DNA of 64,000 bases from Halobellus sp. MBLA0158 (GTDB taxonomy: Archaea > Halobacteriota > Halobacteria > Halobacteriales > Haloferacaceae), in contig NZ_JBGNYA010000001.1 in the NCBI RefSeq assembly GCF_041477585.1, positions 2,046,001-2,110,000 on the forward strand. The letters are read 5' to 3'. The notes under the pieces were generated by a model that did no database searches, was not told the DNA's origin, and was given only the letters and a program-made list of their open reading frames with translations. Below, piece by piece: positions 1-64,000 of the stretch (positions are counted from its first letter, which is position 1; each line of letters opens with the position of its first letter). Position numbers and translations under genes: made by a program.

Positions 1-750
1 TGGACCTTCCCCGCGGACCTCCCGCTCCCGGAGCTCGAATCGCGGGTCGAGGCCGCGCTCCGGACCGACTACGACCTCGTCGAGGTGTCTGTCACCCTCG
101 ACGAGCGCGGCCGGGCGTCGATCGTGGCCGCCCCGCCGTCGAGCGGGCTCTCGAAGCACCTCGACCCCGGCGAGCGCGCCGTCTCCGTCGAGGCCCTCGT
201 GCCGACCGGCGCCGCGCGCGGCGACGAAGTGATCGCCTGGGCCGACGGCGAGCGCTACGAGGCGACCGTGCTCGGTGTCGTCGACGAGGCGGACGCGACC
301 GAGGCGGAACCGACGCCCGAGCCTGACCTATCGGAGGACGAAGACCAGCCGGTGGCCGCCGAACCGACGGCCCCGGCGGCGGCCGGCGGTCGCGCCCGAC
401 TCACGCTCGCGGCGTCGCGAGCGACCGCGACATCGCTGCTCGCGGCCGACGACGTCAGGGTGGCGGTGCGGTCCCGCGGGAGCCGACGCGAGTTCGAGCT
501 CGTCGGGCTCCTCCGACGGACCGGCAAGCGCTTCCGGCGCGTCACCGTCCGCGAGGGGACCGACATCGCCGGGACGACGCTCGGCGAGACGGCGGTCCGG
601 GACGCCTACGGCGTCGCGGTGCTCGCCGTCCGCCACGGCGGCTCGTGGGTGATCGCGCCGCGGGGGTCCCAGGCGGTCGACGCCGGCGACGACCTCCTCG
701 TAGTCGGGAGCAAGAGCGACCTGGACGCCTTCGCGGGGGTGGTGGCGTGA
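1..750 (+). CDS. TrkA-C (RCK_C) domain protein, 5' end cut by window
   Basis: The reading frame is open from base 1, so the gene begins before the window; the first internal ATG (85) is not a likely start. The visible 249 residues have an acidic Pro/Glu-rich linker in the middle and end in a domain resembling RCK_C/TrkA-C (pattern GTDIAGTTLGE...GVAVLAVRHGG...DDLLVVG). Such domains bind ligands that gate potassium channels or transporters. The stop overlaps the GTG start of the next gene (GTGA), so the two are translationally coupled and probably act together at the membrane. The missing N-terminus may hold the ion-channel part. Family call is from motif reading; the exact transporter is inference. 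Confidence 0.75.
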   Translation, partial: WTFPADLPLPELESRVEAALRTDYDLVEVSVTLDERGRASIVAAPPSSGLSKHLDPGERAVSVEALVPTGAARGDEVIAWADGERYEATVLGVVDEADATEAEPTPEPDLSEDEDQPVAAEPTAPAAAGGRARLTLAASRATATSLLAADDVRVAVRSRGSRREFELVGLLRRTGKRFRRVTVREGTDIAGTTLGETAVRDAYGVAVLAVRHGGSWVIAPRGSQAVDAGDDLLVVGSKSDLDAFAGVVA

Positions 751-1982
751 CCCCACTCCAGGTCGGCGGCGCGATCCCGGACGATCCGACGCTCGTGAGC
801 GCGGGGATCCAGGTCCTCGGGCTGTCGGCGCTGGCCGCGGGGCTCGCCGCGCTCGCGGCCATCGTCTACCGCTGGTACGCGCGCGAGGAAATTCCCGCGT
901 GGTTGGCAACGCTCGTCGGCGCGGCGGGCGTCGCGCTCTACCTCAACGCCGTCGGGCTGTTCCAGCGCGCGGTCGGGACCGGCGCCACGGAGATCTTCGA
1001 CCCGTCGACCGTGCTCGTCAACGCGGTGACCCTCGGCGCGGCCGTCGTGGTCTCGCCCGCGGGTCGGGCAGTCGGCGACCGACTCACCACGAGCGCGTTC
1101 GCGATCGCGGGCTCCCGCCAGCTCGACACCGACGTGAGCCGGATCGTCAGCAGCGTCGGCCGCGTCCGGCCGGTCGAACTCCCCGAGGAGCCGGGCGACA
1201 TCGACGACATCGAGGGCTACGACCCCGTCCGTCCCGCGACGAAGGAGGAACTGGCGGGCAAGACGCTCCTCGTGCCGCGGCACCTCCGGGGCGAGGACCT
1301 CCGCGAGCGCGTCGTCGCGAGAATCAAGGAGGACTACGCCGTCGGCTACGTGGACCTCGAACTCGACAGCGACGGGGCGGTCACGCGACTCGGTCTCGGC
1401 CGTCGCATCGCCGGCATCGGCACCACGCTCGCGCCCGGCTTCGCGGCCGTCGCAGTCCAGGCGGACCCCGGTGCCGGCGCGTCCGCCGGCGACGCGGTGC
1501 AGTTGTGGCGGCGGGTCGAGCCCGACGAGACCGGCGCCGACACCGACGCGGAGGCGCCGGGCGTCGGGAGCGCAGAGCGCGTCGCGAGCGGTGAACTTCG
1601 TGCGGCGGGCGACGACGTCGCCACGGTCATCCTCGACGAGGCCGACGTCGCTGGCCTCGACCCGGAGGGGACCTATCGCCTGCTGACGCTGCCGACCGAC
1701 CCCGGCGCCGAGCGGGAGTTCACCTCGCTCCTCCGCGCGGCCGACGAGACGATGGACGTCGTGACCGTGCAGGCGGGAAGCGCCCTCGACGGCGCGGCGC
1801 TCCGCACGCTCGAAGCGACGGTCGCGGCCGTGCGCTCGTCGGGCGGCGCGATCGAGCCGATCCCCCCGCGGAGCCGCGAACTCGCCGCGGGCGACGACCT
1901 CTACCTGGTCGCGCGACCTGAGCGCCTCCGCGAGATCGCGGGGCTGGCGAGCGCGTCGTCGGGGGACGGCGCCGGGCAGTGA
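747..1982 (+). CDS. Membrane-anchored TrkA-C-like potassium transport regulator
   Basis: About 411 residues, chosen from the GTG at 747 that overlaps the stop of the preceding gene. The first 110 residues hold three hydrophobic segments (around residues 15-38, 50-70 and 90-110) that should span the membrane. The rest is soluble and acidic, with a C-terminal part (about 310-400) that ends in a TrkA-C-like strand pattern (AAGDDLYLVARPERLREIAG). With the upstream RCK_C protein it looks like a two-gene haloarchaeal potassium uptake or channel module. No selectivity filter (TVGYG) is visible, so it is not a canonical channel by itself. Convergent or tandem neighbours give no further clue. Confidence 0.65.
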   Translation: MTPLQVGGAIPDDPTLVSAGIQVLGLSALAAGLAALAAIVYRWYAREEIPAWLATLVGAAGVALYLNAVGLFQRAVGTGATEIFDPSTVLVNAVTLGAAVVVSPAGRAVGDRLTTSAFAIAGSRQLDTDVSRIVSSVGRVRPVELPEEPGDIDDIEGYDPVRPATKEELAGKTLLVPRHLRGEDLRERVVARIKEDYAVGYVDLELDSDGAVTRLGLGRRIAGIGTTLAPGFAAVAVQADPGAGASAGDAVQLWRRVEPDETGADTDAEAPGVGSAERVASGELRAAGDDVATVILDEADVAGLDPEGTYRLLTLPTDPGAEREFTSLLRAADETMDVVTVQAGSALDGAALRTLEATVAAVRSSGGAIEPIPPRSRELAAGDDLYLVARPERLREIAGLASASSGDGAGQ

Positions 1983-2069
1983 CCGAACGCCGGCCGCCCC
2001 GTCAGCGCGGCAGATCGTCCGCCGGTCCCACTGCGTAACGCTCAACTCGGCCCGGGCGCGAGTGAGGGT

Positions 2070-2363
2070 ATGGACACGGTCAACTGGCGGCTCTTCGCCG
2101 ACCTCGCCGAGGTCGCCGGCGGGCGGGAACACACGGTCTCGATCGAGGCCGACGCCACGGTCGAGGACGCGCTCGCGGCCCTGCTCGACGGGAGAGACGA
2201 CCTCCGGGAACGGATCTTCGACGGGGACGAGCTCACGGACGACGTGAATCTGATGCGGAACGGCTCGCCGACCTCCCTCTCGGAGGGCGTCGACGACGGC
2301 GACGAACTCGCGATGTTCCCGCCGGTGACGGGCGGGAGCGGAATCGGACGCGGCGACGCCTGA
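2070..2363 (+). CDS. Ubiquitin-like small archaeal modifier / MoaD-family protein with C-terminal extension
   Basis: 97 residues with a beta-grasp MoaD/SAMP pattern: an N-terminal strand (WRLFADLAEVAGG), an ATVEDALAALL helix, and the terminal strand DDGDELAMFPPVTGG. In haloarchaeal SAMP1 and in MoaD the chain ends at that Gly-Gly, whose carboxylate is adenylated by UbaA/MoeB and used for protein conjugation or as a thiocarboxylate for molybdopterin. Here eight more residues (SGIGRGDA) follow before the TGA, so the diglycine is masked. Activation would need proteolytic trimming, or this copy is inactive. The gene stands alone between a tandem upstream gene and the convergent spoVR operon. Confidence 0.8.
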   Translation: MDTVNWRLFADLAEVAGGREHTVSIEADATVEDALAALLDGRDDLRERIFDGDELTDDVNLMRNGSPTSLSEGVDDGDELAMFPPVTGGSGIGRGDA

Positions 2364-2379
2364 GGCGGCCGCGACGGGA

Positions 2380-4392
2380 CTACGACAGCCACTCGTCGGG
2401 CTTGGTGTCGTAGTCGACGTCGGCGGCCTGGATCCGGCGCTCCAAGTCGGGATCGAGATCGAACTCCTCGAAGCTCTCGCCGTCGTAGCGGATCCGGAGC
2501 CCCACCTCGGTCGGCTCCGGCTCGCGGTTCCGACGGCGCGCGACCTCGACGTCGTGTTCGTCGTACTCCTTCCGGATCGTCATCAGGTGGACCGGCCGGC
2601 CCCACAGCTCGTGGACGCGTTCGAGGACGTCCTGGGCCTGGTCGAGGTCGAGCATCACGCCGTTGTAGCGGTGGCCCAAGAGGAGCTCGCCGCGGTTGCC
2701 GAAGTTGTCGTCGAAGACCGCGATCGTCGGCTTCCCGAAGTTGGTGAACTGCAAGAGGAGCTTCTTCTTCACGTCGTCGGGGTCGACAGAAGCCACCCGG
2801 AAGTCGCCGGTCGAGCGGGTGTACTCGTAGGTGAAGTAGTTGTTCGACTCGACGAACTCCGGCGAGAGGAACGCGTCGACGAACGTCACGTCGTTGTGGC
2901 TCTCGCGGACCTCCCGCATCCGATCCCAGCCGGCCGTCCGGTCGACGTCTGCGATCGCGGCCTCGACGGTGTCGTACTTCTCGTCGTCGAACATATAGCG
3001 GGAGAGCTGTTCGAGCTTCTCCCGGCGAATCCGGCGGAGGAATCCGCGGTACTGCGGCTTCACGAGCGAGAAGTGACGCTCCGCGAGCCCCTCGTAGGTG
3101 AGCACCTTCCAGGGGTATCGGTCGACGTCGACCGCCTCGGGGTCCGACAGCGCCCGATCGAGCGTCTCCCAGTCGACGCGGGGGTCGCCCTCGGGGAGCG
3201 CCGCGAGATCTGAGAGCGTCTCAGAGCTGACCCCGTCGATCGCCGGGTGGGGCTCCAGGCGGTCTTGGACCTCGTCGAAGTCGACGACGTCGTGGAAGTT
3301 CCGCCAGGTGATCCCCTCGACGCGGAGGAGCTTGTCGGCGACTTCGCGCCTGTTTTCGGCGTTCTCGACGTACTCCCACAGCTCCTTGCCGAGCTTGTAG
3401 GGGTTCAGCCCCGGCGAGCCGAGCACCCTCGATTGGTGGTCCGCGTAGGTGAGGAACTCGTCCCTGCCGGCGAAGCGCTCTTCACCCATCATCAGCGACT
3501 CCCAGTAGGCGGCCCAGCCCTCGTTCATCGTCTTCGTCATCTTCTGGGGGGCGAAGTAGTACGCCTCCCGGCGGAGCAGATCCAGGATGTCCTTCTGCCA
3601 GGACTCCATCTCGACGGCCTCCTTGCTTTCGGGGTCGTAGACCGTCCCGTGCTCGCGGAGGAACCCGAGCACGTCCGTCCGCGGGTGGTCGAGGTCGGCG
3701 GCGGCCGCCTCCGCAGCGGCGAGTTCGTCGAGCCACTCGTCGTCGAAGACCGCGCCCTGGACCGTCTCGGAGAGGTCCATCTCGTCGAGTCGCTCCCGGA
3801 GGTCCTCCGGTTCGGTGGGCTCGCCGTCGCGGTCGGCGTCGATCGGGTGGTGCTGGTCGATCGTGTCCTCCAGGCAGGTGACGGCGTCGACGAAGCGCTC
3901 GACGGCCTCCTGGTCGATGTCGGGGTCGTCGACGTAGCGCTGGATCGTCTCGGCGTGGCGCTCCAGCATCGCGGCGGCGTCGAGGTCGCCGTCGCCCGAA
4001 AAGCGGGAGAACCACTCGTTGTTGCGGAAGAAGTCCGCGTGCGCCTCGACGTGGGTGATGACCGCCTTCTGGTCCGCGAGGGAATTCGACTCCTGGAGGA
4101 AGGCGTGGCTCGGATCGTCGTTGTTGACGATCTCGAAGGCCTTGCCCATCCCGAACTGGTCCTGCTTCCGCTGGCGGTCGTAGGTCATCCCCCAGCGCCA
4201 GTGCGGATAGCGGGTCTGGAAGCCGCCGTAGGCGATCAGTTGGTTCATCTCGTCGTGGTCGACGATCCAGTAGTTCACCGGGTAGGGGTCGAGTCCGAGC
4301 TTGCGGGCGAGGTTCGCGGCCTCCTCGACCGGCTCCTCCAGTCTGTCGGCCTCCTCGCGGGCGACGCGTCTGAATCGGTCTGGTCTGCTCAT
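2380..4392 (-). CDS. spoVR: SpoVR family protein
   Basis: 670 residues, a full-length SpoVR/YcgB-family protein with the typical N-terminal part (a helical region with [13 protein letters not shown] and [13 protein letters not shown], then [13 protein letters not shown] around residues 300-310) and a conserved C-terminal domain with [15 protein letters not shown]. Bacterial homologues are tied to stress response, spore cortex and biofilm phenotypes; the biochemical role is unknown. It is the last gene of a four-gene minus-strand operon: its ATG overlaps the TGA of the DUF444 gene by ATGA at 4389-4392. This prkA-prkA-DUF444-spoVR order matches the bacterial yeaG-yeaH-ycgB association, so the three proteins probably form one signalling unit. 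Confidence 0.95.
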
Positions 4393-5735
4393 TCGTTGCC
4401 TCCGTCGGATCCTGATTCGGTCGACAGCACCTCGTAGATCGCGTCGGTGACGTCCTCGGCGGCGCCGACGCGGGCGACGACCACGCCGTCACCGTCGCCG
4501 AACGCGCTCTCGACCTCCTCTGCGTGGGTCGCGTTGATCGCGGTCCCGCCGGGCTGGGTCTCCACGTAGGCGTGGAGGTTCGCCGGGATGTCCCGCATCA
4601 GCGGGATCACCTTCTCGGTCGTGTCGTTCGAGGAGTTCTCGGAGTCGCCGGCGGCGAAGACGTAGCGGTTCCACTCCGCCCAGGGGTACTCCTCCTCTAA
4701 GATCTCCTTCGCGAGCTCGTAGGCGCTGGAGATCCGGGTGCCGCCGCCCGAGCGGATGCCGAAGAACTCCTCGCGGTCGACCTCCCAGGCGTCGGCGTCG
4801 TGGGCGATGTAGACGAACTCCGCGTTGTCGTACTTGCCCTGGAGGTACCAGTCCAGCGGCGTGAACGTCCGCTCGACGAGCTCGCGCTTGGTCTCCCGCA
4901 TCGATCCCGAGACGTCGCGGATGTTGACGACGACGACGTTCTTCTGCTTCTTCTCCTCGATCTCGGGGTGACGGTAGCGCTCGTCGTCGCGGCGGAAGGG
5001 CACCTCCTTGAGGCCCTTCCGACGGATGCGCTGGACGGCCGTCGTCCGCTCGACCTCTTCGGTCATCTGCGCGAAGGAGTCCCAGCGGCCCCGTTCCTCA
5101 CCGGGGATCGCGTCCCACTCGGACTCGATCCACGCCAGCGAGACGAGGATGTTCTCACCGCGACACCACTCGTAGACGGACTCGGGCGTCGCGCCCGCGA
5201 CGCGCATCGCCTCGCGGACGAACTCCTCGTCGAAGTCGGTCGCGAGCTTGCGCTTGAGGCCCTGTTTGAACAGGCGCTCGAAGTCGAGCGTGCTGTTCGG
5301 CCCGGTGCGCGTGACGTCGGTGAAGTCGCCTTCGACCTCCTCGATCACCTCCTTGCCCTTGGGTTCGAGGTCCAGGCCGAGCTCCTCGTCGAGCTCCTCG
5401 GCGAACTCCTCGGGGTCCATCTCGTAGTGGCCGTGCTCGCCGCCCTCCTCGCCCGGCTCGCCGTCTTCGTCCCCGTCTCCGTCGCCGTCGCCGGGCTGGG
5501 CCTCCGGCTGGCCCACGGGCTGGCCGACGTCCGGGGTGTCCCCTTGGCCCTGGCCGACGCCACCCTTGTCGAGGCGGTCGTACTCGAACTCCGGTAGATC
5601 GACGACCTTGATCGGGATCTCGATCGTGTCCGACTCCGAGCCGCTGAGGTCGCCGTAGCGGATGAACGACTCCAGGTCCTCGCGGCGCTCCTCGCCGATC
5701 TCCTTGAACCGTTCGAGGTCCTCTCTCAGTCCCAT
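4389..5735 (-). CDS. DUF444 (YeaH/YhbH-like) von Willebrand A-type protein
   Basis: 448 residues from ATG 5735; the same frame stays open far upstream but that part is antisense of the kinase frame and not coding. An N-terminal [14 protein letters not shown] segment, a Gly/Asp/Glu-rich linker (about 85-115), and a C-terminal vWA-like domain with the metal-binding DVSGSM motif (around residue 255) and [14 protein letters not shown]. In bacteria YeaH is functionally linked to the PrkA kinase YeaG in nitrogen-starvation and stress response. Here it overlaps the upstream kinase gene by about 10 bases and the spoVR gene by 4, indicating strict coupling. The kinase-substrate relationship is inferred from the bacterial pair. 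Confidence 0.93.
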
Positions 5736-8011
5736 CGGTGGCGCACCTCCCGGAGGACCGCCCGGCTCGTCAGTTCGGCGGAGGCCTCGGTGTAGCCCCG
5801 GGTCGTCAGCTCCGCGATGGTCTGGTCCTTCAGCCGCTCGGTTTCGGTCCCCTCCGGCGGGTCGTCCCACTGGGCGGGGTCGAAGTCCTCGTAGAGCCGC
5901 CTGACGTCGCTCCAGTCGTAGGTGTCGAGCACAGAGCGGATCACCGGGATCTCCGAGAGCTCGACGTCGTCGACGGTGAAGCCCTCGTCGCGGTTCTCCC
6001 AGGCGTAGCGGTTCAGGGCGGTGATGATCTTCTCCCTGCGGAACTCCGCCACCGCGTCGGTCGGGCGGTTCCCGAGGTAGTCCTCGTCGGCGAAGCGGCC
6101 CAGCTGTTCGGTCTCGAAGAGTTTCATCAGGAGCGGGTCGGGGTCGACGGGGCCGCGTTCGGTCTCGACCTGCTCGTCGCCGGCCCACGCGTAGACGTGT
6201 TCGACGTACTCCGCGACCGTCTCGCGATCGACGGAGCGCTCTGCGAGCAGCGCCGAGAGGACGTCCGCTTCCTGGCGGTCGAGGATGTACTCCTTGGCCT
6301 GGGTGACGCGACCCTCGTACTCGGCGCGCTCCGAGCGGGAGAAGACCGGCGCGTCCTGGAGTGCGTCGGCCATCGCGTCCAGGACGTCCTCGGGGAGGAG
6401 CACGCGTTCGACGTCGAGGTCGGCGTGGCGCCGTCCGGTGTCCTCGTGGAGCAGGTCGGCGACGACGTCGCGGGTGAACGTGACGGGGATGCCGTGGACG
6501 CCGTCGTCGCCGTCGAAGTCGAACTCCTCGACGGAGGTCCGGGTGTCGCCGTCCTGGACGTAGCCGAAGTCGAAGAGCAGCGCCTTGTCGACCAGCTCGT
6601 AGCCCGACGGCACGTCGTCGGTGTCGAGCCGCGTGAGGACGCTGTACATCGCCGCGGCCTCGACGGCGTGGGGCGCGAGCTCGCGCTCGTTCACTGATCC
6701 GGGGCCGCTCCGCACCTCGACCGAAAGCGGCGCGCGGATCCGCTCGCGGAGGTCGGCCTCGTCGGCGACGGTCCACACCGAGGTCTCGTCCGTGAGCTCG
6801 CGGCGGATCAGCTCCGCTTCGAGCGAGACGTTGGTGAGGTACCGGAACTCGTGTTTGTCGAGCCGACGCTTGAGCGCCTTCAGCGGATCTCGGCCGTTCC
6901 GGTCGGCGTACTTGTCGAGCTCGGCGTCGAGGTCCGGGTTCGAGATGATGAGCAGTTGGGTGTCGACGTCCATCCCGATGCCCTTGTCGAGCTTGACGTG
7001 GCCCTCGTCGGGGACGTTCAGCAGTTTCTGGAGCAGGTCCGCGTGCTGGGCGGCGTCCTCGACGATCGTGAGCAGGCCGTTGCCCTGCGAGAGCACGCCG
7101 TCGTAGCTGAACGCCTGGGGGTTCTTCCGACCCCTGGAGTCGAGTTCGCGGAGCATCCCCGGCATCCACGAGCCGACGAGGCGCTCCTTCGGCGTGCCGT
7201 CGTCCTCGGAGTGGAGGACGCCGATGCCGCGGCCGACGTCGACGACGTAGTTCTTCACCCGGAGGTGGGTCGGGTCCGTGACCGCCGAGAACAGCTCGCG
7301 GGTCCCCTCCCGGCGGTACCGCTCTTCGAGGTGGTCGTAGGCCTCCCGGGAGAAGGGATCGAGGTCGTTCCCGACCGCGATCGGTACGTGGTCGCCGGAC
7401 TCGCGGTTCAGCGCCTCCAGCAGATCGGCGCGGACGTCGTCGGGGAACACGGAGAGGGGATGGGCCTGGACGGGGCTCTCGTACCAGTCCTCCTCGCGGT
7501 CGGGGTCAGCCTCCCCGCCGTAGGAGAGCCCGCGGGTGTCGCGGCCGGCGGCGATGTTCCACTCGACGGTGTAGCGCCGGCCCGAATCGGTCCGCGAGTA
7601 CGCGCGCAGGCCGTTGATGAGACAGCGCTTCAGTTCGGACTTGCCCGTGGCCGTCGGCCCGTCGAACCAGAGGATCTTCTCGGATTTGCCCCGCTCGGCG
7701 GCGATCGTCCGCAGGTCGTCGACGAAGCGGTTGAGGACCTCGGTGTTGCCCAACACGGCGTGTTCGCCGTCGTTCGCGGGGTCGTCGAAGAAGCGGTAGC
7801 GCTCGCGGATCTCGCCCTCTTCGAGCACCTCGCGGGTCCCCATCGACTCGATCGCATCGAGCAGGTACTTCGAGGCGTGGGCGGCGATCGAGGGGCGCTC
7901 GAAGGCGGCCTCGACGTACTCTGCGAGGCTCATCGGCTCCTCGTAGGTGCCGCGGAGGTGCTCGTCGGCGCGTTCGACGTAGTCCCGCGCGGCGTTCGTG
8001 TGTGCCGTCAT
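5726..8011 (-). CDS. PrkA-type serine protein kinase, second paralogue
   Basis: 761 residues. It carries a PrkA AAA-like N-terminal module with a Walker A box GPTATGKS (around residue 121-128), a segment on the start loop ([13 protein letters not shown]-like) and a C-terminal PrkA region with long helices. PrkA (YeaG) proteins are Ser/Thr kinases with an AAA-type fold and no eukaryotic kinase motifs. It is longer and more divergent than the neighbouring PrkA and lacks the Gly-rich GPVGSGKS box of that protein. The start at 8011 lies one base beyond the upstream gene's end at 8013, so both kinases are co-translated. Two different PrkA proteins side by side suggest a heteromeric kinase. Confidence 0.9.
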
Positions 8012-8012
8012 C

Positions 8013-10082
8013 TTAGCCCTCTAGCTCGCTCTTTGCCACCTCCGCGCCGGCGAACTCGAGCACCTCGCGTGCGCCCTCCGAGGAGTACCCCTGCTCGATC
8101 AGCGCGTCGATCCACGCGCTCCGCTCGTCGTCGTCGAGTTCGTTGGCGCTGACAAGCGCGGAGAAGTTGATGTTGTGCTTCTTGTCCTCCCAGAGCTTTC
8201 GTTCGAGGGCGCGGCGCAGGCGGTCGTTGTCCTGCGGATCGAAGGAGGTGCCGTCGCGGGCGCGCCGGGAGACCCAGTTCGAGACCTCCTGGCGGAAGTC
8301 GTCCTTCCGGTCCTCGGGGATGTCGAGCTTCTCCTCGACGGACCGGAGGAACGTCTCGTCGGGGTCCTGTTCGCGCCCGGTGAGTTCGTCCTCGACGGTG
8401 TCGTCGTCGATGTAGGCCATCACGTGGTCCATGTACTTCTCGCCCTGGCGGCGGATCTCGTCGATGTCGTAGGCCAGCGCGTGGCGGACGTCCTCGATGG
8501 CGCGCTCTTTGTACTCCTCGCGGACGAGTTCGAGGTAGCGGTAGTACCGATCGAGGTTCTCCTCGGGGATCGAGCCGTGGTTCTCGAGGTTGGCCTCGAA
8601 GTGCGAGAAGACCGTGAGCGGCGAGAGGTACGAGCGCCCGCGGTGGGTCGAGTCCATAATCGCCTCGGCGATCTCGTCGCCGATGAAGCGCGCGGAGACG
8701 CCGTCCATCCCCTCGGCGATGTCGGCCTTCTCCTCGCCGGCCTCCCGGAGCTTCCGGACGTCGACGTCGTCGCCGTCGTCGATCTCTCCGTTATACGCCT
8801 TCGCCTTCTGGACGAGCGAGACGTTCTCGTCGGGTTCGGTGATCCGCGTGAGGACGCCGAACAGCCCCGCCATCTCCAGGGCGTGGGGCTCGATGTGCAT
8901 ATCCGGCACGTCGGCGTTACGGAGCATCTTCCGGTAGATCTCGGCCTCCTCGTCGTACTCTAATACGTAGGGGAAGTCGATGCGCTTCGTCCGGTCGTTG
9001 AACGCCTCCATCTTCTCGTCGCCCTTCTTCTCCCTGTACTCGGGCATGTTCGTCCGCCCGACGATCACCTGGTCGATGTCGATCCGGGGGTTGTTCTTCG
9101 GCTTGATCGTCTGCTCCTGGGAGGCGTGCAGGAAGTCGTAGAGGAACTCCCGCTGGAGCTTCAACAGTTCCTCGCCGGAGAACAGTCCCCGATTCGCGTT
9201 GCAGAACGCGCCGGAGTAGTCGAAGGCGCGGGGGTCGGACTCGCCGTAGACCGCGAGCTTCGAGTAGTTGACGTCGCCGGTGAGTTCGGTCTCGTCCTGA
9301 TTCTTCTTGTCCTTCGGCTCGAAGGTCTCGACGCACTGGCGCTTGTTCTCGCTGGCGAGGAGCCGGACGATCTCGACGTGGTTCTCCAGGACGGTCTGGA
9401 GGTCGTCGTCGTAGCGCGCCAGGAGCTTGTCGAGGTAGAACTCGGAGGCGGGATCGAGCGTCTGGTCGTTCCGGATGGTGTAGGGCGCCTCCAGCCGCTC
9501 GTTCAGTCGGTCGATCACCTCGTCGCGCTGCTCCTGGGGGAGGAGCACGAGCGGGTCCTGATTCATCGGCGAGGTCACGACGTCGTCCTCGGGGTCCTGA
9601 TCGCGGATGACCTCACAGAGGTCGGTCCAGCGGAAGGTGTACATCCGGCCCGCGTCGGTCGTGGTGTAGTCCTCGAAGTAGCGCCGGACCATCCAGTCGA
9701 AGTGGGACTTCCCGGAGCCGACCGGGCCCAAGAGGAGCTTGATCCGCTTTTCCGGGCCGAGTCCGCGGGCGCCGGACTTCACCTTGTTCACGAACTCGTG
9801 GATCGACTCGTGGACCTCGCGGCCGTAGAAGGTGTTCTCGCCGTCGTGGAGCGGGTCCTCGGCGGCCATTCGGTACTCCACGACGCCGGCGTCCTCGTCG
9901 TAGTCGGTGCCGTAGTGGTCGAACATATCCGCCACGCGCTGGTGGGCGTTGCGGGCGATTCGCGGGTCCTCGTACACCGCATCAAGGTACCACTCGAACG
10001 ACTTCGCTTCGCGGAGGTCCGAGGGAACCGAGTCCTTGTACTGCCGACTGAGTGATTCGAGGGTTTCTCTGTCACCGTTCAT
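8013..10082 (-). CDS. prkA: PrkA-type serine protein kinase, first paralogue
   Basis: 689 residues from ATG 10082, close to the 640-690 residues usual for PrkA; the longer open frame to 10331 is rejected because the extra part is arginine-rich and lies over the promoter region. Walker A box LLGPVGSGKS lies near residue 115, followed by FRWTDLCEVIRDQDPEDD. The Pro-Asn-rich PKNNPRIDIDQVIVGRTN stretch and the C-terminal FSHFEANLENHG region fit PrkA. It is the first gene of the prkA-prkA-DUF444-spoVR operon. In bacteria PrkA phosphorylates protein partners during nutrient stress; the substrate here is unknown. Confidence 0.93.
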   Translation of the reverse strand: MNGDRETLESLSRQYKDSVPSDLREAKSFEWYLDAVYEDPRIARNAHQRVADMFDHYGTDYDEDAGVVEYRMAAEDPLHDGENTFYGREVHESIHEFVNKVKSGARGLGPEKRIKLLLGPVGSGKSHFDWMVRRYFEDYTTTDAGRMYTFRWTDLCEVIRDQDPEDDVVTSPMNQDPLVLLPQEQRDEVIDRLNERLEAPYTIRNDQTLDPASEFYLDKLLARYDDDLQTVLENHVEIVRLLASENKRQCVETFEPKDKKNQDETELTGDVNYSKLAVYGESDPRAFDYSGAFCNANRGLFSGEELLKLQREFLYDFLHASQEQTIKPKNNPRIDIDQVIVGRTNMPEYREKKGDEKMEAFNDRTKRIDFPYVLEYDEEAEIYRKMLRNADVPDMHIEPHALEMAGLFGVLTRITEPDENVSLVQKAKAYNGEIDDGDDVDVRKLREAGEEKADIAEGMDGVSARFIGDEIAEAIMDSTHRGRSYLSPLTVFSHFEANLENHGSIPEENLDRYYRYLELVREEYKERAIEDVRHALAYDIDEIRRQGEKYMDHVMAYIDDDTVEDELTGREQDPDETFLRSVEEKLDIPEDRKDDFRQEVSNWVSRRARDGTSFDPQDNDRLRRALERKLWEDKKHNINFSALVSANELDDDERSAWIDALIEQGYSSEGAREVLEFAGAEVAKSELEG

Positions 10083-10427
10083 TGTTTCTCCGTCTCGGGG
10101 AGCGACGTCGGGACCGGTCCTCGGGAGGCCGGCCCCGCGCGAACGATGACGCGTTCGCGGCACCACCGGGACGTAGCTCCCGTTGGTCACGCAGGCGGCG
10201 AGACGGCGCGAGGCAGCGGCGACGAGACGGCGACAGGGCGACAGAACGTCGGTATTCGGCGCGTGATGCGTGTGCGGGCAGTCGCTCGATCCGATCGACC
10301 GAGACTGAGAGTGTGTGAGGGATACGCACACATAAGCCTTCCTTCGGTTTCGCGGTTTATGCCCGCGCGGTCACCGAATCAGTCCGAACGCGACGATATT
10401 TGTAGGCTCGCACAGAAACGTCCTCGT
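10083..10427. promoter_or_regulatory. Divergent intergenic region between prkA operon and 10428 gene
   Basis: 345 bases without a credible gene. It must hold the promoter of the minus-strand prkA operon and of the plus-strand gene at 10428. An AT-richer stretch lies at 10330-10405 in an otherwise GC-rich gap: CATAAACC on the minus strand near 10352-10359 and a GATATTTG element on the plus strand near 10394-10401, about 30 bases before the ATG at 10428. The operon's 5' untranslated leader would then be long (over 200 bases). Small ORFs here are arginine-rich shadows. The exact promoters are inference. Confidence 0.4.
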
Positions 10428-10886
10428 ATGGACGACCCTCCCGAGGAGGCAGGGCCGGAAGGCGAGGCCGCGGCCGACGCGGACGCGTCCCCGCCCGCCG
10501 AACCGCCCGACGGCTGGACGCTCTGGAACGACGAACCCCGCGGGCGGCGGATCCTCGTGTTCCGCCCCGACGTGTTCAACGAGCGCGAGGGCCTCCCCGC
10601 GGCGTGTCTGCCCACCATCCTGATCTCGAACCGCTCGCGCGCCCCGCGTCCGGGCGCCTCGCGGGTCCGGACCGCGACCTGGCACGTCGTGCTCACCCTA
10701 GAGCCCGAGGTCGAAGCCGTCGCGGAGTCCTACGACAGCCGGGCGGCGGCCATCGAGGGGGCTCACGATCTCGCGCGCCGCTTCGCCGCGGGCGCGGTCG
10801 ACTACCGGGAGGCGTACCAGATCCCGCGGGAGGAGTACTTCGAGCGTCTCGACGCGGTCATCGACGGCGACGGGGACGAGCCGTAA
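10428..10886 (+). CDS. Conserved haloarchaeal protein (DUF5820-like)
   Basis: 152 residues from ATG 10428. A low-complexity acidic Ala/Pro N-terminus (about 25 residues) precedes a compact domain starting DGWTLWNDEPRGRRILVFRPD, with LPTILISNRSRAPRPG and a C-terminal VDYREAYQIPREEYFERLDAVI. I recognise this as a family widespread in haloarchaea (DUF5820-like, from memory); no function is known. It reads away from the prkA operon and converges on the next gene. The start is favoured because a TATA-like element sits about 30 bases upstream and upstream frame extension is basic and low quality. Confidence 0.7.
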   Translation: MDDPPEEAGPEGEAAADADASPPAEPPDGWTLWNDEPRGRRILVFRPDVFNEREGLPAACLPTILISNRSRAPRPGASRVRTATWHVVLTLEPEVEAVAESYDSRAAAIEGAHDLARRFAAGAVDYREAYQIPREEYFERLDAVIDGDGDEP

Positions 10887-10902
10887 TCGCTCCTGTCTCC
10901 GT

Positions 10903-12483
10903 CTACCACTCCGCGAACGGCACGCCGCCGGCCGCGTGATCGACGTAGGCCGACTGCATCACCCTGATCGCCTCCGGGAGGTCGGCCCCGTCGGTCCGAG
11001 CCTCCCGGACCCGCGCGCGCTTCCACGCGCTCGGGCTCGTGTAGGTCGCCTCGCGGCGCGCCTCGATCGGCGACAGCGCCCACTCGATCGCCTCGGCGCC
11101 GACCCCGAGGTCGTCGAGGCCGCGCCGCGCCAGCGAGAACAGTTCGTCGTAGATCCGCGGCGTCGCCGTCGTCGCCTCGCCGTCGCGGTCCACCCAGCGG
11201 AGGTCCGCGTCGGGACCGTCTTCGACGGCCGCGTAGAACGACGTGCGGGCGTCCTCCCACGACAGCGACGCGAGCGGGTGGTCCGTCACGTCGACGCCGC
11301 GGAGGACGCCGGCGACGAGCGCCTGGAGCCCGACGGTGTCGCGGAGCGTCGGCTGAGTCGGCAGCGGGCGGTACTCGATCCTGACGGAGGTCCGAGTCCC
11401 GTCGGGGTCGACCTCGCCGTCTGGCCCGCGGGGGAGGTCCCCGCCAAAGACCGGGCGGACCCACCGCCAGTACGTGCCGCGCTTGGCGCTGAAGGCGGGG
11501 TACGGGTCGGCATCGGCATCGGCCTCGGCGTCGGCGCCCGCGTCCTCCGCGTCGCCGCCGGTTCCGACCGCCCGCATCGCATCCGGCGCGGCGACGAGCG
11601 TCGGGTCCGTCGCGATCCGGTCGATCAGCTCCCCGATCGTCTCGACGTCCCGCGGGACGCGGCACTTTTCGGCGCCGTCGTCGACGGACCGCTCGAAGAT
11701 CGGGATCCGGAGTTCGTGGGGCGTCCGGTCGACGACGTCGGGGTCGGCGCCGAGGTCGCCCTCGTAGCAGTCCGCCGGCAGGAACGGGGAGTTCGCAGAC
11801 AGCGAGAGCAGCGGCCCCATCGTCCGCGTGGCGACGTTGAGGTACTCCGGCACGTCGTCGGGATCGGGGATCTGGAGGTGCGGCTGCATCGACGTCGCGA
11901 GCGACTCGACGAGCATCGAGGTCGCCTCCTCGAGCCCGGGCAGCCCGAGTTCGATCGTCCCGTCGTTGGCCTCGCGGATGGCCTGATCGAGCGCGACGTA
12001 CCGGGGGACGGGCCGCATGTTCGACGCCCGGAAGACGCCGTCATCCTCCTCGCCCGCGTCGAGGTACTCGCGCGTGCCGACCGCGGGGCCGACGGTCCAC
12101 ATCGCATCGAGGACGAAGTCGCGGCCGTCGCCTTCGAGCGCCGTCCGCACGTCGCGGAGCGTGGTCCGGAGCTCGTCGAACTGCCGCCGGAAGCCGGCGT
12201 CCGAGACGACGTCCGGGGCCGTGTGGAGCTCGGCGTTGTGGAGGCCGAGCTCCCGGCTGCAGCCGTCGATGTCGAAGACGTGCTCGGGCGCCGGCGCCAG
12301 CGCGCCGTCGGCGTCGATCACGTACCCTTCGAGTTCGAGCCCGACCGCGAACGTCGCGGTGTCGTAGCTGCCGTCGCGGACGGCCGCCCGGAGCGATTCG
12401 GCCTCCGATTCGACCCGTGCTTCGAACGCCTCCCGCGTCTCGGGATCCAGGGCGTCGCGGACGGCGTCGGTCGTCTCGGTCAT
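10903..12483 (-). CDS. Glutamate-cysteine-ligase-like (GCS2-type) protein
   Basis: 526 residues from ATG 12483 (a TTG lies one codon before it). The pattern AVGLELEGYVIDADG at about residue 45, the ELHTAP strand and MQPHLQIPD near residue 200 fit the carboxylate-amine ligase/GCS2 superfamily that makes gamma-glutamylcysteine or related amide bonds. Haloarchaea make gamma-glutamylcysteine as their main thiol with GshA; this protein is larger and may be a paralogue with a different substrate. An Ala/Asp repeat tract at about residue 312-330 is a disordered insert. It stands alone in minus orientation, with a short gap to the membrane protein gene upstream. Confidence 0.7.
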   Translation of the reverse strand: MTETTDAVRDALDPETREAFEARVESEAESLRAAVRDGSYDTATFAVGLELEGYVIDADGALAPAPEHVFDIDGCSRELGLHNAELHTAPDVVSDAGFRRQFDELRTTLRDVRTALEGDGRDFVLDAMWTVGPAVGTREYLDAGEEDDGVFRASNMRPVPRYVALDQAIREANDGTIELGLPGLEEATSMLVESLATSMQPHLQIPDPDDVPEYLNVATRTMGPLLSLSANSPFLPADCYEGDLGADPDVVDRTPHELRIPIFERSVDDGAEKCRVPRDVETIGELIDRIATDPTLVAAPDAMRAVGTGGDAEDAGADAEADADADPYPAFSAKRGTYWRWVRPVFGGDLPRGPDGEVDPDGTRTSVRIEYRPLPTQPTLRDTVGLQALVAGVLRGVDVTDHPLASLSWEDARTSFYAAVEDGPDADLRWVDRDGEATTATPRIYDELFSLARRGLDDLGVGAEAIEWALSPIEARREATYTSPSAWKRARVREARTDGADLPEAIRVMQSAYVDHAAGGVPFAEW

Positions 12484-12529
12484 CAATCAGGTATCGATAC
12501 CGACGGATAGTGAGGCTGTCGACTGCGGA

Positions 12530-13615
12530 TCATTCCGCCTCCCGCTCGTCGGCGCCCGCTCTGTCCCGCGCGGTCGGGCTCTGTCCGCCCTGGCTCCCGC
12601 CCGTCGTCCGGAGGATGAACGGCCCGATCGAGAGGGTCCGCTTGGCGACGGTCCCGATCCGGAGCACGAACGACAGCAGGGCTGCGAAGGGGACGAGCGC
12701 GACCGCCGCGGCCGCGGCGACGACCCAGACGAAGTGCGTCACGCCGAGCGTCGAGCCCGCGAGCGAGTCGAGCGACGCGTGAAACAGGAGCATACTCGTG
12801 GCGACGACGAGCGCCGGAAGCGCGGTGTAGAGCATCGCCCGCGAGAGGTCGACGAGTTCCCACTGGAAGTAGAGCGTCTTGAAGTGCTCGCGCGCGGGGC
12901 CGAACAGCGTCAGCACCGACACGAGGTCGTCGAGCGCGTCGCTCGTGGCGCCGTCGTCGCCGACGCGCTCGTCGCGGAGGCGGCGCGCCTCCTGGACCTT
13001 CCAGGAGTAATTGAAATCCAGCGCCGAGGAGAGCACCGCGAACGTCCCGAACTGCCGGTTCGAGAGGTCGTCGCCGACGCGCGAGGCGTGCCGGCGGAGG
13101 TCCTCGGCGTAGTTCCGGACCTGCTCTGCGACGTCGTCGTCGAGGTCGGCGTCCGTCGCGGCGTCGCGGAGGCGTTCGGCGCGCGTCTCGACGGCGTCGA
13201 CCAGCCGTCGGAGGAACGCCGACGGCGTCGCGGGCGCGACGTCGAGGCCCAGTTCGGACTCGACGTCGCGCCGGAACGACATCGCGCCCTCCATTCGGTC
13301 CCGCTGGTCGCCGAGCGTCCCGAGCTCCTGCGAGAGGACGAGCGAATTGATGGAGACGACGAGCGTGACGCCGGTGATCGTGGCGGTCACGAAGCCCTGA
13401 AACAGCGTCTCGATCGGATCGCCGGCGTCGCCGATCGGGGCCGGAGCGAGCACCGATGCGACGATCACGCCCGCGAAGAAGACTCCGACGGCGATGCCGG
13501 CGACGACCCATCGGTTCGCATCGAGCAGGATCCACAGCTTCGTGCGGCTCTCCTCGCCGCGCTGGCGCATCGTGTCGTCCGGTTCGCTCCCCGACGCCGA
13601 CGAGTCCTCGACCAT
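12530..13615 (-). CDS. Haloarchaeal membrane protein with four predicted membrane segments
   Basis: 361 residues. Hydrophobic segments lie near 35-58, 72-92, 248-272 and 285-315, with a long soluble helical loop between (about residues 105-240; rich in Arg/Glu with EQVRNYAEDLRRHASRVGDDLS). This two-plus-two arrangement is seen in an uncharacterised haloarchaeal family; I cannot assign a function. The acidic N-terminus and the Arg/Glu-rich C-terminus are probably cytoplasmic. Short gap to the GCS2-like gene downstream, so the two may be co-transcribed; upstream it faces the pspA gene in tandem orientation with a 73-base gap. Confidence 0.7.
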   Translation of the reverse strand: MVEDSSASGSEPDDTMRQRGEESRTKLWILLDANRWVVAGIAVGVFFAGVIVASVLAPAPIGDAGDPIETLFQGFVTATITGVTLVVSINSLVLSQELGTLGDQRDRMEGAMSFRRDVESELGLDVAPATPSAFLRRLVDAVETRAERLRDAATDADLDDDVAEQVRNYAEDLRRHASRVGDDLSNRQFGTFAVLSSALDFNYSWKVQEARRLRDERVGDDGATSDALDDLVSVLTLFGPAREHFKTLYFQWELVDLSRAMLYTALPALVVATSMLLFHASLDSLAGSTLGVTHFVWVVAAAAAVALVPFAALLSFVLRIGTVAKRTLSIGPFILRTTGGSQGGQSPTARDRAGADEREAE

Positions 13616-13688
13616 CGCTGTGGGGTTCGACGAGCGGACACAAAGAAGGCGGGGATGGGCGGTACGCGGCGCGCTCGCCGGCGCCGAG

Positions 13689-14528
13689 CTACTGCTCGTC
13701 GTCTTTCAGCTCTTCGAGTTCGGCCTCGACCTCGGCGTCGGAGACGTCCACGTCGACGTCGCTCTCGACGTCGTCGAGCTCCGCGTCGGCGTCCGCCTCG
13801 TCCCGGTCGCCGCTACCGCCGCTCTGGCTTTGGCCGTCGACTTCGGCCTTCAGCGTTTCGAGCTCGGCGTCGACCTCGGAGGCGGTCCGGCCGCTCTCCA
13901 GTTCCCGGTCGATGCTGTCCTTGTCCGAGAGCGCGTCGTCGAAGGCGCCGGTGTCGACGAGTTCGTCCATCGCCTCGGCGCGGGCCTCCATCTCGTCGGT
14001 CCGCTCCTCGGCGCGCTCGATGGCGCGAGAGACGTCCTCCATCTCGTCGCCGACGCCCGTCATCGCCTCCGAGACTCGGGAGGAGGCCTCGGCGGCCTCG
14101 TAACGGGCCTTCATCGTCTCCTTCTTCGTGCGGAACTCCTCGATGCGGTTCTGGAGTTCGTTCTTCTTCTCGACGAGGTTGTCCTGGGTGTTCTGGAGAT
14201 CCGCGATCTGGGTCTCCAGCTCTTCGATCTGGGACATCTTCGCCTGCTTCTTTTCGAGCGCCTGGCGGGCGAGGTCGTCGCGGTCCTGGCGGACGGCCTC
14301 CCGCGCCTGGTCGTTGTGCTTTTCGACGTTCTCTTCGAGCCGCCGCTTCTGGATTTCGAGGCGCTTCTTCTGGGTCGTCAGGTCGGCGATGCCCTGCTTT
14401 ACGTCCTGCAGTTCGTCGCGCATCTGCTCGTAGGAGTAATCGAGCGTCTCCGAGGGGTCCTCAGCGCGGTTGAGGAGGGCGTTCACTTTCGATCGGACGA
14501 CGTAGGACGCGCGTGAGAGGATTCCCAT
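13689..14528 (-). CDS. pspA: PspA/IM30 (phage shock protein A) family protein
   Basis: 279 residues. Almost entirely helical with the PspA signature: start MGILSRASYVVRSKVNALLN, then EDPSETLDYSYEQMRDEL and a long coiled coil (about residues 40-190), followed by an acidic Ser/Gly/Asp tail. PspA/IM30 (Vipp1) proteins bind stressed membranes and form ESCRT-III-like assemblies. The divergent hydrolase gene begins 54 bases away (14583), so both share one short promoter region. The tail from about residue 215 is low-complexity and strongly acidic, typical of halophiles. Role in membrane stress is inferred from the family. Confidence 0.93.
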   Translation of the reverse strand: MGILSRASYVVRSKVNALLNRAEDPSETLDYSYEQMRDELQDVKQGIADLTTQKKRLEIQKRRLEENVEKHNDQAREAVRQDRDDLARQALEKKQAKMSQIEELETQIADLQNTQDNLVEKKNELQNRIEEFRTKKETMKARYEAAEASSRVSEAMTGVGDEMEDVSRAIERAEERTDEMEARAEAMDELVDTGAFDDALSDKDSIDRELESGRTASEVDAELETLKAEVDGQSQSGGSGDRDEADADAELDDVESDVDVDVSDAEVEAELEELKDDEQ

Positions 14529-14582
14529 ATCCCCGCATTGGGCACGCCGGAGTTAAAACCTCACGTGCCGAACGCGCCGGGG

Positions 14583-15242
14583 ATGAGCGAGACGGTCTTC
14601 CTGCCGGGCGGCCGCGACGCCCGCGGGACGCTCGACGTCGCGGCCGACGCCGCCGCCTCCGACGGTGCCCACCCCGCGCGCTGCGTGGTCGCCTGTCCGC
14701 CCCACCCGCAGCACGGCGGCACCCGGAGCGACGGGCGACTCACCGCGGTGAGCGACGAATTGAACGGAAGAGACGTCGACTGCCTCCGCTTCGACTACGG
14801 CCCCTGGGACGGCGGACGGGGCGAGCGGACGGACGCGACGAACGCCGTCGCGTGGGCCCGGGAGCGGTACGACCGGGTCTCTCTCTTCGGATTCAGTTTC
14901 GGTGCGGCGGTCGCGCTCTCGGCCGCGGCGCGTGGTGCGGACGTCGACGCCGTCGCCGCCTTGGCGCCGCCCGCACGACTGGGGTCGGCGCGGGCGGACG
15001 TCGAAACGGATCCCGGAATCGGCGGCGTCGACGTCGTCGCCGACCTCTCCGAGATCCCGGCGGAGGTCCGCGTCGGCGTCTTCTACGGCGCCCGCGACGA
15101 CGTCGCCGCGGTCGGGCCGGTGGTCGAGCTCGCCCGCGAGCGCGGCTTCGACGTCACGGAGTTCGCGGCGGACCACTTCTTCGTCGGCCGGGAGCGAACA
15201 GTCGCGCGAGCGATCGCGGCGTTCCTGCTGGAGCGCGACTGA
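14583..15242 (+). CDS. Alpha/beta hydrolase
   Basis: 219 residues. The nucleophile elbow GFSFGA (Ser at about residue 107) and the C-terminal ADHFFVGRER with its catalytic-type His support a dienelactone-hydrolase or acyl-esterase-like alpha/beta hydrolase. Start at 14583 is preferred to 14538 because a TATA-like AGTTAAAACC (14552-14561) lies about 25 bases before it, which would put the transcript start at the ATG. Substrate is unknown. The gene shares a 54-base divergent region with pspA. Confidence 0.8.
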   Translation: MSETVFLPGGRDARGTLDVAADAAASDGAHPARCVVACPPHPQHGGTRSDGRLTAVSDELNGRDVDCLRFDYGPWDGGRGERTDATNAVAWARERYDRVSLFGFSFGAAVALSAAARGADVDAVAALAPPARLGSARADVETDPGIGGVDVVADLSEIPAEVRVGVFYGARDDVAAVGPVVELARERGFDVTEFAADHFFVGRERTVARAIAAFLLERD

Positions 15243-15281
15243 GCGACCTGTTCGCGCGGGGCGGGTGCGCGTCGCCTCCGC

Positions 15282-15707
15282 CTACGACGCCTCGCCGTAG
15301 CCCGCGGCGAACTGGACGGCGACGCCAACGAGGGCCGCGACGACGACGAAGGTCCAGAACGCGGCCCAGGCCGCCGCGCCGAGGCTCGTCGTCGCCGCGT
15401 AGGTGAGGACGGCCGCGGCCGCCCCGCTGCCGATGGTAGCGAGGAAGGGGAGGTCGCTCCACTGGCCGCCGGCGTTGGCGTACTCCGCGGCGTAGCCCCA
15501 GACGTTCCCGAGCGTGACGCGGAGCACGAACACCGCGAAGAGGCCCGAAACCGCCGCGACGGCGAGCGCGAACGGGTCGAGCGCGAGCAGATCGGCCGCC
15601 GAACTGGTCGAGCGGCGGAGCCAGGTCCCGACTCCGACGACGAACGCGGCGGCGTCGAGGAGGTACCACGGGCGGAACTCGTCGGGGAGGACTGATCGCG
15701 GGGACAT
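15282..15707 (-). CDS. Small haloarchaeal membrane protein
   Basis: 141 residues from ATG 15707; the frame extends to 15734 but the nine extra residues are arginine-rich and look non-coding. Four hydrophobic segments (about 18-35, 45-70, 85-105, 108-130) and few charged residues mark an integral membrane protein. No family motif is recognisable. It converges on the hydrolase and is separated from the TFS gene downstream by about 70 bases, both on the minus strand. Confidence 0.6.
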   Translation of the reverse strand: MSPRSVLPDEFRPWYLLDAAAFVVGVGTWLRRSTSSAADLLALDPFALAVAAVSGLFAVFVLRVTLGNVWGYAAEYANAGGQWSDLPFLATIGSGAAAAVLTYAATTSLGAAAWAAFWTFVVVAALVGVAVQFAAGYGEAS

Positions 15708-15779
15708 ACGTCCGCGTTCGGCGCGAGCATTCAAGAAATCACCGCGGGATCGCCGCCCTCGATCGGACTCCCGACGGGG

Positions 15780-16109
15780 TCAGTTGTACCCGCGCCAGCG
15801 GTGGCCGCACTCGGTACATTTGAAAAAGCGCGTCGGAGGCTCGTCGGCCGAGCCGGTCTGCTTGATCGTGTACCAGGCCTCGCCGTTGCCGCACTCGTCG
15901 CAGGTCACGTCGCTGGCGGTCGGCTTGCCCTCGAAGTTCGCGTCCTCGGTGGTCTCGATGACGTCGTCGTCGCTCTGTGCCTCGGTCGAGACGAACTGCT
16001 CGGCCAGTTCGGCGTCCTGTTCGGCGCGGGCGCCGCAGTCCTCGTTGGTGCAGACCATCTCGCCGCCCTCGGAGACCATCATCGTACCGCACTCGTCGCA
16101 GAACTGCAT
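15780..16109 (-). CDS. tfs: Transcription factor S (TFIIS-like RNA polymerase cleavage factor)
   Basis: 109 residues from ATG 16109. Two zinc ribbons: an N-terminal CDECG...CTNEDC ribbon like RPB9/TFS and a C-terminal CDECGNG...CTECGHRWR ribbon with the acidic loop SADEPPT (the Asp-Glu pair at its tip stimulates transcript cleavage in the RNA polymerase active site). The linker is very acidic. TFS rescues backtracked archaeal RNA polymerase. The longer open frame (to 16337) adds Arg-rich non-coding residues. It lies between two minus-strand genes of unrelated function. Confidence 0.95.
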   Translation of the reverse strand: MQFCDECGTMMVSEGGEMVCTNEDCGARAEQDAELAEQFVSTEAQSDDDVIETTEDANFEGKPTASDVTCDECGNGEAWYTIKQTGSADEPPTRFFKCTECGHRWRGYN

Positions 16110-16219
16110 TTGGCCGGACTGAGACGCTGCGGACACAAGTGTCTCTCGGGAGCGTCCCCGAAACTCGGCTCGGCCCGTTCGCCCCTGACGAGCGGCGAGT
16201 GGTGGACCCCGAACCCCGA

Positions 16220-16804
16220 CTACTCGTCGACCATCGGGCAGTTCCGGACCCGGAAGTGCTCTGCGTCCTCGACGGCGACGATGTCGGTCCCCTCGTGGGT
16301 ACACGCCAGCTCCGGCGGGTCGTGGAGGTACGGGCACTTCTGGCAGTAGTCCCCCTTCGAGATGACGTGTTCGTTCGGCTCATCGGTCGCCTTTGCCCCC
16401 TCCGTGTCCTCCCCAGCGGCGTCACCGGACGTCAGCGATCCGACCGCGATCGACGGCTCCGACGCGTCCTCCAGCGAGGACCACAGCGACTCCTCGTCGA
16501 TCTCGGCGACGGACATCTTCCGGAACGGCTCGTCCGGATCGACGTCGGCCTCCGGCTCTACTTCCGATTCCGGATCGGCATCGAGGGACGCCGTCGACGC
16601 CGCACCGGACTCGCGTTGGCGCCGCCGCTCCGAGACCTGACGGGCGAGGTCCGCGAGCGGTGCGTCGGTTCGGGTGTCGGTGTCGGCGTCAGTGTCCGCA
16701 CCAGCACCAGCACCAGCACCGGAATCCGACCCCTCACCCGACTTCGAACCCCGGTCTTCCGATTCGATCTCCTCGCCGTCGCCGTCGTCGGGAGTCTCGC
16801 TCAT
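16220..16804 (-). CDS. Acidic haloarchaeal protein with C-terminal CxxC-type cluster
   Basis: 194 residues. The first 110 are highly acidic and low-complexity, with Gly/Ala and Thr/Asp dipeptide runs encoded by short repeats at 16675-16722. The C-terminus has a possible metal site YCQKCPYL...LACTHEG...NCPMVD (four Cys and a His). No function recognisable. Its ATG overlaps the stop of the upstream RHH/zinc-ribbon gene (ATGA, 16801-16804), so the two are coupled and probably act together. Confidence 0.6.
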   Translation of the reverse strand: MSETPDDGDGEEIESEDRGSKSGEGSDSGAGAGAGADTDADTDTRTDAPLADLARQVSERRRQRESGAASTASLDADPESEVEPEADVDPDEPFRKMSVAEIDEESLWSSLEDASEPSIAVGSLTSGDAAGEDTEGAKATDEPNEHVISKGDYCQKCPYLHDPPELACTHEGTDIVAVEDAEHFRVRNCPMVDE

Positions 16805-17715
16805 CGACCCTCTCCTCCGTCCTGACTGGTACTCCCCTCGGAGCCGACGTCGGAACCGACGCCGACTCCGGAGTCCGACATCCGCCCGCCGAACTGGAAT
16901 CCGCCGAGGGAGTCGTCTTCGGCGTCCGTGCCGGCCTCAAGCGCGGGACGCTGGCCGACCGTCAGGCGGTTCGATCCGAAGAAGCCGCGCTTCGGATCGA
17001 TCTCCTCGAAGGTCGCCTCGCAGTGCGGGCAGTAGGGGGAATCGAGCAGGCCGAGGTGGACGGCCTCGCCGCAGGCGCCGCACTTGGCCGTGGTGACGCC
17101 GTGGCGGTTGGCCTCCCGGCGCAGCGACGCCGCGGCGTCGCGCTCGTTGGCCCGCCGTTCGAGATCGGTAACGCGCTCTCGGACGTCGGCGATCACGGAC
17201 GCCAGCGTGTCGAGCTTCGCGTCGTGGTCGTCGCTGAGGTCGGTGAGGTACTGCAACACCTCCTCGTAGTTCTCGAAGCCGCCTTCGAGGCGGCGCTCCA
17301 GGTCGGGGTGGTCGTGATCCGCGGGCGCCTTCGCGTCGGTCTCGCGCTTGACCTGGATGACCCGCTCGCGGACGTCCGTGATCTTCTCGTCCAGTTCGGC
17401 CTCCAGTTCGGCGATTCTCGACACCAGGTCCTCGAGGGCGTTCGCCACCGTGTCGGCGTCCGAGTCCGCGAACGCCTCCGCGGCCGCGGCGCCGTCGGTC
17501 TCCGGGCCGATGGCGCCGTCGTTTAGCGCGTCTCTGACAGCCGCTGGATCCGGCGTCGTGCCGTCCTCGAACAGTTCCGGGTGCTCGTCGAGGAGGCGGT
17601 GGGCCGCGAGCAGCCGACGGACGATCTCCGGGCGGGACTCGCCCGTGGCGGCCGCTCGATCGGCCACCCACGCGTCGAGGTCCTCGGGCAGTCCGTCGGC
17701 CTGCTCGCTCGACAT
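16801..17715 (-). CDS. RHH-like, coiled-coil and zinc-ribbon protein
   Basis: 304 residues. N-terminus (about 5-45; LDAWVADRAAATGESRPEIVRRLL) resembles a CopG/RHH DNA-binding segment; residues 95-190 are coiled coil (IAELEAELDEKITDVRERV and later VTDLERRANER); residues 215-240 hold a zinc ribbon CGACGEAVHLGLLDSPYCPHC. The tail is Gly/Ser/Asp-rich. This architecture suggests a dimeric DNA- or RNA-binding regulator, but the target is unknown. Upstream the minus strand has a TTTATAAG element near 17770 and a CTTAAG element near 17742. It is the first gene of a coupled pair with the acidic CxxC protein. Confidence 0.65.
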   Translation of the reverse strand: MSSEQADGLPEDLDAWVADRAAATGESRPEIVRRLLAAHRLLDEHPELFEDGTTPDPAAVRDALNDGAIGPETDGAAAAEAFADSDADTVANALEDLVSRIAELEAELDEKITDVRERVIQVKRETDAKAPADHDHPDLERRLEGGFENYEEVLQYLTDLSDDHDAKLDTLASVIADVRERVTDLERRANERDAAASLRREANRHGVTTAKCGACGEAVHLGLLDSPYCPHCEATFEEIDPKRGFFGSNRLTVGQRPALEAGTDAEDDSLGGFQFGGRMSDSGVGVGSDVGSEGSTSQDGGEGR

Positions 17716-17957
17716 CTATCGGTCGTTGGGACTCGCTGACTTAAGTATGTGCGCCCGATCCGGGCGAGGTCTTATAAACGAACACGGGACCACCGCGACC
17801 GTGCGCTGACATCCGACCCGCGTCGCGCAGCGGTCGTGCGGCACGTCGACGCGGAAACCGAACCGGTGCCGCCTGTCCGCCACTCCCGTACTGGTGCGTC
17901 CGACCGGCCGTCCGTCTCCGCCCGCGTCGCCGCTTCGAGCGCGACGTCCCCGAGTCG

Positions 17958-19325
17958 CTACTCCAGGTACTCCTCTTCGCGGTCCGCGTCGTCCGGGCCG
18001 CCCTCGTCGGTCCGGCGGGTGACGTCGACCTGGTAGTGCTGGAGGATGTCCCGACCGAGGAGGAGGGGGTAGTCCATATGCGAGCGGTCCTCGACGCTCG
18101 CGGTGACGGTGTGTTGGGTGCCGCCGATCCCGATCACGAGATCGACCACGGGGCGCGCCTTCCCGGACTTCACCGACCCGGACTTCACGCGCGTCATACT
18201 CTTGATCGGTCCCGCACCGATCTCGGCCGCCAGCGACGTGTCGATGCTCGTCCGGGTCGCGCCGGTGTCCGACTTCGCGAACGCCTGCGTCGACCCGCTG
18301 GTCCCGGAGACGACGACCTCCTCGATGTAGCCGATCGTCGGGCGCTCGCCGGCCGGGCCGGTCTCGACCCGCGGCATCCCGTCGGGCCGTGAGTCGTCGA
18401 GCGTCGCCGACAGCTCTTCTACCCGACTGTCGTCGACCTCGCCGCCGACCTGCTCGATGGCGAGCTTGGCGATGTAGGGGGCGGGGCTGCGGCCCGTGGC
18501 GCGGTGGAGGCCGCGGAAGCCCGCGGTGGGGTTCATCTCCAGGACGAACCACCCGTCGTCGCCCTCGATGAGGTCGACGCCGACGTAGTCCAGTCCCATC
18601 ACCTCGGCGGCGTACAGCGCCGTCTCGCGCGCCTCCTCGGGCATATCGTCCGTCGCGTCGAGGACGTCGCCGCCGAGCGCGACGTTCGTCCGCCACTCGC
18701 CCTCGGGCGCGTAGCGGTACATCGCGCCGATGACCTGGCCGTCGACGACGTACACGCGGAGGTCGCGGTGCTTGGCCTCGTCGCGCTCGATGAGGTCCTG
18801 GAGGAACGCCTGCCGGTTCCCGACCTTCGGGTTCACGGGGTCCGTGAGGTCGACCTTCCAGGTCCCGCCGCCGTGGGTCCCGATCGCGGACTTGTAGACG
18901 CCGACCTCGCCGAAGCGTTGCCGGCCCTGATTCAGCCGGTCGTTCGACAGCGCCAGCAGCGCGTCGGGGACCTTGATGTTCCAGTTCGCCAGCGTCGACG
19001 CCGTCGCGAACTTGTGGACCGCGGTGAGGACGGCCGCGGGCTCGTTCAGCATCGGCCGGATCCGCTCGAAGGTGGTCGCGAGCCCCAGCAGCTCGGCGGG
19101 CTCTTCGGTGTTCGAGAGCAGCAGGCGGTTGGCGACGATGTCGACCTCCGGCTCGATCGCGACGTCGCCGTCCTCGATCGAGACCGCGGTGTTCTCGCGG
19201 CGGAGCCAGATGCCCTCGTGGCCGAGGTCGTCGACGGCGTTGAGGATCGCCTTCGTCTCCTTGCTGTTGTGAAGCGAGAGGACGCCAACACGGACCTGCT
19301 CGTCGGAGTCGCGTGGATCGGTCAT
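17958..19325 (-). CDS. RimK-type ATP-grasp ligase fused to a retropepsin-like aspartic protease domain
   Basis: 455 residues from ATG 19325. Residues about 1-290 are a RimK ATP-grasp ligase (GVYKSAIGTHGGGTWKV near residue 143 for the ATP-binding loop; FVLEMNPTAGFRGLHRATG near 265 for the catalytic and Mg-binding end). Residues about 330-455 are a C-terminal domain with the DTGA motif (SDTGATRTSIDT) and LLLGRD, the mark of the ATP-dependent zinc-protease/retropepsin-like DUF785 (RimB-like) family. In bacteria these are separate but adjacent genes. The enzyme would add amino acids to a protein or peptide substrate and also cleave it. The divergent deacylase gene (19431) is typical of this context. 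Confidence 0.85.
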   Translation of the reverse strand: MTDPRDSDEQVRVGVLSLHNSKETKAILNAVDDLGHEGIWLRRENTAVSIEDGDVAIEPEVDIVANRLLLSNTEEPAELLGLATTFERIRPMLNEPAAVLTAVHKFATASTLANWNIKVPDALLALSNDRLNQGRQRFGEVGVYKSAIGTHGGGTWKVDLTDPVNPKVGNRQAFLQDLIERDEAKHRDLRVYVVDGQVIGAMYRYAPEGEWRTNVALGGDVLDATDDMPEEARETALYAAEVMGLDYVGVDLIEGDDGWFVLEMNPTAGFRGLHRATGRSPAPYIAKLAIEQVGGEVDDSRVEELSATLDDSRPDGMPRVETGPAGERPTIGYIEEVVVSGTSGSTQAFAKSDTGATRTSIDTSLAAEIGAGPIKSMTRVKSGSVKSGKARPVVDLVIGIGGTQHTVTASVEDRSHMDYPLLLGRDILQHYQVDVTRRTDEGGPDDADREEEYLE

Positions 19326-19430
19326 ACCTATCGTACTCCTCCGGCGGATGAAATTAATGCCGATCCGGCAGCGCGCGACGCGGCGTTCCGAGGTACGAGC
19401 GTTTATCCCGCCGGATGTCCGAGGGCGGGT

Positions 19431-20462
19431 ATGAGCATAGACGGGGCCTTCACCTACAATGGGGGGAAGGTCGAGCCCGGGGAGCGCCAGAACCTCCGGT
19501 ACGGCATCAGCGAGACGTACCTGGGGGATCCGGTCCGCATCCCGGTGACGATCATCAACGGCGAGCGCGACGGACCGACGGCCTTCCTCTCGGCGGCCGC
19601 CCACGGCGACGAACTCAACGGCATCGAAGTGGTGCGGGAGGTCGCCCACGAGTGGGACCTCTCGGAGCTCGCGGGCACTCTCGTCTGTCTCCCCGTGCTG
19701 AACGTCCCCGGATTCCTGGCACAGCAGCGCTACCTCCCGATCTACGACCGCGACCTGAACCGATCGTTCCCCGGCGACGAGACCTCGACGAGCGCCAAGC
19801 GGATGGCCGCGCGGATCTTCGCGAACTTCGTGGCGCCCTGCGACTTCGGCCTCGACTTCCACACCTCGACCCGGGGCCGGACGAATATGCTCCACGTCCG
19901 CGCGGATATGGCCGACGACGACATCGCCCGCCTCGCGCACGCGTTCGGATCGAACGTCATCATCGACAGCGAGGGGTCGAGCGGGATGCTCCGCACCGAG
20001 GCCGCCGAGGTCGGGGTCCCGACGGTGACGATCGAGATGGGCGAGGCCCACCGCTTCCAGCGCGGCCTCATCGACGAGGCGCTCCGCGGCGTCGAGAGCG
20101 TCTTCGCCGAGTACGACCTCTGGGACCGGTCGACCGTCCGCTGGCCCGGCTGGCGGACCGTCATCGACGACGACAACGAGAAGACCTGGATCCGCGCGGA
20201 CGCCGGGGGAATCGTCGATATGCACTACGAGCGCGGCTCGCTCGTCCACGAGGGCGACCGGATCTGCACGCTCACCGACCCGTTCAAGAGCGACAACATC
20301 GCCGTCGAGGCGCCCTTCACGGGGCTCCTCGTCGGCGTGCTCGAAAACCCCGTGGTCTACCCCGGAAACCCCCTGTGTCACCTGGTCGAACTCGAATCCG
20401 ACGTCCGGCAGGTCGTCGAGCGCGAGCAGTCGCGGCGGGTGCAGCCGAGAGCGGATCGGTAA
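19431..20462 (+). CDS. Succinylglutamate desuccinylase/aspartoacylase-family (M14-like) deacylase
   Basis: 343 residues from ATG 19431. Zinc ligands of the carboxypeptidase-like M14 fold are visible: AAHGDELNG (His and Glu near residues 60-63) and FGLDFHTSTRG (His near 145), with the RYLPIYDRDLNRSFPG motif and catalytic-region EMGEAH. A C-terminal domain resembles a biotinyl-lipoyl-like beta fold. Enzymes of this family hydrolyse N-acyl amino acids or peptide modifications. Divergent to the RimK fusion with a 105-base gap that serves both. Bacterial RimK loci carry the same pair, so it probably removes or edits what RimK adds; that is inference. Confidence 0.85.
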   Translation: MSIDGAFTYNGGKVEPGERQNLRYGISETYLGDPVRIPVTIINGERDGPTAFLSAAAHGDELNGIEVVREVAHEWDLSELAGTLVCLPVLNVPGFLAQQRYLPIYDRDLNRSFPGDETSTSAKRMAARIFANFVAPCDFGLDFHTSTRGRTNMLHVRADMADDDIARLAHAFGSNVIIDSEGSSGMLRTEAAEVGVPTVTIEMGEAHRFQRGLIDEALRGVESVFAEYDLWDRSTVRWPGWRTVIDDDNEKTWIRADAGGIVDMHYERGSLVHEGDRICTLTDPFKSDNIAVEAPFTGLLVGVLENPVVYPGNPLCHLVELESDVRQVVEREQSRRVQPRADR

Positions 20463-20637
20463 TCGAGCATCGATCGAGCATCGACCGGGCGGTTCGCGCC
20501 GTCGGTCGGAGAGACGGCGCTCGATCCGCACGACAGCGACGCCGTCGAAATCGCCGCCGTCCGGCGATCGAGCCCGGCTGTGTGCCGGGACGTACACGTA
20601 AGTTCTATAGTGGGTCCGTCCCGACGTCCAGAAGAGT

Positions 20638-21033
20638 ATGAGTCAGTCTTACAATCGGGGCCGCATCGAGGACTTCGGCCGCTGGCGGGAGTTCTCGGCG
20701 GGAATGTGGGCCTGGGTGTTCCACAAGTTCACGGGCTGGGTGCTCGTGGGCTATCTCTTCACCCACATCGCCGTGTTGTCGACGGCACTGCAGAGCCCGG
20801 AGGCGTACACGACGACGATCCAGTCGCTGGAGAGCCTGCTCGTCGTGCGCATCCTGGAGGTCGGGCTGCTCGCGGTCGCCGTCTTCCACATCCTCAACGG
20901 GCTCCGACTCCTGTTCGTCGATCTCGGACTCGGACTCGAATCGCAGGACAAGAGCTTCTATGCGTCGCTGCTTCTCACCGGCGCGATCGTCGTCGCGAGC
21001 GTGCCGACGTTCCTCGCGGGGGTGTTCGGCTGA
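20638..21033 (+). CDS. sdhC: Succinate dehydrogenase cytochrome b subunit (SdhC)
   Basis: 131 residues, three hydrophobic segments (about 24-50, 62-92, 108-130), with [18 protein letters not shown] and [15 protein letters not shown] that carry the heme-ligand-type His residues of SdhC. It anchors the enzyme to the membrane and passes electrons to menaquinone. First gene of the plus-strand sdhC-sdhD-sdhB-sdhA operon; its TGA overlaps the ATG of sdhD (21031-21035). An AT-rich GTAAGTTCTATAG element lies about 30 bases before the start. Confidence 0.92.
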
Positions 21034-21404
21034 TGGCCGAGCGCTACTCCTCTTTCGAGCGCGGCGGCCGCCGGTGGCTCTGGCAGCGCATCACCGCCGC
21101 GTTCCTGGTGGTCGTCCTCGCGTTCCACTTCTTCCTCTTGCACTTCGTCCACCACGCCGACGAGGTGACCTTCGCGATGTCGCAGGGCCGGATGCAGGAG
21201 CTCACCTACTTCTCGCTGATGATTCTCTTTCTGCTGACAGCCACGTTCCACGGCGTCAACGGCGTCTACAACGCCCTCGTCAATCAGGGCATCAGCGGGA
21301 CCCGCAAGACCGCCGCGAAGCTCGTCCTCGGGCTCGCGAGCGTCGTCGTGATCGTCCAGGGTGTCAGAACCGCACTCGCGTGGGCCGGAGGCGTCCCGAT
21401 CTAA
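21033..21404 (+). CDS. sdhD: Succinate dehydrogenase hydrophobic subunit (SdhD)
   Basis: 123 residues from ATG 21033, overlapping the sdhC stop. Three membrane segments (about 22-45, 60-85, 95-118); FHFFLLHFVHHADEV and FHGVNGVYNAL supply His residues suited to heme or quinone binding. It pairs with SdhC to form the membrane anchor. Lies between sdhC and sdhB, the usual haloarchaeal order C-D-B-A. Confidence 0.9.
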   Translation: MAERYSSFERGGRRWLWQRITAAFLVVVLAFHFFLLHFVHHADEVTFAMSQGRMQELTYFSLMILFLLTATFHGVNGVYNALVNQGISGTRKTAAKLVLGLASVVVIVQGVRTALAWAGGVPI

Positions 21405-21408
21405 GACA

Positions 21409-22299
21409 ATGAGCACGCAACTCCCAGAACAGGTCGACGACGAATCGTCCGCCGACGAGGTCGAACCGCAGCCGGAGGCCCAAGAGCGCCGCCTCCAGAA
21501 GAAGCGCGACCGCGCCGCAGAGCAGGAGCGCCAGCGGCAGGCCGAGGAGGCCGAGAAGGCGCTCGACGACGAGGACACCTACCACCTGAAGGTGTTCCGC
21601 TACGACCCCGAGATCGCGGGGAAGAAAGAGCCGCGCTTCGACGACTTCCACGTCCCCTTCGAGAAGGGGATGACCGTCCTCGACGCGCTGATGTACGCCC
21701 GCGACACCTACGATTCGAGCCTCACGTTCCGGCACTCCTGCCGGCAGGCGATCTGCGGCTCGGACGCGATGTTCGTCAACGGCTCCCAGCGCCTCTGCTG
21801 TAAGACCCAGCTGTCGGACCTCGAAGAGCCCGTCCGGATCGAGCCGCTCCCGCACGCGGAGGTCGTGAAGGACCTCGTCGTGGACATGGAGCACTTCTAC
21901 GACCAGATGGAGGCCGTCGAGCCGTACTTCCAGACGAACGACCTCCCCGACGGCGAACTCGAAGAGCAGCGCCAGTCGCGGGAGAACCGCGAGAAGGTGA
22001 AGATGTCGACGCGGTGCATCTGGTGCGGGGCGTGTATGTCCTCGTGTAACATCGCCGCGGGCGACAATCAGTACCTCGGCCCGGCCGCGCTCAACAAGGC
22101 CTACCGCTTCACGATGGACGAGCGCGAGGGCGAGGAGATGAAGCAGCAACGCCTCGAAATCCTCGAACAGGAACACGGCGTCTGGCGGTGTCAGACCCAG
22201 TTCTCCTGTACGGAGGTCTGTCCGAAGGACATACCGCTGACGGAGCACATCCAGGAGCTCAAGCGCGAGGCGGTCAAGAACAACCTCAAGTTCTGGTAA
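21409..22299 (+). CDS. sdhB: Succinate dehydrogenase iron-sulfur subunit (SdhB)
   Basis: 296 residues from ATG 21409; the longer frame from 21361 lies inside sdhD and is rejected. A charged acidic N-terminal extension of about 55 residues precedes the ferredoxin domain: SCRQAICGSDAMFVNG and LCCKT give the [2Fe-2S] cluster, CIWCGACMSSCN and CQTQFSCTEVCPKDI give the [4Fe-4S]/[3Fe-4S] clusters. It shuttles electrons from SdhA to the membrane anchor. The extra coiled-coil N-terminus (QERRLQKKRDRAAEQER) is common in halophiles. Confidence 0.96.
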   Translation: MSTQLPEQVDDESSADEVEPQPEAQERRLQKKRDRAAEQERQRQAEEAEKALDDEDTYHLKVFRYDPEIAGKKEPRFDDFHVPFEKGMTVLDALMYARDTYDSSLTFRHSCRQAICGSDAMFVNGSQRLCCKTQLSDLEEPVRIEPLPHAEVVKDLVVDMEHFYDQMEAVEPYFQTNDLPDGELEEQRQSRENREKVKMSTRCIWCGACMSSCNIAAGDNQYLGPAALNKAYRFTMDEREGEEMKQQRLEILEQEHGVWRCQTQFSCTEVCPKDIPLTEHIQELKREAVKNNLKFW

Positions 22300-22313
22300 T
22301 CAAAGGTACGACT

Positions 22314-24158
22314 ATGCACGAACACGACGTCATCGTGGTGGGCGCCGGGGGCGCGGGGCTCCGGGCGGCCATCGCGGCACAGGAAGAGGGGGCCGACGTG
22401 GCCATCGTCTCGAAACTCCACCCGGTCCGGAGCCACACCGGCGCCGCGGAGGGCGGCATCAACGCGGCGCTGCGGGAGGGCGACTCCTGGCAGGACCACG
22501 CCTACGACACGATGAAGGGGTCGGACTACCTCGGCGACGCGCCGGCCATCGAGACGCTCGCCCAGGACAGCCCCGAGGAGGTCATCCAGCTCGAACACTG
22601 GGGGATGGCCTTCTCGCGCGAGGAGGACGGCCGCGTCAGCCAGCGGCCGTTCGGCGGCCTGTCGTTCCCGCGGACGACCTACGCGGGCGCCGAGACGGGC
22701 CACCAGCTGCTGCACACGATGTACGAGCAGCTCGTCAAGCGCGGCATCGAGGTCTACGACGAGTGGTACGTCCTCGATCTTGCCGTCTCCGACGAGCCCG
22801 AGCCCGAAGACCGGTCGTGCCACGGCGTCGTCGGCTACGACATCCAATCGGGGACGATCGAGGGCTTCCGCGCCCGCGACGGCGTCATCCTCGCGACCGG
22901 CGGCCTCGGCCAGGTCTACGACCACACGACAAACGCCGTCGCGAACACGGGCGACGGCGTCGCGATGGCCTACCGCGCGGGCGTCCCGATCGAGGACATG
23001 GAGTTCATCCAGTTCCACCCGACGACGCTTCCCTCCACGGGGGTCCTGATCACCGAGGGCGTCCGCGGCGAGGGCGGCATCCTCTACAACGAGGAGGGCG
23101 AGCGGTTCATGTTCGAGTACGGATACGCCAACAACGACGGCGAGCTCGCCTCCCGCGACGTGGTCTCCCGCGCCGAACTCACCGAGGTCAACGAAGGACG
23201 AGGAATCGAAGACGAGTACGTCCACCTCGACATGCGTCACCTCGGCGAGGAGCGGATCGTCGACCGGCTCGAAAACATCATCCACCTCTCGGAGGACTTC
23301 GAGGGCGTCGACCCCCTCGAAGAGCCGATGCCCGTCAAGCCCGGTCAGCACTACGCGATGGGCGGCATCGAGACCGACGAGAACGGCGAGACCTGCGTCT
23401 CGGGGCTGTACGCCGCCGGCGAGTGCGCCTGCGCATCCGTCCACGGCTCGAACCGCCTCGGCGGCAACGCCCTCCCGGAGCTCATCGTCTTCGGCGCGCG
23501 CGCCGGCCACCACGCCGCCGGCCGCGATATGAAAGAAGCGGAGATCCCGACGGGCAAGCGCGGCGACTGGGAGGCCGGCGACGTCGACACGCCCGTCGAA
23601 CCGGGCGACGTGCCGGGCACCGGCGCCGGCGATGCGGTCGCAGACGGTGGCGCGGCCGCGTCGGATCTCGATCCCGACGAGCTGGTCCAGCGCGCGACAG
23701 AGCGGACCCAGGTGCGCATCGAATCGCTCCTGGACAACGAGGACGGGCGCAACCACGCCGAGATCCGCTCGGAGGTCCAAGAATCGATGACCCAGCACGT
23801 CAACGTCTTCCGGGAGAAGGAGGGCCTCAAGCAGGCGCTCCGTGACATCCGCGAGGCGCGCGAGAAGTACGCCGAGGTCGGCGTCGCCGACCAGTCGCGG
23901 ACGTTCAACACCGACCTCCTGCACACGATCGAGACGCGGAACATCATCGACCTCGCCGAGGCGATCACCCTCGGCGCGCTCGCCCGCGAGGAGTTCCGCG
24001 GGGCCCACTGGCGGAAGGAACACCAGGAACGCGACGACGAGAACTGGCTGAAGCACACGCTGCTGTCGTGGAACGGCGGCTCGCCCGAACTGTGGTTCAA
24101 GCCGGTCATCCTCGAAGGCGAGGACAAGCGCTACGAGCCGAAGATCCGGAGCTACTGA
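22314..24158 (+). CDS. sdhA: Succinate dehydrogenase flavoprotein subunit (SdhA)
   Basis: 614 residues from ATG 22314. FAD-binding motif VVGAGGAGLRAAIAAQ at the N-terminus, the covalent-FAD His in SHTGAAEGGINAAL (about residue 42), and active-site region HPTTLPSTGVLITEGVRGEGG (about 240). Catalyses succinate to fumarate in the citric acid cycle. A Gly/Asp/Pro-rich insert at about residues 415-455 (ending in [21 protein letters not shown]) is an acidic surface loop near the start of the C-terminal helical region. Last gene of the sdhCDBA operon. Confidence 0.97.
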   Translation: MHEHDVIVVGAGGAGLRAAIAAQEEGADVAIVSKLHPVRSHTGAAEGGINAALREGDSWQDHAYDTMKGSDYLGDAPAIETLAQDSPEEVIQLEHWGMAFSREEDGRVSQRPFGGLSFPRTTYAGAETGHQLLHTMYEQLVKRGIEVYDEWYVLDLAVSDEPEPEDRSCHGVVGYDIQSGTIEGFRARDGVILATGGLGQVYDHTTNAVANTGDGVAMAYRAGVPIEDMEFIQFHPTTLPSTGVLITEGVRGEGGILYNEEGERFMFEYGYANNDGELASRDVVSRAELTEVNEGRGIEDEYVHLDMRHLGEERIVDRLENIIHLSEDFEGVDPLEEPMPVKPGQHYAMGGIETDENGETCVSGLYAAGECACASVHGSNRLGGNALPELIVFGARAGHHAAGRDMKEAEIPTGKRGDWEAGDVDTPVEPGDVPGTGAGDAVADGGAAASDLDPDELVQRATERTQVRIESLLDNEDGRNHAEIRSEVQESMTQHVNVFREKEGLKQALRDIREAREKYAEVGVADQSRTFNTDLLHTIETRNIIDLAEAITLGALAREEFRGAHWRKEHQERDDENWLKHTLLSWNGGSPELWFKPVILEGEDKRYEPKIRSY

Positions 24159-24202
24159 GCCCCGTCTCGACTCCTCGGTATCGTATCTCCCGTTCCGGCG
24201 TC

Positions 24203-24214
24203 ACCCCTATAGGG
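24203..24214 (+). promoter_or_regulatory. TATA-like element before the tRNA-like gene
   Basis: CCCTATAGGG lies about 25 bases before the predicted 5' end at 24236, the expected spacing for an archaeal promoter. No other gene uses this region, so it supports transcription of the tRNA-like element. It is itself a short palindrome, so the call rests on spacing only. Confidence 0.45.
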
Positions 24215-24235
24215 GACCGCAGCGTACCGCAGTGT

Positions 24236-24329
24236 GGAAGGGTGGCTCAGTGGTAGAGCAATCCGGCAGCGACCGTCACTCGGTCGCTCCGGCATACGGC
24301 TTCGCGTGGTTCGACTCCCGCCCCTTCCA
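24236..24329 (+). tRNA. Aberrant tRNA-like gene (acceptor, D arm and T loop intact; anticodon arm not canonical)
   Basis: A 7-bp acceptor stem (GGAAGGG with CCCTTCC, extendable by two flanking pairs), a canonical D arm (GCTC, AGTGGTA, GAGC) and a T loop TTCGACT are present, with discriminator A at 24329. The T stem pairs only if one T (24308 region, GCG-T-GG with CCCGC) bulges. The middle (24262-24298) does not form a 5-bp/7-nt anticodon arm; instead it folds into a long imperfect hairpin with a perfect 7-bp top (AGCGACC/GGTCGCT) and loop GTCACTC. So no anticodon can be assigned. It may be an intron-bearing tRNA, a tRNA-derived RNA or a decayed gene. Confidence 0.5.
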
Positions 24330-24535
24330 CTCCGAACCCCGTGCCAACGCGTCTCACTGTCGTCAGGAGTCGAAAGACAACCCGTCGATTCGGCGCGAAA
24401 TCGCGATGAAGGATCGTTCGGGATTCTCGAAACAGCCGTTTCAGCCGCTCTGAAACCCCGTCACGAATCCGGGCAGTTCGACGATCGTTGTAGATGGGTT
24501 TTATTATCGTCGAACCCAACGATCCGGTAACAACG

Positions 24536-24775
24536 ATGCAGCGCTCGATGCACTCTCAGCCGACAGCCGGGATCGACGCCCCGTCGATGCCGTCTGAACT
24601 CGAATCGCCGCGGGCGAAACTGGTCTATCTGTTCCTCTCGACCCACGGTGAAGCCTCACTCGCCGAACTCGAAGCCAGTCTCGATATGAAGAAGATCTCG
24701 CTGTACAGCATCCTCTCGACGCTCCGAGAGCGCGAACTGATCGATCAGGACGCCGAGCGGTACCGCCTCAGCTAG
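24536..24775 (+). CDS. Small winged-helix/HTH protein
   Basis: 79 residues from ATG 24536; a TATA-like TTTTATTA (24498-24505) lies about 33 bases upstream. Residues 25-79 match a TrmB/MarR-like winged helix (ESPRAKLVYLFLSTHGEAS, then EASLDMKKISLYSILSTLRERELI) that would bind DNA. The N-terminus is short and polar. It could also be started at the internal Met codon 24548. No neighbour in the same operon, so its target is unknown. Small HTH proteins of this kind are common in haloarchaea. Confidence 0.75.
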   Translation: MQRSMHSQPTAGIDAPSMPSELESPRAKLVYLFLSTHGEASLAELEASLDMKKISLYSILSTLRERELIDQDAERYRLS

Positions 24776-24855
24776 GCGCTGTTCCTCGCAGTTCGGAACG
24801 TAATCGATGCGGAGCGGAGCGTTTATGCACCGAATAGAGCCGTTCCGGCTCGGAT

Positions 24856-25005
24856 CTAGACTTCGTCGCCGCTGTGGAAGAGGGTGAGCTCTTCGGCCTC
24901 GTAGATGTTGATGAGTTCGGTCACGATCTCGTCGTAGTCTTCCTCTCCCTGCCGGAGGGAGTCGAGTCGGGCGACGGTCTCCTCGTCGAGGTGTACCTGT
25001 GGCAT
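24856..25005 (-). CDS. 49-residue RHH/CopG-like small protein
   Basis: A short gene missed by length-limited gene finding: 49 residues starting MPQVHLDEETVARLDSLR and ending ELTLFHSGDEV. The start reads like a ribbon-helix-helix antitoxin or DUF7557-type protein (N-terminal strand, two helices), common as a stand-alone gene in haloarchaea. A TTTAAG element at 25029-25037 on the minus strand lies about 25 bases before the ATG and supports a leaderless transcript. No partner toxin is visible beside it. Family name is from memory; the frame is clear and acidic. Confidence 0.7.
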   Translation of the reverse strand: MPQVHLDEETVARLDSLRQGEEDYDEIVTELINIYEAEELTLFHSGDEV

Positions 25006-25098
25006 ACGTAGGGCCACGCCGCCGGGCAACTTAAACGCCCGGTCGCGACCCGGATAACGGAGCGAATGGCGAGACGGCGCGGGGACGTCGCCCCGCGG

Positions 25099-25446
25099 TC
25101 ACAGCCCGACCAGCGCGATCGACGTCGCGATCGCGGCGCTCGACCAGCCGACGCCGACCCAGGTCAGCACGGCGAACGCCTGTCGGGCGCCCTCCTGGGT
25201 CCACCCGGAGTGGCCCCCGAGCCGGTCCTGCACCGCGCCCAGCGACTCGCCGAACCCCACGGTTCCGGCCCACGTGGCGACGCCGAACCCGAACACCAGC
25301 GCGCCGAGGGCGAAGGACGTGTCCGTGGCGGCCTTCGGTCCGGACAGCGGCAGCAGCGCGCCGGCGACGACGACGCCGAGGGCGGCGCCGACGCCGAGCC
25401 ACCGCGCGATCGCGCGGCCGTCGGGCCGGCCGTCGGTCTCAGTCAA
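25099..25446 (-). CDS. Small haloarchaeal membrane protein
   Basis: 115 residues with three hydrophobic segments (about 18-38, 45-65, 90-113). It overlaps the last codons of the transporter permease gene (25439) by 8 bases, so it is probably the last gene of the peptide ABC transporter operon. I see no motif that gives a function; an accessory transporter role or an unrelated membrane protein are both possible. Closely related small proteins occur in haloarchaea. Confidence 0.6.
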   Translation of the reverse strand: MTETDGRPDGRAIARWLGVGAALGVVVAGALLPLSGPKAATDTSFALGALVFGFGVATWAGTVGFGESLGAVQDRLGGHSGWTQEGARQAFAVLTWVGVGWSSAAIATSIALVGL

Positions 25447-26356
25447 CGGTCTCCCGCATCCGCGGGTCCAAGGCGTCGCGCATCCCGTCGCCGAGGAGAT
25501 TGAAGCCGAGCACCGTCAGCGCGAGCAGTAGACCGGGGAAGAACGACCACCACCACGCGCCCGAGAACAGCCCGAACTCGACGCCGTTCGAGAGCATCAT
25601 CCCCCAGGTCGGTTCGCCCGGGCTGGCGCCGAAGCCGAGGAACGACAGCGCCGCGATGTCGATGATCGCGAGGCCGTAGTTGAGCGTCGACTGCACGGTG
25701 ATCGGCGCGAGGCAGTTCGGCAGGACGTGCCGGACGAGGAGCCGAGGGTCGGTCGCCCCGAGCGCCTTCGTGGCGTCGGTGTACTCGTCTTCGAGCACCT
25801 TCAGCGCCGCGCCGCGGACCACGCGCGCGAACCGCGGCGTGTAGACGAGCGTCAGCGCGGCGACGGCCCGCCACAGGCCCAACTCCTCGGGGAAGATCGT
25901 GACGAGCGCCAGCGCCAAGAGCAGCGACGGGAACGACAGCAGGACGTCCATCGTCCGCATGATGAGGTTGTCCGTGAGGTCGCCGTAGTACGCCGCGAGG
26001 ATGCCCAGACCGACGCCGAGGACGGTCGAGGCCGCGACGGTGACGGTCCCGTAGAGCACCGCGTACCAGGCCCCATAGAGCACCCGGGGGAAGATGTCGC
26101 GGGCCTGTCCGTCGGTGCCGAACGGGTAGTCCATACTGGGCGGCGCCTCGGCGGGGTGTGTGCCGAACTGCGTCGCCATCAGGTCGCTCAGGTCGTAGGC
26201 GACCCGCGCGTACGCCGCGAGCACGATGACCCCGGCGATGATGACGAGCCCGGTGACGGCGAGTCGGTTCGAGAGCAGCTGCGAGAGGAACGGGCTCGCG
26301 CGGAGCCGCTCGACGATGCCTCGGTCGACGGTGCCGGTCTGTGTTTCAGTGCTCAT
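25439..26356 (-). CDS. Peptide/nickel-type ABC transporter permease (DppC-like)
   Basis: 305 residues with an N-terminal membrane segment near 30-50 and five more in the C-terminal BPD_transp_1 domain. The EAA-type loop (DEYTDATKALGATDPRLLVRHVLPNCLAPI, seen around residues 190-220) couples to the ATPase. It is the second permease of an operon with the substrate-binding protein and DppB. Its start overlaps the end of the DppB gene (26353-26356 ATGA). Substrate, probably oligopeptide or nickel, is inferred from the family. Confidence 0.93.
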   Translation of the reverse strand: MSTETQTGTVDRGIVERLRASPFLSQLLSNRLAVTGLVIIAGVIVLAAYARVAYDLSDLMATQFGTHPAEAPPSMDYPFGTDGQARDIFPRVLYGAWYAVLYGTVTVAASTVLGVGLGILAAYYGDLTDNLIMRTMDVLLSFPSLLLALALVTIFPEELGLWRAVAALTLVYTPRFARVVRGAALKVLEDEYTDATKALGATDPRLLVRHVLPNCLAPITVQSTLNYGLAIIDIAALSFLGFGASPGEPTWGMMLSNGVEFGLFSGAWWWSFFPGLLLALTVLGFNLLGDGMRDALDPRMRETVD

Positions 26357-27366
26357 TGTTCGATGCGGGGGTCGAAGACCGAGTAGGTGATGTCCACCGC
26401 CAGATTCACCAGCGTGTACAGCACGGCGAAGACCAGGACGGTCCCCTGGACGACGGGGTAGTCGCTACGGTTGATCGCGTCCACGAGCAGCGTGCCGATG
26501 CCGTTGATCTCGAAGACGGTCTCGGTCAGGACGGCCCCGCCGAGCAGGGAGCCGAACTGGATCCCGATGACGGTGATGACGGGGATGAAGGCGTTGCGGA
26601 GGCCGTGTTTCATCACGGTGATCTTCGAGCCCTGACCCTTCGCGCGGGCGGTCCGCATGTAGTCCTGGCGGATCACCTCGACCATCGACGAGCGCATCAT
26701 CCGCGAGAGCAGGGCCATCTGGTAGATCCCAAGCACCACCACCGGCAACAGGAGGTGATAGACGGCCGAGCGGAACGCCGCGACGTTTCCGGCCAACAGC
26801 GTGTCGACGAGGATGAACCCGGTGACCGGCTCGATGAAGAACTCCGAGCCGATCCGGCCGCTCGTCGGCAAGAGGCCGAGGAACTGCGCGAAAAGCAGGA
26901 TGAGGAGCGGGCCGCTCCAGTAGATCGGGACGCTGATGCCGCTGAGCGCGCCCACCCGGGTGAGGTGGTCGGCCCAGGTGTCCTGTTTCACCGCGCTGAG
27001 GACGCCGAGCGGGAGCCCGAACAGCAGGCCCGCGATCTCGCCGAGCAGCGCGAGTTCGATCGTGATCGGGAGCCGATCCGCGAGGATCTCGCTCACCGGC
27101 GTGCCGCGATTGACCTGGTAGGACTGGCCGAAGTCGAACGTCGCGACGTCGCCGAGGAACCGCACGTACTGCTGCCACAGCGGGTCGTCGAGGCCGAGAT
27201 CGGCCCGGACCTCGTTGACGAACTCCTGGCTCGCGCGCTCGCCGGCGATCGTCACCGCGGGGTCGCCCGGCGAGAGGTGGAGGATGGCAAAGACGACCGT
27301 CGCGACCCCGAACAGCACGGGGAACAGCAGGAGGAGCCGTTTCAGGACGAACCGTTTCGAGACCAT
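26353..27366 (-). CDS. Peptide/nickel-type ABC transporter permease (DppB-like)
   Basis: 337 residues with six predicted membrane segments. The N-terminus (FVLKRLLLLFPVLFGVATVVFAILHLSPGDP) is typical of DppB/OppB, and the coupling loop YMRTARAKGQGSKITVMKHGLRNAFIPVITVIG lies near residue 215. Sits between the substrate-binding protein gene and DppC. No unusual feature. Confidence 0.93.
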   Translation of the reverse strand: MVSKRFVLKRLLLLFPVLFGVATVVFAILHLSPGDPAVTIAGERASQEFVNEVRADLGLDDPLWQQYVRFLGDVATFDFGQSYQVNRGTPVSEILADRLPITIELALLGEIAGLLFGLPLGVLSAVKQDTWADHLTRVGALSGISVPIYWSGPLLILLFAQFLGLLPTSGRIGSEFFIEPVTGFILVDTLLAGNVAAFRSAVYHLLLPVVVLGIYQMALLSRMMRSSMVEVIRQDYMRTARAKGQGSKITVMKHGLRNAFIPVITVIGIQFGSLLGGAVLTETVFEINGIGTLLVDAINRSDYPVVQGTVLVFAVLYTLVNLAVDITYSVFDPRIEQ

Positions 27367-27409
27367 TCAGGGAGAACGGCGAGTGGGAGGCGGAAAAAGT
27401 CTGTGCTCG

Positions 27410-29128
27410 TTACTCGACCTCGACGACTTCGAGGTACGGCCCGCCGATGGCCGCGACGGTGTAGTTGCTCACGCCGTTGGAGACGCCGCGGACCTCGTCG
27501 GCGTAGTCGATGAACACCCAGGGGGCCTCGTCGTGGGCGAGCTGTGCGGCCTCACGGTAGAGCTGGGCCCGCTCTTCCTGGTCGGTGGTCGTCTGGGCCT
27601 GCTCGACGAGATCCATATACTCGCTGTTTGCCCACGCCGCGTTGTTCGAGGTGTTGAAGCCCTCGGTGTCCCAGGAGACCCAGTCCTGTCCCTCGGGGAC
27701 CTCGGTCTGGGGATGGAGCAGGACGTAACAGAAGTTGTCGGGGTCGGCATTGTCGGTGTACCAGCCCGCGAGCGTCGCGTCGTGGCGCCCCTGGCTGGTG
27801 TAGGTGAGGTAATCGGAGAACTGCCGGTCGTCGATCGACACCTCGATCCCGACCTCTGCGAGGTTCGAGCGGATCGTCTGGGCGGTCGGGAGCGGCGCGG
27901 GGTTGTACCCGCGGGGGTTCTGGAACGTCGTCAGCGAGAACGAGAAGCCGTCGCCGTAGCCCGCCTCTTCGAGGAGGCTCTGGGCCTGCTCGGGATCGTA
28001 CTCGTAGGGGCTGATGTCGTCGTTGTGCCCGAACAGCGCCGGCGGGATCGGCTGGTCGGCCTCGGTGGCGATCCCCGAGTAGATGTTCTCGACGATCGCC
28101 TGCGTGTCGATGGCGTAACTGATCGCCCGGCGGACCCGGCGGTCGCGGAACGCCTCGACCCGCGAGAGATTGAACGCCATATAGCCGATGTTGATCCCCG
28201 TCGCCGTCCGGTTCTCCGCGGTGTCGGAGCCCTCGATGATCTGCATACTGTCGGGGTCGAGCCCGTCGATGATGTCGAGTTCCTCCTCGACGAGGGCCTG
28301 CGCCCGCGTGGAGTTCTGCCCGCGCGTCAGGAACAGCACCTCGTCGACGTTCGGGGTCTCGCCCCAGTAGTCGTCGAAGGCGCTGAGCCGGATGCGGTTG
28401 TTGGCGTCGTCGAGGGTCTCGAGCTGGAAGGGGCCGGTCCCGACCATCTCCTCGTTGAGGTTGGTGTCGCCCTCGATGGCCTCCTGGGAGATGACGACGG
28501 CCGCGAACATCGCCAGGTTCCGGAGGAACGGCGCGTACGTCTGAGTCAGCGTGATCGAGAGCTCGTAGTCGCTCGGGGCTTCGACCTCCTCGATCCAGTT
28601 GCCCAGCGTGAACGGGCCGTACACGGAGGCGTCCTCGAAGTAGTACTCGTAGTCCTCGTCGACGAACCGCCGGTAGGTGGCGATGAAGTCGTCGGCGGTG
28701 AACTCCGAGCCGTCGTGGAACGTCACGTCCTCGCGCAGCGTCAGCGACACCGACTCCCCGTCGAGGGACCACTCGGTGGCGAGCCCCTCGGTGAGGGCCG
28801 CCTCGCCGATCTGGAAGCTGATCAGCCCCTCGTAGGCCTGATTGGTCACCTTCGCGACCTCGCCGCTCGTGGTGTTCTGCGGGTCCAGCGTGCTGGAGTG
28901 CGCCCCGCGGCCGTATCGGAGCCTGGTCGTGTCACCGCCGCCGGTGTCGCCGTCGCCCTCGGTCTCGGTGTCTTCCATCCCGCCGTCGGTGTCGCCCTCG
29001 GTCGCGGTGTCCTCACCGCCGCCCCCGCCGCACCCGGCGAGCGAGGAGATCGACGCCGCGGCGACCGACGCGCCGCCGGCTCGTTTGAGGAAGCTACGTC
29101 TCGAGGTACCGTTGGTATCAGGGACCAT
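27410..29128 (-). CDS. ABC transporter substrate-binding lipoprotein (SBP_bac_5, peptide type)
   Basis: 572 residues. N-terminus has a Tat twin-arginine motif SRRSFLKRAGG and a lipobox LAGC, so it should be exported folded and anchored by lipid. An acidic Gly/Thr/Asp linker follows (about residues 38-65), then the SBP_bac_5 domain (GLISFQIGEAALTEGLATEW, then ALRD-type TFHDGSEFTADDF near residue 140). It captures peptides or similar solutes at the cell surface for the DppBC permeases. It starts about 100 bases after the ATPase gene. Confidence 0.93.
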   Translation of the reverse strand: MVPDTNGTSRRSFLKRAGGASVAAASISSLAGCGGGGGEDTATEGDTDGGMEDTETEGDGDTGGGDTTRLRYGRGAHSSTLDPQNTTSGEVAKVTNQAYEGLISFQIGEAALTEGLATEWSLDGESVSLTLREDVTFHDGSEFTADDFIATYRRFVDEDYEYYFEDASVYGPFTLGNWIEEVEAPSDYELSITLTQTYAPFLRNLAMFAAVVISQEAIEGDTNLNEEMVGTGPFQLETLDDANNRIRLSAFDDYWGETPNVDEVLFLTRGQNSTRAQALVEEELDIIDGLDPDSMQIIEGSDTAENRTATGINIGYMAFNLSRVEAFRDRRVRRAISYAIDTQAIVENIYSGIATEADQPIPPALFGHNDDISPYEYDPEQAQSLLEEAGYGDGFSFSLTTFQNPRGYNPAPLPTAQTIRSNLAEVGIEVSIDDRQFSDYLTYTSQGRHDATLAGWYTDNADPDNFCYVLLHPQTEVPEGQDWVSWDTEGFNTSNNAAWANSEYMDLVEQAQTTTDQEERAQLYREAAQLAHDEAPWVFIDYADEVRGVSNGVSNYTVAAIGGPYLEVVEVE

Positions 29129-29230
29129 ATGTCGGATATATAGTGCTATCTTGTTAATACTGATGGAAAAATAGAACTATTATGACATACATCCGGAAGG
29201 GGTCGTCTCGGCGCTCGCGCGCCGGGCGAT

Positions 29231-31966
<2,736 letters not shown>

Positions 31967-32047
31967 CCTCGCCGATTGCACAGTTTCGGAAAAATATCTT
32001 GGGGGAGCAGTGGAACGTTTTATGCCGCCACCGGCACGCGTGCCCGT

Positions 32048-32530
32048 ATGAGCGACCCGCCCGCGGACGAGACGCCACCGAACGTACAGGCACGGGACGG
32101 CTGGACGGCCGTCATCGAGGACATGGAGGCCACGGCAGCGGAATACCGGGAGCAGGGATGGGAGACGCTCGAACTCCATCCCGGGGACTCGGTCCTCGTC
32201 GACTCCGGCCGTCGGACCGGCATCGACGTCCTCCTCCCGGATCCGGAGTTCGAAGAGCTGGAAGGGCTGGTCGAGCGCGGGTCCTTCCGCGACGTGGAGG
32301 TGTTCCGCGCGACGGGCGACGCGCTGGTGTACCTGCTCGTCGTCGAGACCGACCCCGACGACGAGACGGCGGTCTTCGTCCCCGCGTACTACGACCCGGC
32401 CGCCGGCGCCGACACCCTCGAATCGATCCGCGAGACGGGATCGATACGGCTCTTCTGCCGCCGGCTGAACGACGACACCGTGACGTTCGTCCACGACGAC
32501 CCCGCGCCGTTCCTGCCCGAGACGCCGTAA
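32048..32530 (+). CDS. Conserved haloarchaeal protein of unknown function
   Basis: 160 residues from ATG 32048. Acidic and compact, with [31 protein letters not shown] at the N-terminus and a [22 protein letters not shown] stretch; no metal ligands or membrane segments. Similar proteins occur widely in haloarchaea with no known function (a DUF of this type, from memory). The start is supported by TTTTATG about 15 bases before it and by the divergent ATPase gene start at 31966. It precedes the aldolase gene in tandem, separated by 98 bases. Confidence 0.55.
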
Positions 32531-32628
32531 GCACGGACCGGGGATCCGGCGCCGGAGTGACGACGAACGAACAGATCGAATTTCGAAGGACGGTAAATTG
32601 AAACCCTTTCGATGGAATACCTCGTGAT

Positions 32629-33447
32629 ATGAGACACATCGACGACTCGCCGATCACGCGGGACGGAAACTCCCTCATTCTCGCCTACGACCACGGGACC
32701 GAACACGGGCCCGTCGACTTCGAACCGATGCCGAAGAGCGCCGACCCCACGCACGTCTTCGAGGTCGGCCGCCACGACGCGGTGACGGCCATCGCCTTAC
32801 AGAAGGGAAACGCGGAGTACTACCGCGCCTGGGAGCGTGAAAACGACGTCGGCGACGGCGCGCCGCTGCTCGTCAAACTGAACGGCAACTCCAACCTCGC
32901 AAAGCGGGACGACTACTACTCCCCCAAGCAGTGCTCGGTGCGGTACGCCGCCGAGGAGCTCGACGCCGACGCGGTCGGCTACACGATGTACGCGGGCTCG
33001 CTCCACGAGGACGAGATGTGGAAGGAGTTCCGCGACGTCCAGGAGGCCGCCCGGAAGCACAATCTCCCCGTGGTGATGTGGAGCTACCCGCGCGGCAAAG
33101 GGATCCAGGAGAACGACGAATACACGGGCCAGGAGGACCCCGACGTCGTCGCCTACGGCGCCCGCCTCGGCCTCGAACTCGGCGCCGATATGGTCAAGTG
33201 CAAGTACCCCGGCACGCAGGCCGGCTGGCAGCAGGTCGAAGACGCCGTCAGCGGGCTGAAGACGGTGATGAGCGGCGGGTCGAAGCGGAGCGACGACGCC
33301 TTCCTCGAAGACGTCTACTCGACGATCGCGGTCGGCGGCAACGGCCTCGCGGTCGGTCGGAACATCTTCCAGCGCGAGGACCCCGAGGGGCTCCTGGACG
33401 ACCTCGAACGCGTCATCTTCGAGGGAACGGACCCCGCGGAACTGTAG
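32629..33447 (+). CDS. fba: Class I fructose-bisphosphate aldolase (archaeal DeoC/FbaB type)
   Basis: 272 residues. Shows the archaeal-type class I pattern: a Lys in [16 protein letters not shown] (about residue 183-197) as the Schiff-base region, with [13 protein letters not shown] at the N-terminus and [10 protein letters not shown] in the middle. Catalyses fructose 1,6-bisphosphate cleavage in glycolysis or the reverse in gluconeogenesis. A GGTAAATTG TATA-like element (32592-32600) lies about 30 bases before the ATG. Faces the PTS enzyme I gene convergently with a 37-base gap, a pairing also seen in haloarchaeal fructose-PTS loci. Confidence 0.93.
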
Positions 33448-33484
33448 GTCGTAGGTCGTGTAGGTCGCCGCCGCGCCGACCCCG

Positions 33485-35188
33485 CTACCGGGACGCGTCG
33501 AGTATCTCTGTGACTTCCTGCTTCGTCGCGGCCGCGAGTGCCCGCCGGGCCAGTTCCCGCGCGTCGGAGCGCGTCGTCTCCGCCACCGCCCGTTTTATTT
33601 GCGGGACGGCGGGCGGGCTCACGCTCAGTTCGTCGAAGCCGAGCCCGACGAGCAGTGGCGTCAGGTCGGGATCGCCGGCCATCTCGCCGCAGATCCCGAC
33701 CCAGGCGTCGGTCCCCGCGGCCGCCGCGACGGTCGCTTCGATCGCGCGGAGCACCGCGGGCTGGCGGTAGTCGCGGAGGCCGGCGACCCGCTCGTCCCCG
33801 CGTGCGGCGGCCATCACGTACTGCGCGAGGTCGTTCGTGCCGACGCTGAGGAAGTCGACGCGGTCGAGGAGGTCCTCGGCGAGGAACGCCGCGGCCGGCG
33901 TCTCGACCATTACGCCGAACTCCGGGCGCGCGTTCGAGACGCCGTCCGCGTCGAGGTCGGCCGCGACGGAATCGAGCGTCTCGGTCGCGGCGTCGACCTC
34001 CTCGACCGTCGAGACGAGCGGGACCATCACCGACAGGCGCCCGCCGTCGGCGTCGCCCGCGGCGCGCAGCAGTGCGCGGAGTTGCGTCTCGAAGAGGTCC
34101 GCGTCGGGACCCAGCGAGCGTCGGACGCCGCGCTCCCCGAGGAACGGATTCTCGGACTCGGGACGGTCGAGGTAGTCGACCGGCTTGTCGCCGCCGACGT
34201 CGAGCGTCCTGACGACGACCCGACCGTCCGGGAACGCCGCCAGCGCCTCGCGGTAGACGTCGTACTGCTCGTCTTCGGTGGGAGGCGAAGACTGGTCGAG
34301 GAAGAGGAACTCCGTCCGGAAGAGGCCGATCCCGTCGGCGCCGTGCTCGACCGCGGCCCGGACGTCGGCTTCAGTCCCCGCGTTCGCGGCCACCTCTATC
34401 GGCGTGCCGTCGGCAGTCGCGACCGGGTCGCGGCGGACTTCGACGTCGGCGTCGGCCGCGGCGGCTTCCAGCGTCGACTCGGCCGGATCGACGACGACGG
34501 TCCCCTCGCTGCCGTCGACGACGACCTCGGCGCCGTCGTCGACATCCCGCAGCGCCTCGCCGACGCCGACGACCGCCGGGAGCCCGAGCGACCGCGCGAA
34601 GATCGCCGCGTGGGAGGTCGGCCCCCCGGAGACCGTGGCGAAGCCGGCGATCCGGTCGGGGTCGAGCCGGGCGGTGTCGCTCGGCGTCAGCCGCTCCGCG
34701 AGGACGACGCTGCCCGGCGGCAACGCGGCGAGGTCAGTCCGCTCCTCGTCGAGGAGGAGTCGGAGCAGCCGGTCACGCACGTCACGCAGGTCGTCCGCGC
34801 GCTCTGCCATCCGGCCGTCCAGGTCGGCAAACTCCTCGATCACCCGGTCGAACGCTCGCCTCACCGCGTGCTCGGCGGGGTATCCCGCATCGAGTTCCGC
34901 GTCGACGTCCTCTGTGATCTGCGGGTCGTCGAGGAACTGGACGTGCGCGTCGAACACCGCGGCCTCGGACTCGCCGAGCCGTTCGGCGGTGCGATCGCGC
35001 GCCCGGCGGAGCTCCTCGCGAGCGACCTCGCGGGCCTCCTCGAACCGATCGCGCTCCCGCTCGGCGTCGACAGAGTCGGGGTCGGGCGGGTCGCCGAGAG
35101 CGACCGCCGCGTCGGGACCGTACCAGACGCCGGTCCCGGCTCCCGACCGCGGGGCGACGCCGGTCCCCGAGAGCCGTCGTTCGGTCAC
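33485..35188 (-). CDS. ptsI: PEP-protein phosphotransferase, PTS enzyme I
   Basis: 567 residues, the length of a single-domain-set EI. The phosphorylated His lies in GGPTSHAAIFARSLGLPAVVG (about residues 188-205), and the PEP-binding C-terminal domain has GLFRTEFLFL, RTLDVGGDKPVDYL and GICGEMAGDP. EI takes phosphate from PEP and passes it to HPr. The HPr gene is directly upstream and co-transcribed. No EIIA, EIIB or EIIC gene is found in the window, unlike the complete fructose PTS of Haloferax. Confidence 0.95.
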   Translation of the reverse strand: MTERRLSGTGVAPRSGAGTGVWYGPDAAVALGDPPDPDSVDAERERDRFEEAREVAREELRRARDRTAERLGESEAAVFDAHVQFLDDPQITEDVDAELDAGYPAEHAVRRAFDRVIEEFADLDGRMAERADDLRDVRDRLLRLLLDEERTDLAALPPGSVVLAERLTPSDTARLDPDRIAGFATVSGGPTSHAAIFARSLGLPAVVGVGEALRDVDDGAEVVVDGSEGTVVVDPAESTLEAAAADADVEVRRDPVATADGTPIEVAANAGTEADVRAAVEHGADGIGLFRTEFLFLDQSSPPTEDEQYDVYREALAAFPDGRVVVRTLDVGGDKPVDYLDRPESENPFLGERGVRRSLGPDADLFETQLRALLRAAGDADGGRLSVMVPLVSTVEEVDAATETLDSVAADLDADGVSNARPEFGVMVETPAAAFLAEDLLDRVDFLSVGTNDLAQYVMAAARGDERVAGLRDYRQPAVLRAIEATVAAAAGTDAWVGICGEMAGDPDLTPLLVGLGFDELSVSPPAVPQIKRAVAETTRSDARELARRALAAATKQEVTEILDASR

Positions 35189-35192
35189 CGGC

Positions 35193-35462
35193 TCAGAGTT
35201 CGTCTTCCGGGGTGGTCAGGATCCGCACCAGTTCGTCGAGCGCCGCCTCGGCGCCGTCGCCCTCGGCGATCAGTCGCACCTCCTCGCCGGGTTCGACGTC
35301 GAGGCGGGTGACAGAGACCATACTCACGGCGTTCACCTGGTCGCCGTCCACGCGACCGACGGTGATCTCGGCGTCGGCCTCGCCGGCGGCCTCGACGAAC
35401 TTCGAGGCGGGCCGGGCGTGGAGTCCGTCCTCCGGGACGACGGTGACGACGCGTTCTGGCAT
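35193..35462 (-). CDS. ptsH: HPr phosphocarrier protein
   Basis: 89 residues from ATG 35462. GLHARPASKFVEAA carries the phosphorylated His (about residue 15); the NAVSMVSVTRL region matches the regulatory-Ser segment of HPr. Start is chosen at 35462 because GGAGGAGG lies about ten bases upstream on this strand, an unusual strong Shine-Dalgarno for the genome; the open frame extends to a GTG at 35555. It receives phosphate from EI (next gene, five bases gap) and must feed an EII system encoded elsewhere. Confidence 0.93.
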   Translation of the reverse strand: MPERVVTVVPEDGLHARPASKFVEAAGEADAEITVGRVDGDQVNAVSMVSVTRLDVEPGEEVRLIAEGDGAEAALDELVRILTTPEDEL

Positions 35463-35678
35463 CAGCGGTTCGCCTCCTCCGGGGTGCGGTCTGGCGTCAG
35501 GTCCGGCCGTGCGGCCCCGCTGGTCCTTCGGGACATCGGTGGTCGTACCAGGCACTCTAGATCTGTAAGTGTTCCTCGCGGTCGGGGGATCGAGCGCGGA
35601 CGAGAGATCAAAAGCAGTCGATTCGAGCTCCGAGCACGAGCCCGAGCGCCGACTCGACGCCGAAATCGGGACTGCGAG
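35463..35678. promoter_or_regulatory. Gap between HPr and leuB genes
   Basis: 216 bases with no credible gene. On the minus strand it holds a Shine-Dalgarno GGAGGAGG for HPr and a possible CACTTACAG element near 35565-35578, the upstream promoter candidate. The lower part contains T-rich CTTTTGA (35612 region, minus strand), a possible transcription stop for the leuB-end operon. Confidence 0.4.
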
Positions 35679-36659
35679 TCAGTCCAGCCGCTTGAGGACG
35701 GCCGTGGTGACGTCTTCGGTTCCGGCGTCGCCGCCGAGGTCGGGCGTCCGGGGGCCGTCCGCCAGGACGGACTCGACCGCCGCGCGCACGTCGTCGGCCG
35801 CGTCGCCGTACCCGAGGTGATCGAGCAGCATCGCCGCCGAGAGGATCGCCGCCGAGGGGTTGGCGACACCCTCGCCCGCGATGTCGGGCGCGGTGCCGTG
35901 GACGGGCTCGAACAGGGCGTTGTCCGGGCCGACGTTTGCCGACGGGAGGAGGCCGAGGCCGCCGACGAGGCCGGCCGCGAGGTCCGAGAGGACGTCGCCC
36001 GCGAGGTTGGGGCAGACGACGACGTCGAACTGCGTGGGGTCCAGACAGACGCGCGTCGCGAAGGCGTCCATCAGGACCTCCTCGGTCTCGACGCCCTCGC
36101 GCTCGGCGACGTCGACGACGGCGTCGCGGAAGCGGCCGTCGGTCTCGCGCATCACGTTCGCCTTGTGGGCGACGTGGAAGCCGTCGGCGCCGCGCTCGTC
36201 GACGTACTCGCAGGCGAACTCCGCGAGGCGTTCCGAGGCCGAGGTCGTGACGACGCGCGTCAGCGTCGAGAGGTCGTCCGAGAGGCGGTCCTCGTGGCCC
36301 GAGTAGACGCCCTCGGTGTTCTCCCGGAGGAAGACGAGATCTGTCTCCGGGCGGACGGCGTCGACACCCGGGTAGGCCCGCGCGGGCCGGACGTTGACGA
36401 ACGAGCCGACGGCCTCCCGGAGCGGGAGGATCACGTCGGCCGCGGTCTCGCCGGCGGCGCCGAACAGCGTCGCGTCGGCCTCGGCGACGGTGTCGTAGGT
36501 CTCCTGGGGGAGCGCCTCGCCGGTCTCGTCCTTCACGGCGTCGCCGGCCTCGGCGCCGACGAAGCGGAAGTCGCCGACGGCTTCGAGGACGGAGACGGCC
36601 GCGGGGACGACCTCCTTGCCGATGCCGTCGCCCTCGATGACGACGATCTCCTCAGACAT
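35679..36659 (-). CDS. leuB: 3-isopropylmalate dehydrogenase
   Basis: 326 residues, the length of archaeal LeuB. Motifs: N-terminal [15 protein letters not shown], the [14 protein letters not shown] region for cofactor and substrate, and a [24 protein letters not shown] segment near residue 220. Oxidises and decarboxylates 3-isopropylmalate to 2-oxoisocaproate in leucine synthesis with NAD. Last gene of the minus-strand ilvB-N-C-leuC-D-B operon; starts 8 bases inside leuD's end (36652-36659). Confidence 0.95.
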
Positions 36660-37260
36660 CGACGTAGGGGAGTTCGGCGGCTTTCTCGGCGACCGCGTCG
36701 GCGTTGGACTTCATCAGCGCCGTCGTGTCCCAGACGCCCTCGGTGAGCGCCCGCCGCTGTGCGTCGTCGACGGTCGCTTCCACAGTTTTGTCGCCGTAGG
36801 TGACCGTCTCCGATTCGACGTCGACGTGGATCTCGCCGTCGGGGTTCTCGTCGATCCACTCCTGGAGGTCGACGATCGTCTCGTGGTCGGCGGTGACCGT
36901 CGGAATGCCCAGCGCGAGGCAGTTGCCGGCGAAGATCTCGGCGAAGGACTCGCCGACGATCGCGTCGATCCCCCAGCGCATCAGCGCCTGGGGGGCGTGC
37001 TCACGCGAGGAGCCGCAGCCGAAGTTGGCGTTGACCGCGAGGACCGAGGCGTCCTGGAACTGCGGTTCGTTGAAGGGGTGGTCCTTCTGGTTGTCGTCGT
37101 CGTCGAACCGCTGGTCGAAGAAGGCGAACTCGCCGAGGCCGTCGAAGGTGACGACCTTCATGAAGCGCGCCGGGATGATCTGGTCGGTGTCGATGTCGTT
37201 GCCGCGGACGGGGATCCCGGTGCCCGTCACCGAATCGATCTCGGGGATCTCGTCCGTCAT
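36652..37260 (-). CDS. leuD: 3-isopropylmalate dehydratase small subunit
   Basis: 202 residues. The LeuD pattern [19 protein letters not shown] (about residue 80-98) and the N-terminal [22 protein letters not shown] are complete. It forms isopropylmalate isomerase with LeuC (next upstream gene). The ATG at 37260 overlaps the LeuC stop (37257) by 4 bases. No unusual feature. Confidence 0.96.
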
Positions 37261-38678
37261 ACCGTGGTCACCTCCTGCAGGTCGCGCACGTCAGTCACTT
37301 CGCCGTTGATCGCCGCCGCGGCGACCATCCGCGGATTCATCAGGACCGTCCGGCCGTCCTTCGAGCCCTGGCGGCCGATGAAGTTCCGGTTCGAAGAGGA
37401 CGCACACGCCTCGTCGCCCTGCAGCTGGTCCTCGTTCATCCCGAGACACATCGAACAGCCCGCGTTGCGCCACTCGAAGCCGGCGGCCTCGAAGATTTCG
37501 TCCAGGCCCTCCGCCTCGGCGGCGGCCTTCACGCGCTGGCTTCCGGGGACGACCATCGCGCGGACGTCCTCGTCGACCTGTCGGCCCTCGACGATCTCCG
37601 CCGCGCGACGGAGGTCGGGCAGGCGCGCGTTCGTACAGGATCCGAGGAAGGCGACGTCGATCTCGTAGCCCTCCATCGTGTCGCCTGGCTCGACGCGCAT
37701 GTGCTCTTGAGCGCGTCGCGCCGTGTCCTGCTTGTCTTCGGGCAGGGACTCCGGCTCCGGGATCGGCTCGGAGATGCCGATGCCCTGGCCGGGCGTGGTG
37801 CCCCAGGTGACGACGGGCTCCAGTTCGGAGCCGTCGATGGTGACGACGTCGTCGTACTCGGCGTCGTCGTCCGAGCGGATCGACTCCCAGTAGGGTTTGA
37901 GCTCGTCGAACTTCTCGGGGTGCTCCTGGAAGTAGTCGGTCTCCTTGAGCCACTCGTAGGTGGTCTCGTCGGGGTTGACGTAGCCGGCGCGAGCGCCGCC
38001 CTCGATGGACATATTGCAGATGCTCATCCGGCCCTCCATATCGAGGTTCTCGATGGCCTCGCCGGCGTACTCGTAGACGTAGCCGACGCCGCCCTCGGTG
38101 CCGAGTCGGCGGATCACTTCGAGGATGATGTCTTTCGCCTCGACGCCCTCGCCGAGTTCGCCGGTGACCTCGATCTTCCGGACCTTCTTCTTCTCCATCG
38201 CGACGGTCTGGGTCGCCAGCACGTCGCGGATCTGGCTCGTCCCGATCCCGAACGCCAGCGCGCCGAACGCGCCGTGGGTCGAGGTGTGGGAGTCGCCGCA
38301 GACGATCGTCTTGCCGGGCTGGGTGAGCCCCTGCTCGGGCCCGATGACGTGGACGATCCCCTGATCGCCGGTGGATGGGTCGGAGAACTGGATCCCCGAC
38401 TCGCGGACGTTCTCCTCCAGTTCGGACATCATTTCCTCGGCCGCGTCGTCGCGGTACGGACGCGACTGGTCGGCCGTCGGGACGATGTGATCGACGGTCG
38501 CGTGGGTCAGTTCGGGGTAGGCGACCTCCAGGTCGCGCTCCTGCAACATTCCGAACGCCTGGGGGCTCGTCACCTCGTGGATGAGGTGGAGGCCGACGAA
38601 CAGTTGCGTCTGTCCGGTCGGCAGCTCCGAGACGGTGTGTTCCTCCCAGACCTTGTCGTACAGCGTGCCCTCACTCAT
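37257..38678 (-). CDS. leuC: 3-isopropylmalate dehydratase large subunit
   Basis: About 473 residues from ATG 38678; further ATG (38684) and GTG (38687) codons in the same frame are possible starts. Aconitase family: the [4Fe-4S] ligands are in [13 protein letters not shown] (about 135) and the C-terminal [15 protein letters not shown] (about 410), with [19 protein letters not shown] at the N-terminus. It isomerises 2-isopropylmalate. Spacing to ilvC upstream is about 50 bases, so it is co-transcribed. Confidence 0.96.
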
Positions 38679-38728
38679 CGACATCACCTTGGACGTCAGT
38701 GGATACCCGTGTTTCGGTCATCTTCGGA

Positions 38729-39769
<1,041 letters not shown>

Positions 39770-39783
39770 TATGCGTTGAGTCT

Positions 39784-40476
39784 CTATTGTGCGTTTGTCG
39801 GTCGGGTCGGTTCGTCCGCGGTGCCCGGCTTCTCGCCCGGCACGGTCGCCTGATTGCCGCGCGCGAGCGCCGTGTAGCCCGTGCGGGCGATCTCGATGAT
39901 GCCGAACTGCCGGAACGCGTCGATCGCGTCGTCGATCTCCTGCTCGTCGCCGGTGAGCTGGACCGTGATGGTCTTCGGCCCGGCGTCGAGCGTCTGGCCG
40001 TCGTACATCTCGGTGACGGCGTGGACCTTGTCGGGCTCGTCGCCCTCTACCTTCAGGAGGACGAGTTCGGTCCGCACGGCGTCGGCGTCGAGTTCGCCGA
40101 CGGCGATGACGGGCTTGAGCTTGGCGAGCTGCTTTTCGACCTGGTCGATCCCCGGTTCGGGCTCTTCGACGACCAGGGTGATCCGCGAGTGGTTCTCGAC
40201 GGTGGTCGGCCCGACGGTGAGGCTCTCGATGTTGAACTGCCGCCGGGAGAACAGCCCCGAGACCCGCGAGAGGACGCCGGGGTCGTCTTCGACGAGCGCC
40301 GAGATGACCGCGCGCCGCGGCTCGTGTTCGGCCTCGGCTTCGGGATCGATGCGGATCCCCTGGGAGTTGCGCCGTCCCTCCGGGTGGGGGCGCTCGTCCG
40401 GCGAGGGGCCTTTCAGTCCGTGCTTCGGCAGGTCTTCGTCCGAGTCGTCGGTCACCTTGAAGTCGTCCGAGCTCAT
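39784..40476 (-). CDS. ilvN: Acetolactate synthase small (regulatory) subunit
   Basis: 230 residues with two parts: a long acidic N-terminal extension of about 50 residues, then an ACT domain ([20 protein letters not shown] at about 55 to HSRITLVV) and a C-terminal ALS_ss domain. ACT domains bind valine for feedback inhibition of the large subunit. The ATG (40476) overlaps the ilvB stop (40473) by ATGA, so IlvB and IlvN are made together. C-terminus ends in a disordered Pro/Thr-rich tail. Confidence 0.94.
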
Positions 40477-42227
40477 AGCTGGTCCTCCGTGAGTGCGAAT
40501 TTGCCGTTCGCGCCACCCGAGGGAACCATCGGGTAGACGTTCTCCGCCGGGTCGATGTGGAAGTCGATGACCGAGGGGCCGTCGTACGACAGCGCCTTTT
40601 CGACGGTGTCTGCGACCTCGTCGTAGTCGTCGACGCGGAAGCCGCGCGCTCCGAACGCCTCGGCCAGCATGTCGAACTCCGGACACCAGTTGTACTCCGC
40701 GGCCATCCGGCGGCCCTCGAAGAAGGCGTCCTGCCACTGGCGGACCATCCCGATGTACTCGTTGTTCAGGACCGCGACGGTGATGTCGAGGTCCTCGCGG
40801 ACGGCGACAGAGAGCGCCTGGATCGTCATCAGGAAGGAGCCGTCGCCGTCGATACACACGACCTGCTGGTCGTCGTCGGCCGCGATGCGCGCGCCGACGG
40901 CGGCCGGGAGGCCGTAGCCCATCGTCCCGAGCCCGTGGCTGGAGACCCAGGTGCGCGGCTCGGAGAAGGTCCAGTACTGGGCGGCCCACATCTGGTGCTG
41001 GCCGACGCCGGTCGTGACGATGGTGTCGTCGGCGGTCGCCTCGTCGAGCACCTCGACGACGAACTGCGGCTTCAGCGGCTCGTCGTCCGGGGTCGCATAG
41101 TCCATCGGGTACTCGTCCTGCCAGGTGAGACACTGCTCGCGCCACGATTCGGCCTCGGGCGCGCGACCGATGGCGTCGTCGAGCTGGTCGAGGACGATCC
41201 CCGCGTCGCCGATCAGCGGGTAGTCAGCGTGGACGTTCTTCGAGATCTCGGCGGGATCGATGTCGATGTGGATGACCTCCGCCTCCGGCGCGAAGGTGTC
41301 GATGCCGCCGGTGAGGCGGTCGTCGAACCGGGTCCCGACCGCGATCAGCAGATCGGTGTGGGTGATCGCCATATTGGCGTAGCCCGTGCCGTGCATCCCC
41401 GCCCACGAGAGACAGAGGTCGTCGTCCTCGGGGAACGAGCCGATGCCCGGCATCGTCGTGACGACGGGGATCTCGTACTCGCGCGCGAACGAGCGCGCCT
41501 CGTCGGTCGCGTCGGCCTTGATCACGCCGCCGCCGAACAGCAGCAGCGGGCGCTCTGCGGCCTCGATCGCGTCGGCCGCCTCGCGGACGTCGGCCTCGTC
41601 GGCGACGTACTGCGGCTGGGTCGTCTCCGGCGGCGTCGCCGGGCCGGGCTCGGCGTCGGTCTCGCCGAGCGTGACGTCCTTCGGGAGGTCGACGAGCGTC
41701 GGCCCCGGTCGCCCCTCGTCGGCCAGGGCGATCGCCTCGCCGACGGTGTCGCCGACGGAGTCGGGGTCGTCGGCGAAGTAGTTGTGCTTCGTGATGGGCG
41801 CTGTCACGCCGGTGGTATCTGTCTCCTGGAACGCGTCGGAGCCGACCATGTCCGCCGGGACCTGGCCGGTGAGCGCGACGAGGCCGTCGGAGTCCATGTT
41901 CGCGTCGGCGATGCCGGTGACGAGGTTCGTCGCCCCCGGCCCCGACGTCGCGAGGCAGACGCCCGGCTCGTTGCGGACGACGCTGAAGGCGTCGGCCGCG
42001 TGTGCGGCGCCCTGCTCGTGGGCCATCGTGATGTGCCGGATGTCGGAGTGATACAGCGCGTCGTAGACGGGCATAATCGCCCCGCCCTGGACGCCGAAGG
42101 CGGCCTCGACGCCCGCGTTTTCCAGGGCGCGGATGACCGACTCCGAGCCGGTCGTTACGGGGCCGATGGCCCGTTCCTCGTCGGCCTCCTCTTCGGTCGC
42201 CGACGGCGGCTGTTCCTGCTTGCTCAT
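40473..42227 (-). CDS. ilvB: Acetolactate synthase large subunit
   Basis: 584 residues, full-length. N-terminal TPP domain starts near residue 30 with the glutamate region [22 protein letters not shown], and the C-terminal TPP-binding motif is [21 protein letters not shown] with [19 protein letters not shown]. It condenses two pyruvates or pyruvate with 2-oxobutyrate. AGGAGG lies nine bases before the ATG on this strand, an exceptional Shine-Dalgarno here. It is the first enzyme of the operon and lies 161 bases after the stop of the leader ORF at 42388-42516. Confidence 0.97.
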
Positions 42228-42387
42228 CGGCGAGACCCTCCTGCGGGGGTGGTCTGCTGGCGGTGCGTCGGTCGTGTGTGTGGAGTTCGGGGTCGAGCGT
42301 CGTGTGGCATTGGCCTGGTGTTACGGTTGCTGGTCGGTCGAACGGCGGGCGCGAACTGACGAGAATCGAAAACGGGTGTGTGAGGGG
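42228..42387 (-). promoter_or_regulatory. Untranslated leader between leader ORF and ilvB
   Basis: About 160 bases between the leader ORF stop (42388-42390) and ilvB. Just after the leader ORF a GGGGCCCC palindrome with flanking AGGGG/CCCCT repeats (minus strand, about 42377-42396) can form a GC-rich hairpin, followed by CCCGTTTTCG at about 42364-42376. This arrangement resembles a weak attenuator or terminator. An AGGAGG ribosome-binding site lies at about 42237-42243. The role in attenuation is inference. Confidence 0.4.
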
Positions 42388-42516
42388 CTAGGGGGCCCCT
42401 ACGATGATCCGCGAGACGACGTCGAGACCGCCCTCGACGCCGGGCGACCGCCGCCCGTCGACGGGAGCCGCCGCTCTCCGAGCGGCGGACGTCGCGGGGG
42501 TGTGCGGTCGTCGCAT
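42388..42516 (-). CDS. Candidate ilv leader peptide (attenuator ORF), 42 residues
   Basis: A short ORF of ATG plus 42 codons and TAG between leuA and ilvB. The peptide starts MRRPHTPATSAARRAAAP and ends GGLDVVSRIIVGAP. The Val/Ile-rich end and GAP-type terminus resemble E. coli IvbL/IlvGMEDA leader peptides. Its ATG lies about 26-30 bases after a strong BRE/TATA promoter (42543-42558), so a leaderless transcript would begin at the ATG. A perfect 9-bp hairpin lies in the ORF around the Ala/Arg codons (about 42469-42489) and others follow. Not in any gene list known to me; proposal, not proof. Confidence 0.55.
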   Translation of the reverse strand: MRRPHTPATSAARRAAAPVDGRRSPGVEGGLDVVSRIIVGAP

Positions 42517-42542
42517 CGTACCCGATAGATGATTCTGGTCCG

Positions 42543-42558
42543 TAATTAACGTTTCGCG
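42543..42558 (-). promoter_or_regulatory. BRE/TATA promoter of ilv leader and ilvBNC-leuCDB operon
   Basis: Reading the minus strand: BRE CGCGAAACG (42558-42550) directly followed by TATA TTAATTA (42549-42543). This is one of the clearest haloarchaeal promoters in the window. The predicted start is about 42518-42522, 2-6 bases before the leader ATG at 42516, so the leader ORF is translated from the transcript's first codons. Confidence 0.65.
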
Positions 42559-42630
42559 CTCCGGTTCCCCGACGAGTCGCCCGGCGACGCGCCCGTGGCT
42601 CGGGGAAGCGAGCGAACGGGGCGCGCGCCA

Positions 42631-43932
42631 TCAGGCGCGGACCTCCTCCTCGTCCTCGTCGGCGCGGTCGACGCCGACCTCGCGGGCGAAGCGCGTCAAC
42701 ACGTCGACGGTGACGCGCTCCTTCTCCGCGCCGTAGTCCTTCACGCGACGGGTCACGTCACGTACCTCGGTATCGGTCGGCGCGAAGCCGGATTCTTCGA
42801 GCCGCTTTCGGACCGAGTGCGTCCCGGTGTGCTTGCCGAGGACGAACTCTCGCTGGGCGCCGACCATCTCGGGGGTCATCACGCCCGGCTCGAAGGTGTC
42901 GGAGTTCTCGATGACGCCCGCGGCGTGGATGCCGCTCTCGTGTGAGAAGGCGTTCCGTCCTACGACCGGCTTGTTCGCCGGAACCGGGATGTCGCTCGCC
43001 TCCTCGACCATCCGCGACAGTTCGGTGATTCGGGTGGTGTCGATCCCCGTGTCCACGTTGTACAGCGACTCCGCGGACATCACGACCTCCTCAAACGCGG
43101 CGTTACCGGCGCGCTCGCCGATGCCGTTGACCGACACCTGCGCCTGCGACGCGCCGGCCTCGAAGCCCGCCATCGCGTTGGCGGCCGCCAGCCCGAAGTC
43201 GTCGTGGGCGTGGACGTCGATCCGCGCGTCGGTGTGCTTGCGCACCTCGCGGATCATCCCGGCGAAGCGGGTCGGCGTCGCGACCCCGCAGGTGTCCGGG
43301 ATGTTGATCCAGTCCACGTCGACCTCGTCGACGGCCGAGATGATCTCGGCCAGGAAGTCGATGTCGGTCCGGGTGGCGTCCATCGGGGAGAACATCACCT
43401 CGACGCCCGCGTCCTTCACGCGCTCGACGCTCTCGACCGCCCGCTCGACGGCCTCTTCGCGGGAGGCGTGCATCGAGTCGGCCAGCTGCACGTCGCTCGT
43501 GCTGACGAAGACGTGGACCAGTTCCACGCCGGAGTCGAGCGCGGCCTCTACGTCTTTCTCGACGACGCGCGCCAGCCCGCAGACGGTCGTGTCCGTCGCG
43601 GCGGCGATGTCGCTCACGGACTCGAACTCGGCGTCCGAGTTGACCGGGAACCCCGCCTCGATGACGTGGGTGCCCATCTCGTCCAGCGTCGCGGCTATGT
43701 CCCGCTTTTCGTCGTAGCTGAACGAAGTGCGTGGCGACTGTTCGCCGTCGCGGAGCGTCGTGTCAAAAATCCGTACCTCGTCGATCTCGGATTCAGTTAT
43801 TTGGGCTAATGTGCCCTGGAAGAACTCGACCAGCCGGGGTGTCCGACTGAGCCTCCATGTCGTCGTGAGACATTGTACTCGATACCTGCCCGGAAAGATA
43901 TTAAAGGCTTTCGCTGTGGGGATCTGCGTCAC
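42631..43932 (-). CDS. leuA: 2-isopropylmalate synthase (start uncertain, possible N-terminal frameshift)
   Basis: The LeuA frame is open from GTG 43932 to stop 42631 (433 residues). The protein body is complete: RIFDTTLRDGEQSPRTSF (about 53-70), EAGFPVNSDAEF, and HAHDDFGLAAANAMAGFEAG with metal-binding His, then NGIGERAGNAAFEEV. The first 35 residues contain the promoter TTTAATATC (43898-43905) and are probably not translated. The transcript start predicted from it is near 43875, but the nearest ATG (43873) lies in another frame. No ATG, GTG or TTG in the LeuA frame lies between 43875 and the conserved VEFFQGTL. So a one-base frameshift or an unusual start is likely. Co-located with the ilv operon. 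Confidence 0.85.
   Translation of the reverse strand: MTQIPTAKAFNIFPGRYRVQCLTTTWRLSRTPRLVEFFQGTLAQITESEIDEVRIFDTTLRDGEQSPRTSFSYDEKRDIAATLDEMGTHVIEAGFPVNSDAEFESVSDIAAATDTTVCGLARVVEKDVEAALDSGVELVHVFVSTSDVQLADSMHASREEAVERAVESVERVKDAGVEVMFSPMDATRTDIDFLAEIISAVDEVDVDWINIPDTCGVATPTRFAGMIREVRKHTDARIDVHAHDDFGLAAANAMAGFEAGASQAQVSVNGIGERAGNAAFEEVVMSAESLYNVDTGIDTTRITELSRMVEEASDIPVPANKPVVGRNAFSHESGIHAAGVIENSDTFEPGVMTPEMVGAQREFVLGKHTGTHSVRKRLEESGFAPTDTEVRDVTRRVKDYGAEKERVTVDVLTRFAREVGVDRADEDEEEVRA
43793..43873 (-). CDS. Overlapping 26-codon ORF at leuA transcript start
   Basis: ATG at 43873 lies just at the transcription start predicted from the BRE/TATA at 43898-43914 and is read in a different frame from LeuA. 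The ORF gives MSHDDMEAQSDTPAGRV and ends with PNN before TGA at 43793. Its first 13 residues resemble a plausible N-terminus for LeuA, and the LeuA frame begins LVEFFQGTL right after the ACACCCCGG stretch near 43836-43843; one base gain or loss there would join them. Thus it is either the true LeuA N-terminus cut by a frameshift (or error), or a leaderless upstream ORF that overlaps leuA. Confidence 0.45.
   Translation of the reverse strand: MSHDDMEAQSDTPAGRVLPGHISPNN
43898..43914 (-). promoter_or_regulatory. BRE/TATA promoter of leuA
   Basis: On the minus strand GCGAAAGCC (43914-43906) is followed by TTTAATATC-type TATA (43905-43898), matching the ilv promoter in form. The expected start, about 26 bases downstream, falls at 43872-43876, next to the ATG at 43873. 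Confidence 0.6.
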
Positions 43933-44232
43933 GAGGGCCGAGAAAGGCGATTAGCGTCCGTTTCACCCGCTCTCGATGGATCTTGAGGCCGCTTTCCGAG
44001 TGATGGCACGAGCTCTCGGGCGTCGGCGACGCGAGCCCTCTCTCACCCGATCGCTGTCCGTTCGGCGTAAATTTCGCCTCGTTTTCGGAGTTCGTTCATC
44101 CCTCGCGGCTCGCGCGCGGTCGTTACTGGACGAACGACCAGCCCGGAATTCCGCGGTCGCTCGCCGACGACGAGCGCCGTGGGGCCGACGGCCGTCAGAA
44201 TCCTTTTCGTGTCGCTTTCCGTTGAGGCGGGT
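43933..44232. other. 300-base gap between leuA and 44233 gene
   Basis: No convincing gene. The 86-codon plus-strand ORF at 43976-44236 is arginine-rich and not acidic, so not coding. The two flanking genes are divergent, so this gap must hold the leuA promoter (at its lower edge) and the promoter for the plus gene near 44190-44215 (GTCAGAATCCTTTTCG). I see no repeat or RNA structure. Confidence 0.5.
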
Positions 44233-44517
44233 ATGAGCGACTTCAATCTGAATCTCTCCGCGGCCGAAGAGCACCTCGAAGACGACGTCGAGGGGGAGGT
44301 CGTCCTCGGGGTGCTGGACGGAACGACCGCCGACGAGGAGTGGATCGACACCGTCGAGCAGGGCAACGTGTTGGTGCTGGCCGTCGAGGGCGACCTCAAC
44401 GAACTCGCGAACGGCTTCGCCCGGCCGGTGAAGGATATGGGCGGGAACCTGACGCACTTCCGGCGGTTCCTCGTCGTCTCGCCGCCGGGCGTCGAGATCA
44501 ACACCGAACGGCTCTGA
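44233..44517 (+). CDS. Conserved haloarchaeal protein (DUF5779-like)
   Basis: 94 residues from ATG 44233. A compact acidic protein with AAEEHLEDDVEGEVVLGVLDGTT, IDTVEQGNVLVLAVEGDLN and DMGGNLTHFRRFLVVSPPG. I recognise this as a family seen in most haloarchaea (DUF5779-type, from memory); no function known. No membrane segment or metal-binding motif. Convergent with the VOC protein gene. Confidence 0.7.
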   Translation: MSDFNLNLSAAEEHLEDDVEGEVVLGVLDGTTADEEWIDTVEQGNVLVLAVEGDLNELANGFARPVKDMGGNLTHFRRFLVVSPPGVEINTERL

Positions 44518-44541
44518 ACGGGAGCGGGCCGTGCCCGACGG

Positions 44542-45324
44542 TCACGTCCCGGGCAGGAACGTCAGCACGTGGCCGTCGTCGTCGACGACCCGGAGTCCGC
44601 CCTCGGCCGCGGTCGGACCGGCGGCCCAGGGACCGCCCGCCTCGACGGCCGCGTTGGGGTCGACCGTCCGGAGCGCCAGGTCGACGTGGAGGCCGCCGCG
44701 GGCGTCGGCGATCCCCAGTTGCGGCTCCCAGAGTTCCAGGTCGACGGGTCCCGAGAGCCGGACGCGGCGCCGCTCGTCGCCGCGGTCGACGACCTCGAAG
44801 CCGAGGCGTCGGTAGCGCGCCTCGGCGCGGTCCAGATCCGTGACCTCGAAGACGACCTCGAAGATGCCCGAAAGCGGCGGGGCTTCCGTATCGACGGCCT
44901 CGTCCGGCGCGGTCGCGTCCGCCGACGTGTTCGACGCGTCGGCAGGGCTCTCCCCGTGGATGCCGCCGATCTCGACGCAGTGACCCGCGGGGTCGTAGAC
45001 GTACAGCGAGTCGCTCGACCCGAACGAGAACTCGACGGGGTCGAGGTCGGCCAGGCGGCGTCGCCATCGGGGGTAGGCGGACCGGGACGTCGCGAACGCG
45101 AAGTGCGTGTGGACGCCTCCGCGGGGGCGGTCGACGGGCCGTCGGAGCACGAGCGCGGTCCGGCCCGCGCCGTCGTCGGGGCGCTCTGCGGCCTCGCCGA
45201 TCGGGTAGCGGACGCGGGTCGCATCGGCCGCGTCGGCGGCGAGCCCGAGTCGGCCCTCGTAGAACTCCCGCACCGTCGCGAGATCTTTCACCTCCAGCCC
45301 GAGTCTGGCGAGCCCGGTGAGCAT
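44542..45324 (-). CDS. VOC-family (glyoxalase/bleomycin resistance-type) protein
   Basis: 260 residues from ATG 45324 with two VOC repeats: residues 1-125 (LTGLARLGLEVKDLATVREFYEGRLGL to GHCVEIGG) and about 165-258 (IFEVVFEVTDLDRAEARYRRLGFEV to DDDGHVLTFLPGT). His/Glu metal ligands of the fold may be HFAF and E in VEIGG. A Ser/Ala/Asp linker (about 130-160) joins them. Could be an extradiol dioxygenase-like or resistance protein; substrate unknown. The longer frame to 45396 is less likely. Confidence 0.75.
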   Translation of the reverse strand: MLTGLARLGLEVKDLATVREFYEGRLGLAADAADATRVRYPIGEAAERPDDGAGRTALVLRRPVDRPRGGVHTHFAFATSRSAYPRWRRRLADLDPVEFSFGSSDSLYVYDPAGHCVEIGGIHGESPADASNTSADATAPDEAVDTEAPPLSGIFEVVFEVTDLDRAEARYRRLGFEVVDRGDERRRVRLSGPVDLELWEPQLGIADARGGLHVDLALRTVDPNAAVEAGGPWAAGPTAAEGGLRVVDDDGHVLTFLPGT

Positions 45325-45471
45325 ACGCGTGCTCCGGACGCGACGGGCAAAGAGGTACTGGACGTCAGAGGGGGAGGACAGTCTGACGAGGAGCATCGAC
45401 TCGGGGGCGGCGGGCTCCGAGGACCCTCACCCGGCAAACCTATTTGACCGAGGTGTCTGTACGGAGAGGTG

Positions 45472-47766
45472 ATGACCGAGAGCGGGGACCCGGAGCGTCC
45501 GATTTCAGACAGACACAGCGAAATCCGGGTCCTTCACGTGGACGACGATCCCGACTTCGTCGACCTCACCGCGTCGTTTCTGACTCGTATCAACGACTCT
45601 TTTTCCGTCTATACCTCGACGAACCCCGAGACCGTCCTCGAACGCGTCCGCGGCGAGCGCCTCGACTGCGTCGTCAGCGACTACGAGATGCCACAGATGA
45701 ACGGCCTCGAGCTGCTCGAACGCGTCCGCGACCTCGACGAGGACGTCCCGTTCATCCTCTTTACGGGCAAGGGCTCCGAGGAGATCGCGAGCAAGGCCAT
45801 CTCCGCGGGCGTGACGGACTACCTCCAGAAGGAGGTCGGGACCGAGCAGTACACCGTCCTCGCGAACCGGATCGAAAACGCCGTCGAGCAGAACCGCTCC
45901 CTAGAGGCGCTCGCCGAGAGCCAACGGCGGCTCTCGCGGTTCATCGACCAGTCGCCGCTCGGCACGATCGAGTACGACGAGAACTTCAGGATCGTCCGCG
46001 TGAACGAGGCGGCCGGGGAGATCACGGGCTACGAGCCCGAAGAGCTCGTCGGCGGGACCTGGCTGCCGATCGTCCCCGAGGAGGAGCGGCGGCACGTCGC
46101 CGAGGTCGAGCGACAGCTCCTGTCGGACCGCGGCGGCTACCAGAGCGTCAACGAGATCGTTCGGAAGGACGGCGAGCGCCGGCTGTGTTCGTGGCACAAC
46201 CGCGTCGTCACCGACGAGGACGGCGACGTGATCACGATCTTCTCGCAGTTCGAGGACATCACCGAGAAGCGCCGCCAGCGGCGGGAGCTCGAACGGACGA
46301 ACGCGATCCGCTCGACGCTCTTCGAGACGCTGCCGGTCGGCGTGCTCGCCGAGGACGCCGACCGGAACGTCCTCCAAGTCAACGACCGGCTGTTCGAGCT
46401 CTTCGAGTTCTCCCAGTCACCCGAGGACGTCGTCGGCGACGACTGCGAGCGGTTCGCGAAACGGATCAGCGGCCGGTTCGCGGAGCCGGAGCGGTTCGTC
46501 GACCGGATCAACGAGATCATCGCGGAACGCGAGCCGGTCTGGAACGAGGAGGTCGTCTTCGCGGACGGTCGCGCGCTCGAACGGAGCTACCGGCCGATCG
46601 AACTGCCGGAGGGCCGGGGGCACCTGTGGGTCTACCACGACGTCTCCGAGCGGCGCAAGCGCGAGCGGCGGCTGGAGGCGCTGAACGAGACGGCCCGTGA
46701 GCTGATGCGCGCCGAGACCAACGAGCGGGTGGCCCAGATCGGCGTCGACGCCGCGCGGTCGATCCTCGATTTGGATCTGAACGCGATCCACCTCTACGAT
46801 CCCGACAAGGGGCTCGATCCGGTCGCCGCCACCGAGGGGACCTACGACGTGATCGGGGAGCCGCCCACCTTCTCGCTCGACGACAGCATCGCGGGGCGAG
46901 TGTTTCAGGAGGGGGAGCCGAGCGTCGTCACCGACGTCCACGAGGATCCCGATCGCCACAACGAAGACACCCCGATCAGGAGCGAGGTGTTCTTCCCGCT
47001 CGGAGACTACGGGATCCTCCTTGCGGGCTCTAAGGAGCCCGACGCCTTCGACGAGAGCGAACTCGTCCTCGGGGAGATCCTCAGCGTCAACGTCGTCCGC
47101 GCGCTTGAACAGGTCGAGCGCAACGAACGCCTCCGCGAGCGCGAGCGCGAACTGACCCGGCAGAACGCCCGGCTCGAACAGTTCGCCTCGGTGGTCTCTC
47201 ACGACCTGCGCAATCCGCTGAACGTCGCGGAGGGCCGGCTCGAACTCGCGATGGAAGAGTGCGACAGCGAACAGCTGGAATCCGTCCGGAACGCCCACGA
47301 GCGGATGAAGTCGCTCGTCGACGACCTCCTGACGCTCGCCCGCAAGCGCGACACCGAGGTCGATCGGGAGCCGGTCCGGCTCGACCAGTTCGTCCGGACC
47401 TGCTGGGCGAACGTCGACACCGGCGAGGCGGCGCTCGAAGTCGAGACCGACAGGGAGCTCGCCGCCGACGAGAGCCAGCTCAGACAGCTGTTCGAGAATC
47501 TGTTCCGGAACGCCGTCGAACACGGCGGCGCCGACGTCACCGTCACGGTGGGATCGGTCGAGGGCGGCTTCTACGTGGAAGACGACGGCCCGGGTATCCC
47601 CGCAGAGGACCGCGACGAGATCTTCGAATACGGCTTCTCGACGGCGCGGAACGGCACGGGCTTCGGCCTCGCGATCGTCCAGCAGTGCGTCGAGGCCCAC
47701 GGCTGGGAGATCCAGCCCGCCGAGGGGGAGGCCGGCGGCGCCAGGTTCGAGATCTACACCGACTGA
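45472..47766 (+). CDS. Multidomain sensor histidine kinase (receiver-PAS-PAS-GAF-HisKA-HATPase)
   Basis: 764 residues from ATG 45472; a GTG lies one codon earlier. Order: receiver domain about 17-130 (VLHVDDDPDFVDL; phospho-Asp in VVSDYEMPQMNG; FTGKGSEEIASKA), PAS about 150-265, PAS about 280-390, GAF about 410-540, HisKA at about 560 (VVSHDLRNPLNVAEG) and HATPase to the end (DDGPGIPAEDRDEI; GFGLAIVQQCVEAHG). No membrane segment, so it is a cytoplasmic sensor with an N-terminal receiver, the typical haloarchaeal bat-like type. Signal unknown. A TATTTGACC element at 45441-45449 lies about 25 bases before the start. Confidence 0.93.
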   Translation: MTESGDPERPISDRHSEIRVLHVDDDPDFVDLTASFLTRINDSFSVYTSTNPETVLERVRGERLDCVVSDYEMPQMNGLELLERVRDLDEDVPFILFTGKGSEEIASKAISAGVTDYLQKEVGTEQYTVLANRIENAVEQNRSLEALAESQRRLSRFIDQSPLGTIEYDENFRIVRVNEAAGEITGYEPEELVGGTWLPIVPEEERRHVAEVERQLLSDRGGYQSVNEIVRKDGERRLCSWHNRVVTDEDGDVITIFSQFEDITEKRRQRRELERTNAIRSTLFETLPVGVLAEDADRNVLQVNDRLFELFEFSQSPEDVVGDDCERFAKRISGRFAEPERFVDRINEIIAEREPVWNEEVVFADGRALERSYRPIELPEGRGHLWVYHDVSERRKRERRLEALNETARELMRAETNERVAQIGVDAARSILDLDLNAIHLYDPDKGLDPVAATEGTYDVIGEPPTFSLDDSIAGRVFQEGEPSVVTDVHEDPDRHNEDTPIRSEVFFPLGDYGILLAGSKEPDAFDESELVLGEILSVNVVRALEQVERNERLRERERELTRQNARLEQFASVVSHDLRNPLNVAEGRLELAMEECDSEQLESVRNAHERMKSLVDDLLTLARKRDTEVDREPVRLDQFVRTCWANVDTGEAALEVETDRELAADESQLRQLFENLFRNAVEHGGADVTVTVGSVEGGFYVEDDGPGIPAEDRDEIFEYGFSTARNGTGFGLAIVQQCVEAHGWEIQPAEGEAGGARFEIYTD

Positions 47767-47841
47767 GCCGGCCGGGGGAAGTCCGTGTCCCCGGCGCCGC
47801 GACCGACAGCATATATACGACGCCGACGCACGTCCCCAACG

Positions 47842-48168
47842 ATGACGCTCGATCTGTACCCCGAGGCGCGCGAGGCACTGGACCCCGACGACGGCGAGGT
47901 AGACACGACGGAGCTTGTCGTCACCGACGACGTCCTGGTGAAGGGGTTCGCGCTGGGTCCCGGCGCGGAGCTCGAACCGCACGAACACGCCGACAGCACC
48001 AACGTCTTCCACGTCCTCGAAGGCTCGGTCGTGGTCGTCCGCGATGGGGCGGAAGAGACCGTCGAGGCGCCGGGGGTCGTCCGACACGACCGCGGAGCCG
48101 TCCACGGCGCGCGCAACGAGTCCGACGACGTCGCCGTCTTCACCGCGAGCCTCTGCCCGCTGCCCTGA
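47842..48168 (+). CDS. Cupin-domain protein
   Basis: 108 residues from ATG 47842. The cupin motifs are clear: PGAELEPHEHADSTNVFHVLEGSV (metal-type His, His, and Glu of motif 1) and DRGAVHGARNESDDVAVF (motif 2 with His). Small single cupins bind metal and sugars or small ligands; the exact role is unknown. TATATAC (47813-47819) about 24 bases before the ATG supports a leaderless start. Stands between the histidine kinase and the GHMP gene, no clear operon. Confidence 0.85.
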   Translation: MTLDLYPEAREALDPDDGEVDTTELVVTDDVLVKGFALGPGAELEPHEHADSTNVFHVLEGSVVVVRDGAEETVEAPGVVRHDRGAVHGARNESDDVAVFTASLCPLP

Positions 48169-48249
48169 CGGGGGTGACGTGGCTTCCGACACCGGGTCGG
48201 ATTGCCCCCGTCGCAATCACCAACGGCGTGTCGCCCCTCCGTTGCGGTG

Positions 48250-49224
48250 ATGAGCCGCGTTCGCGTCGCGACCGGCGCCCGCCTCCACTTCGGATTCGGC
48301 AATCTGAGTCTCGACCACGAGCGACTGTACGGCGGCCTGGGTGTCGGTCTGGACGCGCCGCGGACGGTGGTGACCGCCGAGCCCGCAGACGACGTCGCGT
48401 GCGCGCACGACCTCGGCCGCGAGTACGCCGAGCGCGCGGTCGAACTGCTCGGCGTTTCGGGCGCGTCGGTGGCCGTCGAGTCGACGCTACCGCGACACGT
48501 CGGACTCGGCAGCGGGACGCAGTTGGCGCTCGCGACCCTCGCGGCCGTCGCCCGCGCCCACGGCTGTGACCCGCGGGCGAGGTCGCGGGCGCCGGAACTG
48601 GGACGCGCCGGTCGCTCCGGCGTCGGCGTCGCGGCGTTCAAGCGAGGCGGCGTCGTCGTCGACGGCGGCCACCCGAGCGAGGCGTTCACCCCCGAGCGCC
48701 CGGCCGACGGGACGTGGGAGACGCCGCCGGTCGCGATCCGTCGCGACGTGCCCGAGGGATGGCGGTTCCTGCTCGTCGTCCCCGAGGCCGACGTCGGACG
48801 GAACGGCGAGTGCGAAGACGAGAGTATGCGCTGTGTGATCACGGACGCCGACCCGGGCGTCGCCGACCGGATCGCGGGCGTCGTCCTGCGGCGGCTGCTG
48901 CCGGCGCTCGCCGACGGATCGGCCGCGCGGTTCGGCGCCGCCGTCGAACGGATCGACCGACTCAACGGCCGCTGGTACGCCGACGAGCAGTCGGGGATCT
49001 ACCGCGAGCCCGTCGGGACGCTCGTCGACTTCCTCTCCTCTGAGCCGTCCTGTTTCGGCGTCGGCCAGTCCTCGTGGGGCCCGTGCGTCTACGGCGTCAC
49101 CGACGTCGACCACGCCGACGCGGCGCGCCGGGCCGGGGAGGAAGCGCTCCGATCGGCCGGCCTCGACGGCGAGGTGCGCGTCGTCGCGGGACGGAACGAG
49201 GGCGCCGAGATCGTCAGGACGTAG
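48250..49224 (+). CDS. Beta-ribofuranosylaminobenzene 5'-phosphate synthase-like (GHMP family)
   Basis: 324 residues from ATG 48250. GHMP-type motif HVGLGSGTQLALATLAAVARA (about residue 80-100), N-terminal RVATGARLHFGFGNLS and SWGPCVYGV near 275. This is the haloarchaeal beta-RFAP-synthase-like family of methanopterin-like cofactor synthesis; it may make the aryl-ribose bond of a pterin-type one-carbon carrier. Haloarchaea use folate-like or pterin-type carriers, so function in cofactor biosynthesis is likely but not proven. The gene lies between a cupin and a KaiC-like ATPase, no clear operon. Confidence 0.78.
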   Translation: MSRVRVATGARLHFGFGNLSLDHERLYGGLGVGLDAPRTVVTAEPADDVACAHDLGREYAERAVELLGVSGASVAVESTLPRHVGLGSGTQLALATLAAVARAHGCDPRARSRAPELGRAGRSGVGVAAFKRGGVVVDGGHPSEAFTPERPADGTWETPPVAIRRDVPEGWRFLLVVPEADVGRNGECEDESMRCVITDADPGVADRIAGVVLRRLLPALADGSAARFGAAVERIDRLNGRWYADEQSGIYREPVGTLVDFLSSEPSCFGVGQSSWGPCVYGVTDVDHADAARRAGEEALRSAGLDGEVRVVAGRNEGAEIVRT

Positions 49225-49295
49225 CCTCGGGCGACCGCGCGGAGCCTCGGACGGTGGCCCGAAACCGTTAACGCCGCCGCCGGAAACGTGTGCGT

Positions 49296-50132
49296 ATGGA
49301 CCGAATCCCGTTCGGGGTCTCGCGCTTCGATCGGATCGTCGACGGCGGCGCGCCTCCGGGAACGGTCGTCCTGCTGGTCGGCGAACCCGGGGCCGGGGCC
49401 CGGGAGTTCATGTACACCAGCGCGACGATGAACGCGCTCGCCCACGGCGACGAGGAGCTCTTCGAGCTCCACTACGGCGACCTCCACGAGGCGGCGTCGC
49501 CGCCGCCGGAGGTCCACTACCTCTCTTTCACCGCCGACGAGTCGAACGTCCGCCGCGAGATGTCCTACGTCCTCGACGACGAGCTCGTCGAGGCCGCGGC
49601 CGACGGGATCACGGTCCGGGACTTCTCGCCGGAGTTCTTCCAGCTGAGCCCGGTCCCGCGGGAGTGGTACCTCGGCGAGACGACGACCCTGCGCGACCTC
49701 GGCGGCCGCGAGGAGCGCGCGGACGTCCTCACGGCGCTCGGCCAGTACCTCAACGCGAACGCCGCGGAGAACCTCGTCGTCATCGACTCCATCACCGACC
49801 TCGTCTCGGCGATCTCCGACGAGATGGCCTGGAACGACATCGCGATGCTCATCCGCGGGCTGGGGAAGGCCGCCCACCGGTGGAACGGCCTCGTCCTGGC
49901 GTACGCCAGCAGTGAGACCCTCGAACCGACCGAACTCGGACACCTGATCGACGCCGCCGACGGGACGCTCCAGTTCGAGTGGGAGTCCGGCGGCTCCAAG
50001 CGCGCGCGGACGATGGTCGTCCAGGAATTCCGGGGCGTGCTCTCACAGATCGAACGCGAGAACATCGTCCGCTTCGAGACCGAGATCCACGAGGGCGGCT
50101 TCGACGTCAGCGACGTGCGGAAGATTCGCTGA
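49296..50132 (+). CDS. RecA/KaiC-like ATPase, HTR-associated type
   Basis: 278 residues from ATG 49296. RecA-like start FGVSRFDRIVDGGAPPGTVVLLVGEPGAGAREFMYTSA with a P-loop variant GEPGAGAREF, in which the usual Lys of GK[ST] is replaced (GAGAR), and Walker-B-like NLVVIDSITDLVSAI (about 165). Haloarchaea have many such KaiC-like ATPases linked to signalling kinases. A GTTAACG element (49267-49273) is about 25 bases upstream. The weak P-loop suggests reduced or altered ATP use. Sits tail-to-tail with the second histidine kinase. Confidence 0.8.
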   Translation: MDRIPFGVSRFDRIVDGGAPPGTVVLLVGEPGAGAREFMYTSATMNALAHGDEELFELHYGDLHEAASPPPEVHYLSFTADESNVRREMSYVLDDELVEAAADGITVRDFSPEFFQLSPVPREWYLGETTTLRDLGGREERADVLTALGQYLNANAAENLVVIDSITDLVSAISDEMAWNDIAMLIRGLGKAAHRWNGLVLAYASSETLEPTELGHLIDAADGTLQFEWESGGSKRARTMVVQEFRGVLSQIERENIVRFETEIHEGGFDVSDVRKIR

Positions 50133-50168
50133 CGTTGACCGAATGGGCGCTTGCTGCGGGAGTCGGAC

Positions 50169-51848
50169 TCAGGACGCCGATTCGGACTCTGACTCTGACT
50201 CGGACTCGGACTCGATCTCGCTCACGCCGACGATCTCGAATCTGGCGCCGCCGTCCGCCCCGTCGACCGCTCGGATCTCCCAGCCGTGGGCCTCGACGAT
50301 CTCCGAGACGATCGAGAGCCCGAATCCCGTGCCGTCCGAGGCGGTCGTATAGCCCGCCTCGAAGATCTCGTCGCGGGCGTCTGCGGGGATGCCGGGCCCG
50401 TCGTCTTCCACGTAGAAGCCGTCTTCGAGGCAACCTACCGTCACGGTGACGTCGGCGCCGCCGTGCTCGATGGCGTTCCGGAACAGATTCTCGAACAGCT
50501 GCTGGAGTCGCTCGGGATCGGCCTCGACCTCGCACTCGACGTCCTCGGTGACGACGAGGTCGGCCCCGTCGGCGGCGATCATCGACCAGGACTGCTCGGC
50601 GAGCCGCGATATCACGACCCGCTCGGTTTCGTCGATCGAGGCGCCCTCGCGGGCGAGAGTCAGGATCTCCTCGATCAGCTGTTCCATCCGCTCGTGGGCG
50701 CGCACGACCGCGTCGAGGTGGTCGACGTCGCCGGAGTCGATCGCGAGCTCGGTCCGGCCCTTCGCGACCTGGAGTGGGTTGCGGAGGTCGTGGCTGACGA
50801 TGCTGGCGAACTGTTCGAGCTTCTCGTTCTTCGCTTCGAGCTCCCGCCGGTACTGCTCGCGGTCGGTTACGTCCGTGAGGACGATCGACCGGCCCGTCTG
50901 AGCGCCCCCGGTGGTGAAGGGGTTCGACGAGACGTTGAAGTAACGCGTCTCCCCGTCGGTCTCGGTCTCGAACATCGGTTCCTCGTCGTCGAGCGCGGCT
51001 GACAACTGCGGCGCTACCTCGTCGAGCGGTTCGTCGATCCCGTCCGCGAGGCCGGGAAAGACCTCGCTCGCACGCGCGTTGAAGTCGCGGATCTCCCCGT
51101 CCTCGTCGAGGACGACGATCGGGTCGGCGGCCTCGCCCGCCACGCGGACGTACTGGAAGCGGTCGAAGTAGATGGAGAAAACGCCGACCGCGAACGCGGC
51201 CACCCCGATCGATGAGTAGGTGATGTCGAGCGCCCACGGGAAGATGGCGCCGGCGACGTCGAAGACGACCGGGATGCCGGTCAGGGCCAGCAGGACGAAG
51301 AGCGGCCTGGTGTCGGTGTTGACGCGGACGAACAGCTCGAAGAGCGTGAAGAAGCCGACGGCGGTGAGCGCGTAAGCGACGCCCATCACGAGCCAGTGGA
51401 GCGGGCGGTGTCTGACCTGGAGGTACGCAAAGGGCGTCTCGACGACCTCCGTGACGAAGTACCAGTGGTGGACCGGATTCGTCACTTTCACCGCCACGAT
51501 GAGGAGAAACACCGCGAGGAACGCCTTCCGGACCGTGGTACTGCGGTGGAGCGACCGCCCGGTGTAGGCCGAACAGAAGTACAGCCACGGACCGACCGAC
51601 GCGAGGCCGACGACGAGGCCGACCTCGTAGAAGACGTACTGGAGCGTCGGTGTCGGCATCGTCAGATATCCGACGTGGGCGGCCGCCCAGCCCCCGCTCG
51701 TGACGAGGAGCCAGAAGAGCCCTCGGCGGGTCTCTTCGTGTTCGATTCGGCGGCATCTGGGGACCATCCAGAGGCAGGCGACGGCGGCGGCGGCGAACGC
51801 GAGAACGTATATTCCGTAGAGCGCGCCAGACGATAGTGAAAGCGGCAT
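50169..51848 (-). CDS. Membrane sensor histidine kinase (7TM sensor-PAS-HisKA-HATPase)
   Basis: 559 residues from ATG 51848, chosen over 51866 because a TTAATAC element (about 51879-51886, minus strand) places the start near 51857. Residues about 1-220 hold seven hydrophobic segments (HisKA_7TM type sensor; GIYVLAFAAAAVACLWMV first), then a PAS domain, HisKA box VSHDLRNPLQVAKG near 335 and HATPase to about 540. The HATPase part is very similar to that of the 45472 kinase. The extreme C-terminus is a repeated Ser-Glu run encoded by a hexamer repeat (50172-50205). No response regulator beside it. Confidence 0.9.
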   Translation of the reverse strand: MPLSLSSGALYGIYVLAFAAAAVACLWMVPRCRRIEHEETRRGLFWLLVTSGGWAAAHVGYLTMPTPTLQYVFYEVGLVVGLASVGPWLYFCSAYTGRSLHRSTTVRKAFLAVFLLIVAVKVTNPVHHWYFVTEVVETPFAYLQVRHRPLHWLVMGVAYALTAVGFFTLFELFVRVNTDTRPLFVLLALTGIPVVFDVAGAIFPWALDITYSSIGVAAFAVGVFSIYFDRFQYVRVAGEAADPIVVLDEDGEIRDFNARASEVFPGLADGIDEPLDEVAPQLSAALDDEEPMFETETDGETRYFNVSSNPFTTGGAQTGRSIVLTDVTDREQYRRELEAKNEKLEQFASIVSHDLRNPLQVAKGRTELAIDSGDVDHLDAVVRAHERMEQLIEEILTLAREGASIDETERVVISRLAEQSWSMIAADGADLVVTEDVECEVEADPERLQQLFENLFRNAIEHGGADVTVTVGCLEDGFYVEDDGPGIPADARDEIFEAGYTTASDGTGFGLSIVSEIVEAHGWEIRAVDGADGGARFEIVGVSEIESESESESESESAS

Positions 51849-52516
51849 TACTTGACATAGGGACATTGTCAGGAGTCGGTATTAAGCCACCGACCCGGCG
51901 CAAAACGGAACGCGGGTGTGGGGTGTCGATCGGCGGTTTGGGTGCATTCCCCGTGGGTGCCTCTGACTCGGGCGGCGGGTGGAGACGGGACCGGCCGCCA
52001 GCGGTGAGTGCCGCGAGCGGGCGGTCAGCCCGGCACGCGGCGGTTCGAGGCCGGCCGGAGCAGGACCGGCCTGATAGTCCGCACCCGGCACGCTGTCAGC
52101 GCGGCGGGATGCCGCGAGTACGGCCCCCCTGTGCCGGGGGTGCGGGCGTCGCCGACCCGTCCATCCATCGGGTCGGCGTACCGCGACGCCGCCGAAGCGA
52201 CGTCGCAGTTACCCCTTGGACGGGGAAGTACTTCAACTGAGGAGACCGTCAATTCGGATTTGATCCGCGGCGAAATCCAAATCCGGCTAAATTCGGCTAA
52301 AACGTCAACGGATCGACCGACTGCGTCGGGGTCGAAAATATGCGCTCGAACGTCCTCTGTGCCGTCCTTCCGCCGTCTTCTCGCTTTCTCGCTGTCTTCC
52401 TGCCCCTCTCTCGGTTTCCTCGTCGCTTTCTTCCCGATCGCCGCCAGATGGATCATCCCTGACGCGCGTTCCGGCGGACCGACGGCCTTTCGGTCGGAGA
52501 AGTGGAGCCGTCGGGT
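51849..52516. ncRNA. GC-rich non-coding region with strong hairpins; candidate structured RNA
   Basis: About 670 bases without a credible protein gene; ORFs here are not acidic and their frames are poor. The part 51900-52240 is very GC-rich and folds into repeated hairpins: AGGCCGG/CCGGCCT (52048-52072), GCGGC/GCCGC (52101-52115), CCCCC/GGGGG (52125-52140) and a perfect 10-bp stem CGCCGACCCG/CGGGTCGGCG with loop TCCATCCAT (52150-52178). It does not show RNase P or SRP RNA signatures. The element CGGTATTAAGCC (51878-51889) could be a promoter on either strand. After 52240 the sequence is AT-richer, then pyrimidine-rich at about 52355-52435. Strand and function unknown. Confidence 0.35.
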
Positions 52517-52720
52517 ATGTGGTCCCGAGACGCCCTCCTGTTCGCCATCCTGCTCGCACTGTTGAGCCTCGCGTACCGCCTGCCCGCGGGGGGCGGTTCC
52601 CAGCCGCTCTTGGCCGCCGCGGGAATCCTCGGTGTCGTCGCGTTCGCCGGCCGGACGCTGTATGCGGTCGCCGAAGCGTTTCGGCCGCCGGAGTCGGACG
52701 CCGGGAGCGACGCGGCCTGA
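52517..52720 (+). CDS. Small membrane protein, two predicted segments
   Basis: 67 residues from ATG 52517. Hydrophobic stretches at about 6-20 and 30-52, with an acidic tail SDAGSDAA. It lies 79 bases before the HD-domain gene on the same strand and could be its partner in a two-gene operon. No family recognised; a slightly longer start (52502) adds five residues and is possible. Confidence 0.55.
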   Translation: MWSRDALLFAILLALLSLAYRLPAGGGSQPLLAAAGILGVVAFAGRTLYAVAEAFRPPESDAGSDAA

Positions 52721-52799
52721 CTGACGCCCGCCGATCCAGCGGGTGCTCCGGGCTCCGGATCGGGCGACGCTTTTTGTAGGATCCGGCGCTAGCCGACGT

Positions 52800-54026
52800 A
52801 TGGCGACGATCAAAGACAGCGTCCACGACCACATCGAGGTCGAGGGCGTTGCCGAAGCCCTCCTCGACACCGAGCCGGTCCAGCGGCTCCGACACATCAA
52901 GCAACTGGGCACGGTGCAGTTGGTCTACCCCTCGGCGAACCACACGCGATTCGAACACTCCCTGGGCGTGTACCACCTGGCCGACCGCGCGCTCGACCAC
53001 CTCGGCATCGACGGCGTCCAGGGCGAGCGCATCCGCGCGGCGGCGCTCCTCCACGACGTCGGCCACGGGCCGTACAGCCACAACGTCGAAGAGGTGACCC
53101 ACCGACACACCGGGAAGTACCACGACGACGTCGGGGAACTCCTCGCGCAGGGCGAGGTCGGCGAGACCCTCCGCGAACACGACCTCGACCCCGAGCGCAT
53201 CGCGGGGCTCGTCGCCGGCGAGGGCCAGTACGGGCAGTTGGTCTCCGGCGAACTCGACGTCGACCGGATGGACTACCTCGTCCGCGACGCCCACCACACG
53301 GGCGTCCCCTACGGCACGATCGACCACGAGCGGCTGATCCGCGAGCTCACCTTCGTCGACGGAGAGCTGGTGCTCGCGGAGGGGAACGTCCAGACCGCCG
53401 AGTCGCTCCTGCTCGCGCGGGCGCTGATGAACCCGACCGTCTATCAACACCACGTCGCCCGCATCTCGAAGGCGATGCTCCGCCGGGGCGCAGAGCGGCT
53501 GCTCGATCAGCCCGACATCTCGGCCCAGCAGCTCCGCCGGATGGACGACCACGACCTGCTGGCCGCGCTGCGGGCCACCCCCGAGACGAGCGAAGTGGCC
53601 CGCCGCCTCTTCACTCGCGACCTCTACAAGCGGGCGGTCTGGGCCGAGCTCGAAGCCGTCCCCGAGGACGTCGTCGACGCCGACGTCGAGACCCTCCGGG
53701 ACCTCGAACGGGCCGTCGCCGAGCGGACGGGGCTCGCCCACGAGGAGGTCGTCCTCGACGTCCCCGAGCGGCCCTCGATGACCGAGTCGACCTCGCGGGT
53801 GATGGTGAGCGGCGAGATGCGGCAGCTGGGCAAGCAGTCGCCGCTGGTGTCGGCGCTCCGTACCGCCCAGAAACAGCAGTGGCGGCTCGGCGTCTACGTC
53901 CCCGCGTCCGAGACCGACCGCGCGGGACGGGCCGCCGTCGAGGCGCTCGGGCTCGATCTCGACGGCGCGCTCGTTTCGGACGTCCGGCCCGGCGTGACGG
54001 CGACGCTGGACGAGTTCACCGACTGA
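52800..54026 (+). CDS. HD-domain phosphohydrolase (dGTPase/SAMHD1-like family)
   Basis: 408 residues from ATG 52800. HD-domain motifs are complete: NHTRFEHSLGVYHLADRA (His and the H...), LLHDVGHGPYSHNVEEVTH (HD pair), DVDRMDYLVRDAHHTG (Asp), and the start KDSVHDHIEVEGV with QRLRHIKQLGTVQLVYPSANHTRFEH, a pattern of the SAMHD1/YpgQ-like family acting on nucleotides. The C-terminal 150 residues are a helical extension. The start at 52800 is near TTTTTGTAG at 52771-52779 (25 bases upstream). It probably cleaves nucleoside phosphates; exact substrate is unknown. Confidence 0.85.
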   Translation: MATIKDSVHDHIEVEGVAEALLDTEPVQRLRHIKQLGTVQLVYPSANHTRFEHSLGVYHLADRALDHLGIDGVQGERIRAAALLHDVGHGPYSHNVEEVTHRHTGKYHDDVGELLAQGEVGETLREHDLDPERIAGLVAGEGQYGQLVSGELDVDRMDYLVRDAHHTGVPYGTIDHERLIRELTFVDGELVLAEGNVQTAESLLLARALMNPTVYQHHVARISKAMLRRGAERLLDQPDISAQQLRRMDDHDLLAALRATPETSEVARRLFTRDLYKRAVWAELEAVPEDVVDADVETLRDLERAVAERTGLAHEEVVLDVPERPSMTESTSRVMVSGEMRQLGKQSPLVSALRTAQKQQWRLGVYVPASETDRAGRAAVEALGLDLDGALVSDVRPGVTATLDEFTD

Positions 54027-54086
54027 TCCCCTCCGGGCGCCGCCCTGCCGAGGGTTTCAAGCCGCTGGGTCGGCGACGATGAGCCG

Positions 54087-55100
54087 ATGCTCATCGAGGG
54101 GACGATACTCGCGGGGCCGTCGTTCGAGCCGATCGAGGGCCGCGTCGTCGTCGAGGACGGGGAGATCCAGGCGGTCGAGGAGGCCGAGGTGCATTCGGAG
54201 AACATCGTGCTGCCGGCGTTCGTCAACGCCCACACGCACATCGGCGACTCGATCGCCAAGGAGGCGGGCGCGGGGCTCTCCCTGGACGAACTCGTCGCGC
54301 CGCCGGACGGGCTCAAACACCGGCTCCTCCGCGCCGCCAGCCGGGAGGAGACCGTCGGCGCGATGCGGCGCTCGCTCAAGCTGATGGGCGACACCGGCAC
54401 GGCCGCCTGCGTGGAGTTCCGCGAGGGGGGCGTCGAGGGCGTGGAGTACATCCGCGAGGCCGCCGCGGACCTCCCGATCGAGCCGGTCGTGCTGGGCCGA
54501 GAGACCGAGGCCGCGATGCGCGAATCGGACGGCTTCGGCGCCTCGGGCGCGCGCGACGGCGACTTCGACAGCCTGCGGACCGCCACTCGCGAGGAGGGAA
54601 AGCTCTTCGGCATCCACGCCGGCGAGCGCGACCCCCACGACGTCAACCCCGCCTTGGACCTCGATCCCGACTTCCTCGTCCATATGGTTCACCCCGAGCC
54701 CCTCCACTACGAGCGGCTGGCGGACAACGAGATCCCCGTCGTGGTGTGTCCCCGCTCCAATCTCGTGACCGGCGTGGGGGTACCGCCGGTCCGCGAACTC
54801 GCCGAGCGGACCACCGTCGCGCTCGGCACCGACAACGTGATGCTGAACTCCCCGTCGATGTTCCGGGAGATGGAGTTCACCGCGAAGCTCGCGGACGTCT
54901 CCGCCAGGGAGGTCCTCCGGATGGCGACGCGGAACGGCGCCCAGATCGCGGGGCTCGACTGCGGGCTGATCGAGGCCGGGCGGCCGGCGAAACTGCTCGT
55001 CCTCGACGGCGACTCCGACAACCTCGCGGGCGCGCAGGACGTCGTCCGCGCGGTGGTCCGCAGGGCCGGCGCCGCCGACGTCGCGGACGTGATCCTCTGA
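54087..55100 (+). CDS. Amidohydrolase-family metal-dependent hydrolase
   Basis: 337 residues. Metal ligands: NAHTHIGDS (HxH near residue 48), HAGERDPHDV and FLVHMVHPEPLHYERL (His near 198), and a late Asp in GTDNVMLNSPS (about 258). It belongs to the amidohydrolase superfamily, like cytosine/adenosine deaminase-type enzymes. C-terminal RPAKLLVLDGDSDNLAGAQDVVRAVVRR is the small beta-sandwich. Substrate cannot be told. It starts 60 bases after the HD protein, same strand, so a two-gene unit in nucleotide metabolism is plausible. Confidence 0.82.
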   Translation: MLIEGTILAGPSFEPIEGRVVVEDGEIQAVEEAEVHSENIVLPAFVNAHTHIGDSIAKEAGAGLSLDELVAPPDGLKHRLLRAASREETVGAMRRSLKLMGDTGTAACVEFREGGVEGVEYIREAAADLPIEPVVLGRETEAAMRESDGFGASGARDGDFDSLRTATREEGKLFGIHAGERDPHDVNPALDLDPDFLVHMVHPEPLHYERLADNEIPVVVCPRSNLVTGVGVPPVRELAERTTVALGTDNVMLNSPSMFREMEFTAKLADVSAREVLRMATRNGAQIAGLDCGLIEAGRPAKLLVLDGDSDNLAGAQDVVRAVVRRAGAADVADVIL

Positions 55101-55239
55101 TACTGACTGACGACGAACAGTACGCGGCCCGTCGGCTGACCTGCGCTTCGATATAAATCCATCTACCTGCCAACGACTCACACGGAATAATCGACATACA
55201 GCGTCGACCCGAACCACAGCCGGAGAGACCGCTGTCTAG

Positions 55240-55255
55240 TAACCTTTAACCGATT
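55240..55255 (+). promoter_or_regulatory. TATA-type promoter of dnaK
   Basis: AACCTTTAACC (55240-55251) followed by GATTTAGACC ahead of ATG 55278. The TTTAA core lies about 30 bases before the start codon, so a leaderless or nearly leaderless transcript is predicted. No heat-shock-specific operator is recognised. Confidence 0.5.
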
Positions 55256-55277
55256 TAGACCAGTAGTTAGCGACAAG

Positions 55278-57194
55278 ATGGCGAGCAACAAGATTCTCGG
55301 TATCGACCTCGGTACCACGAACAGCGCGTTCGCGGTGATGGAAGGGGGCGACCCGGAGATCATCGTGAACTCCGAGGGCGAGCGGACGACGCCCTCCGTC
55401 GTCGCGTTCGACGACGGGGAGCGACTCGTCGGGAAGCCGGCGAAGAATCAGGCCGTCAAGAACCCCGAGCAGACGGTGCAGTCGATAAAGCGCCACATGG
55501 GCGAAGAGGACTACACCGTCGAACTCGACGGCGAGGACTACACGCCCGAGCAGGTCTCGGCGATGATCCTCCAGAAGATCAAGCGCGACGCCGAGGAGTA
55601 CCTCGGCGACGAGGTCGAGAAGGCCGTCATCACGGTCCCCGCGTACTTCAACGACCGCCAGCGCCAGGCCACGAAGGACGCCGGCGAGATCGCCGGCTTC
55701 GAGGTCGAGCGCATCGTCAACGAGCCGACCGCGGCGTCGATGGCCTACGGCCTCGACGACGAATCCGACCAGACCGTCCTCGTCTACGACCTCGGCGGCG
55801 GCACCTTCGACGTCTCTATTCTGGATCTCGGCGGCGGCGTCTACGAGGTCGTCGCCACCAACGGCGACAACGACCTCGGCGGCGACGACTGGGACGAGGC
55901 CATCGTCGACTACCTCGCCGACGAGTTCGAAGACGAACACGGCATCGACCTCCGCGACGACCGGCAGGCGCTCCAGCGGCTCGAAGACGCCGCCGAGGAG
56001 GCGAAGATCGAACTCAGCAGCCGGAAGGAGACCACGATCAGCCTCCCGTTCATCGCGACGACGGACTCGGGCCCGCTCGACCTCGAAGAGAAGCTCACCC
56101 GCGCGAAGTTCGAGTCCCTCACCGCGGACCTGCTCGACCGGACGGTCGACCCGACAGAGCAGGCGCTCTCGGACGCCGGCTACGACAAGTCCGACATCGA
56201 CGAGGTGATCCTCGTCGGCGGCTCCACGCGGATGCCGCAGGTCCAAGAGAAGGTCGAGGAGATGACCGGCAAGGAGCCGAAGAAGAACGTCAACCCCGAC
56301 GAGGCCGTCGCGCTGGGCGCGGCGATCCAGGGCGGCGTCCTCGGCGGCGAAGTCGACGACATCGTCCTGCTGGACGTCACGCCGCTGTCGCTCGGGATCG
56401 AGGTGAAGGGCGGCCTCTTCGAGCGGCTCATCGAGAAGAACACCACCATCCCGACCGAGGAGTCGAAGATCTTCACGACCGCGGCCGACAATCAGACCTC
56501 GGTGAACGTCCGGGTCTTCCAGGGCGAGCGCGAGATCGCCGAGGAGAACGAGCTCCTGGGTGAGTTCCAGCTCACGGGCATCCCGCCGGCGCCGGCCGGC
56601 ACCCCGCAGATCGAGGTCGCCTTCAACATCGACGAGAACGGCATCGTGAACGTCGAGGCCGAGGACAAGGGCTCCGGGAACGCCGAGTCGATCACCATCG
56701 AGGGCGGCGCGGGCCTCTCCGACGAGGAGATCGAGGAGATGCAGCAGGAGGCCGAAGAACACGCCGAGGAAGACGAGCGCCGCCGCGAGCGCATCGAGGC
56801 GCGCAACGAGGCCGAGAGCACGATCCAGCGCGCGGAGACCCTACTCGAAGAGAACGAGGAGAACGTCGACGACGACCTCCGGGAGTCGATCGAGGCGAAG
56901 ATCGAAGACGTCGAGGAGGTCCTCGAAGACGAGGACGCCACGAAGGAAGAACTCGAAGAGGTCACAGAGGCGCTGACCTCCGAACTCCAGGAGATCGGCA
57001 AGCAGATGTACGAGGCCCAGCAGGCCGCCGGCGGCGCGGGCGGCGCCGGTGCGGGTGCCGCGGGCGCAGGTCCCGGCGGCGCCGGTCCGGGCGGCGCGGG
57101 CCCCGGCGGAATGGGCGGCGCCGGCGCGTCCGGCGACGGCGACGAGTACGTCGACGCCGACTTCGAGGACGTCGACGACGAAGACGAAGAATAG
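55278..57194 (+). CDS. dnaK: Hsp70 chaperone DnaK
   Basis: 638 residues, full-length. Nucleotide-binding domain begins [19 protein letters not shown], with [17 protein letters not shown] (about 125), [21 protein letters not shown] (about 173) and [18 protein letters not shown]; substrate-binding domain and lid follow, with a Gly/Ala-rich tail [15 protein letters not shown] before the acidic end [13 protein letters not shown]. It needs GrpE and DnaJ, which in many haloarchaea lie beside it but are absent here. Haloarchaeal DnaK genes are heat-inducible. The gene is flanked by an amidohydrolase and a membrane protein. Confidence 0.97.
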
Positions 57195-57213
57195 CCGGAG
57201 CACTCGTCTGCTC

Positions 57214-57229
57214 ACGAGATTTTTCTCGT
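57214..57229 (+). terminator. Possible dnaK terminator
   Basis: ACGAG-ATTTTT-CTCGT at 57214-57229, twenty bases after the dnaK stop: an inverted repeat of five pairs with a run of five T in the loop. Archaeal termination uses T-rich tracts; this is the only such run after dnaK. Evidence is structural only. Confidence 0.35.
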
Positions 57230-57353
57230 AGACGTCGACATCGAGGACGAGGAGACGGGCGCGCGGCCGTCTCCTAGCCGTCTCCCGTTTCGAAACCGCC
57301 GGACGAAACGGGGACAGATTTATGTACTTCATCTAGTATTTACCGGCGGAGAT

Positions 57354-57773
57354 ATGACAAAAGCACTCAAAGCATCCGGATTCCTCGGTCTGGCGACGAT
57401 GATGGCGGTCGGCCTGCACCAGTTCGTGATTCTCTCGGGCGGCAACCCCGTTCCGCCGTGGATGATCGGCGGACACGCCCACCTGGGCGTGCTCTCCATC
57501 CTGGCTATCGTGATGGGCTTTGCCGTGCCCGCGCTCGGCGTCACCGGGCAGCTTCGGACGGCCGTGACGGTCCTCTACATCGCCGGGCAGTGGGGGATCC
57601 CCGGCATCGTCTGGCTCGGCGAGGGGTTCGGCCTCACCTTCCTGATGCCGACGGGCTTCCTGTGGGGGCTCGCGCTCATCGCCTCGATGCTCATCATGTT
57701 CTACGTGACGATCACGGGCGACGGCGACGCGGGCGACCGCGGCCCGACGGCGACGGCGCCCGCGGACGACTGA
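57354..57773 (+). CDS. Small haloarchaeal membrane protein, four segments
   Basis: 139 residues with four hydrophobic segments (about 8-28, 40-62, 68-88, 95-118) and a hydrophilic tail. The second segment holds GGHAHLGVLSI, a His-X-His pair suited to metal or heme binding in a membrane. TTTATG at 57320-57325 and GTATTTACC (57337-57345) precede it. I do not recognise the family; a heme-binding or oxidase-related small protein is possible but unproven. Confidence 0.6.
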   Translation: MTKALKASGFLGLATMMAVGLHQFVILSGGNPVPPWMIGGHAHLGVLSILAIVMGFAVPALGVTGQLRTAVTVLYIAGQWGIPGIVWLGEGFGLTFLMPTGFLWGLALIASMLIMFYVTITGDGDAGDRGPTATAPADD

Positions 57774-57853
57774 CCCGCTGGCGGACGGTCGGCGTCAGCG
57801 CGGCGTCTGACACCGAACCAATACTTTTCCCGTAGGCCGCGCACGGATCTCCT

Positions 57854-58231
57854 ATGCCGATAAGCGACGACGAGTGGGAGTCCGGTAGGGCGTGGACCGA
57901 TCTCGAACGCGCGGTCGCGGAGTTCCTTGGCGCGGTCGGCCCGCGCGCGTACTCGGTGCCCGAACTCCACGAATTACTCGTCGACGGCGGGACGGTCGCA
58001 CCGCCCGAGTCCGACGAGGCGGGCCTCGACGTCGTCCGGGACGACGAGCACGACGAAACGGCATCCGCAGATTCCGAGCGGGTCGACGTCGCCCGGATGG
58101 ACGTGACAGAGCGAGAGGTCCGCGAGGCCGTCACCGGGCTCCGGGACGCGGAGTACCTGGACTCGAAGGAGATCCGGACTGGCGACGGCTTCGTCACGTA
58201 CTACCGGCGGTGCGACTGCGGGATGTTCTAA
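57854..58231 (+). CDS. Uncharacterised haloarchaeal acidic protein
   Basis: 125 residues from ATG 57854. A helical N-terminus (DDEWESGRAWTDLERAVAEFLGAVGPRAYSVPELHELL) suggests a winged-helix or similar fold, a variable acidic middle (about 55-80), then DVTEREVREAVTGLRDAEYLDSKEIRTGDGFVTYYRRC and a C-terminal CDCGMF with two Cys. No known function. It precedes purF by 86 bases in the same direction. Confidence 0.6.
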   Translation: MPISDDEWESGRAWTDLERAVAEFLGAVGPRAYSVPELHELLVDGGTVAPPESDEAGLDVVRDDEHDETASADSERVDVARMDVTEREVREAVTGLRDAEYLDSKEIRTGDGFVTYYRRCDCGMF

Positions 58232-58285
58232 GCACGTTCGTGTATACTTTCGGCCGAGAAAAGGCAGAAGATGGCATATGGACGG

Positions 58286-58295
58286 GTTTTTAGCC
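58286..58295 (+). promoter_or_regulatory. TATA-type promoter of purF
   Basis: GTTTTTAGCC at 58286-58295 ends about 23 bases before the purF ATG (58318), which would place the transcript start at the ATG. This supports the 58318 start and thus the long propeptide. Confidence 0.5.
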
Positions 58296-58317
58296 CCCGG
58301 AATCCGTACGATCGGAT

Positions 58318-59901
58318 ATGCCAGACGGGCGGGACCCATCGAACCCCACACCCGGACGCGGACCGACGGACGCGGGATCGGCGCACACACGAGCGAGCGA
58401 CCCGGCGGAGACCCGGGCTGACCTCTCGGGGCCGACCGAGAAGTGCGGGGTCGTCGGCGTCGCGCTCGAAGACCGGGCCGCGGCACGCCCGCTGTACTAC
58501 TCCCTGTACGCCCTCCAGCACCGGGGCCAGGAGTCGGCGGGCATCGTCACTCACGACGGCTTCCAGCAGCACAGCCACGTCGAGATGGGCCTCGTCGGCG
58601 ACGCCTTCGACGAGTCCGACATCGAGTCGCTGGCGGGCCAGACCGGTATCGGCCACGTCCGCTACCCGACCTCCGGCGGCGTCAACGCCTCCTGTGCCCA
58701 GCCCTTCTCCGTCTCGTTCAAGTCGGGCTCGCTCGGGCTCTCGCACAACGGCAACCTCGTCAACGCCGACGAGATCCGTGACGAACTCGCCGAACTGGGC
58801 CACGCGTTCACCTCCGACGGCGACACGGAAGTGATCGCCCACGACCTCGCGCGGAACCTCCTCGAGGCCGATCTGGTCCGCGCCGTCAAGCGGACGATGG
58901 ACCGCATCCACGGCTCCTACGCCCTGACGATTATGCACGACGAGACCGTGCTCGCGGTCCGCGACCCGCAGGGCAACCGCCCGCTCTGTATCGGCAAGCT
59001 CGACGACGGCTACGTCGTCGCCTCCGAGTCGGCCGCGATCGACACCCTCGACGGCGAGCTCGTCCGCGACGTCCGCCCCGGAGAGCTCGTCGTGCTCGAA
59101 GCCGACGGCTCCGGCTTCGACTCCTACCAACTGGTCGAACAGGAGAACACCGCCCACTGCTTCTTCGAACACGTCTACTTCGCCCGCCCGGACTCGATCA
59201 TCGACGACACGCTCGTCTACGAGGCCCGCCGCGGGCTCGGCCGGAAGCTCTGGGAGGAGTGCGGCGTCGAGACCGACGTCGTGCTCCCCGTGCCGGACTC
59301 CGGCCGCGCCTTCGCCTCGGGCTACGCCGAGGCCGCAAACGAGACGACGCCCGACGGCGCCGCCCGCGGCGAGGACGAAGAGCCCGTCGAGTTCGCCGAG
59401 GGGCTGATGAAGAACCGCTACGTCGGCCGGACGTTCATCATGCCGACCCAGGACGAGCGCGAGCGCGCCGTGCGGCTGAAGCTCAATCCGATCAAGAGCA
59501 CGATCGAGGGCCGCTCGGTCACGATCATCGACGACAGCATCGTCCGCGGGACGACCTCGCGCCAGCTCGTCTCCCTGCTCCGCGACGCCGGCGCCGAGGA
59601 GGTCCACGTCCGGATCGGCGCGCCGCCGATCGTCTCGCCGTGCTATATGGGGATCGACATGGCCTCCCGCGAGGAGCTCATCGCCGCCGACCGCTCGATC
59701 GAGGAGATCTCCGAGGAGATCGGCGCCGACAGCCTGGGCTACCTCTCGGTCGACGCCATCGCCGAGGTGCTGGACCAGTCGAAGCTCGATCTGTGTCTCG
59801 GTTGCGTCACCGGCGAGTACCCCTACGATATCGACGGCGAGGAGACCGACCGCGACGTGAGTCGCCCCGTGATCGGCGACCCCGCGCTGGCCGACGACTG
59901 A
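58318..59901 (+). CDS. purF: Amidophosphoribosyltransferase, [4Fe-4S]-type with long propeptide
   Basis: 527 residues. The glutaminase nucleophile is Cys43 in PTEKCGVVGVALED, so about 42 residues must be removed to expose it; bacterial PurF propeptides are shorter (about 11 in Bacillus). PRTase motif VTIIDDSIVRGTTSRQLV lies near residue 400; glutamine channel QHRGQESAGIVTHDGFQQ is present. Cys residues at AHCFFEHVYF (about 280), SPCYMGIDM and LCLGCVTGEYP fit the four ligands of a [4Fe-4S] cluster. First step of purine synthesis. Strong promoter just upstream. Confidence 0.95.
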   Translation: MPDGRDPSNPTPGRGPTDAGSAHTRASDPAETRADLSGPTEKCGVVGVALEDRAAARPLYYSLYALQHRGQESAGIVTHDGFQQHSHVEMGLVGDAFDESDIESLAGQTGIGHVRYPTSGGVNASCAQPFSVSFKSGSLGLSHNGNLVNADEIRDELAELGHAFTSDGDTEVIAHDLARNLLEADLVRAVKRTMDRIHGSYALTIMHDETVLAVRDPQGNRPLCIGKLDDGYVVASESAAIDTLDGELVRDVRPGELVVLEADGSGFDSYQLVEQENTAHCFFEHVYFARPDSIIDDTLVYEARRGLGRKLWEECGVETDVVLPVPDSGRAFASGYAEAANETTPDGAARGEDEEPVEFAEGLMKNRYVGRTFIMPTQDERERAVRLKLNPIKSTIEGRSVTIIDDSIVRGTTSRQLVSLLRDAGAEEVHVRIGAPPIVSPCYMGIDMASREELIAADRSIEEISEEIGADSLGYLSVDAIAEVLDQSKLDLCLGCVTGEYPYDIDGEETDRDVSRPVIGDPALADD

Positions 59902-59937
59902 GCGGCGCCGACGGGGAATCCGGGCGCTAGCGACGCC

Positions 59938-60339
59938 TCAGACGCAGAAGAGGAACGGATTGACGAGCGCGACCCGGTCGCCGTCGTCCAGTTCGGTGTC
60001 GAAGCCGTCGAGCGTCTCGTTGAACCGCCCGTTCACCAGGATCCGCGCGTAGGCCCGCGTCTGTTCGCCGTCGGGGTTCTTCAGGAGGTCGCCGGGGACG
60101 TCGCCGGCGTCGATCGGCGCCCACCCGCGGGTGGCGGACTCGGCTTCGGTCTCGGCGATCACGAGGTCGCGGACGTCGTGTTCCTCGAAGAACGCCGCGG
60201 CGAACTCCCGCAGCGTGTCGCCCTCGAACGTGAAGGTGATGCTCGGCGTCCCGAGGGCGTCGCGGACGTGGCCGGTCGCGCGCACCTCGACGGTCGTCTC
60301 GGGCCGCTGTCGGAGATCCGTGGTCGATGTCTGGGCCAT
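59938..60339 (-). CDS. MoaD/ThiS-like ubiquitin-fold protein without terminal GG
   Basis: 133 residues from ATG 60339. Beta-grasp pattern: VEVRATGHVRDALG and TFTFEGDTLREFAAAFFEEHD, then YARILVNGRFNETLDG and the last strand DDGDRVALVNPFLFCV. In MoaD/ThiS/SAMP proteins the final strand ends in Gly-Gly; here it ends FLFCV, so no thiocarboxylate or conjugation is expected by the standard route. A C-terminal Cys near the end might act instead, which is speculative. It converges on purF. A degenerate or repurposed sulfur-carrier-like protein. Confidence 0.75.
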   Translation of the reverse strand: MAQTSTTDLRQRPETTVEVRATGHVRDALGTPSITFTFEGDTLREFAAAFFEEHDVRDLVIAETEAESATRGWAPIDAGDVPGDLLKNPDGEQTRAYARILVNGRFNETLDGFDTELDDGDRVALVNPFLFCV

Positions 60340-60395
60340 ACGGGCGGTAGCACCGCCGATCGGTTAGGCGGATCGGCGAACATCTTCGCCCGGCG

Positions 60396-60956
60396 TCAGT
60401 AGACCACGTACAGGAGCAGGTAGACCACGTCGCCGAGGAAGAACGAGATCAGCCACAGCGAGGCGGCGATTCGGCCCACGCGGCGATGGGCGGTGTCGTA
60501 GATGGCGCTGACGGGCCGCGTGACCGCGAGCAACAGCACGTAGTACACGAGCGGGATGCAGACGATCGCCAGGAGGATGTGGACCGCCAGGATCGGGAGG
60601 TAGACGAACTGGTACACCGTCTCCGGACCCGGAAATTCGGCGGGGCCCTGAAGCGCGATCCGGTAGAGATACAGGACGAGAAAGGCGACGAAGAGCCCGA
60701 GCGTCGAGAGCATCATCGCGCGGTGGCGGTCGACGTCGCCGGCGCGGATGAACCGGACTCCGAGGACGATCGTCGCGATCGCGAGGGTGCTGAAGACGGC
60801 GTTGATGTGGGGGATCGCATCGAGGAATGCGGACGGCGCCGTCGGGAGAAGCCCCACCGGAACGGCTCCGAGAACGGTCCCGAAGACCGCCGCCAACGAG
60901 ACGACCGTGAGCGCGGCCGTGAGTCCCGGCACGTGGTCTCGCGCGCGGAGTTCCAT
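60396..60956 (-). CDS. DUF420 family membrane protein
   Basis: 186 residues with five predicted membrane segments. His residues fit the DUF420 family (PHINAVFSTLA near 50, VDRHRAMML near 75, VHILLAI near 130 and TAHRRVGR near 160), which is linked to cytochrome oxidase assembly (CtaM-like) in bacteria and archaea. Start at ATG 60956. It is a single gene between the MoaD-like protein and the tRNA-Leu gene. A role in oxidase assembly is known only for some homologues; here it is inference. Confidence 0.85.
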   Translation of the reverse strand: MELRARDHVPGLTAALTVVSLAAVFGTVLGAVPVGLLPTAPSAFLDAIPHINAVFSTLAIATIVLGVRFIRAGDVDRHRAMMLSTLGLFVAFLVLYLYRIALQGPAEFPGPETVYQFVYLPILAVHILLAIVCIPLVYYVLLLAVTRPVSAIYDTAHRRVGRIAASLWLISFFLGDVVYLLLYVVY

Positions 60957-61028
60957 ACCGGAGAATGCCGGACGGAGCGGTAAAAACAGTGCCGGCTCAC
61001 GCCCGCTCCGCCGTCGAAAGGAAACTCA

Positions 61029-61037
61029 TTTAAATTA
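61029..61037 (+). promoter_or_regulatory. TATA-type element of tRNA-Leu
   Basis: TTTAAATTA lies 38 to 46 bases before the mature tRNA 5' end. A short 5' leader would remain for RNase P. It is the clearest AT-rich stretch in this gap. Confidence 0.5.
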
Positions 61038-61075
61038 CCCCGGACAACCACTGAGTGCGTAATACGACACCGCGA

Positions 61076-61160
61076 GCGTGGGTAGCCAAGCCAGGCCAAC
61101 GGCGCAGCGTTGAGGGCGCTGTCCCATAGGGGTCCGCCGGTTCAAATCCGGTCCCACGCA
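61076..61160 (+). tRNA. tRNA-Leu (anticodon GAG)
   Basis: Complete class II tRNA: acceptor GCGTGGG/CCCACGC, D arm GCC...GGC, anticodon stem CAGCG/CGCTG with loop TTGAGGG (anticodon GAG), a long variable arm TCCCATAGGGGTC, T arm GCCGG-TTCAAAT-CCGGT and discriminator A. No encoded CCA and no intron. GAG reads CUC and CUU leucine codons. It is flanked by DUF420 and the MBF1-like gene. Confidence 0.95.
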
Positions 61161-61322
61161 TCGCACGGCGGCACACCCGCCACTCGATGCAGGTGCTCAT
61201 CCCTTCGGGGACACAGCACCCACGCACAATTCTACCGCAGCTACCCCGGACAGCCACGGGTGCGGATTCCGTCACGCCGTCCGGGGGGTACGCTTTACAC
61301 CGTGGAGGCAGTACGGGAGGCT
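61161..61322 (+). other. Gap with repeat copies around the tRNA-Leu
   Basis: 162 bases between the tRNA and the MBF1-like gene. TACCCCGGACAGCCACGGGTGCGG (first 20 bases recorded as TACCCCGGACAGCCACGGGT at 61242) repeats a near-copy at 61036-61059, upstream of the tRNA. A second short repeat is CCCACGCA (tRNA 3' end) and CCCACGCAC at 61220. This looks like a partial duplication around the tRNA or an old integration scar. No gene is seen. Confidence 0.4.
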
Positions 61323-61865
61323 ATGCCGAAATACTCCACCGGTAGCGGCGGGGGCGGTGGCGACGGGGACAGCTGCGAACTCTGCGGTCGCGCCACCGGC
61401 TCGCTCCGGCGCGCGAACGTCGCCGGCGCGGAACTTCTGGTCTGCGAGGACTGCGCTCCGCACGACGACTCTCGGAAACAGAGCGGCTCGGGTGCCGGCG
61501 CAGGCGCAGGCACCGGAGGCGGGAACGGCGCCGGCGGCGACTCGGGGCCGTCCCGGAAGAAACGCGCCGCCCAGCGACAGGCGCGGATGTACGACCAGGC
61601 GAAGGGCGATTCCTCCCACTGGGAGGAGTCCGGGACGGACTACGAGCGCGACCGCCTCCCGTACCTCGTGACTGGATACGGCGAGCGCACCGAGACCGCC
61701 CGACAGGAGGCGGGGCTCACGACGGAGGAACTGGCGGCCGAACTCGACGTCGCGGAAGACGACGTGGTCGCGGTCGAGCAGGGCCGCGCGACGCGGGCCG
61801 GCGTCGGCGGCTCGCTGATCCGGGCGCTCGAAGAACGGCTGGACGTCGACTTGGTCGACGAGTAA
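61323..61865 (+). CDS. Multiprotein-bridging-factor (MBF1)-like zinc-ribbon/HTH protein
   Basis: 180 residues from ATG 61323. N-terminal zinc ribbon CELCGRATG...CEDCAPHD (about 18-46), then a Gly/Ala/Ser linker (about 53-80), and a C-terminal XRE-type HTH (about 125-180; ETARQEAGLTTEELAAELDVAEDDVVAVEQG). This is the archaeal MBF1 layout: a ribbon plus HTH that may bridge regulators with TBP. An A/T-rich GCTTTACACC lies at 61292-61301. A stand-alone gene. Confidence 0.88.
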   Translation: MPKYSTGSGGGGGDGDSCELCGRATGSLRRANVAGAELLVCEDCAPHDDSRKQSGSGAGAGAGTGGGNGAGGDSGPSRKKRAAQRQARMYDQAKGDSSHWEESGTDYERDRLPYLVTGYGERTETARQEAGLTTEELAAELDVAEDDVVAVEQGRATRAGVGGSLIRALEERLDVDLVDE

Positions 61866-61924
61866 CCGATCAGCCGATCGGAACTGCCACCATTTTTGTC
61901 GGCGCCACGCCTGAGCGGACGTGT

Positions 61925-63139
61925 ATGAACACGCGCGCACCGGCGGAGCCGGAGGTCCGCGAGTTCACCGCCGAGGTCGTCGACGTCGATGCCGACGACC
62001 GGACGGTGACGCTCGATCAGACGTACTTCTACGCCGAGAGCGGGGGCCAGCCCGCCGACACCGGAACGATCGACGGAATCCGCGTCGTGGACGTCCAGGA
62101 CGACGGCGAGGTCGTGCGGCACACGCTCGCCGAGGAACCGGGCCCGGGCTTCGAGGCCGGCGAGACGGTCACGGGCGTCGTCGACGACGACTTCCGGACC
62201 TACTGTATGCGGGCCCACACCGCGAGTCACCTGCTCTACGGCGCCGGCCGGCGGCTCCTGGAAGACCTCGGCTACGGCGGCTTCGACATCTCCGAGGAGA
62301 AGGTCCGCGTCGACTTCACGACGACGACCGACATCGACGACGAGACGCTCGTCGAACTCGAACGGCTCACGAACCGCGCCGTGTGGGAGTCCCGGGACGT
62401 GAGCTGGTACGAGCTCCCGACCGAGGAGGCCACCGCTCGCGAGGACGTCGCGTTCAACACCAAGACCGAAGAGGGCGTGATGGCCGGCGCCGACACGGTC
62501 CGGATCGTCGAGGTCGACGGCTGGGACGTCGCCGCCTGCGGCGGCACCCACGTCTCGAACACCCGCGAGATCGGGCCGGTCACGGTGCTCGACCGCTCGA
62601 ACCCCGGTGAGGGGCTCACCCGCGTCGAGTTCGCGGTCGGTCCCGACGGCATCGACCGCCGGGCGAGACAGCACGCCGCGCTCCGCGAGACGGCGGCCGA
62701 ACTCGAAACGAACGCCGGCGAACTCGCCGAGACGGCCGCGTCGCTCCGGAGCGAGCGCGACGACCTCGAAGCGCGCGTCCGCGAACTCGAACAGGCGGCG
62801 CTCTCGAACGCGCTCTCCGACTTCGAGACCGTCGACAAGGCGGCAACGTGGCGACTCGGCGTCCTCGCCGACGCGGACCCGAACGACGCCGGCGACGCGG
62901 CCAAGGACGCCGTCGACGACGACGGCGTGGTCGTCGCCGTCGGCGACGGCGAGCGCCCGTTCGTCGTGGTCGCGGCCGGTCCGGACAGCGGCGTCAACGC
63001 CGGCGACGTGGTCGACGACGTGACCGACGCGTTCGGCGGCGGTGGCGGCGGCGGGCCACCGTTCGGCCAGGGCGGCGGCCTCGACGCCTTGCCCGAGGAA
63101 GTCCTCGACTACGTCCGGCAGTGGGAGCCGAGCGACTGA
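61925..63139 (+). CDS. Alanyl-tRNA editing (AlaX-like) protein with DHHA1-like C-terminus
   Basis: 404 residues from ATG 61925. AlaX-like editing domain with zinc ligands: HTASHLLYG (HxxxH near residue 98) and CGGTHVSNT (Cys near 193, His near 197). FYAESGGQPADTG near 38 is the typical SGGQ-type start. Then coiled coil (about 245-300) and a DHHA1-like end (VVVAAGPDSGVNAGDVV; Gly-rich GGGGGGGPPFGQGGG). It would hydrolyse mischarged Ser- or Gly-tRNA-Ala in trans. No catalytic synthetase core is present, so it is a free-standing editing factor. Start has a TTTTTG element about 30 bases before it. Confidence 0.92.
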   Translation: MNTRAPAEPEVREFTAEVVDVDADDRTVTLDQTYFYAESGGQPADTGTIDGIRVVDVQDDGEVVRHTLAEEPGPGFEAGETVTGVVDDDFRTYCMRAHTASHLLYGAGRRLLEDLGYGGFDISEEKVRVDFTTTTDIDDETLVELERLTNRAVWESRDVSWYELPTEEATAREDVAFNTKTEEGVMAGADTVRIVEVDGWDVAACGGTHVSNTREIGPVTVLDRSNPGEGLTRVEFAVGPDGIDRRARQHAALRETAAELETNAGELAETAASLRSERDDLEARVRELEQAALSNALSDFETVDKAATWRLGVLADADPNDAGDAAKDAVDDDGVVVAVGDGERPFVVVAAGPDSGVNAGDVVDDVTDAFGGGGGGGPPFGQGGGLDALPEEVLDYVRQWEPSD

Positions 63140-63214
63140 CGCCGTTCGCTGACCGCTCTCCCTCGAACCGACGCTTCCGAAGCGCCTTTTCCCGTAGCGC
63201 TCCTATCGACTCCG

Positions 63215-63787
63215 ATGATGGACGGTACGCAGTCGGACGCGAGGCGTCCGCTCGACGGGTTCGACGCCGCGGTCTGGGACCTCGACGGGACGCTCGTCCG
63301 ACTCCCCGTCGACTGGGACCGGGTCACCCGCGACGTCGCCGCCGTCTTCGAGTCGGCCGGCCACGACGTCCCCGGCACGGACCTCTGGGACCTCTTGCAG
63401 CGCGCGGACGGGACCGACCTCGCCCAGGAGGTCGAGACCACGATCGCCGACCACGAGCGGGCCGAGGCGATACACGCCGAGCGGCTCCCGTACGCCGACG
63501 CCGTCGGCGGCTTCGACGCCGAGGGCGTCTGCTCGCTGAACTGCGAGGACGCCTGTCGGACCGCGCTCGATGTCCACGGGCTCACGCCGCACGTCGACGC
63601 CGTCGTCGGCCGCGACACCGTCGCCGCGCGGAAGCCCGACCCGGCGCCGCTCCTGGAGACGATCCGACGGCTCGGCGTCGACGCCGACGACGTCGTCTTC
63701 GTCGGCGACTCGCCGCGGGACGAGGAGGCGGCGCGGCGGGCCGACGTGGCGTTTCGGTACGTCGACGACGCCTCCCTGCGGCGATAG
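63215..63787 (+). CDS. HAD-superfamily phosphatase (phosphoglycolate phosphatase-like)
   Basis: 190 residues from ATG 63215 (a second ATG follows at 63218). Motif I VWDLDGTLV (Asp near residue 23), motif III Lys in ARKPDPAPLL and motif IV VFVGDSPRDEEAA complete a class I HAD fold. Likely a small-molecule phosphatase such as phosphoglycolate phosphatase; the exact substrate cannot be told. Stands alone between the AlaX-like gene and the last gene. Confidence 0.88.
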   Translation: MMDGTQSDARRPLDGFDAAVWDLDGTLVRLPVDWDRVTRDVAAVFESAGHDVPGTDLWDLLQRADGTDLAQEVETTIADHERAEAIHAERLPYADAVGGFDAEGVCSLNCEDACRTALDVHGLTPHVDAVVGRDTVAARKPDPAPLLETIRRLGVDADDVVFVGDSPRDEEAARRADVAFRYVDDASLRR

Positions 63788-63960
63788 GCTAACAGGCGGC
63801 ACGGCCGCTCGCGGGACGGTGTGCCGCACACCCGCGTTACGCCCCGCGGTCACTCTCAGCGCACGGCGGGGGTGGCGTCCCGATCGCACTTGAACGCTCG
63901 GAGCGACCGCCCCGATTCCGGCCGGGGCCGTTAAGTCCGGTCAGATCCGATTTCGCGGCG

Positions 63961-64000
63961 ATGAGCTATCCCGTTCGCTACTACTGCCCCCACTGCGGAG
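63961..64000 (+). CDS. Zinc-ribbon protein, 3' end cut by window
   Basis: Only 13 codons are visible (MSYPVRYYCPHCG), starting at ATG 63961 with a CCGTTAAG element about 30 bases upstream. CPHCG indicates the first half of a zinc ribbon. Family unknown; the rest is outside the window. Confidence 0.5.
   Translation, partial: MSYPVRYYCPHCG

Follow-up and report, generated by a model that had tools for sequence, protein, structure and literature searches.

Introduction

Ribosome-mediated attenuation is a textbook bacterial mechanism, and attenuators of this kind usually employ rare cognate codons. The leader of the E. coli ivbL-ilvBN operon is a ribosome-mediated attenuator of the Gammaproteobacteria. 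Archaea likewise couple transcription and translation. The leader described here, from the haloarchaeon Halobellus, resembles ivbL-ilvBN in that an acetolactate synthase operon is preceded by a short ORF containing Val/Ile codons, and in the proposed sensing of tRNA charge through the position of the ribosome. It differs in its predicted leaderless transcript, in having one to three rare branched-chain amino acid (BCAA) codons instead of runs, and in its archaeal T-tract. It also has a single stop-containing hairpin that begins at the regulatory codon, with no conserved antiterminator and no sequence homology to the E. coli leader.

In Corynebacterium, a uORF regulates the ilvBNC operon; an ilvB-II motif (PMC10272879) and a three-hairpin attenuator (PMC11857589) are reported for it. 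The likeness to the present locus is the uORF upstream of ilvBNC; the differences are that the system is bacterial and that three hairpins are proposed for it.

Among haloarchaea, 16 uORFs of 15–31 codons were listed in H. volcanii 5′-UTRs of 150–250 nt from cells in complex medium, with no mechanism proposed (PMC4983044); ilvB is not among the 16. For leuA2 (HVO_1510), a neighboring BCAA gene of the same cluster, the start codon is missing, and slippage from an out-of-frame ATG together with leucine-dependent translation has been suggested (Pfeiffer and Dyall-Smith 2021, PMC8305020). That suggestion concerns recoding within leuA, and the main text of the paper makes no mention of an ilvB leader. 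A search of the open-access literature found no archaeal ribosome-mediated attenuator; prior notice is possible, most subscription papers lying outside the search.

The leader in the Halobellus window

The window is the whole stretch of 64,000 nucleotides of Halobellus DNA that was analysed. On its minus strand, between leuA (upstream) and ilvBNC-leuCDB (downstream), lies a leader ORF (uORF) of 42 codons, running from the ATG at 42516–42514 to the TAG at 42390–42388 and encoding MRRPHTPATSAARRAAAPVDGRRSPGVEGGLDVVSRIIVGAP (Table 1). The BRE/TATA element CGAAACGTTAATTA occupies 42556–42543, which puts the first T of the TATA 33 nt upstream of the uORF ATG. The final codons of the uORF are ATC ATC GTA GGG GCC CCC TAG, and the peptide ends in SRIIVGAP. 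The sequence GGGGC-CCCCTA-GCCCC can form a hairpin of five pairs whose stem opens immediately after GTA and whose 3′ side includes the TAG. It is followed on the 3′ side by a G-poor tract with a run of four T, and ilvB starts about 160 nt past the uORF stop. A prior reading of the letters alone had described this 42-codon ORF with a clear BRE/TATA between leuA and ilvB, GC hairpins and a T4 run after the ORF, and ilvB about 160 bases on; the ORF is as it had it.

Table 1. Features of the leader and the surrounding gene cluster, in window positions.
Feature	Position	Strand	Basis
BRE/TATA promoter of the leader ORF (TTAATTA)	42541–42558	minus	Sequence and TATA-ATG spacing; leaderless transcript predicted to begin at the ATG or a few nt upstream
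Leader ORF (uORF), 42 codons, ending in RIIVGAP	42388–42516	minus	Sequence; frame open in 84/86 loci with an ATG after the TATA
Regulatory codons ATC-ATC-GTA (Ile-Ile-Val)	42400–42408	minus	GTA invariant in 91/91 leaders
Conserved hairpin GGGGC-CCCCTA-GCCCC, stop codon within	42384–42399	minus	Compensatory changes at pairs 1, 4 and 5; folding energy
G-poor pyrimidine/T-rich tract with T4 (42369–42372), putative termination region	42355–42383	minus	TTT clustering across loci
ilvB, acetolactate synthase large subunit, proposed controlled gene	40473–42227	minus	NCBIfam TIGR00118
ilvN, acetolactate synthase small subunit	39784–40476	minus	NCBIfam TIGR00119
ilvC, ketol-acid reductoisomerase	38729–39769	minus	NCBIfam NF004017
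leuC (37257–38687), leuD (36652–37260), leuB (35679–36659)	35679–38687	minus	NCBIfam; for leuB, a subfamily match under the model cut-off, combined with gene context
Zero-frame 5′ part of leuA, MSHDDMEAQSDTPAGRVLPGHISPNN followed by a stop; related but separate element; candidate +1 shift site CGA-GTT-CTT (43820–43828)	43793–43873	minus	

Distribution across Halobacteria

Of the 391 class genomes scanned, 375 have a strict motif, ATH-GTA-GGGG-N(1-12)-CCCC, about once per genome, whereas the reversed-pattern control was mostly 0 in the same genomes. Outside Halobacteria the motif showed no enrichment over control. Upstream of ilvB, 79 of 80 fetched haloarchaeal loci carry GTAGGGG and a GGGG..CCCC hairpin, and the lone apparent exception (L083) has GTA-GGGCC-cgccta-GGCCC. 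An early motif scan had missed most homologues because it required too narrow a peptide end.

The 16 genomes without the strict motif were traced through their ilvB genes. Ten proved to hold variants, either base-pair-compensated stems (GTA-CGGGCC-cgtta-GGCCCG, GTA-C-GGGCC-gctcc-GGCCC and, again, GTA-GGGCC-cgccta-GGCCC) or codon changes (GTA-GTA or GTC-GTA before the hairpin, CTC-GTA and CGC-GTA). Four are deep-branching small genomes in which the end of leuA lies close to ilvB, with no leader. The last two could not be assessed, one genome having no ilvB match and the other a match too partial.

As its own check, the sequence-only reading had asked whether haloarchaeal alignments keep a short ORF that ends in Val/Ile/Leu codons, together with hairpins; the comparison passed this check strongly. 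Among the details it had picked out, only the terminal hairpin and the final Ile-Val(GTA) codons are kept; the earlier V-V pair, the GC hairpins upstream and the 'GAP' C-terminus are unconserved.

Predicted translation of the leader ORF

The position of the TATA was determined without reference to the ORF, and the first ATG 22–60 nt on was chosen. This ATG was open and in frame with GTA in 84 of 86 loci, against an expectation of about one third, over ATG-to-GTA distances of 13 to 50 codons. The remaining two loci have an in-frame ATG that overlaps or follows the first. Five loci have no ATG after the TATA; one of them (L130) has, by inspection, an in-frame GTG. The distance from the first T of the TATA to the ATG is 30–33 nt in most loci, which is the leaderless arrangement. 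With this TATA and in-frame ATG, and with frame and stop kept, the leader has the promoter and short ORF of a ribosome-mediated attenuator, its translation being predicted.

By the TATA-ATG rule, a uORF promoter was found in 78 of 81 loci, and in 78 of 81 ilvB has no promoter of its own (a TATA at leaderless distance) downstream of the leader. As a control, the same rule was applied to trpC and ilvD of 29 genomes. It returned the gene's own ATG in nearly all cases and no conserved uORF, showing that the rule does not manufacture uORFs.

The uORF design was also considered as a general trait of haloarchaeal amino-acid genes; this was ruled out, as trpC and ilvD have ordinary leaderless starts.

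The body of the uORF is unconserved in sequence and not acidic, and its GC content by codon position (0.76/0.68/0.80) is unlike that of haloarchaeal genes. The lack of conservation and the non-gene composition are more in keeping with a leader peptide than with a small protein that has a function of its own. A search with the whole 42-aa peptide gave no convincing homologues besides itself, the rest being low-complexity Arg/Ala matches; it was uninformative because the conserved part is too short.

A C-terminal IVGA or IIVGV is common to most loci, as would be expected if the uORF encoded a nascent-chain arrest peptide or a functional small protein and did not act as a codon sensor. Nevertheless, this explanation is improbable in view of the features of the body given above and of variants that end in IVRAR or VRAAPAH and keep the hairpin, so that the peptide changes while the RNA stem is retained. 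The C-termini in haloarchaea include GA, GV, GAx and RAR, with no Val run. As the last residues vary, the resemblance to the GNAP end of E. coli IvbL that had been noticed in the Halobellus peptide was rejected as coincidence. The leader does not belong to the IvbL leader peptide family, with which it shares neither sequence homology nor a Val run ending in GNAP.

Regulatory codons

GTA is invariant, being present in 91 of 91 leaders. In 82 leaders the preceding codon is for Ile; four others have Val, one has Leu, and four have Arg (CGC directly before GTA). Pathway codons therefore precede GTA in 87 of 91 leaders, and the stem follows GTA directly in nearly all. Both GTA and ATT are scarce in ilvB genes: GTA makes up 0.5% of their Val codons (20 occurrences) and 5 of 217 Val codons in the window genes, and ATT, at 7% of the Ile codons in ilvB, accounts for 63 of the 82 leader Ile codons before GTA. 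Conservation is limited to a single BCAA codon or a few, fewer than in most bacterial attenuators. Since it is GTA itself, and not any Val codon, that is invariant, part of its conservation could lie at the nucleotide level.

A conserved hairpin containing the stop codon

The hairpin was analysed in 90 leaders with 47 distinct hairpins, using the nearest 3′ arm. It is a GC stem of 4–6 bp directly after GTA with an overall length of 13–17 nt. Compensatory changes were seen at stem pairs 1, 4 and 5. Pair 1 is G-C in 89 leaders and C-G in 1; at pair 4, 87 leaders have G-C and 3 have C-G. The fifth pair is C-G in 63, T-A in 18 and T-G in 4, with 5 mismatches and no C-A, for a Fisher p of 6e-15 without correction for phylogeny. 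An in-frame stop (TAG, TAA or TGA) lies within the hairpin in 88 of 90 leaders despite the varying loop length. Folding of the 26 nt from GTA gave a mean energy of -12.2 kcal/mol and a mean z of -2.75.

These observations bear on the possibility that the palindrome GGGGC..GCCCC is a binding site for a regulator, acting on DNA or RNA, and that the ORF is incidental. The palindrome is GC-rich and GTAGGGG is invariant in nearly all loci, as a regulator site would require. Nevertheless, such a site is hard to reconcile with half-sites whose spacing varies among hairpins of 13–17 nt and whose arms change with compensation. The promoter lies at distances that differ by multiples of three, which preserves the frame, the BCAA codons are kept in the right frame, and there is only about one site per genome. 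The binding-site explanation is accordingly given little credence.

Within-genus alignments reaching 70 nt past GTA revealed no second stem common to several genera, and upstream structures differ from genus to genus. In place of mutually exclusive antiterminator and terminator hairpins, these alignments have one shared stem only. As no mutually exclusive hairpins are conserved, the element is classed as working like the known attenuators with a different architecture. Searches against Rfam 15, including riboswitches, T-box and ilv/leu leaders, gave no relevant match in the window or in 8 loci; two matches in the window were at chance level and lay elsewhere. A 'leuA-Halobacteria' RNA motif was not supported by Rfam 15 or by a paper search, and no claim is made for it.

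Short ORFs are common in GC-rich DNA, and the 42-aa peptide has no convincing homologues. It was considered whether the uORF might be a chance ORF in a GC-rich gap or part of a functionless haloarchaeal sequence family. This is very improbable and is excluded by the comparative data, namely the class-wide conservation, the compensatory changes and the maintenance of frame. The occurrence of about one motif per genome in 375 of 391 genomes, the frame kept in 84 of 86 loci and the trpC/ilvD control without a uORF confirmed, at the level of sequence comparison, that the leader element is real and beyond chance. On the same comparisons, it is almost certainly a regulatory translated uORF with a hairpin.

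The downstream tract and putative termination

The 15 nt past the hairpin are nearly G-free (3–5%), with a peak of T at 10–15 nt. The density of TTT is 0.03 per nt at 20–60 nt after GTA and near zero beyond 80 nt. At 18–60 nt after GTA, TTT is present in 58% of loci versus 1.4% at 80–122 nt, against a background of 10.8% in trpC flanks, and TTTT is present in 36% versus 0. With one representative per genus, TTT was found in 25 of 39 at 18–60 nt and in 0 of 35 at 80–122 nt. The remaining 42% of loci have no TTT at 18–60 nt, and many Halorubrum have CCTTCCT only. About ten A/C-rich nucleotides separate the hairpin from the T-tract, unlike in a bacterial terminator. A scan for bacterial promoters and terminators found nothing, as expected for archaeal DNA.

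Intergenic terminators of H. volcanii are stretches of T with C after them, and 59% of transcripts ended at one hairpin that was tested (PMC7237163). The T-tract and this terminator pattern support putative termination at the leader, short of proof.

A second conserved block, CACCGTTTTC(A/G), lies about 45–60 nt after GTA in Haloferax and some Natrialbales (L016–L024, L033, L042, L058). It resembles the T-stretch-plus-C terminator of H. volcanii.

Control could instead operate on translation or mRNA stability, the position of the ribosome altering leader folding, cleavage, stability or ilvB translation with no termination in the leader. The uORF, the BCAA codons and the hairpin suit any ribosome-sensing model, the T-tract is weak in many loci, and an SD-like GGAGGTGA stands ahead of the Halobellus ilvB start. 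This explanation deserves some weight but is unlikely. The T-runs keep a constant spacing from the hairpin and hardly occur elsewhere in the leader, and the alignments, which reach 70 nt past GTA, have no second stem common to genera. Moreover, the distance from the uORF stop to the ilvB start varies from 94 to 552 nt, so that neither coupling nor re-initiation over a set distance is likely.

Proposed mechanism of attenuation

The leader is probably a cis-acting, ribosome-sensing transcription attenuator of ilvBNC-leuCDB that works by direct occlusion. Its anatomy (promoter, frame, codons, hairpin, stop position and T-tract) is well supported by the comparisons; termination, occlusion and the amino-acid response are what we infer from that anatomy.

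As judged from conservation, transcription from the TATA just before the uORF would yield a leaderless mRNA, and a ribosome would engage its 5′ AUG. The ribosome would then translate an unconserved short peptide up to the rare Ile(/Val/Leu)-Val(GUA) pair that abuts the stop-holding, GC-rich hairpin. With charged Ile- and Val-tRNA present, it would pass quickly, terminate in the hairpin and depart. The hairpin would fold behind RNA polymerase, which would stop in the G-poor, T-rich tract 18–60 nt downstream, either intrinsically or with aCPSF1/FttA. When Ile or Val is scarce, the ribosome would wait at AUU/GUA and cover the 5′ arm, the hairpin would be blocked, and RNA polymerase would continue into ilvB and the genes behind it in the operon.

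The leading edge of a ribosome lies about 12 nt beyond its A-site codon. A ribosome with GUA in the A site would thus cover the 5′ arm and most of the loop, and when stalled would directly prevent the hairpin. Direct occlusion has the right sign, since starvation would turn the operon on without an antiterminator. It is also the simplest model, because the sole conserved stem starts at the regulatory GTA and no set of alternative hairpins is conserved. The sequence-only reading had proposed a ribosome-mediated ilv attenuator; the conserved ORF, its Val/Ile/Leu end and the hairpin support this, whereas alternative hairpins of the bacterial type do not form part of the picture.

The out-of-frame start of leuA and the allosteric domain of LeuA

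In the window, the leaderless leuA ATG at 43873 opens a short reading frame that is one base out of the LeuA frame. By the TATA-ATG rule, 75 of 78 loci have a first leaderless leuA ATG that reaches the LeuA frame only through a +1 shift; a second ATG with this property occurs in two more. Wherever the shift is needed, the GTT-CTT junction is invariant. The preceding codon is CGA, once CGG, and the codon after the junction varies (CCA, CGA, CAA or GCA). The exact 18-mer CGAGTTCTTNNAGGGCAC was found in 246 of 292 genomes. This conservation suggests that leuA is under programmed +1 frameshifting at the near-invariant CGA-GTT-CTT. The recoding is possibly leucine-dependent, in keeping with the conservation of CTT, a rare Leu codon, where the shift would occur. 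The +1 frame offset in nearly all loci extends the slippage suspicion published for HVO_1510.

In one locus (L076, a MAG), the zero-frame start of leuA, upstream of ilvB, is fused in frame to LeuA (MSDTEGTSASPADRVL-DTTLRDGEQ) and the shift site is deleted. This fusion gives natural support for the zero-frame leuA start.

Pfam searches showed that the LeuA proteins of the window and of L084 have no LeuA_dimer allosteric domain (PF08502). In the deep branch that lacks the leader, PF08502 was found by Pfam in L138, and L137, L139 and L141 look alike by sequence. Translation-based control may have replaced LeuA allostery, a correlation that involves few lineages.

Taken as a whole, the combined reading is held with slightly better than even confidence. 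The leader would be the first ribosome-mediated attenuator in Archaea, present in the main haloarchaeal clade and working through hairpin occlusion by a leaderless ribosome paused at AUU-GUA. It would stand beside a leucine-codon-dependent, +1-frameshifted leuA, both sensors jointly controlling the branched-chain pathway where the cluster LeuA lacks the allosteric leucine domain. If true, this adds a regulatory layer in a clade whose cluster LeuA is without LeuA_dimer. The element is compact and conserved in the tractable Haloferax, making archaeal ribosome control of RNA polymerase read-through directly testable.

Leaders of this type can escape genome-wide scans because the peptide is unconserved, the structure spans only about 16 nt and the published uORF survey was limited to leaders of 250 nt. 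Two of the 16 uORFs in that H. volcanii survey precede tryptophan- and phenylalanine-tRNA ligase genes (PMC4983044) and could be further amino-acid-sensing leaders.
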